Assembly: GCA_945873695.1 (NCBI GenBank)
Contig: CAMCDX010000006.1
Span: 1 to 36,250, forward strand
DNA: 36,250 nt
Origin: an uncultured Clostridia bacterium
Lineage (GTDB): Bacteria; Bacillota; Clostridia; Oscillospirales; Oscillospiraceae
Reading direction: 5' to 3'
This document shows positions 1 through 36,250 of this stretch, one piece after another. The position numbers and the translations under genes were made by a program. The notes under the pieces were generated by a model, which saw nothing but the letters and a program-made list of their open reading frames with translations, was not told the DNA's origin and made no database searches. Each line of letters begins with the position of its first letter. Position 1 is the first letter of the stretch.

Positions 1-53
1 CCCCCTGCAAAATGCAACCCAGTTGCTTTAAGCAGTGGTTTTTCGACAAGCTG
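1..53 (+). repeat. 221-bp terminator-associated element, copy A (3' end only)
   Basis: These bases match the last 53 bases of the complete element at 9236-9456 without a difference and end with the same terminal repeat (TTTTTCGACAAGCTG). The rest lies outside the window. As in the other copies, a terminator-type hairpin (54-78) starts directly at the element edge. The left-hand duplicate of that hairpin cannot be seen. Confidence 0.9.
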
Positions 54-86
54 ACGCAGGCGGAAAATCCGCCTGCGTTTTGTTTT
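54..86 (+). terminator. Intrinsic terminator hairpin beside element copy A
   Basis: An 11-bp perfect stem (54-64 with 68-78, arm ACGCAGGCGGA, loop AAA) is followed by TTTTGTTTT. It begins at the base after the repeat element, so it corresponds to the right-hand hairpin seen at the complete copies. It would end transcription coming from the left, from a gene outside the window. Confidence 0.8.
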
Positions 87-115
87 CAATTTGTTCTTCC
101 TTCCTGTCGAAAACC

Positions 116-124
116 TGCTATACT
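116..124 (+). promoter_or_regulatory. Extended -10 promoter for the deacetylase gene
   Basis: TGCTATACT is a good extended -10 element. No convincing -35 hexamer lies 17 bp upstream, which is common for extended -10 promoters. The start codon is about 40 bases downstream with AGAAAGGA as ribosome binding site. Confidence 0.5.
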
Positions 125-164
125 AGTCTCATGAAATCAATCTGACAGAAAGGACCCACCGACT

Positions 165-1436
165 ATGCGACGTCTCTTTGCCTGTTTCCTCGCCTGCCTG
201 ATGCTACTGCCCCTGACCGCCTGCGGCTCCGCCCCCGCTCCCGGGTCTGACGGTCCCTCCCAGCCGGAAGCTCCTGCCGCTCCCGGCTCCCAGGGGCCTT
301 CCGAGCCGGAACCCGAACCGGAGCCAGAACCGGAACCCGAGCCCTACACCATCCTGGACCCCACCGTGATGCCCGAGGGCGGCGTCCGGGACGGCGTGAC
401 CTACGCCGCCTACGACGGCGTGGTGGAGCACCTGTTCTTCCACCCCATCGTGGCCTATCCGGAGCTGGCCTTTGACGGAGACTATAAGTCCGACGGCATC
501 GATGACTGGATGGTCACCGCCGGGGAATACGTGAAGATCCTGCAGAGCGTCTACGACAAGGGTTACATCCTGGTGGACATCAACGACTGCTGGAGCGAGC
601 AGACCGGTGAGGACGGCCAAACCCGGATGGTGAAGAACACCCTGTACCTGCCGGAGGGAAAAAAGCCCCTGATCCTCTCCTATGATGACACCAACTACTA
701 CCAGTACATGCTGGACAACGGCTTCACATATAAATTGATTATCGGGGAGGACGGCAAGCTCTGGTCCTGGGGCCTGGACCCTCAGGGCAACGAGGTCATC
801 AGCCGGGACCTGGACGCCGTGACCATTCTGGACAAATTCGTGGAGGAACATCCCGACTTCTCCCCCTTCGGCGCCAAGGGCTGCCTGAGCTTGACGGGCT
901 ACGAGGGCATCCTGGGCTACCGCACCCAGACGGACCGGGAAAACTGGACAACCGAGCGGGAGACTGCCCGCCAGAAAGAAATCGAGGCTGTGAAGCCCAT
1001 TGTGGCAGAGCTGAAGCGCACCGGCTGGACCTTCGGCAGCCATACCTGGGGCCACATCAGCCTGAACACCCGGACGTATGAGACCGTCACCGCCGACATG
1101 CAAAAGTGGTTCGATGAGGTGGGTTCCCTGGTAGGCGAGACGAAGGTGCTGTTCTATCCTTTCGGCGGCCGTCTGGACGGTGATGACGTGAAGCAGTCCG
1201 GCCCCGCCTTCCAGTGGATGCAGCAGCAGGGCTTCCGCATTTTTTGTTCCGTGGGCATCGACTCCTGGTCCAAGTGCAAGGACGACATCAGCGCCGTGAT
1301 CTGCGACCGGCTCCACCCCGACGGCACCACCCTCCGCTCCGCCAAGGGCCGGGAGCGGTATATGCGGTTCTACGACGCCAAGGACATCATCGACCTGTCT
1401 GTCCGGCCCCAGCGTGAAGTCGGTTGGCTGTCGTAA
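165..1436 (+). CDS. Lipoprotein with polysaccharide deacetylase (NodB-like) domain
   Basis: The N-terminus is a lipoprotein signal: basic residues, a hydrophobic stretch and lipobox LTAC with the lipidated Cys at residue 20. A linker of Pro-Glu repeats (about residues 47-60) should hold the domain away from the membrane. The remaining residues resemble carbohydrate esterase family 4: a first Asp-containing motif SYDD (about 172-175), the metal-binding motif SHTWGH (about 292-297) and YPFGG (about 331-335). In the family these bind a metal ion and remove N-acetyl groups from cell-wall or exopolysaccharide sugars. The first motif differs from the usual TFDDG, so activity or substrate may differ. 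AGAAAGGA lies 10 bases before the ATG. The family call is fairly safe; the substrate is unknown. Confidence 0.8.
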   Translation: MRRLFACFLACLMLLPLTACGSAPAPGSDGPSQPEAPAAPGSQGPSEPEPEPEPEPEPEPYTILDPTVMPEGGVRDGVTYAAYDGVVEHLFFHPIVAYPELAFDGDYKSDGIDDWMVTAGEYVKILQSVYDKGYILVDINDCWSEQTGEDGQTRMVKNTLYLPEGKKPLILSYDDTNYYQYMLDNGFTYKLIIGEDGKLWSWGLDPQGNEVISRDLDAVTILDKFVEEHPDFSPFGAKGCLSLTGYEGILGYRTQTDRENWTTERETARQKEIEAVKPIVAELKRTGWTFGSHTWGHISLNTRTYETVTADMQKWFDEVGSLVGETKVLFYPFGGRLDGDDVKQSGPAFQWMQQQGFRIFCSVGIDSWSKCKDDISAVICDRLHPDGTTLRSAKGRERYMRFYDAKDIIDLSVRPQREVGWLS

Positions 1437-1514
1437 GGACAGGCCCTTACTCCTTCGCGCCGCACCCGCTTTGCCGGGCTGCGCCGCGAGATCAGACGAA
1501 CAGGAGGAATTTCC

Positions 1515-1907
1515 ATGACCCGTGAAGAATTGAAGGCCGCGGCCGTCGCCATGCTGGACCGGGCCTACTGTCCCTATTCCCACTTCGCCGTGGGCGCCGC
1601 TCTGGAGTGCGGCGACGGCACCGTATTCACCGGCTGCAACATTGAAAACGCCGCCTACTCCCCCACCATCTGCGCCGAGCGCACCGCTGTGGCCAAGGCC
1701 GTCAGCGAGGGCCACACCGACTTCGTCCGCATCGTGGTGGCGGGCCGGTGCCAGGATTTCTGTGTCCCCTGCGCCGTGTGCCGCCAGGTGCTGCGGGAGT
1801 TCGCCCCGAACATCGAGGTCATCTGCCTCAACGGCAAGGGCGAGGAGCAGGTCTTCACCCTGCCGGAGCTGCTGCCCCACAGCTTCGGGCCGGAGTTCCT
1901 GGCATGA
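1515..1907 (+). CDS. cdd: Cytidine deaminase
   Basis: This 130-residue protein has the length and motifs of homotetrameric cytidine deaminases. C53-A-E55 supplies one zinc ligand and the catalytic Glu, and P85-C86-x-x-C89 supplies the other two zinc ligands. CNIENAAY (41-48) is the substrate-binding motif. The enzyme hydrolyses cytidine and deoxycytidine to uridine and deoxyuridine plus ammonia in pyrimidine salvage. A strong AGGAGGAA ribosome binding site precedes the ATG. In many Firmicutes cdd sits beside ybeY and era; here it is detached from the ybeY cluster about 11 kb away. Its stop overlaps the next start (ATGA), so the two are translationally coupled. Confidence 0.95.
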   Translation: MTREELKAAAVAMLDRAYCPYSHFAVGAALECGDGTVFTGCNIENAAYSPTICAERTAVAKAVSEGHTDFVRIVVAGRCQDFCVPCAVCRQVLREFAPNIEVICLNGKGEEQVFTLPELLPHSFGPEFLA

Positions 1908-2146
1908 GGCTGACGGACCAGGAGGTGGCGGCCCGCATTGCCGCCGCGCCGGACCACGACGTGTGCGTCCTGCGCATCGAGGAGGGGGACTTCGGCTGCG
2001 AGGAGCGGCGGGAGCCGGCGCCGCTGTGGCTGCTGTGCCAGACTGCGGACGGGGAAAAGTTCTCTTTGGATATCCCAGAGACCCGGGTGGAGGCCCTGGG
2101 GCTGACGGAGGGCTGCACCTGCCGCAAAACGGACCTGTACGCATAA
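1904..2146 (+). CDS. Small protein of unknown function coupled to cdd
   Basis: I chose the ATG that overlaps the cdd stop codon as ATGA, which gives an 80-residue acidic protein. A longer reading of the same frame would run deep into cdd and is unlikely. The sequence has no membrane segment or signal peptide. It has Cys at several positions, but no clear zinc-binding pattern that I recognise. Coupling to cdd and the terminator just downstream make it the last gene of that unit. Function unknown. Confidence 0.65.
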   Translation: MRLTDQEVAARIAAAPDHDVCVLRIEEGDFGCEERREPAPLWLLCQTADGEKFSLDIPETRVEALGLTEGCTCRKTDLYA

Positions 2147-2150
2147 AGAG

Positions 2151-2179
2151 GAGCGGCCCTCCCGGGGGCCGCTCTTTTT
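2151..2179 (+). terminator. Terminator after the cdd unit
   Basis: A 9-bp GC-rich stem (GAGCGGCCC at 2151-2159 with GGGCCGCTC at 2166-2174) is followed by TTTTT. It separates the cdd unit from the XRE regulator. Confidence 0.85.
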
Positions 2180-2219
2180 CACGCTCTCGTCGCGGAGAAA
2201 CACATTTTCTTTTTCAAGT

Positions 2220-2278
2220 GGACCAGAATCGGTCCCATCAAACTGCATAGTCTCCATACAATGGACCCAAACTGGTTC
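2220..2278 (+). promoter_or_regulatory. Pair of operator-like inverted repeats before the XRE gene
   Basis: Two copies of the same dyad occur: GGACC-N6-GGTCC at 2220-2235 (perfect) and GGACC-N6-GGTTC at 2263-2278 (one mismatch). They are 43 bp apart, about four helical turns, so they face the same side of the DNA. The second overlaps the region just before the ribosome binding site (GGAGG, 2286-2290), and a -10-like TACAAT lies at 2257-2262. That placement suits autorepression by the downstream XRE protein, which is an inference. Confidence 0.55.
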
Positions 2279-2295
2279 TATTGTTGGAGGCACGC

Positions 2296-2535
2296 ATGGA
2301 CGAGCAAAAAATCAAGCAGGATGTTTCTATTGGCGACAATATCCGAAAGATTCGAAAAAAGCAAAACATCAAGCAGGTGGAACTGGTACAGCTCCTGCAA
2401 TTACAGGGTATCGACATGACCAGAGAAACACTGGTTAAAATTGAGGGCGGGCGCCAGCATATCAAAGCTTCTCAGCTCCGGGGCATCCGAAACGCATTGA
2501 AAACAACCTACGACGAGTTGCTGGCAGACCAATGA
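2296..2535 (+). CDS. XRE-family helix-turn-helix transcriptional regulator
   Basis: The 79-residue protein is essentially a single HTH_XRE domain: an N-terminal helix, then IRKIRKKQNIKQVELVQLL (first helices), a turn, and DMTRETLVKIEGG as recognition helix region. I start at the ATG five bases after GGAGG rather than at the in-frame TTG codons upstream, which overlap the ribosome binding site. Such proteins bind palindromic DNA as dimers; the paired dyads at 2220-2278 are the obvious candidate sites. The gene is clearly AT-richer than its neighbours, suggesting transfer. Its stop overlaps the comF start by four bases, so comF is read from the same message. Confidence 0.85.
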   Translation: MDEQKIKQDVSIGDNIRKIRKKQNIKQVELVQLLQLQGIDMTRETLVKIEGGRQHIKASQLRGIRNALKTTYDELLADQ

Positions 2536-3212
2536 AACTGCTGGACCGTATTCTGGACCTCCTCTTCCCGCCCAAGTGTCCCTTCTGCGGGCGGGTGATG
2601 GACACGGCGGGCATCTGCCCGAACTGTGAAAAAGAGCTTCCCTGGACCGACGACGCCCAGGGCCTCCGGGAAGGTCCCGGCGGGCTGCGGTGCGCCGCGC
2701 CCCTGTGGTACGAGGACCTGGCCCGGGAGGGCATCCTGCGCTTTAAGTTCCAGGGCGCCTCCGCGGCGGCGGAGCCGCTGGGGGAGCTGATCGCCCGGTG
2801 CGCGGCGGAGCGGTTTTCCGGGGCGTTCGACACCGTCACCTGGGTGCCGGTGAGCCGAAGGCGGCTGCGGAAACGGGGCTACGACCAGGCGAGGCTGCTG
2901 GCGGAGGCCGCCTGCCGGCTGTGGGACACCAAGCCGGTACGGCTGCTGAACAAGACCGTGGACAATCCCGCCCAGTCCGGCCTCACCGAGGCCGCCGCCC
3001 GCCGGGCCAATGTGCTGGGCGTGTACGAGCCCTGTCCCGGCGCCGACATTGCCGGGAAGCGGGTGCTGCTCATCGACGACATCTGCACCACCGGCGCCAC
3101 CCTGACGGAGTGCGTCCGGGTGCTGAAGGACGCCGGCGCGGCGGAGGTGGTCTGCGCCGCCGTGGCGCTGACCCGGAAGCAGCCGGAAAAGCACGCCAAA
3201 GAACGGCGGTAA
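2532..3212 (+). CDS. comF: ComF-family phosphoribosyltransferase-like protein
   Basis: The N-terminus carries a four-Cys zinc finger (C16, C19, C29, C32) and the C-terminal half a type I phosphoribosyltransferase fold with the PRPP loop LLIDDICTTGAT at about residues 178-190. This order is diagnostic of ComF/GntX proteins, and 226 residues is the normal length. In naturally competent bacteria ComF works with the helicase ComFA in taking up single-stranded DNA; the biochemical reaction is not settled. No comFA is nearby. The start codon overlaps the stop of the XRE gene (ATGA), so translation is coupled to that regulator. Confidence 0.9.
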   Translation: MKLLDRILDLLFPPKCPFCGRVMDTAGICPNCEKELPWTDDAQGLREGPGGLRCAAPLWYEDLAREGILRFKFQGASAAAEPLGELIARCAAERFSGAFDTVTWVPVSRRRLRKRGYDQARLLAEAACRLWDTKPVRLLNKTVDNPAQSGLTEAAARRANVLGVYEPCPGADIAGKRVLLIDDICTTGATLTECVRVLKDAGAAEVVCAAVALTRKQPEKHAKERR

Positions 3213-3240
3213 ATTCTTCAGAATTCTTCACAAAATACCG

Positions 3241-3269
3241 TTGCAATCCCAAAAAGGTACCAGTATAAT
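3241..3269 (+). promoter_or_regulatory. Sigma-A promoter for the mreB-like gene
   Basis: TTGCAA (3241-3246) and TATAAT (3264-3269) are separated by exactly 17 bp. The gene starts about 70 bases downstream, which leaves a leader of moderate length. Confidence 0.8.
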
Positions 3270-3340
3270 ATGTCCTGTATGATTGCGTACGGAAAATCCG
3301 TTCATAATAACGACAGAAAGATCAAATGAGGTGGAATGGT

Positions 3341-4366
3341 ATGTCCATGGCAAAGGATATCGGTATCGATCTGGGTACCGCTTCGGTTTTGGTATACGTA
3401 AAGGGCAAGGGCATCGTGCTGAATGAACCCTCCGTGGTGGCGCTGGACAAGAACACCGGCAAGCTGCTGAAGGTGGGCGCCGAGGCCCAGGCCATGCTGG
3501 GCCGCACCCCCGGCAACATCATCGCCATCCGTCCCCTGCGGGAGGGTGTCATCTCCGACTACGACATGACGGAGCGGATGCTGAAGGAATTCATCCACAA
3601 GGTGGCGGGCGTGTCCTTCTTCAAGCCCCGGGTGTTGATCTGCATCCCCTCCGGCATCACGGAGGTAGAGGAGCGTGCCGTGGTGGACGCCGGTATCCAG
3701 GCCGGCGCCCGGAAGGTGTATCTGATCGAGGAGCCCGTGGCCGCCGCCATCGGCGCCGGCATCGACATCACCCAGCCCGACGGCCACATGGTGGTGGACA
3801 TCGGCGGCGGCACCGCCGACATCGCCGTCATCTCCCTCAGCGGCGTGGTGGAGAGCGCCTCCATCAAGATCGCCGGCGACCAGCTGAACGAGGCGGTAGT
3901 CAAGTATATGCGCCGCAAGCACAACCTGCTGGTGGGCGAGCGCACCGCCGAGGAGATGAAGAAGCGCATCGGCTGCGTGTTCCCCAAGGAAGAGGAAGAG
4001 ACCATGGACGTGAAGGGCCGCTGCCTGCTGACCGGCCTGCCCAAGGTGGTTACCGTCAGCTCCACGGAGATGATGGACGCCTTCGAGGAGCCGGTGGAGC
4101 GGATCATGGAGGCCATCCACTCCGTGCTGGAGCGGACACCCCCGGAGCTGGTGGCGGACATCTCCACCAACGGCATCGTCATGACCGGCGGCGGCAGCCT
4201 GGTTTCCGGCTTCGACAAGCTGGTCACCGCCCGCACCGGCATCCACACCGTCATCGCCGACGACGCCATCTCCTGCGTGGCCCTGGGCACCGGCAAGAGC
4301 CTGGAGGACCTGAACTCCCTCCAGGACGGCACCATGAACATCTCCCGCCGCCGGCAGATGAACTGA
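3341..4366 (+). CDS. mreB: MreB/Mbl rod-shape actin homologue
   Basis: This is an actin-fold protein of 341 residues, the usual MreB length. Visible are the phosphate-1 motif DIGIDLGTA (about 6-14), phosphate-2 motif VDIGGGTAD (about 150-158) and the adenosine motif MTGGGS (about 285-290). MreB forms membrane-bound filaments that guide peptidoglycan synthesis along the cell cylinder. I choose the ATG six bases after AGGTGG; the in-frame ATG at 3326 overlaps that ribosome binding site. No mreC or mreD follows and the gene has its own promoter and terminator. It may therefore be the Mbl-type paralogue rather than the mreBCD copy. Confidence 0.9.
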   Translation: MSMAKDIGIDLGTASVLVYVKGKGIVLNEPSVVALDKNTGKLLKVGAEAQAMLGRTPGNIIAIRPLREGVISDYDMTERMLKEFIHKVAGVSFFKPRVLICIPSGITEVEERAVVDAGIQAGARKVYLIEEPVAAAIGAGIDITQPDGHMVVDIGGGTADIAVISLSGVVESASIKIAGDQLNEAVVKYMRRKHNLLVGERTAEEMKKRIGCVFPKEEEETMDVKGRCLLTGLPKVVTVSSTEMMDAFEEPVERIMEAIHSVLERTPPELVADISTNGIVMTGGGSLVSGFDKLVTARTGIHTVIADDAISCVALGTGKSLEDLNSLQDGTMNISRRRQMN

Positions 4367-4376
4367 GTGAAAGGGA

Positions 4377-4404
4377 AAGAGGAGGCCGTCAGGCCTCCTC
4401 TTTT
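4377..4404. terminator. Terminator of mreB, formed by the end of the convergent coding sequence
   Basis: A perfect 11-bp stem (AAGAGGAGGCC at 4377-4387 with GGCCTCCTCTT at 4392-4402, loop GTCA) ends in TTTT for plus-strand transcripts. It spans the last codons and stop (4389-4391) of the minus-strand acetyltransferase gene, so the protein's Lys-Glu-Glu-Ala end also encodes a terminator arm. Confidence 0.85.
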
Positions 4405-5015
4405 GTCACGTTCCAACGGTCATACGCCTGTTTCTCCCGCTCCCACCGGGCACGGTCCGCCTCGCTGATGGGCCGCAGGACCCGGCAGGGGGCCCCGGCG
4501 GCAATGACATCCGGCGGGATATCCCGGGTCACCACAGAGCCGGCGGCGATGACGCTGTTTTTCCCGATGGTCACGCCGGGGCACACCGTCACGTGTCCGC
4601 CCAGCCACACGCCGTCCTGGAGAGTGATGGGCAGGCCGTACTCCAGCCCCGTGTCCCGGACCTCCGGCGCAATGGGGTGTCCGGCGGTGTACAGCCCCAC
4701 CTGGGGGCCGATGAGCACCCGGTCCCCGATGGAGATGGGGGCCACGTCCAGAAATACGCAGTCGTAATTGACGAAGACATCCCGGCCCACGGTGATATGG
4801 ATGCCGTAATCGCAGCGGAAACTGGGTTCGATCCAGCTGTTCTCCCCCAGGCTGCCCAGCAGTTCCCGCAAAAGGGCAGTCCGCCCTGCCCAGTCGACAG
4901 GGTCCATTTGATTGTACCGCCAGGTCAGCCGCTTTGCCCGGTCCCGGGCCGCCGACAGCGCTTCGTCCCCGGCTTGATACAACTCGCCGGACAGCATCCG
5001 TTCCAATTCCGTCAT
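4389..5015 (-). CDS. Maltose/galactoside O-acetyltransferase-like hexapeptide-repeat enzyme
   Basis: The 208-residue protein begins with the Mac domain typical of maltose O-acetyltransferases (TELERMLSGELYQAGD) and continues as a left-handed beta-helix of hexapeptide repeats. The catalytic His lies in YTAGHPI. These trimeric enzymes move an acetyl group from acetyl-CoA to a sugar hydroxyl; maltose and glucose are usual test substrates but the true one is unclear. Two adjacent ATG codons exist; the second (5015) is seven bases from the GGGGG ribosome binding site and is preferred over the first (5018). A C-terminal extension follows the helix. The gene is convergent with mreB. Confidence 0.88.
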   Translation of the reverse strand: MTELERMLSGELYQAGDEALSAARDRAKRLTWRYNQMDPVDWAGRTALLRELLGSLGENSWIEPSFRCDYGIHITVGRDVFVNYDCVFLDVAPISIGDRVLIGPQVGLYTAGHPIAPEVRDTGLEYGLPITLQDGVWLGGHVTVCPGVTIGKNSVIAAGSVVTRDIPPDVIAAGAPCRVLRPISEADRARWEREKQAYDRWNVTKEEA

Positions 5016-5093
5016 CATATCGCCCCCTTCTTCCGATGGGGAAAGCATACCACGCCCGCAGGGCAGATACAACCCTCTCCTTTCGGAAATTCC

Positions 5094-5122
5094 TTGCTTT
5101 TTCCAGCGTTTTTCGGTATAGT
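5094..5122 (+). promoter_or_regulatory. Sigma-A promoter for degV
   Basis: TTGCTT (5094-5099) and TATAGT (5117-5122) are spaced by 17 bp and lead into a leader of about 50 bases ending in the GGAGGAGG ribosome binding site. Confidence 0.7.
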
Positions 5123-5177
5123 AAAGCTGTATTTCGCAAATTTTTACAGGCGGCTCCGCCGCCGGAGGAGGATGCCT

Positions 5178-6023
5178 ATGGCGGTCCAGATCATCACCGA
5201 TTCCACCAGCGACCTGACGGTCCGGGAGGCGGAGGCCCTGAACGTCCACCTGATCCACATGCGGGTCATTTTTGAGGACGTCGTTTACACCGACGGCGTG
5301 GACATTACCAAAGAGGAGTTCTATGCCAGGCAGGCGGAGGCCAAGGTCCTGCCTAAGACCACCCAGCTGAACCCCCAGGAATACTGCGACGCCTTCCAGC
5401 CCCTGCTGGACAGCGGCGATGAAGTGGTGGCCATCCTGGTGTCTTCCAAATTATCCGGCTCCTTCCAGTCCGCCTGCATCGCCAAGGAGATGCTGGAGGG
5501 CGGAGAGCGGCTGCACCTGGTGGATTCCCTGAACGCCACCATCGGCGAGGGACTGCTGGTGCGGGAAGCCGTCCGAATGCGGGACGCGGGCAAGTCCGCC
5601 GCCGAGATCGCGGCGGCGCTGGAGGACCTGCGGGGCCGGGTGCGGTTCATCGCCTTTGTGGGCACGCTGAAATACCTGAAGATGGGCGGCCGCATCTCCG
5701 CCTCCACGGCGGCCCTGGGCACCATGCTCCACATCTCCCCGGTGGTGGCCGTGGTGGACGGCGAGGTAAAGGCCGTGGGCAAGCTCCGGGGCAGCCAGAA
5801 GATCCTGGCCTATACCCTGGACTTCGCCAGAGAATATCCCGTGGACACCCGCCACTGTGTGGTGTTCGGCCACTCCCGCTGCCAGGAGACCATGGAGACT
5901 TACCGGGACAAGGTGACGGAGGCCCTGGGTATCCGGGATCACGTCTGGGATGAACTGGGCGCCGTCATCGGCACTCATGCCGGGCCGGGGTGCTACGGTC
6001 TTGCCTATATCGGGCTGAAATAA
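5178..6023 (+). CDS. DegV-family fatty-acid-binding protein
   Basis: The 281-residue length, the N-terminal motif ITDSTSDL and the C-terminal THAGPGCYGLAY are hallmarks of the DegV family. Members bind a long-chain fatty acid in a cleft; the related FakB proteins hand fatty acids to the kinase FakA for phosphorylation and entry into phospholipid synthesis. No fakA (DAK2-domain) gene is present here. I start at the ATG six bases after GGAGGAGG; another ATG two codons earlier is too close to it. It stands alone with its own promoter and a hairpin after the stop. Confidence 0.88.
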   Translation: MAVQIITDSTSDLTVREAEALNVHLIHMRVIFEDVVYTDGVDITKEEFYARQAEAKVLPKTTQLNPQEYCDAFQPLLDSGDEVVAILVSSKLSGSFQSACIAKEMLEGGERLHLVDSLNATIGEGLLVREAVRMRDAGKSAAEIAAALEDLRGRVRFIAFVGTLKYLKMGGRISASTAALGTMLHISPVVAVVDGEVKAVGKLRGSQKILAYTLDFAREYPVDTRHCVVFGHSRCQETMETYRDKVTEALGIRDHVWDELGAVIGTHAGPGCYGLAYIGLK

Positions 6024-6028
6024 AAAGC

Positions 6029-6056
6029 GGAAGCAGAGCCTCCCGGCTCTGCTTCC
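6029..6056 (+). terminator. Hairpin after degV
   Basis: A perfect 12-bp stem (6029-6040 with 6045-6056, loop TCCC) starts five bases after the degV stop. The following T-tract is weak (TGTT), so termination may be partial. Confidence 0.6.
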
Positions 6057-6122
6057 TGTTGCGGAAACGACTGATTTTTTCAGGGATTTGCCGTATACTG
6101 CCGGGGAATACTGAGGCTGTGC

Positions 6123-7652
6123 TCACTTCTTCCGCTTGGGGGAGGTAAACGCCACGATCCAGGCCACCACGACCACCACGGCGCCGATGCCGTATCCAAC
6201 GGCATACATGGAGTGCTCAGCAGTGGAGAAATAGTCGCCGATCTGGCCGCCCAGGATGAAGGCCATGGCCAGCGGCACCACCACCATCAGGCAGAAGGTC
6301 AGGAAGCCGTCGATCCACTTGGCAGCGCTGCTCTTGTGGACCTCATCCAGCACTGTTTTGGAGCCCAGCTCCCAGCCCACCATAATGCTCATCAGCAGGG
6401 CACCCAGAGGCATGGCCAGGCCCTCGGAGAGGCAGTCCATGAAGTCCAGCCAGCAGTCGTTGAAGCTGCCCACCACGCCCAGAGAATTCTGGAAGGGCAC
6501 CCAGACGCCATTGGACCCCAGACCGTCCACGGCCACAATGGTGGCCTCCACCATGATGGCCAGGCACACCAGCAGGACGATACGGTGCCGGTTGCCCTGC
6601 GTGCCCTTGGCGGCGGCCCGGTCCATGAAGAAGGTGACGACGACCTCCACCAGGGAGATGGCGGAGGAGATGGCGGCCACCAGCACCAGCAGGTAGAAGA
6701 TGACGCCGAACAGGGGGCCCACGGTGCCCATGGCCTGGAACACATCCTGCAGGGTGACGAACAGCAGCTTGGGGCCGCTGAGGGCGGCGCTGGGGCCGTA
6801 AGTCGCCACGGCGGCGGGAATGACGGCCAGGCCGGCCATCAGCGCCACGATGGTATCCGCCACCACGATGACGGCGGAGTTCTTGATGAGATTCTCCTTC
6901 TTATCCAGATAGGAGCCGTAGGTGATCATGACGCCCATGGCCAGGGACAGGGAGAAGAACATCTGGCCGCCGGCAGTGGCCATGACAGAGCCGATGCCGG
7001 GCGCCGACTCGATGAAGCCGGCCTCCACGGCGTAGCCGGGGACAAACATGAATTTCAGGCCCTCCACGGCGCCGGGCAGCGTCAGGGAGCGGATGATGAT
7101 GATCACCAGCATCACGAACAGGGCCGGCATACCCACGTTGTTGAACTTCTCAATACCGCCGGAGATGCCGCCCCGGTTGATGAGATAGCAGATGATCAGG
7201 AACAGAAGCGTGAACACCACGCAGCCAAAGGGATTGGTCAGCATGGAGCCGAACAGGTCGGCGCCGGTCTTGACCTCCGCCCCGGCAAAGGCCAGGTTGC
7301 TCAGGTTCAGAGCCATGTACTCGATGCAGTAGCCGCCCAGGACAGAGTAGAAACTCATGATGACGAAGGGTGCGAACACCGCCAGCCAGCCCACCCATTT
7401 GAAGCGGGCGGACAAGGCGTGGTAGGCGCCGATGGTGCCCTTGCCGGTCCTGCGGCCCATGGCCAGTTCGGCGATCATAATGCTGAATCCCACGAAGACC
7501 GCCAGCAGCAGATAGATGATCAGGAACGTGAATCCGCCGGATTTTCCCATTTTATATGGGAATCCCCAAATGTTGCCCAGGCCCACGGCAGAGCCGATGG
7601 CCGCCAGCAGGAAGCCGATGTTGCTTCCCCAGGAACCTCTCTCATTTTCCAT
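6123..7652 (-). CDS. Sodium-dependent transporter, NSS (SNF) family
   Basis: The 509-residue, multi-spanning membrane protein opens with the family signature GSAVGLGNIWGFPYKMGKSG in transmembrane helix 1, which supplies sodium and substrate contacts. About twelve hydrophobic segments follow. Bacterial NSS proteins couple sodium entry to uptake of amino acids such as tryptophan, tyrosine or leucine. The substrate cannot be read from sequence. The ATG follows GAAAGAGGGG. A strong promoter lies upstream (7695-7723). The gene is monocistronic and convergent with degV. Confidence 0.92.
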   Translation of the reverse strand: MENERGSWGSNIGFLLAAIGSAVGLGNIWGFPYKMGKSGGFTFLIIYLLLAVFVGFSIMIAELAMGRRTGKGTIGAYHALSARFKWVGWLAVFAPFVIMSFYSVLGGYCIEYMALNLSNLAFAGAEVKTGADLFGSMLTNPFGCVVFTLLFLIICYLINRGGISGGIEKFNNVGMPALFVMLVIIIIRSLTLPGAVEGLKFMFVPGYAVEAGFIESAPGIGSVMATAGGQMFFSLSLAMGVMITYGSYLDKKENLIKNSAVIVVADTIVALMAGLAVIPAAVATYGPSAALSGPKLLFVTLQDVFQAMGTVGPLFGVIFYLLVLVAAISSAISLVEVVVTFFMDRAAAKGTQGNRHRIVLLVCLAIMVEATIVAVDGLGSNGVWVPFQNSLGVVGSFNDCWLDFMDCLSEGLAMPLGALLMSIMVGWELGSKTVLDEVHKSSAAKWIDGFLTFCLMVVVPLAMAFILGGQIGDYFSTAEHSMYAVGYGIGAVVVVVAWIVAFTSPKRKK

Positions 7653-7694
7653 AAAAGCCCCTCTTTCCTTTTTTAAATCGAAATCTCTATTTCC

Positions 7695-7723
7695 ACCGTA
7701 CTACATCGCAAAGACGCTGTCAA
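7695..7723 (-). promoter_or_regulatory. Sigma-A promoter for the NSS transporter
   Basis: On the minus strand TTGACA (7723-7718) and TACGGT (7700-7695) are separated by 17 bp. The -35 is a perfect consensus. The start codon is about 45 bases downstream. Confidence 0.8.
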
Positions 7724-7802
7724 GAGATTCTATGGAAAAAGCGGTGGAAAATGTCTATCTAATAAGGACAAATATTTAACAATAAAGGACAGGTATAAGG
7801 TC

Positions 7803-9206
7803 ATGCTGCATTTCAAATCCGTTACGAAACAAGATGGAACCAAGCTTCGGAAATATTATCAGAACTGTAATTACGGTCTGTGTGAATACTCTGTCGGCAC
7901 AAAGCTGATGTGGCGGACCTCCCTCCATCCCACCTGGACGGAGGTGGCCGGCTGCCTGGTGGTCCGCAATACCCACAACGGGCAGGTACTTTATGATTAT
8001 CCCGTCCCCGGCCCCGAGGGGGACGAGGACGCCGCCCTGGAGGCCATCGAAAACGACTGCCTGGAGCGGAACGTCCCTCTGGTGATCTCGGTGGTGCCGG
8101 AGTGCAAGGCCCCCCACCTGCTGAGCCGGTATCCCTACTGCCGGGTCAGCAATATCCGCACCTGGCGGGACTACGTCTACTACTGCCAGGACCTGCAGCT
8201 CTTTGCCGGCCGCCGGTACTCTGGTCAGCGGAACCACATCAACAAGTTCCGCTCCAAATGGCCCGACGCCCAGTTCCGCCAGCTGACGGCAGCGGACCGG
8301 GAGGTCATTCAGCGGTTCTGGGCGGACTATGAGGCGGAGTTCCCCAAGGGGGACAACGCCAAGGCCCGGGACGAGCTGAATCTGGCCAAGAAGATGCTGA
8401 ACATGCTGGACAAGCCCTGGTTCGTGGCAGGCGGCATGTTCGACGGCGACCGGCTCATCGCCCTGTCCCTGGCGGAAAAGTGCGGCGAGACCCTCATCAT
8501 CCACATCGAAAAAGCGCTGTATTCCTACGCCGGCGTTTACCCCACCCTGGTCCAGGCCTTTGCCGGTGCCTTTGGCCAGGGGTGCCAGTGGATTAACCGG
8601 GAGGACGACGCGGCGGACCGGGGCCTGCGGACCTCCAAGCTGCAATACGGCCCCGCCAAGCTGGCGCCCAAATACCGCTTCGACCCCCAGAACGAGCTGC
8701 TGACCTACGTGGACACCATCCCGGAGCTGAAAACGGAACGGCTGACCCTCTCCGCCCTGACGGAGGCGGACATCCCCGCCTACAATGCCCTGGTGCTGGA
8801 CCAGGACCGGAACCGGTGGTGGGGCTACGACGATGTAGGCGGCCTGGGCGGCCCGGTGGAGGAGCGGAGCTTTTTCAATGTGGCGGACCGGGATTTCCAG
8901 GCCCGGCAGGCGGTGAATTTCGCCGTCCGGGTGGACGGCAAGCTCATCGGCGAGGCGGTGCTCTACCGCTTCAACTGCCGGGGCGACGCCGAGCTGGGCT
9001 GCCGGATCGACGCGGCCCACGCCGGCCAGGGCTACGGCACCGAGGCCTTCGCCGCCGTGGCGGACTGGGCGCTGTACAAGGTCCACCTGAACCGGGTGGT
9101 GGCCAAGTGCTTCAAGGAGAATCAGGCCTCCTACAAGATGCTGTCCTCCTGCATGCGGAAGACCGGCAGCGACGACACCTTCTTCTATTTTGAAAAGCTG
9201 GTATGA
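7803..9206 (+). CDS. DUF2156 (PG-lysyltransferase-like) and GNAT acetyltransferase fusion
   Basis: Residues 1 to about 300 match the DUF2156/LPG_synthase_C fold found in the cytosolic part of lysyl-phosphatidylglycerol synthases; recognisable segments include QRNHINKF and WINREDDA. Residues from about 305 (ELKTERLTLSALTEADI) form a RimJ/RimL-like GNAT domain with the acetyl-CoA loop GQGYGTEA at about 408-415. No membrane segments are present, so it is not an MprF flippase. Each half is a GNAT-superfamily acyltransferase fold, so the protein may carry two transferase activities; the substrates are unknown. The ribosome binding site is poor: AAGG lies only two bases before the ATG. Confidence 0.75.
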   Translation: MLHFKSVTKQDGTKLRKYYQNCNYGLCEYSVGTKLMWRTSLHPTWTEVAGCLVVRNTHNGQVLYDYPVPGPEGDEDAALEAIENDCLERNVPLVISVVPECKAPHLLSRYPYCRVSNIRTWRDYVYYCQDLQLFAGRRYSGQRNHINKFRSKWPDAQFRQLTAADREVIQRFWADYEAEFPKGDNAKARDELNLAKKMLNMLDKPWFVAGGMFDGDRLIALSLAEKCGETLIIHIEKALYSYAGVYPTLVQAFAGAFGQGCQWINREDDAADRGLRTSKLQYGPAKLAPKYRFDPQNELLTYVDTIPELKTERLTLSALTEADIPAYNALVLDQDRNRWWGYDDVGGLGGPVEERSFFNVADRDFQARQAVNFAVRVDGKLIGEAVLYRFNCRGDAELGCRIDAAHAGQGYGTEAFAAVADWALYKVHLNRVVAKCFKENQASYKMLSSCMRKTGSDDTFFYFEKLV

Positions 9207-9208
9207 AA

Positions 9209-9235
9209 AAAGGACGAGGAATCTTCCTCGTCCTT
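9209..9235 (+). repeat. 27-bp direct repeat (left), a terminator hairpin without its T-tract
   Basis: The sequence is a palindrome (arm AAGGACGAGGAA, centre TC) and is repeated exactly at 9457-9483 on the far side of the element. It lies directly behind the stop of the DUF2156-GNAT gene. Only two T residues follow the stem before the element starts, so as it stands this copy is a poor terminator for the plus-strand gene. Confidence 0.9.
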
Positions 9236-9456
9236 CAGGCTGTCGAAAAAGTCCGACGGACTTTTTCGACGCCTTCACAATACCTCGATTTTCTGGCCGC
9301 TCTGCTGCCCGAAAATCTGCCGCTGCGCGGCGCAAACGCCTGCTGGCGCAGGCTTTTTGCAGGCATTTGATTCCACACGAAGGGGCTCCCGCCCCCTCGT
9401 ACTCCCCCTGCAAAATGCAACCCAGTTGCTTTAAGCAGTGGTTTTTCGACAAGCTG
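9236..9456 (+). mobile_element. 221-bp terminator-associated element, copy B (complete)
   Basis: The element starts CAGGCTGTCGAAAAA and ends in the inverse TTTTTCGACAAGCTG, giving 15-bp terminal inverted repeats with two mismatches. The inner left end is a perfect 13-bp hairpin (9242-9254 with 9258-9270, loop GAC), which repeats the terminal motif. Further GC-rich hairpins lie inside (for instance GCCTGC-TGGC-GCAGGC and GGGGC-TCCC-GCCCC). It is flanked by exact 27-bp direct repeats that are a whole terminator stem-loop. It is 220/221 identical to the inverted copy at 26012-26232. Size, end repeats and flanking duplications resemble a MITE. It carries no convincing gene. Confidence 0.85.
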
Positions 9457-9487
9457 AAAGGACGAGGAATCTTCCTCGTCCTTTTTT
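9457..9487. terminator. Terminator hairpin with T-tract, right-hand duplicate beside copy B
   Basis: This is the second copy of the 27-bp repeat followed by six T residues, so it is the working terminator for plus-strand transcripts. The T-tract runs into the stop codon of recD2 (TTA at 9486-9488 on the plus strand). For minus-strand transcripts leaving recD2, the matching functional arrangement is the left duplicate preceded by six A residues. Confidence 0.85.
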
Positions 9488-11705
9488 ATCTCTCTGAAGG
9501 CTCGTCCCCGCTGTGAGCCAGGCGCCACCGAAGGCCGGAGTACCGCCGCTGCTGGCGGTCGTTGGCGGCCATGGCCCGGATGGCGGCGTCGTCCCCCACC
9601 ACGATCAAAAGCTCTCTGGCCCGGGTCAGGGCGGTGTACAGCACCCCCCGGACCATCAGGGACTGGGCCGCCGGCATGGCGGCCAGCACCACGCAGCGGT
9701 ACTCGCTGCCCTGGGCCTTGTGGACCGTCTGGGCGTAGGCCAGGTCCACCTCGTTGAGCATCTCGGCGCCATAGACAGCGGAGCGCCCGTCAAAATCCAT
9801 CACAAGCCACTCGCGGGAGTCGTCGATCTGAACGATCTTCCCCACGTCGCCGTTGAACATGCCGGTGCCCACGGTGCCGTCGGCCTTCTCCCAGACCACC
9901 TCGTAGTCGTTCCGGGTCTGCATGATCCGGTCCCCCTCCCGGAACAGCCGGTCGCCCCACTGGATCTCCCGCCGGTCCGGCCGCCTGGGGTTCAGGGCCT
10001 CCTGGAGGCAGCGGTTCAGGTTGATCGTGCCGCTGGGTCCCTTCCGGGTGGGGGTCAGCACCTGGATCTGGTCCGCCGGGACCCCCATCTTCTCCGGCAG
10101 GCGGGTCTTGCACAACTCCACCACCGTGGACACGGTGCGCTCCCCGTCCCGGCGGCACATGAAAAAGAAGTCCCCCTGGTCGTTGGTCAACCGGGGCGGC
10201 TCGCCGCTGTTCACCGCGTGGGCGTTTCGGATGATGGCGGACTCCGACGCCTGGCGGAACACCTCCCGCAGGAACACCGTCTCGATGCGGCCGCTGCGGA
10301 TCAGGTCAGAGAATACGTTTCCCGCCCCTACGGAGGGCAGCTGGTCCGCGTCCCCCACCAGCACCAGCCGGGTGCCGGGCCGCAGCGCCCGCAGCAGGGC
10401 GGAGAACAGCGTGAGGTCCACCATGCTCATCTCGTCCACGATGACGGCGTCCGCTTCCAGCGGCTCCCGTTCCGATTTCGTGAAGGTCACCTGGTGGGTG
10501 ACCTCGTTCCAGCTCATCCCCAGCAGCCGGTGGACGGTCTGAGCCTCCATGCCGGTGAGCTCGCTCATCCGCTTGGCGGCCCGCCCCGTGGGCGCCGCCA
10601 GCACGATGTCCAGCCCCATCTTCCGAAACAGGGCCACGATGCCCCGGACGGTAGTGGTCTTGCCGGTGCCGGGGCCGCCGGTGAGGATCAGCACGCCGGT
10701 CCTGGCCGCCAGCTCCACCGCCTGCCGCTGCTGGGGAGCGTAAGAGATCCCCTGCTCCCGCTGGATCTCGTCGATGGTCTTGGCCGCCTGGCCGCTGCGG
10801 TCCGCGTCCACGGCCAGCAGACCGTTCAGCCGGGCACAGGCGGAGGCCTCCGCCTCCCACAGACGCCGCAGGTAGCAGGCCTCCTCCCCGGACACCCGCT
10901 CCCGGACCACCGCCCCCCGCCGGACCAGCTCGTCCAGCGCCTGTTCCACCAGATCCGGGCCGCAGTCCAGCAGCTGGCAGGTGGCGGCCACCAGCTTGTG
11001 CTGCGGCAGGAACACGTGGCCGTTGTTTTCGTTGTGGCTCAGCTCAAAGGTCACCGCCGCCTGGAGCCGCTCCTGACTGTCCAGGGCGATGCCCATGCTC
11101 ATGGCGATCTCGTCGGTGACAGAGAACTCCACGCCGCAGCTGTCAGTGGACAGCAGATAGGGATTTTCCCGTACCATGTCCAGCGCCGCCTCGCCGTACT
11201 GCTGGCGCAGCTGCATGGCCAGGATGGGCGGCAGCTGGTACCGGGCCAGGAATTCCATCAGCCGCCGCAGGCCCATGTGGTGACGGAAGCTCTGGGCGAT
11301 CTCCTGGGCCTTTTTGGCGGTGATTCCCTTGATCAGACTCAGCTGCTCCGGCTCCCGCTCCAGGATGTCCAGGGTCGCCCCCCCGAATCGGTCCACGATG
11401 CGCCGGGCGGTGGCGGGGCCCACGCCCTTGCAGACGCCGGAGGAGAGGTAGCTGAAGATCTCCTCCTCATCCTCCGGCAGGCTCCGCTCCAGTTCGGTTG
11501 CCCGCAGCTGCTCCCCGTGCTGGGGGTGGGTCTCCCACACCCCGGACACCGTCAGGTGCTCCCCCGGGGCCACACAGGGGACGCACCCCACCACGGTGAT
11601 GACCTCCCCCTCCTCGGTGAGGAGGCGCAGGACCGTATAGCCGCTTTCGGCGTTTTGAAAAATGATGCTATGTACGGTGCCCTCACAGCAGGTCAGCTCT
11701 TCCAT
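9486..11705 (-). CDS. recD2: RecD2-type ATP-dependent DNA helicase
   Basis: The 739-residue protein has the RecD2 layout: an N-terminal OB-like region, tandem helix-hairpin-helix motifs (about 85-135, including VGPATARRIV), and an SF1B helicase core. Walker A is GGPGTGKT (343-350) and Walker B is VIVDEMSMVD. The C-terminal motif VHKAQGSEY belongs to the UvrD_C_2 domain. RecD2 unwinds DNA 5' to 3' and acts in repair and replication-fork handling in bacteria that lack RecBCD. The ATG follows AGAGGAC. It lies 16 bases after a small membrane gene with which it probably forms an operon. Its stop codon sits in a T-tract of the duplicated terminator. Confidence 0.95.
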   Translation of the reverse strand: MEELTCCEGTVHSIIFQNAESGYTVLRLLTEEGEVITVVGCVPCVAPGEHLTVSGVWETHPQHGEQLRATELERSLPEDEEEIFSYLSSGVCKGVGPATARRIVDRFGGATLDILEREPEQLSLIKGITAKKAQEIAQSFRHHMGLRRLMEFLARYQLPPILAMQLRQQYGEAALDMVRENPYLLSTDSCGVEFSVTDEIAMSMGIALDSQERLQAAVTFELSHNENNGHVFLPQHKLVAATCQLLDCGPDLVEQALDELVRRGAVVRERVSGEEACYLRRLWEAEASACARLNGLLAVDADRSGQAAKTIDEIQREQGISYAPQQRQAVELAARTGVLILTGGPGTGKTTTVRGIVALFRKMGLDIVLAAPTGRAAKRMSELTGMEAQTVHRLLGMSWNEVTHQVTFTKSEREPLEADAVIVDEMSMVDLTLFSALLRALRPGTRLVLVGDADQLPSVGAGNVFSDLIRSGRIETVFLREVFRQASESAIIRNAHAVNSGEPPRLTNDQGDFFFMCRRDGERTVSTVVELCKTRLPEKMGVPADQIQVLTPTRKGPSGTINLNRCLQEALNPRRPDRREIQWGDRLFREGDRIMQTRNDYEVVWEKADGTVGTGMFNGDVGKIVQIDDSREWLVMDFDGRSAVYGAEMLNEVDLAYAQTVHKAQGSEYRCVVLAAMPAAQSLMVRGVLYTALTRARELLIVVGDDAAIRAMAANDRQQRRYSGLRWRLAHSGDEPSER

Positions 11706-11721
11706 GTTCGTCCTCTTTCGT

Positions 11722-12045
11722 TTACTCCACTCGAATTTCAGCCCCGTCCACCAGGGCCGTGTCCTCTTCCCGCTCCGCCAGATAGGCGGCCAGGGCCCGG
11801 GCCTCCTCCGTCATCCCGCAGTCCGCCAGCAGGATCTTCGCCCCCGGCAGACGGTGGCGGACCCGCCGCAGCTCCCGGACGTCGGCCTCCATGGCCAGGG
11901 CCTCCCCCCGGAGGGGCAGCACCAGCAAAAGCCCCGGCACCGACGGTCTGCCGGCCCGGAGCAGCGCCCCCGCCGCCATCCACACCACGGTGGTCAGTCC
12001 CACGGCGGAGAAGAACGCGATAAGCCCGTCTTGCAGCAATACCAT
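11722..12045 (-). CDS. Small membrane-anchored protein of unknown function
   Basis: The 107-residue protein has one hydrophobic N-terminal segment (about residues 6-30) followed by a soluble, Arg- and Glu-rich part with the segment AKILLADCGMTEEARALAAYL. I do not recognise the family. A good ribosome binding site (GAGGTGA) lies six bases before the ATG, codon use fits the neighbours, and recD2 follows after 16 bases, so it appears to be a real gene in the same operon. Confidence 0.65.
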   Translation of the reverse strand: MVLLQDGLIAFFSAVGLTTVVWMAAGALLRAGRPSVPGLLLVLPLRGEALAMEADVRELRRVRHRLPGAKILLADCGMTEEARALAAYLAEREEDTALVDGAEIRVE

Positions 12046-12423
12046 CCCAAATCACCTCACGGCATTGTATGCCGCCGGGGCGAGGATGGTGCCCGCCCGC
12101 GGGCCGGGACGGGGGTGTGCCGCTTTGCGGCACAGGAATGAACCCCCCATTTTCTTTTCCTCTTGCGGAAAAGAAAATGGCCGTTCACGGTCAAAAGAAA
12201 AGGCGCTTGGGCGGCTCAACTTGACATCAAAATGTCAAGTTGACCGCGGAACGGGAGTTGTTGTAATCGGTGCGGTGGTAATTTGAGGGCTTGTACCGGG
12301 TGCGCTTCAGTCTTGAGAAACAGAGGAGTGCTCCACCGCAAGTTGTAGGCGCAGGGGCAGCTTTCGGGGTGGTCATCGTATGGACCGGCGTGCCAAATCA
12401 GGCTCCCAGAAAGGGCTTCATGG
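12046..12423. other. Gene-free stretch with strong inverted repeats
   Basis: No reading frame here has a ribosome binding site and plausible composition. Three perfect hairpins stand out: GTGCCGC-TTT-GCGGCAC (12117-12133), a 14-bp stem with arms CCATTTTCTTTTCC and its complement (12147-12160 and 12167-12180), and a 12-bp stem with arm TCAACTTGACAT (12216-12227 and 12232-12243). Between them runs purine-rich sequence. The function is unknown; it could be a dispersed repeat, a decayed mobile element or a structured RNA. It would also house the promoter of the recD2 unit. Confidence 0.6.
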
Positions 12424-12633
12424 TCACTCCTCTGTCTCTTTCTCCTCCAGCAGCTTATCCAGCTTCTTTTCCACTCTGTCCAGCTTCACCAGATTATAAA
12501 TCATCAACCCCGGTATAAGCACAAGTGCAAACAGTATAAAAATGCCTAGTATTCCATCGAAATTTCCAAAAACCAATAAGCATAACGCCACTGTGAGCAG
12601 AATGCCGATCCCTGTCAAAATGCTATTTTTCAT
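12424..12633 (-). CDS. Small two-segment membrane protein
   Basis: The 69-residue protein has two hydrophobic segments (about 5-22 and 26-46) and a charged, probably coiled-coil tail (VEKKLDKLLEEKE). The start lies two bases after the ybeY stop and is preceded by AGGGAGG, so it is the last gene of the yqfC-ybeY operon. Its position is where many Firmicutes carry dgkA, but it lacks diacylglycerol-kinase motifs and is too short. It is AT-richer than its neighbours. Function unknown. Confidence 0.75.
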   Translation of the reverse strand: MKNSILTGIGILLTVALCLLVFGNFDGILGIFILFALVLIPGLMIYNLVKLDRVEKKLDKLLEEKETEE

Positions 12634-12635
12634 TT

Positions 12636-13136
12636 TCAGTCCTCCCTGGTAATCCCCAGCTCCGCCAGGATGGCCTCCTCCCGGGCCCGCATCTGCTGTT
12701 TCTGGGGGCCTTCGTCCAGGTGGTCATACCCCAGCAGATGCAGCACGGAATGGGTCACTAAGTACGCCAGTTCCCGCTGGCGGGAGTGGCCGTATTCCCT
12801 GGCCTGGGCGGCCACGTGCTCCACGGAGATCACCATGTCCCCCAGGGGCACCAGGCCGGTGCCGGGGTCCGCGTCCTCCTCCGTCGGCAGTTCACCAGGC
12901 TGGAGGTCGAACTCCGGAAAGCTCAGTACATCCGTGGCCCGGTCCACGTCCCGCATGTCCAGATTGATCTGATGGATGTTCTCGTCATCGGTCAGCAGCA
13001 CGTCCACCTCACAGGGGGCCGTGACGCCCTCCGCCGCCAGGGCGGTGCGGACGACCCTGCGGATCAGAGCGCAGGTGTTCTTGCTGTCCGCCCCCGGCAC
13101 GTCGGCGGTGACGGGGATATAATGCCGCTTTGCCAT
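12636..13136 (-). CDS. ybeY: Endoribonuclease YbeY, 16S rRNA maturation
   Basis: The 166-residue protein contains the zinc-binding signature H129-S-V-L-H133-L-L-G-Y-D-H139 near the C-terminus. YbeY is a single-strand RNase that takes part in 16S rRNA 3'-end processing and ribosome quality control. I start at the ATG that overlaps the phoH stop as ATGA; a GTG one codon earlier is possible. AGGGAGG precedes it inside the phoH end. phoH-ybeY adjacency is widely conserved. Confidence 0.95.
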   Translation of the reverse strand: MAKRHYIPVTADVPGADSKNTCALIRRVVRTALAAEGVTAPCEVDVLLTDDENIHQINLDMRDVDRATDVLSFPEFDLQPGELPTEEDADPGTGLVPLGDMVISVEHVAAQAREYGHSRQRELAYLVTHSVLHLLGYDHLDEGPQKQQMRAREEAILAELGITRED

Positions 13137-14113
13137 CACCGCTTCCCTCCCTTTCCGCCGCCTTTGGCGGTCTCGTAGTCCTCATAGGCCTTCACGATCC
13201 GCTGCACCATGACGTGGCGGACCACGTCGGCGTTGGTCAGCTGGCAGATGCCGATGCCCTCCACGTCCCGCAGCACCCGCATAGCCTCCTTCAGGCCGCT
13301 GGCCTTGCCGTCGGGCAGGTCGATCTGGGTCACGTCGCCGGTAATGACGATCTTGGACCCGAAGCCCAGCCGGGTCAGAAACATCTTCATCTGCTCCCGG
13401 GAGGTGTTCTGGGCCTCGTCCAGAATGATGAAGCTGTCGTCCAGGGTCCGACCACGCATATAGGCCAGGGGTGCCACCTCAATATTGCCCCGCTCCAGGT
13501 ACTTCTGGTAGGTCTCCGCCCCCAGCATGTCGAAAAGGGCGTCGTACAGGGGCCGCAGGTACGGGTCCACCTTGCTCTGCAGGTCGCCGGGCAGGAAGCC
13601 CAGCCGCTCGCCGGCCTCCACCGCCGGGCGGGTGAGGATGATGCGGTTCACCTGCTTGTCCCGGAAGGCCTGGACGGCGGCGGCCACGGCAAGATAGGTC
13701 TTGCCGGTGCCTGCCGGGCCCACGCCGATGGTCACGGTATTTTTCAGCACGGAGGCGATATACTCCTTCTGGCCGATGGTCTTGGGCTTGATGGGCCGGC
13801 CCTTGGCGGAGATACACAGCACGTCGCCGGTGAGTTCCGTGATCTGCTCCTCCTTGCCGGAGCGCACCAGGCCGATGACGTAGCGGACGTTCTGCTCGCC
13901 GATGGTCTCCCCCCGGCTGGACAGGGTCAGCAAAGCCTGGATGGCCTTGCAGGCCAGCATGGTGTCCTCCGCGTCGCCCTCCACCCGCAGTTCGCCGTCC
14001 CGGTTCACCACGGTCACATGAAACTCCTGCTCCAAAAGCCGGATGTTCTCGTCAAACGAGCCAAAGATGTTCACGGCCTGTTCCAGCCGCTCGATGCTGA
14101 TCCTCTGTTCCAA
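13136..14113 (-). CDS. phoH: PhoH-family ATPase
   Basis: The 325-residue PhoH protein has Walker A GPAGTGKT at 132-139 and Walker B FIILDEAQN further on; the N-terminal part is the KH-like region usual in the Firmicute branch. The family binds nucleotide and is linked to RNA metabolism, consistent with its fixed place before ybeY. Start is a TTG codon: AGGAGT lies nine bases upstream and no ATG gives a better fit. The stop overlaps the ybeY start. Confidence 0.93.
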   Translation of the reverse strand: MEQRISIERLEQAVNIFGSFDENIRLLEQEFHVTVVNRDGELRVEGDAEDTMLACKAIQALLTLSSRGETIGEQNVRYVIGLVRSGKEEQITELTGDVLCISAKGRPIKPKTIGQKEYIASVLKNTVTIGVGPAGTGKTYLAVAAAVQAFRDKQVNRIILTRPAVEAGERLGFLPGDLQSKVDPYLRPLYDALFDMLGAETYQKYLERGNIEVAPLAYMRGRTLDDSFIILDEAQNTSREQMKMFLTRLGFGSKIVITGDVTQIDLPDGKASGLKEAMRVLRDVEGIGICQLTNADVVRHVMVQRIVKAYEDYETAKGGGKGGKR

Positions 14114-14142
14114 AATCCGATCACTCCTGTATCCTTGCGGGC

Positions 14143-15348
14143 CTATTCGCCCGATTCATTGGCAGTTTCCACGTAGATGGGCACCTGGGTGCCGATCTCC
14201 TCCAGACACTCCGCCGCCAGGGTCACCACCAGGGTGTCCCCCCGCTGCCGGGAGGTACACAGGGTGGAGGAGACGGTGCCGTAGGGGTCCACCCGGGAAT
14301 GGAGGTATGCCGTCAGCGCCGCTTCCGCCGCCTTTTCCGCCTCCACCGGGTCCCGGGACCGGGTCTCCGTCTCCCGGAGTTGGTAGCGCTCTGTCACCCA
14401 GGTCAGCGGCAGTGGAAGGCCAAAAATGGACAGCGGCGTTCTCTTGGTTATTTTATCATATTCCGCCTCTTCGATGCTACTGTTTCGGAAGAATTTTATA
14501 CGGTGTGTGCCGATGACCAGAGCGTGATACACCCGCTCCTCACCCACGGGCCGGCGGATCTCCACTGTCAGGGGCACCTCCGCCGTCAGGGTGTACCAGG
14601 TCCTGGCGGTGACGCTGCCCATGCCGGACAGCACCCGGGCGCCGAAGGTATCGGTATCCTCCACGCCGGAGATCAGCAGCTGTCCCTCCTCCACCGAGGT
14701 CCCCGGCAGCACGCAGGCCACGCCGCCCAGAGCCTGGACCTTCCGTACCAGTCCCGCCCGGCGGGCCACCAGGTTGGCCGGCTCCCGCCGGTCCTCCAGC
14801 TCCGGCGCCGGGATGCGCTCCCGGACCTGGACGTAGGCCCGGCAGCCGGAGACGTTGACGCTGATCCAGCTGAGCTCCGGGATGTCCAGCAGCACGCGGT
14901 TGCGGAGGTCGGCGCCGTTGAGGGAGTAGCCGAAGGTGCCCAGGTGGACGCCGTGGGTCTGGAGGGACCGCAGGATCTCCTCCCGGCTTACGGTTTCGTT
15001 GCCCTCCACGGTGATGTCCCAGATGAAAAAGCTGCCGAAAAACAGCGCAGCGCCGCAGAGGATCAGTCCTGCTGCCATGGCGTGGCGCTTGCGGATCCGG
15101 CCCAGGAAGAAGGGCATCCCCCACCGCCCCACCACCCGCAGGTCGCAGTCCAGCTGCCGCACCGCCCGCCGCAGGAGGCGGAGGTCCCGGCGGCTGAGGG
15201 TGCAGGTGAACACGGTGGGAGACTCCCACTCCAGGTCCCAGAAGGCCAGATTCCGGGCGCCGCAGAGGTTCAGCACCCGCTCCGGGAAGGAGGTCTCCAC
15301 CCGGACGCGGATCTGGCCCCGCAGCTGATTGACCGCCTGTTTCAGCAT
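14143..15348 (-). CDS. yqfD: Sporulation protein YqfD
   Basis: The 401-residue protein matches YqfD: a cytosolic N-terminal part (about 1-90), one membrane segment (AAGLILCGAALFFGSFFIWDI, about 91-111), and a long outer domain with a POTRA-like start (VEGNETVSREEILRSLQTHGV). In Bacillus subtilis yqfD is a sigma-E-controlled sporulation gene next to yqfC and phoH, the same order as here. The ATG follows the yqfC stop by one base and its ribosome binding site lies in the yqfC end. Confidence 0.93.
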   Translation of the reverse strand: MLKQAVNQLRGQIRVRVETSFPERVLNLCGARNLAFWDLEWESPTVFTCTLSRRDLRLLRRAVRQLDCDLRVVGRWGMPFFLGRIRKRHAMAAGLILCGAALFFGSFFIWDITVEGNETVSREEILRSLQTHGVHLGTFGYSLNGADLRNRVLLDIPELSWISVNVSGCRAYVQVRERIPAPELEDRREPANLVARRAGLVRKVQALGGVACVLPGTSVEEGQLLISGVEDTDTFGARVLSGMGSVTARTWYTLTAEVPLTVEIRRPVGEERVYHALVIGTHRIKFFRNSSIEEAEYDKITKRTPLSIFGLPLPLTWVTERYQLRETETRSRDPVEAEKAAEAALTAYLHSRVDPYGTVSSTLCTSRQRGDTLVVTLAAECLEEIGTQVPIYVETANESGE

Positions 15349-15349
15349 C

Positions 15350-15640
15350 TCACTTCACCCATTCCACGCCCTCGATCCGGCCGCCGATCCGCAGTTCCTC
15401 CGCCGTCATGGCCAGCAGCGTCAGCCGCTCCCCCCGGACCCGCAGCACGCCGCCGGGAGTGTTGACGTCGATCTGCTCCTCGCTGTACGACAGGATGCCG
15501 GTGTGGTGCTCCAGATACAGCTGCCGCCCGCCTACCATCTCCAGATGGGGCAGCCCCGCCACCACGTCCGCCGGCAGGTCGAACAGCTCCGCCACGGCGC
15601 TGAGCACGCCGCCGTCCCGCTCTCTCCGGTTTCGCTCCAT
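15350..15640 (-). CDS. yqfC: Sporulation protein YqfC
   Basis: This 96-residue protein fits the YqfC/YabP-like family: short, beta-rich, with the segment LEMVGGRQLYLEHHTGILSY. I start at the ATG preceded by GAGGTGAAGGAT; the open frame extends further upstream but crosses the inverted repeat and antisense of ylbJ. Position directly before yqfD supports the call. It heads the yqfC-yqfD-phoH-ybeY operon, so expression probably begins in this region. Confidence 0.88.
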   Translation of the reverse strand: MERNRRERDGGVLSAVAELFDLPADVVAGLPHLEMVGGRQLYLEHHTGILSYSEEQIDVNTPGGVLRVRGERLTLLAMTAEELRIGGRIEGVEWVK

Positions 15641-15661
15641 ATCCTTCACCTCGGAAAACGC

Positions 15662-15718
15662 TATGCGCCGGCGGGGAAAAACTTGCTTGTCTCGCATGGT
15701 TTTCCCCGCCGACGCATA
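15662..15718. promoter_or_regulatory. Long inverted repeat between divergent yqfC and ylbJ
   Basis: The arms at 15662-15680 and 15700-15718 are complementary at 18 of 19 positions, with a 19-base centre. The repeat fills most of the gap between two divergent sporulation genes. It could be a shared operator or a symmetric promoter region. Each arm ends outward in CGCATA, faintly like a sigma-E -10, but no -35 is visible. Confidence 0.5.
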
Positions 15719-15739
15719 AGAATGTCCCGGGTGATGCTT

Positions 15740-16651
15740 ATGAAAAAAGGACGGCTCCTGGCCTGCTTCGCGCTCTGTCTCCTGCTGGTGTGGTTCCTGG
15801 CGGACGCCGCCGACGTCCGTCAGGCCACAGAGGAGGCCCTGTCCCTCTGCGCCCGGTCGGTGGTGCCGGCGCTGTTTCCCTTTCTGGTGGTCTCCTCCCT
15901 GCTGCTGCGGCTGGGCTTCGGAGAGCTGGCGGCCCCCTGGCTGGCGGGGCTGATGGAGCCCTTGTTCCGGGTGCCGGGCGCCGGCAGCGCCGCGCTGCTG
16001 CTGGGCCTCATCGGCGGGTATCCCATCGGTGCCAAAACGGCGGCGGACCTGTACCGGGAGGGGCTGGCGGACCAGGCGGAAGCGGAGCGGCTGCTGGCCT
16101 TCACCAACAACTCCAACCCGGTGTTCCTCATCAGTGTCCTGGGGGTGGGGGTGTTCGGCAGCGTTCGGACAGGGGTATGGCTGTGGCTCATCCATGTTCT
16201 CTCCGCCCTTCTGACGGGACTGCTGTTCCGACACAGCGGCAAGCCGGCCGGGCGGCGGCCGGTTTCAAAGAGCACGCCTGTCCGGGCCGTCCGGCTCACC
16301 GGCGCCTTTGTGGAGGCGGTACGGACCTCTCTCTCCGGCATTCTCTCCGTCTGCGCCTTCGTCACCTTCTTCTATGTTCTGGCCCGGCCTCTGGCAACCA
16401 TGGGCGGGCGGTTGGGGCCGGTGCTGGTGGGGACGACGGAGCTGTTCTCCCTGACGCCTCTCCTCACCGCCGACCGGTTCGGCTTCGTTCTGGCCGCCGC
16501 CTCCGCCGGCTGGGGCGGACTGTCGGTTCTGTGCCAGACGGCGGCGGTGCTGGACGGCAGCGGACTTTCCCTGAAAAACTGCCTGCGCGGCAAGACGATT
16601 CAGGCGCTGCTCTCCGGCCTGCTGGCAGCTCTGGTGTGGAGCTGGCTGTAA
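15740..16651 (+). CDS. ylbJ: Sporulation integral membrane protein YlbJ
   Basis: The 303-residue hydrophobic protein has about eight membrane segments and the nucleoside-recognition (Gate) features of YlbJ: VVPALFPFLVVSSLL, LLGLIGGYPIGAKTA and FTNNSNPVFLISVLGVGVFG. YlbJ and the related SpoIIIAE/SpmA-type Gate proteins act in spore formation, probably moving a small molecule across a spore membrane; Bacillus ylbJ is sigma-E-dependent. The start is uncertain: ATG at 15722, 15734 and 15740 are all in frame. I prefer 15740 because CGGGTG lies five bases upstream and MKKGR makes a normal membrane-protein start. It is divergent from yqfC. Confidence 0.85.
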   Translation: MKKGRLLACFALCLLLVWFLADAADVRQATEEALSLCARSVVPALFPFLVVSSLLLRLGFGELAAPWLAGLMEPLFRVPGAGSAALLLGLIGGYPIGAKTAADLYREGLADQAEAERLLAFTNNSNPVFLISVLGVGVFGSVRTGVWLWLIHVLSALLTGLLFRHSGKPAGRRPVSKSTPVRAVRLTGAFVEAVRTSLSGILSVCAFVTFFYVLARPLATMGGRLGPVLVGTTELFSLTPLLTADRFGFVLAAASAGWGGLSVLCQTAAVLDGSGLSLKNCLRGKTIQALLSGLLAALVWSWL

Positions 16652-16687
16652 AAAATCCCCTCCATTTGACAACGGAGGGGATTTTTT
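16650..16687. terminator. Bidirectional terminator between ylbJ and nupQ
   Basis: A perfect 14-bp stem (AAAAAATCCCCTCC at 16650-16663 with its complement at 16674-16687) has A and T runs at its base, so it can work for both converging genes. Confidence 0.9.
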
Positions 16688-16714
16688 GCGTGGGATATTC
16701 CGTTTTGTATTGGC

Positions 16715-17656
16715 TTACCGCTGTCCCTTGTCATAGGGGATACCCTCGGCCTTGGGAGCCCGGGACTTCTTGGACGTAAAGGCCAGCACCACCAGAGAGA
16801 TGATGTAGGGCAGCATATTGTACACGGAGCTGGGCAGCTCCAGGGCCTTCAGGAAGTCGAAGCCGGTGTACACGTTGCCCAGGGCCCGGAAGAAACCGAA
16901 CAGCAGCGCCGCCAGGGCAATGCGGGTGGGCTTCCACTGGCCGAAGATCATGACCGCCAGAGCCAGGAAGCCGAAGCCGGCCACGCCGTTTTCAAACTTC
17001 CACTCGCTGACGCCGGCGGTGATATACACGATGCCGCCCAGGCCGCCCAGCATGCCGGAGATCAGCACGCCGGCGTAGCGCATCTTGTACACGTTGATGC
17101 CCACGCTGTCCGCCGCCTGGGGATGCTCGCCGCAGGCCATGAGCCGCAGGCCAAAGCGGGTCTTGTACAAAACGACGTAGGCGGCCACCAGGGCAATGAG
17201 GGCCATCAGCATGAACCAGTTGAACTCAAAGCCGCCGATGTTTACCAGAAAGGCCTTTTTCGCGTTGATATACTGGATGGTGGAGGACACGTTATCCACG
17301 CTCTCAGCGGTGTTCATGGCCTTGACGAACACCGTGGCGGCGGCGGTGCCCAGCAGGTTCATGGCAGTGCCCACCAGGGTCTGGTCCGCCTTGAAGTTGA
17401 TGGCGGCCACGGCCAGCAGCAGGGAGTAGACCATGCCCAACAGGATGGCGGCCAGCACCACCAGAAGGATCATGGCGATAGCGGGGGTGCTGTCCGGCAG
17501 GAACTTCATCATCAGGGCACCGCCCAGGGCGCCCATGACCATGATACCCTCCAGGCCGATGTTGATAACGCCGGAGTGTTCGGAGAAGCAGCCGCCCAGG
17601 GCCACCAGCACCAGCACGGAGGCAAAGATCAAGGTATACTGAGACAGGAGGATCAT
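16715..17656 (-). CDS. nupQ: Nucleoside ABC transporter permease (NupQ-like)
   Basis: The 313-residue membrane protein belongs to the BPD_transp_2 family. It contains the typical permease segment GLEGIMVMGALGG and about nine hydrophobic stretches. It pairs with NupP as the membrane channel of a BMP-type nucleoside importer. Its start overlaps the nupP stop by four bases. It is the last gene of the transporter operon and ends close to a bidirectional terminator. Confidence 0.92.
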   Translation of the reverse strand: MILLSQYTLIFASVLVLVALGGCFSEHSGVINIGLEGIMVMGALGGALMMKFLPDSTPAIAMILLVVLAAILLGMVYSLLLAVAAINFKADQTLVGTAMNLLGTAAATVFVKAMNTAESVDNVSSTIQYINAKKAFLVNIGGFEFNWFMLMALIALVAAYVVLYKTRFGLRLMACGEHPQAADSVGINVYKMRYAGVLISGMLGGLGGIVYITAGVSEWKFENGVAGFGFLALAVMIFGQWKPTRIALAALLFGFFRALGNVYTGFDFLKALELPSSVYNMLPYIISLVVLAFTSKKSRAPKAEGIPYDKGQR

Positions 17657-18807
17657 TCTGCCTTCCCTCCTTCCTGAGAAGCCCCGGCCTGCGCGGCCTT
17701 GGCACGTTTTTCATCCCGGCGGTCCAGCCAGTTATTCAGCGCGAACTTGAAGAACAGGACGAAGCCGCACAGGTAGATGATCAGAGCGGAGATGAAATCG
17801 GAGATCTGGGCGGAGTACATGGTCTTGTCCACGTAGGCGCCGCCGTTGGTGATGTGCTGGATGAAATAGGAGGAGAGAACGGTCCCCAGGGGGTTCAGGC
17901 CGCCCAGGAAGGCGGCGGCGATGCCGTTGAAGCCCATGCCGGGAATGGAGGACTGGGTGCACTGCCACTGCTCAAATCCGGTGAGGAACAGCATGGCCGC
18001 GCCCATGCCGGCCAGGGCGCCAGCGATGGCCATGGTGAGGATCAGGTTCTTGTTTTCCCGCATACCACAGTATTTGGCGGCGAACTTGTTGCAGCCGGTG
18101 GCCTTCAGCTCGTAGCCCAGCTTGGTCTTTTCCAGCAGCACCCAGATGGCCACGGCGATCAGCACCGACAGAGGAATGGCGATGGTGACATACTGATTGT
18201 TGCTGAACCAGGCCATGCAGAAGGCGGGCAGTGCGGGGAGAATGGCGCCGGGGTTGGTGCTGGCCAGGGTCAGGGTATAAGGGCTGGCGCTCTCTTTCAC
18301 CAGGCTGAGCAGGGTGTTCACCATGTACAGGCTGATCCAGTTCAGCATGATGCAGGAGATGACCTCGTTGACGTTGCAGTAGGCCTTCAGCAATCCGGAA
18401 ACGGCCCCCAGCGCCGCGCCGGCCACGATGGCCGCCAGCAGGCACACATACCAGGGCATGCCCCAGGCCAGAGCGCAGTAGAGACTGGCGCCGGCACCCA
18501 CCACATACTGGCCGGCGGCGCCGATGTTGAACAGGCCCACCTTATAGGCGAAGAGGACGGAGAGGCTGCACATCAGCAGGGGCGCCGTCTTCACCAGAGT
18601 GCTGCCCAGATATTTCAGCTGGGCGTTCCGGCGGGAATAGGTCATGAAGTTCTTGACGATGGTGACGATGGCCTCGCCGGCACCGGCAGGATTGATGAGC
18701 AGCAGAACAATGTAGCCCACCAGCAGTCCAATGAGGATGCACAGCAGCGATGCCAGCAGCGACTGGACCGCGTTGTTCCGCAGCAGGGAACGCTTCTGTT
18801 CTTTCAT
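17653..18807 (-). CDS. nupP: Nucleoside ABC transporter permease (NupP-like)
   Basis: The 384-residue permease is larger than NupQ, as in Bacillus nupP, with a short cytosolic N-terminus and a charged C-terminus (DRRDEKRAKAAQAG). Family features include GLFNIGAAGQYVVGAGAS and GGLNPLGT. It works with NupQ, the ATPase NupO and the BMP lipoprotein. It starts three bases after the nupO stop and overlaps nupQ by four bases, so the three are one transcript. Confidence 0.92.
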   Translation of the reverse strand: MKEQKRSLLRNNAVQSLLASLLCILIGLLVGYIVLLLINPAGAGEAIVTIVKNFMTYSRRNAQLKYLGSTLVKTAPLLMCSLSVLFAYKVGLFNIGAAGQYVVGAGASLYCALAWGMPWYVCLLAAIVAGAALGAVSGLLKAYCNVNEVISCIMLNWISLYMVNTLLSLVKESASPYTLTLASTNPGAILPALPAFCMAWFSNNQYVTIAIPLSVLIAVAIWVLLEKTKLGYELKATGCNKFAAKYCGMRENKNLILTMAIAGALAGMGAAMLFLTGFEQWQCTQSSIPGMGFNGIAAAFLGGLNPLGTVLSSYFIQHITNGGAYVDKTMYSAQISDFISALIIYLCGFVLFFKFALNNWLDRRDEKRAKAAQAGASQEGGKAE

Positions 18808-18810
18808 GGC

Positions 18811-20343
18811 TTATGCTCCCTCCCTTTTTGCGCCTGCCATGTACAGGCCCAGTTCTTCCACCGTGGTGGTCTTGGGGTCCAGCTCGCCCACGATCTCACC
18901 CTCGTACATGACCAGGATGCGGTCGGACAGGGCCATGACCTCGTCCAGCTCCAGACTCACCAGCAGCACACCCTTGCCGGCGTCCCGCTGGGCCACGATC
19001 TGCCTGTGGATGTACTCGATGGCGCCCACGTCCAGGCCCCGAGTGGGCTGGACGGCGATGAGCAGCTCCGGGTCCTTGTCGATCTCCCGGGCCACGATGG
19101 CCTTCTGCTGGTTGCCGCCGGACATGCTCCGGGCGACGGTGACAGGGCCCTGACCGGAGCGGACGTCGTACTGCTCAATCAGCCGTCCGGCATAGTCCCG
19201 GATGGCCTTCCGCTTCAAAAAGCCCGCCCTGCTGACAAACTCCGGCTCAAAGTACCGCTGGAGCACCATGTTATCCTCCAGAGTGTAATCCAGTACCAGG
19301 CCGTGCTTATGCCGGTCCTCGGGGATGTGACTCATACCCATGGTGCTGCGCTTGCGGATGGGGGCGTTGGTGATGTCCTGGCCCTCCAGAGTGATCTTGC
19401 CGCCCTTCAGCGGCTCCAGGCCGGTAAGGCCGTAGACCAGCTCCGTCTGGCCGTTGCCGTCAATGCCGGCGACGCAGACGATCTCCCCCGCCCGGACGCT
19501 GAAGCTGACGTTTTTCACCGCGTTATTGTTATGAGACTTGGAGGCCACCGTCATGTCCTCCACCTCCAGGATGGTCTTGCCGGGCCTGGCGGGCTCCTTG
19601 TGGACCACGAACTCCACGTCCCGGCCCACCATCATCCGGCTCAACTCCTCCCGGGTGGTGTCCTTGATGTCGACGGTGCCGATATACTTGCCCTTTCGCA
19701 GGACGCTGCAGCGGTCCGCCACGGACATGATCTCATTGAGCTTGTGGGAAATAAACAGAATGCTCTTTCCCTCCGCCGCCAGGTTCCGCATGATCTGCAT
19801 CAGTTCCTCGATCTCCTGGGGCGTCAGGACCGCGGTGGGTTCGTCGAAAATCAGGATCTCATTCTCCCGGTACAGCATCTTCAGGATCTCCGTGCGCTGC
19901 TGCATGCCCACAGTGATGTCCTCCACCAGGGCATCCGGGTCCACCCGGAGGCCGTACTTCTCGCTGAGGGCCAGCACCTTCTCCCGGGCCTCCGCCTTCT
20001 GGAGAAAGCCGTGTCTGCAGGGCTCCACGCCCATGATGATGTTGTCCAGAACGGTGAAGCACTCCACCAGCTTGAAGTGCTGGTGGACCATGCCGATCCC
20101 CAGGGCGTTGGCATCGTTGGGGTCCTTGATCTCCACCACCCGGCCGTCCTTCTTGATGACGCCCTCCTCGGGCTGGTACAGGCCGAACAGCACGCTCATC
20201 AGCGTGGACTTTCCGGCGCCGTTCTCGCCCAGCAGGGCGTGGATCTCACCCTTTTTCAGCTGCAGCGTGATATTGTCGTTGGCCACGATGCCGGGGAAAC
20301 GCTTGGTGATGTTCAGCATTTCAATGGCATAGGTCTGTTCCAA
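18811..20343 (-). CDS. nupO: Nucleoside ABC transporter ATPase (NupO-like)
   Basis: The protein has two ABC domains in tandem, as in RbsA/NupO-type ATPases. The first has Walker A GENGAGKST (39-47) and Walker B ILIFDEPTA; the second has the usual degenerate Walker A GIDGNGQTEL and a good signature MSGGNQQKA. It powers uptake of nucleosides through NupP/NupQ. I use the TTG start at 20343, nine bases after AGGGGAGG; the in-frame ATG upstream lies before that ribosome binding site. Length with this start is 510 residues, normal for the family. A promoter directly upstream allows expression separate from the binding protein. Confidence 0.93.
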   Translation of the reverse strand: MEQTYAIEMLNITKRFPGIVANDNITLQLKKGEIHALLGENGAGKSTLMSVLFGLYQPEEGVIKKDGRVVEIKDPNDANALGIGMVHQHFKLVECFTVLDNIIMGVEPCRHGFLQKAEAREKVLALSEKYGLRVDPDALVEDITVGMQQRTEILKMLYRENEILIFDEPTAVLTPQEIEELMQIMRNLAAEGKSILFISHKLNEIMSVADRCSVLRKGKYIGTVDIKDTTREELSRMMVGRDVEFVVHKEPARPGKTILEVEDMTVASKSHNNNAVKNVSFSVRAGEIVCVAGIDGNGQTELVYGLTGLEPLKGGKITLEGQDITNAPIRKRSTMGMSHIPEDRHKHGLVLDYTLEDNMVLQRYFEPEFVSRAGFLKRKAIRDYAGRLIEQYDVRSGQGPVTVARSMSGGNQQKAIVAREIDKDPELLIAVQPTRGLDVGAIEYIHRQIVAQRDAGKGVLLVSLELDEVMALSDRILVMYEGEIVGELDPKTTTVEELGLYMAGAKREGA

Positions 20344-20391
20344 TTTCCACGACCTCCCCTGATTGCCTGACGGCAAAAGTAATGATATTTT

Positions 20392-20420
20392 ATTGTACTA
20401 TATTTCCTGCTGTAATTCAA
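20392..20420 (-). promoter_or_regulatory. Promoter for nupOPQ
   Basis: On the minus strand TTGAAT (20420-20415) and TACAAT (20397-20392) are 17 bp apart. It lies after the BMP terminator and about 50 bases before the nupO start, so nupOPQ can be transcribed independently of the binding protein. Confidence 0.7.
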
Positions 20421-20441
20421 AACAAATTTCCACTTTTACAT

Positions 20442-20472
20442 AAAAAAGAGGACGGGAATGATTCCCGTCCTC
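20442..20472 (-). terminator. Terminator between the BMP gene and nupO
   Basis: A perfect 11-bp stem (GAGGACGGGAA arm, three-base loop) is followed on the minus strand by six T residues. It lies 18 bases after the BMP stop and should leave the binding protein more abundant than the rest of the transporter. Confidence 0.88.
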
Positions 20473-20490
20473 CTTGACGCAGGGGATAAC

Positions 20491-21717
20491 TTACTTGATG
20501 TTGCCGTAGGCATTGACAGTCGCGGTGGTGGCCAGAGAGGCGGGCTCCGCGGTGATGTCGTTGGAAACAGTGATCTTGCCGTCGAACATGTCCTTCACCA
20601 GAGCCTTGTAATCGTCCTGAGTGAAGCCGTCGCTCCACTGGGTGGACTCCATGGGGAGCTGGACGAAGTTGGCCTCGGGATCGTCGCCAGACACCAGGCC
20701 CAGGTTCGCGATCTGACCGGCCAGGCTGCTCCAGTTGTCGTCCTCAATGATCTGCTTCAGAGCGTCCTTGGTGGAGGCAGCCAGACCCTTCATGGCGGAG
20801 GTGATGGTCATGCCCTCGCCGTAGGCGTCGATGATGCCGGCCTGGTCGGTATCCACGCCGATGACCTTGCCGCCAACCTTGGCAGCAGCCTCGGCAGCGG
20901 AGGTGTAGATGCCGCCGCCGCAGGCGAACACGGCCTGAACACCCAGGGTCTGATACCAGTTATCCATGTAAGCGGTGATATCGGCATCGCCCCAGAACTG
21001 GTTGCCGTAAGCATACTCCACAGTCACATCCACACCGGCGTCGGCAGCAGCCGCGTCAGCGCCCTGGATGAAGCCGTAGCCATAGCGGACAACGGCGGGG
21101 ACGGCCATGCCGCCCAGGAAGCCCAGGTGGGTGTAGCCCAGCTTCACAGCGGCGTAGCCGGCCATGTAGCCGCACAGCTCTTCCTGATACACCACAGTGT
21201 ACACGTTGCTCAAGTCCACGTACTTGGCCAGATCCCAGTTGTCGGGCTGGTAGTCATAGCTCTCGCCGGCGGCGGTAACAGCAGCTTCCAGATAGTCGCC
21301 CTTTGCCACGTCCAGAACAACGAACTTCACATCGGGATACTCAGCAGCGGCTTCCACCACGGCACCGGCAAAGGCGAAGCCGGGCATCACCAGGATGTTG
21401 TAGCCCTCGTCCACGGCCTTCTCGATCATGGCCACACGCTCACCGGTGGAGTTGCCGGCGGGCTTAAAGTAGTTGAAGTCGATGCCGTTGGTCTCGCAGT
21501 ACTCTTTGCAGGCCTCGTAAGTAGTCTGGTTGAAAGACTGGTCAGTGATGTCACCGTAGTCGGTGATCATAGCCACGCTGAAATCAGCGCCGGTGGCCTC
21601 AGTGGGCTCCTCAGTGCCGACGGGCTCCTCAGTGGTTTTTTCCTCTTCCTTGGAGCCGCAGGCCACCAGGGACAGGGACATGACCAATGCCAGAATCAAT
21701 GCAAGAAACTTCTTCAT
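20491..21717 (-). CDS. nupN: BMP-family nucleoside-binding lipoprotein
   Basis: The N-terminus is a lipoprotein signal peptide with lipobox LVAC (Cys at residue 20), then an acidic Thr/Glu linker. The rest is a periplasmic-binding fold of the BMP (PnrA) family: AMITDYGDITDQSFNQTTYEA near the start and VFACGGGIYTSAAEAA in the second lobe. In Bacillus the equivalent NupN binds guanosine and other nucleosides for the NupOPQ importer, and the gene order here is the same. Its own strong promoter and terminator make it a separate, likely highly expressed unit. GAAGGAAGG precedes the ATG. Confidence 0.93.
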   Translation of the reverse strand: MKKFLALILALVMSLSLVACGSKEEEKTTEEPVGTEEPTEATGADFSVAMITDYGDITDQSFNQTTYEACKEYCETNGIDFNYFKPAGNSTGERVAMIEKAVDEGYNILVMPGFAFAGAVVEAAAEYPDVKFVVLDVAKGDYLEAAVTAAGESYDYQPDNWDLAKYVDLSNVYTVVYQEELCGYMAGYAAVKLGYTHLGFLGGMAVPAVVRYGYGFIQGADAAAADAGVDVTVEYAYGNQFWGDADITAYMDNWYQTLGVQAVFACGGGIYTSAAEAAAKVGGKVIGVDTDQAGIIDAYGEGMTITSAMKGLAASTKDALKQIIEDDNWSSLAGQIANLGLVSGDDPEANFVQLPMESTQWSDGFTQDDYKALVKDMFDGKITVSNDITAEPASLATTATVNAYGNIK

Positions 21718-21745
21718 TGGGATCTACCTTCCTTCAAAAATTTTT

Positions 21746-21767
21746 AGTCTCTGTCAAAGCAGAGACT
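21746..21767 (-). promoter_or_regulatory. Leader hairpin of the BMP mRNA
   Basis: An 8-bp perfect stem (AGTCTCTG with CAGAGACT, 6-base loop) lies in the transcribed leader, just before the ribosome binding site. It has no clean T-tract on the minus strand. It may stabilise the message; it is too small to be a known purine riboswitch. Confidence 0.4.
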
Positions 21768-21790
21768 CCCCCTCATATGAGTGGAAAATT

Positions 21791-21819
21791 ATTATATCAA
21801 TTCTTTGGGTCGATTTCAA
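21791..21819 (-). promoter_or_regulatory. Strong sigma-A promoter for the BMP gene
   Basis: TTGAAA (21819-21814) and TATAAT (21796-21791) are 17 bp apart on the minus strand and the -10 has a TG extension. The start codon is about 75 bases downstream. The rest of the interval 21820-21996 is AT-rich, with a short imperfect hairpin after deoD but no clear terminator. Confidence 0.88.
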
Positions 21820-21996
21820 CTGCTTTTCCAGATAGTTTTCTTTTTTGTAAAGAATTTGTTGAAAACAGCAAAAATTGGGGAATTGAAAAGCAAAAAAGTC
21901 AAAATGTCTCCGCCCGAAAACTTCTCTGTCCAGGGAAAAAGGAGACTCAGTGCCCCCTTGCACACATTCCCCCGCGTGCTTGCGGGAAATCTGCTC

Positions 21997-22713
21997 CTAT
22001 TTCTTTGCCATCTCCACCGCCGTCTCCAGTGCGATCTCCATCATCTGGGTGAAGGTGCTCTGGCGGTCAGCGGGAGGCAGCTCCTCGCCGGTGACCAGGC
22101 TGTCGGAGATGGTGCAGATCGTCAGGGCCCGCTTGCCGGCCTCGGCGGCATTGCAGTACAGGGCCGCGGTCTCCATCTCGATGGCCAGCACGCCCATGGC
22201 GCCCCAGTCCAGGGTCCTGCCCGCCTTGTTGTAGAAGGCGTCAGAGGAGAACAGGTTGCCCACCGGCGGCTCCACGCCCATGCGCCGGGCCACCGCCACG
22301 GCGGTCTCCAGCAGCCGGAAGTCTGCAATAGGAGCAAAGGTCCCTGGCAGGCCGTACTGCTTGGCGTAGTTGGAATCGGTGCAGGCAGCCTGGGCCATCA
22401 CCACATCCCGCAGCTTCAGCTTGGGGGAGATGGCGCCGGCGCTGCCCACCCGGATGATGTTGTCCACGTCATAGAAGCGGAACAGCTCGTAGGAGTAGAT
22501 GCCGATGCTTGGGATGCCCATGCCGGAGGCCATGACAGACACCGGGGTGCCATGATAGGTGCCGGTATAGCCCTGGATGCCCCGCACGTTGTTCACCAGC
22601 CGGGCGTCCTCCAGGAAGGTCTCGGCGATGAACTTGGCCCGCAGGGGGTCGCCGGGCATCAGAACGGTCTTTGCAAATGCGCCGGGCACGGCTTCATTGT
22701 GGGGAGTGCCCAT
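21997..22713 (-). CDS. deoD: Purine-nucleoside phosphorylase, DeoD type
   Basis: The 238-residue protein is a hexameric-class (trimer of dimers) phosphorylase. Motifs include GTPHN near the start, VLMPGDPLRAK (phosphate site), EMETAALY (ribose binding) and TISDSL with the catalytic Asp. It splits purine (deoxy)nucleosides with phosphate into base and (deoxy)ribose-1-phosphate. deoC lies upstream in the same direction and the nucleoside transporter downstream, a coherent salvage route. GGAGG lies ten bases before the ATG. Confidence 0.95.
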   Translation of the reverse strand: MGTPHNEAVPGAFAKTVLMPGDPLRAKFIAETFLEDARLVNNVRGIQGYTGTYHGTPVSVMASGMGIPSIGIYSYELFRFYDVDNIIRVGSAGAISPKLKLRDVVMAQAACTDSNYAKQYGLPGTFAPIADFRLLETAVAVARRMGVEPPVGNLFSSDAFYNKAGRTLDWGAMGVLAIEMETAALYCNAAEAGKRALTICTISDSLVTGEELPPADRQSTFTQMMEIALETAVEMAKK

Positions 22714-22865
22714 AAATCTTCAACCTCCATCCATAAAATGCAATTAACTCCGTTTTTCGCCGCGACATGCGCATGGCGGAAAACGCTCTCGGTCTGCAGG
22801 TGCGCGAGCGCAGCGGGTGCGCCCAGCAGACCGCATCCTTCAAAAAAGTTTGCGCTTTTTTGATT
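22714..22865 (-). other. Structured gap between deoC and deoD
   Basis: The 152-base gap holds an outer stem GGTCTGC/GCAGACC (22791-22797 with 22826-22832) around GC-rich sequence, an 8-bp perfect hairpin CAAAAAAG/CTTTTTTG (22841-22848 with 22855-22862), and the palindrome ATGCGCAT (22767-22774). It looks like a repeat or processing element inside the deo transcript. Its role is not known. Confidence 0.45.
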
Positions 22866-23519
22866 TTACTCCATGGCCTTGACGGCCTTCACGATGCGGC
22901 TGGTGCCCAGGCGGAAAGCCCCCAGGTTGATGAAGTCCTCGGCGTCCTTCAGGTCGGCGATGCCGCCGGCGGCCTTGATCTTCACGTTGGGGCCCACGTG
23001 CTTCGCGAACAGGGCCACGTCCTCCCGGGTGGCGCCGCCTCCGCCGAAGCCGGTGGAGGTCTTGATATAGTCGGCGCCGGAGGCGGTAACGATCTCGCAC
23101 ATCTTAATCTTCTCCTCGTCGGTGAGGAAGCAGCACTCGATGATGACCTTCAGGAGCTTTCCCTTGCAGGCTTCCTTCACAGCCTTGATCTCCGCCAGCA
23201 GATCGTCCCACTTCCGGTCTTTGACCCAGCCGATGTTGATGACCATGTCCACTTCCTCGGCGCCGCTGTCCACGGCGTCGGAGGCCATGAAGCACTTGGC
23301 GGCGGTGGTGTCATAGCCGTTGGGGAAGCCAATGACGGTGCAGATAGGGAGCTTCCCCTCCACGTACGCCGCCGCCTGCTTCACGAAGCTTGCGGGGATG
23401 CAGACGCTGGCGCAGCCGTACTTCATCCCGTCGTCGCAGATAGCCCGGATCTCGTCCCAGGTGGCCGTCTGGGCCAGCAGGGTGTGGTCGCACTTGCTCA
23501 AAATGTCCTTCAGTTCCAT
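22866..23519 (-). CDS. deoC: Deoxyribose-phosphate aldolase
   Basis: The 217-residue TIM-barrel aldolase has the Schiff-base lysine in YIKTSTGFG (K153) and the other active-site Lys near the C-terminal AAGGIAD segment. It cleaves 2-deoxyribose-5-phosphate to glyceraldehyde-3-phosphate and acetaldehyde, the last step of deoxynucleoside breakdown begun by DeoD. I start at the ATG nine bases after AAGGAG; an upstream in-frame ATG would place the ribosome binding site inside the gene. It follows the MBL hydrolase gene by 30 bases. Confidence 0.95.
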
Positions 23520-23549
23520 TTGAGATCTCTCCTTTACCATTTAATTGTA

Positions 23550-24539
23550 TCAGTCTTCGCTGTTGTCCGTGAAATACCGGTATCGGGTCCCGTCCCACCG
23601 GCGGACCGCCCGTCCCCGGACCGTCAGATAGTCCAGGTGGGCCAGAGCCTCCCCCACGGCAAAGAATTTCTGGGTCAGGGGAAAGTCCGCCCAGCTGCGG
23701 CAGCGGATGCCCCAGGCCATGCGGCCGGCGATCTCATAGGCCGTCAGCCCCGGCTCCCGCCGGACGGTTTCCCACGCATCCTCCACCCGCCGGGCATGGT
23801 GGGCCCTCAGCTGGTCCACCCGGGCCGCCAGGTCCCCGGTCTCCGCCCGGTGAGCCGGCAGCAGCAGGTCCACCGGCAGGTTCCGCACCTTACCAAGGCT
23901 CTCCAGGTAGTCTCCCAGGGAGTCCTGCACGCCGCTCCAACGGCAGATGTTGGGGGTAATGTGGAACAGCACATGGTCCCCGGAGAACAGCCACTTTTTC
24001 CCCGGCTCGTAGAGGCACAGGTGCCCCGGGGTATGGCCGGGGGTCAGCACGCACCGCAGCGTGTGGCCCCCCAGGGCCAGCGTGTCCCCATCTTCCAGAG
24101 ACATGTAACCGTCATAATCTGCCGGTCCGGCGTTTTTGGCGGGGTTGCTGTCCCACAGCGCCGCCATCTCCTCCCGGGCGAAGCCCTCCCGCACATATTC
24201 CTTATACATGGCCCGCCAGACGCCCTCATCCCGGTAGTCCAGCATCCGGGGCCTGTCCACGGCGCTGATATAAACGCGGCAGCCGGGGCGGATCAGCTCC
24301 GGGGCCAGCCCTGTGTGGTCGCTGTGGAGATGAGTGAGAAAGATATCCATTCGGTCCCGGTCCACGCCCACTTCTTCCAGCTGCCGCTCCATAGCCTCTC
24401 GGCAGGGGCCCTGCCGGAAGCCGGTGTCGATCAGCAGGCTTCGTGGGCCCGTGATGAGATAGCTGTTCAGATTTTTCAGCGGGTTTCCCACCAAAGGGAT
24501 GTCCAGCCGCCAAAGGTCCTCCGCGATCCGTTCCGCCAT
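23550..24539 (-). CDS. Metallo-beta-lactamase-fold hydrolase
   Basis: The 329-residue protein has the MBL signature THLHSDH (about 90-96), a second His in TPGHTPGH and an Asp in FSGDHVLF, so two metal ions should bind. The last 80 residues form a small helical/winged domain (BLACT_WH-like: AYEIAGRMAWGI) seen in lactamase-B-like proteins related to LACTB2. Such enzymes hydrolyse esters, thioesters, RNA or other small substrates; the actual one is unknown. It is the first gene of the deoC-deoD transcript, but a role in nucleoside use is only inferred. Confidence 0.85.
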   Translation of the reverse strand: MAERIAEDLWRLDIPLVGNPLKNLNSYLITGPRSLLIDTGFRQGPCREAMERQLEEVGVDRDRMDIFLTHLHSDHTGLAPELIRPGCRVYISAVDRPRMLDYRDEGVWRAMYKEYVREGFAREEMAALWDSNPAKNAGPADYDGYMSLEDGDTLALGGHTLRCVLTPGHTPGHLCLYEPGKKWLFSGDHVLFHITPNICRWSGVQDSLGDYLESLGKVRNLPVDLLLPAHRAETGDLAARVDQLRAHHARRVEDAWETVRREPGLTAYEIAGRMAWGIRCRSWADFPLTQKFFAVGEALAHLDYLTVRGRAVRRWDGTRYRYFTDNSED

Positions 24540-24571
24540 AGCTGCTCCTGTTATCCTCTTGTGATTGTTAT

Positions 24572-24600
24572 ATCATATCAGTTTTTCTCCCGTCTGTCCA
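24572..24600 (-). promoter_or_regulatory. Promoter for the MBL-deoC-deoD unit
   Basis: On the minus strand TGGACA (24600-24595) and TATGAT (24577-24572) are 17 bp apart, and the -10 carries a TG extension. It is divergent from the protease promoter. Confidence 0.72.
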
Positions 24601-24613
24601 GCGGGCATTGCTC

Positions 24614-24642
24614 TTGCGCCCGGGTACGAAGGGTGCTAAAAT
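24614..24642 (+). promoter_or_regulatory. Promoter for the secreted protease
   Basis: TTGCGC (24614-24619) and TAAAAT (24637-24642) are 17 bp apart with TG at the extended -10 position. GGAGG lies six bases before the ATG. Confidence 0.65.
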
Positions 24643-24672
24643 AGCATCACTTTAGAAATTCGGAGGCATCCC

Positions 24673-25971
24673 ATGAAAAAGCAGATATTTGCCCTGTTCT
24701 GCGCCTTGGTCCTGCTCCTGGGCGCTGTTCCCTCCGCCGGCGCCCTGACCGGCGAGTCCGCCCGGGCGGCGGACACATTGGCCACCCTGGGCTTGGTCCA
24801 GGGCACCACTTCCGGCGACTACGCCCTGGACGCTCCCGCCCCCCGGGCCCAGGCGACGGTGCTGCTGGTGCGGCTGGCCGGCGGCGAAGGGGCCGCCAAG
24901 GCGGACCCCTGGTTCGCCGGATTCCGGGACCTGCCCGCCTGGGCCGCCGACTCCATTGACTACGCCGCCCACCAGGGCTGGGTCACCGGCGTCACGGTCC
25001 TGGACTTCAAGCCCAGCGACACCATCACCGCCAACGGCTGGTGCGCCTTTCTGCTGCGGATGCTGGGGTACAGCGACAAGGCCGGGGACTTCGCGGTGGA
25101 GGACGCCGCCGCCTTTGCCCAGCGCGTCGGCCTGATCTCTACCGCCTATGGCGGCCCCCTCACCCGGGGTGATCTGTTTGAGATGGCCCGGGACGCCCTG
25201 ACTTTCTCTTATAAGGATGGCAATGGCACCATCATCAGCCGGCTGGCGGACAGCGGCGCCGTCTCCCGTTCCGCCGCCAACGCCCTGGGCCTGCTGACGC
25301 CGGAGCTCACCGCCCGGCAGGCGGCGGACCGCCACATGGCCGCCGTGTTCCGGCTGGACTGTTATGAGAAGCCCATTGAGATTGACGCCGGGGAACCCTC
25401 CGCCAACGCCAGCGGCTTCTTCATCTCCGCCGACGGCCTGGCCGTCACCAACTACCACTCCATCGACGGCGCCATCCACGCCGCCGCCACCCTCTCCACC
25501 GGGGAGGTCTACCCGGTGGAGTCCGTGGTCTGGTACGACGCCGATATCGACATCGCCGTGCTGCGGATCTCCCGGACCTCCGCCGACCACCGCACCACCT
25601 CCGCCTTTGCCTGCCTGGAGATCGCAGGCACCCAGGACATCCGCGCCGGCGACACGGTCTACACCCTGGGCAATCCCCTGGGACTGGGCCTGGCGGTCAG
25701 CTCCGGCATCATCAGCGCCACCGCCCGGGACGTGGAGCGCTACGCCCTGCCCTGCGTCATGAACACCGCCGACATCTCCCGGGGCAGCAGCGGCGGCGCC
25801 CTGCTGAACGTCTACGGCCAGGTCATCGCCGTCACCTCCGGCGCCTATACATATGGCAACAACATGTACCTGGCGGTGCCCATCGACCCGGTGCTCACCG
25901 CGGACCTCACCGGCCAGGGACAGACCCTGAAGGAAGTGGCGGACCTTCAGGCGGAAAAGGAGAAAAACTGA
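24673..25971 (+). CDS. Secreted trypsin-like serine protease with N-terminal SLH-like region
   Basis: A Sec signal peptide (KKQIFALFCALVLLLGAVPSAGA, cut near residue 24 after the Ala) is followed by about 170 residues resembling S-layer-homology repeats (WAADSIDYAAHQGWVTGV, then TANGWCAFLLRMLGY). The C-terminal half is a chymotrypsin-fold S1C domain. The catalytic triad can be placed at H262 (TNYHS), D293 (DIDIAVL) and S373 (GSSGGA, where HtrA proteins usually have GNSGGP/A). There is no PDZ domain, so it is not a standard HtrA. It is probably held in the cell wall through the SLH-like part. Codon use is normal; an element copy follows directly after its terminator. Confidence 0.85.
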   Translation: MKKQIFALFCALVLLLGAVPSAGALTGESARAADTLATLGLVQGTTSGDYALDAPAPRAQATVLLVRLAGGEGAAKADPWFAGFRDLPAWAADSIDYAAHQGWVTGVTVLDFKPSDTITANGWCAFLLRMLGYSDKAGDFAVEDAAAFAQRVGLISTAYGGPLTRGDLFEMARDALTFSYKDGNGTIISRLADSGAVSRSAANALGLLTPELTARQAADRHMAAVFRLDCYEKPIEIDAGEPSANASGFFISADGLAVTNYHSIDGAIHAAATLSTGEVYPVESVVWYDADIDIAVLRISRTSADHRTTSAFACLEIAGTQDIRAGDTVYTLGNPLGLGLAVSSGIISATARDVERYALPCVMNTADISRGSSGGALLNVYGQVIAVTSGAYTYGNNMYLAVPIDPVLTADLTGQGQTLKEVADLQAEKEKN

Positions 25972-25984
25972 CAGGATGCATAAA

Positions 25985-26011
25985 AGGGACGGTCCCCGCG
26001 GAACCGTCCCT
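25985..26011. repeat. 27-bp direct repeat (left) beside element copy C
   Basis: This is a terminator palindrome (arm AGGGACGGT) behind the protease gene. It is repeated at 26233-26259 with one base different near the centre (A here, G there), which breaks one pair of the 12-bp stem. Four A residues precede it, and only the element follows, so it works as a terminator for minus-strand transcripts rather than for the protease gene. Confidence 0.88.
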
Positions 26012-26232
26012 CAGCTTGTCGAAAAACCTCTGCTTAAAGCAACTGGGTTGCATTTTGCAGGGGGAGTACGAGGGGGCGGGAGCCCCTTCGTGTGGAATCA
26101 AATGCCTGCAAAAAGCCTGCGCCAGCAGGCGTTTGCGCCGCGCAGCGGCAGATTTTCGGGCAGCAGAGCGGCCAGAAAATCGAGGTATTGTGAAGGCGTC
26201 GAAAAAGTCCGACGGACTTTTTCGACAGCCTG
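26012..26232 (-). mobile_element. 221-bp terminator-associated element, copy C (complete, inverted)
   Basis: It is the reverse complement of copy B with a single substitution (at 26030, near the CAGCTTGTCG end). Both have exactly 221 bases between exactly 27-base duplications, yet the duplicated terminators are unrelated in sequence. This shows the element moved as a defined unit into two independent terminators in opposite orientation. The near identity implies recent movement or strong homogenisation. Confidence 0.88.
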
Positions 26233-26263
26233 AGGGACGGTCCCCGCGGGACCGTCCCTTTTT
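26233..26263. terminator. Terminator hairpin with T-tract, right-hand duplicate beside copy C
   Basis: A 12-bp perfect stem with loop CGC is followed by TTTT on the plus strand and ends two bases before the HAD stop codon (26265-26267). It is the functional terminator for protease transcripts that have read through the element. Confidence 0.85.
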
Positions 26264-26264
26264 G

Positions 26265-26921
26265 TCAATGGCTCAAAATGAACTGTTCCAGTTCCTCCGC
26301 CGTCCGGACCACCGCCACAGCGCCGGCCGCCGCCAGCTCGCCGGGGACAGCGTAGCCGAAAAACTCCACGCCCACGCAGTCGATGCCGCACTCCCGGGCG
26401 CCCAGCACGTCGAACTTCCGGTCGCCCACCATCAAAATGGAGGGCTTGTCGGCCTCTGTCAGCCCCAGGCGGCGCATGGTCTCCTGGATGACCTCCACCT
26501 TTTCCCAGTCGCCCACGGGAGGGCTGCCGGTGATGGTCTCCATAGAGGGGGTGAAGCCGAATTTTTCGCAGATAGGCACGCACATCTCCTCCGGCTTGGA
26601 GGAGGCCAGTGCCAGCACGTAGCCCTTCTCCTTCAGGCGTGCGCACAGCTCCACCATCCCCGGCGCGGCGGTGTTTTCAAATTTCCCAATGGGGGCGTAC
26701 CGCTCCCGGAACAACTCGATGCCCCGGATGGCCTTCGCCTCGTCGAAGCCGCAGAAGCGCATGAAGGAATCCTGCAGCGGCGGGCCGATGAACTGGATCA
26801 GGGTGCTCTCCGGCGGCACCGGCTCTCCCAGTTTCCCGAAGGCGTACCGCAGGCAGTTGAGGATACCCTCCTTGGAGTCGGTCAATGTGCCGTCCAAATC
26901 AAAAAAAATATACCGATACAT
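26265..26921 (-). CDS. HAD-superfamily phosphatase (phosphoglycolate phosphatase-like)
   Basis: The 218-residue protein has all HAD motifs: DLDGT with nucleophile D8 and acid D10, the motif II Ser in LASSKP (about 107-112), and motif III/IV GDRKFD (about 167-172). The helical cap between motifs I and II places it in the Gph/PgmB-like subfamily I. It probably dephosphorylates a small metabolite, such as phosphoglycolate or pyrophosphate, but substrate cannot be told. The gene has a dyad covering its -10 and start codon, and shares the element-split terminator with the convergent protease. Confidence 0.88.
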   Translation of the reverse strand: MYRYIFFDLDGTLTDSKEGILNCLRYAFGKLGEPVPPESTLIQFIGPPLQDSFMRFCGFDEAKAIRGIELFRERYAPIGKFENTAAPGMVELCARLKEKGYVLALASSKPEEMCVPICEKFGFTPSMETITGSPPVGDWEKVEVIQETMRRLGLTEADKPSILMVGDRKFDVLGARECGIDCVGVEFFGYAVPGELAAAGAVAVVRTAEELEQFILSH

Positions 26922-26975
26922 AAAATCTCTCCTATCTTACGGGGAGATTTTATCATCATTTCTGTGGCTCCGCAA
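26920..26975 (-). promoter_or_regulatory. Promoter and overlapping dyad of the HAD gene
   Basis: On the minus strand TTGCGG (26975-26970) and TAAAAT (26952-26947) are 17 bp apart with a TG extension. A perfect 10-bp inverted repeat (ATAAAATCTC, 26920-26929 with 26944-26953) covers the -10 on one side and the ribosome binding site and start codon on the other. Either a repressor site or, if transcription starts further upstream, a hairpin closing the start region. Confidence 0.55.
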
Positions 26976-27111
26976 GAGGGTCAGAAAAATAATACCCCAT
27001 AGCAGCCACGGCCTCACAATCCTCTCGAATGACCATTTTCACGATACCGCGGGCCAATCAATTTGACCATCCCCCGGTCCGGGATTTTGTCTGCGGAACG
27101 CAGATATGGCT

Positions 27112-27143
27112 AAAAAAGGAGACAGGACTGACGTCCTGCCTCC
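27112..27143 (-). terminator. Terminator of the rubrerythrin gene
   Basis: An 11-bp stem with one G-U pair (27118-27128 with 27133-27143, loop of four) is followed on the minus strand by six T residues. Confidence 0.85.
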
Positions 27144-27167
27144 TTGATGTAACATTTTTGCTGATAA

Positions 27168-27731
27168 TTAGAAGTAGCGCTTCAGCAGGCCGGCGAAAGC
27201 ATTGCCGTGACGGGCCTCGTCGCGGGCCATCTCGTGGACGGTGTCATGGATGGCATCCAGGTTGTACTTCTTAGCCAGCTTGGCCAGCTCAAACTTGCCG
27301 GCGGTGGCGCCGTTCTCGGCCTCGACGCGCATCTCCAGGTTCTTCTTGGTGGAGGTGGTCACCACATCGCCCAGCAGCTCGGCGAACTTGGCGGCGTGCT
27401 CGGCCTCTTCCAGAGCGGCCTTCTCCCAGTACAGGCCGATCTCGGGATAGCCCTCACGATGGGCCACACGGGCCATGGCCAGGTACATGCCGACCTCGGT
27501 GCACTCGCCCATGAAGTTGGCGTTCAGACCGTCGATGATCTCCTTCTGGACCTCCTCGGGAACGTCAGCGCCGAAGGACTTGCCCACGCCCACGACGTGC
27601 TCGGCAGCCCAGCTCATCTCGCCCTTCTGCTCGGTGAACTTAGAGGCGGGGACACCGCACTGGGGGCACTTCTCGGGAGGAGTCTCGCCTTCCCAAACGT
27701 AACCACAAACCTGGCAAACCCACTTTTTCAT
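27168..27731 (-). CDS. Reverse rubrerythrin
   Basis: The 187-residue protein has a rubredoxin-type iron site at the N-terminus (C6-x-x-C9 and C22-x-x-C25) followed by a ferritin-like four-helix domain with di-iron ligands ([27 protein letters not shown]). In classical rubrerythrin the rubredoxin domain is C-terminal; the reversed order is the revRbr type of clostridia. Such proteins reduce hydrogen peroxide, and sometimes oxygen, with electrons from NAD(P)H via a reductase, protecting anaerobes. AAGGAGG precedes the ATG. Palindromes upstream suggest stress control. Confidence 0.92.
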
Positions 27732-27758
27732 AATGATTTCCTCCTTAAAAATTTAAAA

Positions 27759-27829
27759 AGTATATCAAACTTGATTGCTCGTTTCATTCCCTTTCGGGAC
27801 GATATGAGTATAACAGGATATTCGAATAT
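27759..27829 (-). promoter_or_regulatory. Rubrerythrin promoter region with palindromic operator candidate
   Basis: Two extended -10 elements occur on the minus strand: TGATATACT (27767-27759) and TGTTATACT (27815-27807), both with poor -35 hexamers. A perfect 12-bp palindrome ATATTCGAATAT (27818-27829) lies inside the spacer of the second. It is not a classical PerR box, but its AT-rich dyad and position fit a redox or peroxide regulator. Confidence 0.45.
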
Positions 27830-27883
27830 ACGCTAGTTGCTTATGCAACACTCCAAAAATTTTGTTTTCTCATTCCAAGAAGG

Positions 27884-27911
27884 GGCCGGGGAGCCCTGCT
27901 GCTCCCCGGCC
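27884..27911 (-). terminator. Hairpin after the EF-G paralogue
   Basis: A perfect 11-bp GC-rich stem (GGCCGGGGAGC arm, 6-base loop) lies 14 bases past the stop. The T-tract is poor (CCTTCTT on the minus strand), so it may be a weaker terminator. Confidence 0.6.
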
Positions 27912-27924
27912 TTGAGGTCTTGTC

Positions 27925-30000
27925 TTATTCCTTCTCGGCCAAGGCCTTGGCCTCGGCGATGGCCTTCTCCTGGGCCGCGGGAGGACAATCCTCGTAGCGG
28001 ACGAAGTGGAAGGTGAAGCTGCCGCGGCTCTGGGTCATGGAGCGCAGGTCGATGGCATAGCTGCCCATCTCGGCCATGGGCACCTCGGCGGAGATGACCT
28101 GGCTGCCGTCGCCGGTGGGGTCCATGCCCATGACACGGCCCCGGCGCTTGTTCAGATCGCCGATGACGTCGCCCATGTAGCTGTCGGGCACGGTGACCTT
28201 CAGCTCGCCCACGGGCTCCAGCAGGACGGGGTTGGCCTCGGGCAGAGCGGCCTTGTAGGCCAACTGGGCCGCGGTCTTGAAGGCGATTTCAGAGGAGTCC
28301 ACGGGGTGATAGGAGCCATCGTACAGGACGGCCTTCAGGTTCACCACGGGATAGCCGGCCAGAGGACCGTGGACGCAGGCTTCCCGCAGGCCCTTTTCCA
28401 CGGCGGGGAAGAAGTTCTTGGGCACGGAGCCGCCGAAGACCTCCTCGGCGAAGATCATGTCGTCCTGCTCCGTCTGAGGCTCGAAGCGGATCCACACGTC
28501 GCCGAACTGGCCGCTGCCGCCGGTCTGCTTCTTGTGGCGGCCCTGCTTCTGGACGGTCTTGCGGATCTTCTCACGGTAGGGCACGCGGACAGGCTTCAGC
28601 TCGGCCTCCACGTTGAAGCGGGTCTTCAGCTTGCTGATGAGCACGTCCACCTGCATATCGCCGGCGCCGGAGAGGACCATCTGGTGGGTCTCGCCGTTGT
28701 TGACCACGGAGAAGGTGGGATCTTCCTCGTTCAGACGGCTGAGACCCTGGGCGATCTTATCGTCCTGGCCCCGGGTCTTGGGAGAGATGGCCACGGAGTA
28801 GCAGGGCTCGGCGAAGGGGATGTTCTTCAGGGCCACCACCTTGCGCTGGTCGCACAGGGTGTCGCCGGTCTTGACCTTGTCCATCTTACCGATGGCGCCG
28901 ATGTCGCCGCAGCCCAGTTCCTTGACCTCGGTGGCCTTCTTGCCCCGCATCACGTACAGGCGGCCCAGCTTCTCAGCGGCGCCGGTGCGGGCGTTGACCA
29001 TGGACATGTCCGGGGTGATGGTGCCGGAGAGGACCTTCACGAAGGAGTACTTGCCGTACTGGTCGGACACGGTCTTGAACACGAAAGCGGTGGGCACGCC
29101 GCCGGGGGAGACCACGAACTCCTCGGTCTCGCCGTCGGCACGGGTAGCCTTATGGTAGTTGCCCTCCATGGGGTTGGGCAGCAGGTCCACGATGTTGTCC
29201 ATCAGCATCAGGGAGCCCATGCAGTTGACGGCGGAGCCGCACAGCACGGGGAACAGGCTCAGCTCCCGGACGCCCTGGCGCAGGCCCTGGATCATCTCGG
29301 CATAGGTGAAGTCCTCACCGCCGAAGAACTTGTCCATGAACTCCTCGCTGGTCTCGGCCACGGACTCCTTCAGAGCGTCGTTGAATTCGGTGATGACATC
29401 CTCCTTGTCGGCGGGGACCTCGATCTCCACACGCTTCAGGTTCTGCATCTCATAGGCACGCTTGTTCAGCACGTCGATGATGCCGGTGACCTTCTTGTTC
29501 TCGTCCCAGATGGGCACGACCACGGGAGCGATCTTCTTGCCGAAACGTTCACGCAGGGCCTCAAAGGTCTGGTTGTAATCGGAGTTGTCCTCATCGGTCT
29601 TGGAGATATAGACGAAGCGGGGCATGTTCCGCTCCTCGCAGTACTTCCAGGCCTTCTCCAGGCCCACGGAAATACCGTCCTTGGCAGAGCAGACGATGAC
29701 GGCGGCGTCAGCGGCCCGGAGGGCCTCCATGACCTCGCCGGAGAAATCGAAAGCGCCCGGGGTGTCCAGCACGTTGATGCGGCAGCCCTTGTACTCCAGA
29801 GGCGCCACAGAGGTGGAGAGAGAGATCTGGCGCTTGATCTCCTCGGGATCATAGTCGCAGACGGTATTGCCGTCGACCACGCGACCCATGCGCTCGATGG
29901 CGCCGGTCATATAGAGCAGGCTCTCTGCCAGGGCGGTCTTGCCGTTGCCGCTGTGTCCCAGCAGACAGACGTTGCGGATGTTTTGTACAGAATAGCTCAT
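27925..30000 (-). CDS. EF-G-like translational GTPase (paralogue)
   Basis: The 691-residue protein has the five-domain EF-G layout: GTPase, OB-like domain II (GTITPDMSMVN), domain III, domain IV and the C-terminal EFG_C. The GTPase motifs differ from housekeeping EF-G: G1 is GHSGNGKT instead of AHIDAGKT, G3 is DTPGAFDF instead of DTPGHVDF (the catalytic His replaced by Ala), and G4 is SKTD instead of NKMD. It therefore belongs to the divergent EF-G-like paralogues common in Firmicutes, whose role is poorly known. It stands alone with its own promoter, not in the rpsL-rpsG-fusA-tuf operon. TAAGGAG precedes the ATG. Confidence 0.9.
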   Translation of the reverse strand: MSYSVQNIRNVCLLGHSGNGKTALAESLLYMTGAIERMGRVVDGNTVCDYDPEEIKRQISLSTSVAPLEYKGCRINVLDTPGAFDFSGEVMEALRAADAAVIVCSAKDGISVGLEKAWKYCEERNMPRFVYISKTDEDNSDYNQTFEALRERFGKKIAPVVVPIWDENKKVTGIIDVLNKRAYEMQNLKRVEIEVPADKEDVITEFNDALKESVAETSEEFMDKFFGGEDFTYAEMIQGLRQGVRELSLFPVLCGSAVNCMGSLMLMDNIVDLLPNPMEGNYHKATRADGETEEFVVSPGGVPTAFVFKTVSDQYGKYSFVKVLSGTITPDMSMVNARTGAAEKLGRLYVMRGKKATEVKELGCGDIGAIGKMDKVKTGDTLCDQRKVVALKNIPFAEPCYSVAISPKTRGQDDKIAQGLSRLNEEDPTFSVVNNGETHQMVLSGAGDMQVDVLISKLKTRFNVEAELKPVRVPYREKIRKTVQKQGRHKKQTGGSGQFGDVWIRFEPQTEQDDMIFAEEVFGGSVPKNFFPAVEKGLREACVHGPLAGYPVVNLKAVLYDGSYHPVDSSEIAFKTAAQLAYKAALPEANPVLLEPVGELKVTVPDSYMGDVIGDLNKRRGRVMGMDPTGDGSQVISAEVPMAEMGSYAIDLRSMTQSRGSFTFHFVRYEDCPPAAQEKAIAEAKALAEKE

Positions 30001-30100
30001 GTTCGTTCCACTCCTTATGTTGTGCTGTCATCACGGAAGCGGCGTGCCCGCCGCCCCGAAATAGGTCCATTCGACGTTTGTCAAAAACCCTAATGTAGAA

Positions 30101-30129
30101 ATTATACAACACTCCCCCGTGCAATACAA
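30101..30129 (-). promoter_or_regulatory. Promoter of the EF-G paralogue
   Basis: TTGTAT (30129-30124) and TATAAT (30106-30101) are 17 bp apart on the minus strand. The leader is about 95 bases and holds a 6-bp GC hairpin (GCGGCG-GGCA-CGCCGC). Confidence 0.8.
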
Positions 30130-30200
30130 CAAAAATTTTGGCAAGTTCAACATTTTAGGCAGGAGGCCGAAAAAACGGCGTGAAATTTTAGCAGTGACGC

Positions 30201-30251
30201 AAAAAAACAGGCGGTATGACATTCCGCGAAACGCCATACCGCCTGTTTTTT
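30201..30251 (-). terminator. Terminator of the rlmB unit
   Basis: An 11-bp perfect stem (CAGGCGGTATG at 30208-30218 with CATACCGCCTG at 30235-30245) with flanking A and T runs closes a 16-base loop. It lies just past the stop of the P-type-ATPase-like gene. Confidence 0.9.
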
Positions 30252-30254
30252 CAC

Positions 30255-32411
30255 TCAGTATCTGCCCGTCCAGTCCGCCATCAGCAGCACCGGCAGGGTC
30301 CACAGCAGCAAAAATACCAGCAGCGCCAGCGGCGTCAGCAGGTTGTAGGCGCCCTGGAACACCATGTAGAAGGACAGCAGCACGCCCGCCGCGCTGCCCA
30401 GCAGGCTCAGCCCCGCCGCCCGGCGCACCGCGCCGCACAGCCGCCGGCTGCCGGCCACCGCCTCGGCGTAGGGCAGCAGGCCCTCCCGGAACAGCAGGGC
30501 CCGGGGCATCCCCCGGTCCTTTTCCGCCTCGCTGAGGGCCACCCGGGCGGTCAGGTCCGGGTACTCCACCTTCACGCCCTTGTGGAACTTCCGCTTCAGA
30601 AGGGCCGGGGTGATGTTGGGGTCCCTGGAGGCCAGGATGGGGGTGATGTGCCCCCGCCGCATCATCCGCAGGGCGAAATCCACGTTCTCCGCCGCGTTGT
30701 ACTTCACGGCGAAGACCGCCACCAGCTGGCGGTCCACCGCCAGGAACACGCCGGTCTTCAGATTGATGCCACCCGGCAGCCGCACGTCCATCTTCCGCAT
30801 GAAGGAGGCGGTGCCCAGCAGTACCGACTCGCCCCGGATGGCGGCGGAGTAGCCGCCCTCCTCGTAGAAGCTGAAATCGTCCGCGGTCTCATAATGGCCG
30901 CCCTCGCCGCGGACCAGGCCGTCGAACAGCCGCTGGAGGCCGCAGTCCGCCGCCCGGGCCATGGTGGCGGCGTAGGACGCCGCCTTGGACAGCTCCTCGC
31001 CGAAGACCTTCACGCCGTTGAGCTGGATGGTGCCGGGCGGGAACAGGTCGGAGTCCGTCAGGATCATGCCCTTCCGGCGGCCGATCTTCTCCGCGCCGGC
31101 CCAGCCGGCCACGGCGCAGCCCGCCTTCTGCAGGTGGGCCGCCAGCCGGGAAAAGGGCAGGCCCCAGCACAGCGGCAGGGCGAAGGTGGTACCCGCCGTC
31201 AGGATGGCGGACCAGTTCAGCCAAAAGTCGGCGCCCCGGCCCTGTCCCAGGGAGCTGAGGCCGGCGAAGACCACGGAGGCCACCAGCACGATGGGCAGCA
31301 GCCCTGTCTCCCACACCGTCACCATATCATCCCGGACCGCGGCGGTATAGAAGCCGGGGACGGCGCCCCGCTGCTTGCAGGCCCCCCGGTCCGTCTCCGT
31401 CACCAGATAGGGCGGCTCGTCGTCCAGGGCCGCCGTCCGGAAAGTGTCGTACATCCCCTGCTTTTCCCGGCTGCCGCCCCACAGGGCAAAGGCCAGGGCC
31501 ATGGAAGCCACGCCGGCGTAGGGCATGGCGTCGCTCCGCTCCGGCAGCAAAATCCGGGCCACGCAGTCCGCCGCCGCCACCAGCACGGAGAGCACCGCCA
31601 GCAGATCGCCGGCGCAGCGCTTCCGGCCTAAGGCCCGGAAGGCCCGGGCAAACACCGGGCGGCACAGAATGGCGCTCAATACCAGGCAGGCCAGCAGCGC
31701 CAGGGATTGATAGAAGGGCTGGCCCGTCCAGAATGGCACCTCCAGCCCCCGCAGCTCCGCCGCCAGCACCAGCACCGGCAGCAGCGCCAGGCAGAAGGCC
31801 GCCGGTACGGCGCCGCTCCAGCGGCGCTTTTCCTCCCGGTAATGCTCCGCCGTCTCAAACAGCTCCGGCTCCGGGCCAATCGGCTCCTCCTCTTCCTCCG
31901 GCTCCTCTTCTTCCGGCTCCGGCCTGGCGTAGAGCTCTTCCGTCTCCGTCAGCTTCCGCCGGGAGAACAGGCCCCGCCGGGGCTTCAGCAGCGGCCCCGC
32001 CTGAGCCTCCTCCATGACGGCGTCCACAGTGCTGCCCACCATCTCCTCCAGGGAGATGGGCCTGGGCGCCCGGGGCAGCTCCGCCTCCAAGGCCTCCAGG
32101 TCCACCGCCTGGGAGATCAGCTTGTCCCGGGTCTGCTGGAACGTGGCGGCCTCCGGGGCCTCTGGTGCCCTGGGCCTGGCTGGCTTTGGCGGAGTTTGCT
32201 TTACCGGGGTGAAGGGTGCGGTGTCCTTCTGCTGGAAAACCGGCTCCGGTCCCGGGTTGACCTCCGCCTCCACGTCCCGCATCAGCTTCCGCTGACGGCC
32301 CCCGCCGTACTCCGCCAGGATCTCCTCCAGAGAGAAGCTGTCCTCCGACGCGGGTACGTCGGTGCCAGCTGTCAGCGTGTCATATAAACTTTTCTCATCC
32401 TTTGGAGCCAT
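30255..32411 (-). CDS. P-type-ATPase-like membrane protein without catalytic motifs
   Basis: The first 190 or so residues are hydrophilic, rich in Pro and Glu (EEEEPEEEEEPIGPEPE), probably a flexible cytosolic arm. From about 197 the protein follows a heavy-metal P-type ATPase plan: six or more membrane helices, a stretch FALPLCWGLPFSRLA where the family has its CPC-GLATP segment, and a cytosolic part that matches the P and N domains by layout. The phosphorylation motif DKTGT is replaced by LTDSDLFPPGT (about 449-459), TGES is absent, and neither TGD nor GDGxND can be found. It is thus likely catalytically dead, perhaps a sensor or scaffold. It follows rlmB by 20 bases, with AGGAGAAGGA before the ATG. 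Confidence 0.7.
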   Translation of the reverse strand: MAPKDEKSLYDTLTAGTDVPASEDSFSLEEILAEYGGGRQRKLMRDVEAEVNPGPEPVFQQKDTAPFTPVKQTPPKPARPRAPEAPEAATFQQTRDKLISQAVDLEALEAELPRAPRPISLEEMVGSTVDAVMEEAQAGPLLKPRRGLFSRRKLTETEELYARPEPEEEEPEEEEEPIGPEPELFETAEHYREEKRRWSGAVPAAFCLALLPVLVLAAELRGLEVPFWTGQPFYQSLALLACLVLSAILCRPVFARAFRALGRKRCAGDLLAVLSVLVAAADCVARILLPERSDAMPYAGVASMALAFALWGGSREKQGMYDTFRTAALDDEPPYLVTETDRGACKQRGAVPGFYTAAVRDDMVTVWETGLLPIVLVASVVFAGLSSLGQGRGADFWLNWSAILTAGTTFALPLCWGLPFSRLAAHLQKAGCAVAGWAGAEKIGRRKGMILTDSDLFPPGTIQLNGVKVFGEELSKAASYAATMARAADCGLQRLFDGLVRGEGGHYETADDFSFYEEGGYSAAIRGESVLLGTASFMRKMDVRLPGGINLKTGVFLAVDRQLVAVFAVKYNAAENVDFALRMMRRGHITPILASRDPNITPALLKRKFHKGVKVEYPDLTARVALSEAEKDRGMPRALLFREGLLPYAEAVAGSRRLCGAVRRAAGLSLLGSAAGVLLSFYMVFQGAYNLLTPLALLVFLLLWTLPVLLMADWTGRY

Positions 32412-32431
32412 GGGTATCCTTCTCCTATTTC

Positions 32432-33202
32432 TTATCCCAACCGCTGGCGGACCGCCTCGTAAAGGAGGATGGCCGCCGCCGCGGAGGCGTTCAGGGAATT
32501 CAGTTTCCCCCGCATGGGGATGCTGACCAGAAAGTCGCAGTTCTCGGCGGCCAGACGGGTCATGCCGTCGCCCTCGCTGCCGATGACAATGGCGGCGGGG
32601 CCCTTCAGGTCCGCGTCATATAAGGTGGTGTTGCCGTCCGCCGCCGTGCCGAAGACCCAAACGCCCTGCTTTTTCAGATCCTTCAGCAAGGCGGGGATGT
32701 TGGGCACCCGGGCCACGGGCATGTGGGCCACCGCGCCGGCGGAGGTCTTGGCCACCACGGCGGTGAGGCCCGCGCTGCGGCGCTTGGGGATGACCACGCC
32801 GTGGGCCCCGGCGCACTCGGCGGTGCGGATGATGGCGCCCAGGTTATGGGGGTCGGAGATCTCATCGCAGACCACCAGCAGGGGCTTCTCCCCCTTGGCG
32901 GCGGCAGCTTCCAGGATGCTCTCCACGGTGACGTACTCCCGCACCGCCGCCAGGGCGATGACGCCCTGGTGGGCGTGGGTGCGGCTCATGTTGTCCAGCT
33001 TCCGCCGGTCGGCGTCCACCACCACGATGCCGGCGGCCCGGGCCTTGGAGGCGATGTGTCCCAGGGTCTTATCCGTCTCGCCCTTGAGGATATAGATCTT
33101 ATCGATGGTCTCCCCCGCCCGCAGGGCTTCGATGACGGCGTTGCGGCCTTCGATGATGCCGTCGGCCTCGGCGGTCAGGTCGTTTCTTCTCTGTTCGTCC
33201 AT
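32432..33202 (-). CDS. rlmB: TrmH/RlmB-type 23S rRNA 2'-O-methyltransferase
   Basis: The 256-residue protein has the SpoU/TrmH fold: an N-terminal substrate-binding domain (IIEGRNAVIEAL), then the SPOUT motifs DEISDPHNLGAIIRTAECAG, IGSEGDGM and IPMRGKLNSLNASAA. RlmB methylates the ribose of G2251 in 23S rRNA with S-adenosylmethionine. I start at the ATG following AAGGGAG; upstream in-frame codons would run through the promoter. The P-type-ATPase-like gene is cotranscribed after it. Confidence 0.92.
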   Translation of the reverse strand: MDEQRRNDLTAEADGIIEGRNAVIEALRAGETIDKIYILKGETDKTLGHIASKARAAGIVVVDADRRKLDNMSRTHAHQGVIALAAVREYVTVESILEAAAAKGEKPLLVVCDEISDPHNLGAIIRTAECAGAHGVVIPKRRSAGLTAVVAKTSAGAVAHMPVARVPNIPALLKDLKKQGVWVFGTAADGNTTLYDADLKGPAAIVIGSEGDGMTRLAAENCDFLVSIPMRGKLNSLNASAAAAILLYEAVRQRLG

Positions 33203-33240
33203 ATTGTCTCCCTTAAAAAGTTTTTCGACATACATACGGT

Positions 33241-33249
33241 AGTATACCA
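33241..33249 (-). promoter_or_regulatory. Extended -10 promoter of rlmB
   Basis: On the minus strand TGGTATACT forms an extended -10, with a weak TTTATT 17 bp upstream. It lies about 40 bases before the rlmB start and is divergent from the ftsH promoter. Confidence 0.55.
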
Positions 33250-33311
33250 TACAAGCCGGGCACAATAAAGTGGAATTTACAGAAACTTCATCAAAAAAGC
33301 CGCCCATGTTC

Positions 33312-33340
33312 TTGTGGCTTGGCCGGTTCTGTGGTATACT
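33312..33340 (+). promoter_or_regulatory. Sigma-A promoter of ftsH
   Basis: TTGTGG (33312-33317) and TATACT (33335-33340) are 17 bp apart, with TGG before the -10. No CIRCE or CtsR-like box is seen near it. Confidence 0.75.
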
Positions 33341-33390
33341 GCGTAGTAATTTTAGAGGCTCTTCCCTTCCCGAAAGGAGTTTTTCCATAC

Positions 33391-35595
33391 ATGGATCAAA
33401 ACAACAAGAAAAACAACCAGAACAACAAAAACAACGGCAGCTGGCGGGGCGTGGCCACGCTGGTAGGCTGGGCGCTGCTGCTGACCATTCTCATCAGCTA
33501 CGCCAGCAGCTACATGAGCGGCGCCGGCAACCAGTCCTCCACCGTCACGCTGGATTACAGCCAGTTTGTGGAGATGGTGGAAAACGGCGAGGTCTCCTCC
33601 GTGGACTTCAGCAACTCGGAGAACATCCTCATCATCACGCCCAAGGACGGCTATGTCTATACCGATGAGGACGGCAGGGCCTTCACCAAGGGCACCAATG
33701 CCCAGGGGGAGGAGTACTACACCTTCACCGGCACCGGTGGGCGGGAGCAGCAGACAGACCTGAAACTCATCACCGTCCAGATCCAGTCTAACGACGCGGT
33801 GATCGGCTTCCTCCAGGCCAACGGCGTCACCGATTACAACGAGGACTATCAGCCTCCCATCAGCCCCCTGCTGGGTATCCTGGTCAGCTACGTGCTGCCC
33901 TTCATCCTCATTTTCGCCACCTTCTCCCTGCTGATGGGCTGGATGGCGAAAAAAGGCGGCATGGGCGGCATGGGCGGCATCGGCGGCGTGGGCAAGGCCA
34001 ACGCCAAGGTGTATATGGAAAAGTCCACCGGCGTCACCTTCCGGGACGTGGCCGGCCAGGACGAGGCCAAGGAGTCCCTGACGGAGATCATCGACTTTCT
34101 CCACAACCCCGGCAAGTACACGGAGATCGGCGCGAAGCTCCCCAAGGGCGCCCTGCTGGTGGGCCCTCCGGGCACCGGCAAGACCCTCCTTGCCAAGGCC
34201 GTGGCCGGCGAGGCCAACGTGCCCTTCTTCTCCATCTCCGGCTCCGACTTCGTGGAGATGTTCGTGGGCGTGGGCGCTTCCCGTGTCCGGGACCTCTTTA
34301 AAGAGGCATCCAAAGTCGCTCCCTGCATCGTGTTCATCGACGAGATCGACACCATCGGTAAATCCCGTGACAACCGCATGGGCGGCAACGACGAGCGGGA
34401 GCAGACCCTGAACCAGCTCCTTGCCGAGATGGACGGCTTCGACCCCACCAAGGGCATCATCCTCCTGGCCGCCACCAACCGGCCGGAGGTCCTGGACCAG
34501 GCATTGCTGCGGCCCGGCCGGTTCGACCGCCGCATCATCATCGACCGGCCCAACCTGGCGGGCAGACTTGCAACCCTCCAGGTCCACACCCGGAACATCA
34601 AGCTGGCGGAGGACGTGAACCTGAAGAAGGTGGCTCTGGCCACCGCCGGCTGCGTGGGCGCCGACCTTGCCAACCTGGTGAACGAGGCCGCCCTGCGGGC
34701 TGTCCGCAAGGGCCGCAAGCTGGTGACCCAGGAGGACCTGCTGGCCGCCTTCGAGCTGGTCATCGCCGGTACGGAGAAAAAGGGCAGCGTCCTCACCGAA
34801 TTCGAGAAGAAGCTGGTGGCTTACCACGAGGTGGGTCACGCCATGGTGGCCTACAAGCAGAAGAACACCGAACCGGTGCAGAAGATCACCATCGTCCCCC
34901 ACACCCAGGGCTCCCTGGGCTACACCCTGCTGATGCCCGAGGAGGACAAGACGGAGCTGCGCACCCGGGACGAGCTGATGGCCAAGATCACCGTCTCCAT
35001 GGGCGGCCGCGCCGCCGAGGAAGTGGTGATGAACACCATGACCAACGGCGCCTCCCAGGACATCCAGGACGCCACCAACGTGGCGCGCAACATGGTGGCC
35101 ATGTTCGGCATGAGCGACGAGTTCGGCATGATGGCCCTGGCCTCCCGCCGCAACCAGTACCTGGACGGCGGCTACGGCATGGACTGCGCCCAGGACACCG
35201 CCGCCCGGATGGACCAGGCGGTGAAGGAGATCCTGGACCAGTGCTACAAGGCTGCTGTGGAGATCCTGAAGGCCAACCGGGAGGATATGGACAAGGTGGT
35301 GGCATACCTTCTGGAGAAGGAGACCATCACCGGCACCGAGATGGTGGCCATCATCGAGGGCCGGGACCCGGAGCTGGTGGAAGATGCCTACGCCTCCACC
35401 ATGAGCCGGCCCGAGGGCATTGAGGCCCCCGCCAAGAAGGTGCATATGATCTCCCAGAAGATTGAGGCCCCGGAACTGCCGGAAGAGTCTCCCGCGGAGG
35501 AGGTTCCGGCGGAACCCACCGGGGAGCCGGAGAAGGCCCCGGAGGAAACTCCCCCAGCGCCTGCTGACAACCCCCCGGAAGAACCCAAGGAATAA
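33391..35595 (+). CDS. ftsH: Membrane ATP-dependent zinc metalloprotease FtsH
   Basis: This 734-residue FtsH has an Asn/Lys-rich start, membrane helix 1 (about 23-43), an extracytoplasmic domain, membrane helix 2 (about 166-188), a Gly/Met-rich linker, the AAA domain with Walker A GPPGTGKT (258-265) and Walker [12 protein letters not shown], and the zinc site HEVGH (479-483). It forms hexamers that pull out and degrade misfolded membrane proteins and regulators. The last 45 residues are an acidic, Pro/Glu-rich tail, longer than usual. I start at the ATG after AAAGGAG; the spacing of 11 is long, but upstream ATG codons lie in the promoter. Confidence 0.96.
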
Positions 35596-35636
35596 GCCAA
35601 AACAGGCGCGCCCGGGCAAGGCGCGCCTGTTTTGGC
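35596..35636 (+). terminator. Terminator after ftsH
   Basis: A perfect 17-bp stem (35596-35612 with 35620-35636, loop CGGGCAA) starts at the ftsH stop and contains TTTT in its 3' arm. The ribosome binding site of the next gene begins immediately after it, so any read-through would serve that gene. Confidence 0.85.
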
Positions 35637-35650
35637 AAGGAGACAAGACT

Positions 35651-36171
35651 ATGAAGATCCGACCCGCCACCGCCGCCGACCTGGTGGCCGTCACCGCCAT
35701 CTACGACGCCATCCTGGACCGGGAGGAATCCGGCCCCGTGTACACCAACTGGCAGCGGGGGAAATACCCCACCACGGACACCGCCCGCCAGGCCCTGGAA
35801 GCCGGCACCCTGTACGTGGGGAAAAAGGCGGCTTCCTCTGGGGCGTGGTAAACCTCAACGCCGTTCAGCTTCCGGAATACGGTCAGATTCCCTGGACCAT
35901 CCCCGCCAATCCGAAACAAGTGGCCGTCATCCACACTCTGTGCATCCACCCCGCTTACAGTGGCCGGGGTCTGGCACGGCGGATGGTGGCCTTCTGCGAG
36001 GAGGAGGCCCGCCGCCAGGGCCGGACTGTCATGCGGCTGGACACCTGGGAGGGAAACCTCCCCGCCAACAATATGTATCCCGCCCTGGGCTACCGGTACG
36101 CCGGCGCCGCGGAGTTTTTCTTCCAGGGCTTCATCCGGGAAATTTTGAACTGTTATGAAAAAGCGCTGTAA
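35651..36171 (+). pseudogene. GNAT acetyltransferase interrupted by a -1 frameshift
   Basis: The first part (MKIRPATAADLVAVTAIYDA to about residue 58) and the last part (NLNAVQLPEYGQIPW, then the acetyl-CoA loop YSGRGLARRM, then DTWEGNLPANNMY) clearly belong to one GNAT enzyme of about 173 residues. They lie in different frames. The change of frame occurs at GGGGAAAAAGG (35818-35828); without it translation stops at the TAA at 35849-35851. A one-base loss in the homopolymers, a sequencing error, or programmed -1 slippage at AAAAAG would each explain it. AAGGAG lies eight bases before the ATG. If functional it would acetylate an amine of an unknown substrate. Confidence 0.75.
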
Positions 36172-36172
36172 A

Positions 36173-36199
36173 AAAGGCTTGGAGCTGAGCTCCAAGCCT
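36173..36199. repeat. Terminator hairpin (left) beside element copy D
   Basis: An 11-bp perfect stem (AGGCTTGGAGC arm, loop TGA) lies at 36175-36199, right after the GNAT stop, and the element begins at the next base. By analogy with copies B and C a duplicate should lie beyond the window. Confidence 0.85.
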
Positions 36200-36250
36200 C
36201 AGGCTGTCGAAAAAGTCCGACGGACTTTTTCGACGCCTTCACAATACCTC
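36200..36250 (+). mobile_element. 221-bp terminator-associated element, copy D (5' end only)
   Basis: The first 51 bases of the element are identical to copy B, including the terminal repeat CAGGCTGTCGAAAAA and the 13-bp inner hairpin. The window ends inside it. Confidence 0.9.

Follow-up and report, generated by a model that had tools for sequence, protein, structure and literature searches.

A 221-bp non-autonomous element in a Clostridia genome is flanked by duplicated whole hairpins that resemble transcription terminators

Introduction

DDE transposition normally duplicates its target over a short stagger whose length is nearly constant. Some members of the IS1182 family have a palindromic target (Siguier et al., cited in PMC5678879 and PMC4923244), and PMC4923244 describes hairpin targets, several of them confirmed terminators, with blunt deletion for TnSha1 and IS1272. 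Duplication of the target is drawn as a hypothetical outcome in pathway b of Fig. 13 in PMC5678879, whereas the IS1272 data of the same authors showed deletion. According to PMC12056078, the action of IS1182-related transposases may or may not involve duplication or deletion of the target, and these enzymes possibly recognize a DNA structure. PMC9208149 finds IS1182 over-represented between convergent genes, an excess that fits terminator targets.

Here we describe an element that combines hairpin targeting with duplication of the hairpin. It is short, multicopy, bounded by inverted repeats and devoid of a transposase, as bacterial MITEs in general are according to the excerpts of PMC10969869, in which no MITE with duplication of a terminator hairpin is described. 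In contrast to the element, ISPse1 and ISCaa15 of the IS1182 family have tabulated direct repeats of 4 bp (PMC3281130 and PMC3196728, tabulated entries). Hairpin targeting in the IS1182 family is known; in the literature searched here, outside ISfinder, whole-hairpin duplication was found only as the hypothetical pathway in PMC5678879.

Results

Structure of the element and its surroundings

The window, i.e., the whole stretch of DNA analyzed here, comprises 36,250 nucleotides and corresponds to contig C6 of the Dysosmobacter-type genome G000 (1.77 Mb in 138 contigs, 78% complete), an assembly that is broken at the repeats of the element. On the plus strand, the 221-bp element occupies positions 9236..9456, and no ORF of at least 80 aa is confined to it. 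Its left terminal inverted repeat CAGGCTGTCGAAAAA (9236..9250, plus strand) and its right terminal inverted repeat CAGCTTGTCGAAAAA (9442..9456, minus strand) are identical at 13/15 positions, and the left end additionally forms a subterminal hairpin with 14-bp arms (9242..9270, plus strand). The element is enclosed by two identical 27-nt repeats without assigned strand (9209..9235 and 9457..9483), whose starts are 248 nt apart and each of which contains a perfect dyad with 12-bp arms; the right copy is followed by a T tract and is thus terminator-like. These data bear out the initial annotation, which had read the locus as a 221-bp element with imperfect 15-bp terminal inverted repeats between exact 27-bp duplications of a hairpin. 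The upstream gene, encoding LPG_synthase_C and GNAT domains (7803..9206, plus strand), stops 2 nt before the left hairpin, and the 3' end of a convergent RecD2-like helicase gene (9486..11705, minus strand) lies 2 nt beyond the right one.

A second full copy is located at 26012..26232 on the minus strand, between 27-nt hairpins at 25985..26011 and 26233..26259 that differ from each other by 1 base. Both window ends carry partial elements: one at 1..53, followed by a hairpin at 54-78, and one at 36200..36250, preceded by a hairpin at 36175-36199. The hairpin at 54-78 matches a hairpin beside a partial element at the start of contig C51 (L039) except for one A in the loop, and the two contig ends are likely a pair. 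Being short, multicopy, bounded by terminal inverted repeats and free of a transposase gene, the element has the features of a MITE.

Copies and flanking hairpins in the same genome

G000 contains at least 36 full-length 221-bp copies, 35 of which are 98-100% identical to the window copy, while L035 shows 84% identity. The element-end pattern CAGNNTGTCGANAAA, which ends of related IS can match as well, occurs at 194 sites (94 forward, 100 reverse) versus 3 for the backward-read pattern; among the 100 places listed, many are found close to where a contig ends or at most about 60 bases from where one starts. Together with the partial elements at both window ends, these counts suggest that G000 carries close to a hundred copies.

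In 28/36 copies the same terminator-like hairpin is found on both flanks, with a sequence that differs from locus to locus: the direct repeats, 15-36 bp long where exact, are exact in 21 copies and have 1-3 mismatches in 7, and 8 copies are without a match. Thus, when the copies are collected, as the initial annotation had advised, the duplication is not generally lacking. With a stricter end definition, which retains 35 copies, 20 pairs are exact and 27 match at ≥85%. When left and right flanks of different copies were paired as a control, an exact repeat of ≥12 was detected in 1/1260 pairings, and this single match (L009/L010) comes from two contigs having 1502 bp of flank in common. A hairpin adjoins 65/70 flanks of the 35 copies versus 8/3931 random window positions, which, together with the 1/1260 mismatched pairings, shows that hairpin flanking is not a product of chance; with these 65/70 flanks, the palindromic-target trait of IS1182 members is found here as well. 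Among the 27 copies with matching pairs, the 10 bases at the right end contain at least 5 T in 22/27, at least 5 A stand at the left end in 23/27, and either tract is present in 26/27. By these features, the flanking hairpins look like transcription terminators.

The 8 unmatched copies are heterogeneous. In L002, L017, and L028 the stem is nearly the same and the loop is different, and the hairpin of L006 is truncated near a contig end. L009, whose left flank is shared over 1502 bp with that of another copy, probably arose through recombination or misassembly. The remaining 3 of the 8 are the first L012 copy, L027, and L030, which fit none of these cases. At three loci (L018 in G000, L228 and L303 in the related genome G013), the flanking hairpins have the same stem and one loop is an exact or near reverse complement of its counterpart; L018 was counted among the 7 near-exact pairs despite its inverted loop.

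A separate arrangement is seen on G000 contig C41 (9327-11986), where two inverted element copies (L017, L002) surround a 2.1-kb segment with a 667-aa ORF containing a Sulfatase domain. The four hairpins of this arrangement have the same stem and different loops. G013 has a single hairpin between the two outer genes, and no homologue of the 2.1-kb segment was found in the 1.98 Mb of G013 compared. The arrangement may represent a composite transposon.

Copies and orthologous sites in relatives

Element matches, some of them short and weak, were found in 13/37 genus genomes searched, G000 included, and in 0/23 genomes searched outside the genus. The 127 loci used contained 23 copies in relatives with both ends, of which 8 have exact repeats and 17 match at ≥85% (control 0/506). 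Some relatives carry rearranged ends. In two G013 copies (L043, L055) the left-end hairpin is extended to a 41-bp palindrome consisting of the terminal repeat and its inverted copy, and the element therefore holds a third end that faces inward. In G007 (L077, 1120-1150), a 31-bp palindrome made up solely of an element end and its inverted copy directly follows a hairpin.

Orthologous sites were compared mainly in G013, a related species of which about 1.98 of 3.2 Mb were covered and in which few sites could be judged empty; for most other copies, either the two flanks are not conserved together in G013 or they lie outside the compared sequence. The sites judged empty have one hairpin and not two, in line with the expectation of the initial annotation, which had named a single hairpin as the empty state; they are few and come from another species. 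G013 has a single hairpin at the L008 site, to which each of the two G000 hairpins can be aligned, with conservation of 1000 bases of the right flank and of only 80 bases, hairpin included, on the left. Likewise, both hairpins of the second L031 copy align to one G013 hairpin, with the right flank conserved and the left not, and the L004 site has one homologous hairpin with conservation of the left flank only. At L021, the second copy of the window, both neighboring genes are conserved in G013 and their junction holds one hairpin of unrelated sequence. For the first copy of the window, no simple empty site was found: in the relatives with matches to both neighbors on one contig (e.g., G024, G029, and G007), the two are kilobases apart.

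Both species have the element at one and the same gene junction (L015 in G000, L303 on contig C11 of G013), where their hairpin sequences differ. This would reflect either parallel insertion or a joint change of both hairpins.

Autonomous IS1182-family elements beyond the genus

GTDB genomes were scanned for IS1182-family loci, and the best 80 of 525 confirmed stretches were analyzed. In 53/80 loci, both sides had an end of the expected type; the remaining 27 were left out of the count, as one end was absent, lay at a contig edge or had another form, and at least L140, L160, and L177 among these do show hairpin repeats. Exact hairpin repeats of 19-34 bp flank 44 of the 53 elements (from the best 80 of 525), and 47 have pairs matching at ≥85%, compared with 0/2756 in a mismatched-pair control based on identical ends. 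The end motif was defined after inspection of the loci, and an element with several candidate ends was represented by the pair that gave the longer repeat. The 6 elements without a matching pair include L190, whose flanks are masked. Several loci come from the same species, so that not all lineages are independent; their hairpins nonetheless differ. Whole-hairpin repeats surround autonomous IS1182-family elements with similar ends in many Bacillota and in one Rhizobium. In the sampled IS1182 branch, the long duplication is the usual state (44/53, from the best 80 of 525).

Six plasmid regions were additionally read for the flanks of IS1182-family elements. The element on Enterococcus faecium DO plasmid 2 has a 27-bp hairpin repeat, the Rhizobium element a 26-bp hairpin repeat with one mismatch, and the Acetoanaerobium element, as judged by eye, a 24-bp palindrome that recurs unchanged on its other side. 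L326, an ISEfa7-annotated copy on a plasmid of E. faecium, lacks a matching hairpin pair although its ends are perfect. The ISCfr1 copy shows a repeat of at most 6-8 bp and no whole-hairpin duplication, and no hairpin repeat was detected at the Roseivivax element, on a separate long branch of the tree. Judging from these flanks and from the 4-bp repeats tabulated for ISPse1 and ISCaa15, the whole-hairpin repeat is a property of part of the IS1182 family and not of all of it.

Two further sites of autonomous elements were searched for in relatives. At the Lysinibacillus L182 site the right flank alone is conserved in the relatives searched, and L. sphaericus has one similar hairpin about 60 bases away, as judged by eye. 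No empty site was found for L201 in the relatives searched.

Geometry of the duplicated hairpin

The dyad lies at most 1 nt from the repeat center in 71/73 exact cases (20 from G000, 8 from relatives, and 45 from IS). The initial annotation had described the duplication as exactly the stem-loop around the dyad center of one hairpin; the centering on the dyad extends to nearly all exact cases. Longer repeats go with wider G.C-closed stems (r = 0.56, p = 3e-7, n = 73), with coefficients of 0.65 for the G000 copies and 0.54 for the IS; the 8 MITE repeats of relatives taken alone give no significant correlation (r = 0.46, p = 0.25). The repeat exceeds the G.C stem by 2-6 bases in 57 of the 71 centered cases, and mostly it extends 1-3 bases beyond the outermost G.C pair in either direction. 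An A at the start together with a T at the end of the repeat was observed in 36/44 IS, 14/20 G000 copies, and 6/8 copies of relatives. The duplication varies between 15 and 36 bp with stem length, which a fixed stagger would not do. That its length tracks the stem points to recognition of an extruded hairpin over recognition of a symmetric sequence.

Candidate transposases within the genus

The 78% complete G000 assembly yielded 0 transposase matches to PF13751, PF01609, and NF033551. Two IS1182-family N-terminal fragments in G025 (L089, L111) begin with 18-19 bases identical to the left end of the element, contain a subterminal hairpin similar to that of the element, and both adjoin a terminator-like hairpin. 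The right end of the element is less similar to the ends of the IS1182 fragments (about 15 bases). C-terminal fragments in G025 (L082) and G062 (L091) terminate in CAG(G/C)CTGTCGAGAAACCCGG..., and the end of G000 contig C55 consists of 52 nt of an IS-type end that agrees with the L091 end at 51/52 positions and stands beside a hairpin. Transposase fragments with similar ends score 69-190 bits, under the family cut-off of 270, as partial pieces do. A transposase gene beside the same ends, for which the initial annotation had suggested looking, is represented by the G025 fragments, with their first 18-19 bases, and was not found in G000.

The genus also contains an intact IS1182-family element (L083 in G071), whose transposase scores 447 bits with NF033551 (cut-off 270). 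It carries a 25-bp hairpin repeat on both sides, and its ends are somewhat different from those of the MITE. An AlphaFold2 model of this transposase reaches a mean pLDDT of 64.6, and Foldseek with this low-confidence model returned no match at E ≤ 0.001, the weak matches listed being mostly retroviral integrase cores. Outside its ends, the window element does not convincingly resemble any of the eleven loci of the genus with IS1182-type matches that were compared. The shared ends and the identical behavior of autonomous relatives would be what links the element to the IS1182 family.

Four further transposase loci were considered as a source and rejected. The loci of an IS1634-like (L079) and an IS5-like (L074) transposase from relatives have no such ends, and two IS1182 elements of the same genus (L084, L085) have other ends and no hairpin repeat that we could find.

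Discussion

The element and its hairpin duplication are real and general. As to how the element moves, we infer from the sequence that it is likely a MITE mobilized in trans by an IS1182-family DDE transposase. For the transfer itself, we lean towards a structure-guided reaction in which the target stem would set the stagger, so that each insertion of this IS1182 branch or of the MITE would copy the whole terminator, one for each neighboring gene. An IS1182-type transposase would join the element ends to the 5' feet of the extruded hairpin, and repair of the gaps after strand transfer would leave a hairpin copy on each side. Extrusion of the hairpin we infer from the geometry only. Strand transfer at the 5' feet with gap repair would correspond to pathway b in Fig. 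13 of PMC5678879 and would be the simplest mechanism. The initial annotation had proposed a non-autonomous element whose transposase recognizes the symmetric terminator and cuts around it. The non-autonomous nature and the hairpin target (28/36 copies) stand, whereas the recognized feature is more probably an extruded hairpin, since the length of the duplication follows the stem.

The palindrome could instead be read as ordinary double-stranded DNA by a symmetric dimer that makes a staggered cut around it without extrusion. The dyad symmetry of the repeat is what such a dimer would see, and the usual A at the start and T at the end could be a weak sequence preference; we nevertheless regard this as unlikely, as the stagger extends from 15 to 36 bp and tracks stem length, and the stems vary between loci. 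It is considerably less probable that the element inserted beside or between two pre-existing hairpins, or that the hairpins became identical later through gene conversion. The L015 junction, filled in G000 and G013 with different hairpins, could be one old insertion whose hairpins changed together, and the inverted loops in some pairs also speak for such a history. Against it stand the single hairpin at the G013 sites judged empty and the exact pairs at 44/53 IS1182-type insertions (from the best 80 of 525).

Replacement of the stem-loop in the manner of IS1272, with removal of the target hairpin and flanking hairpins that belong to something else, has a precedent in this very family, as IS1272 targets hairpins including terminators and reportedly deletes them (PMC5678879 and PMC4923244). 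The flanks of the element already contradict it, with a locus-specific hairpin on both sides in 28/36 copies, and we consider it very improbable. Least credible of all is a recombinase or group II intron type of mechanism with the hairpin as attachment site. Group IIC introns and IS1111-type elements are hairpin-associated, and this association is all that speaks for such a mechanism, as no data here support it; neither a target duplication nor terminal inverted repeats resembling those of DDE IS1182 elements are known as features of these systems. A group IIC intron was rejected because the hairpin is present on both sides instead of unduplicated on one, a distinction that the initial annotation had drawn, and IS1111-type recombination was rejected in view of the IS1182-like terminal inverted repeats and the target duplication.

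Because the duplication of 15-36 bp follows the target stem, the proposed structure-guided mechanism is directly testable. Insertion would be mild and copies could accumulate because each neighboring gene keeps a hairpin; terminator targets with a hairpin left on each side might thus explain how a selfish element could reach what looks like nearly a hundred copies in 1.8 Mb with little harm. On the practical side, the duplication might be of use for matching up and ordering contigs when an assembly is fragmented.

Among described systems, the closest is the IS1182 branch with ends like CAGACTGTAGACAAA (e.g., on E. faecium DO plasmid 2). Its ends start with CAG..T and contain GA.AA, as here, and its members have a hairpin target and a whole-hairpin duplication of 19-34 bp (44/53, from the best 80 of 525), again as here. 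They differ from the window element in carrying a transposase gene and measuring about 1.5-2 kb, whereas the window element is non-autonomous and 221 bp long. With IS1272 and TnSha1, as described in PMC5678879 and PMC4923244, the element has in common hairpin targets that are often terminators and are chosen without sequence specificity; these two reportedly delete target hairpin sequence without duplication, whereas the window element has its hairpin duplicated. If the structure-guided reading is true, the duplication would be the mirror image of the stem-loop deletion by IS1272, within one transposase family.
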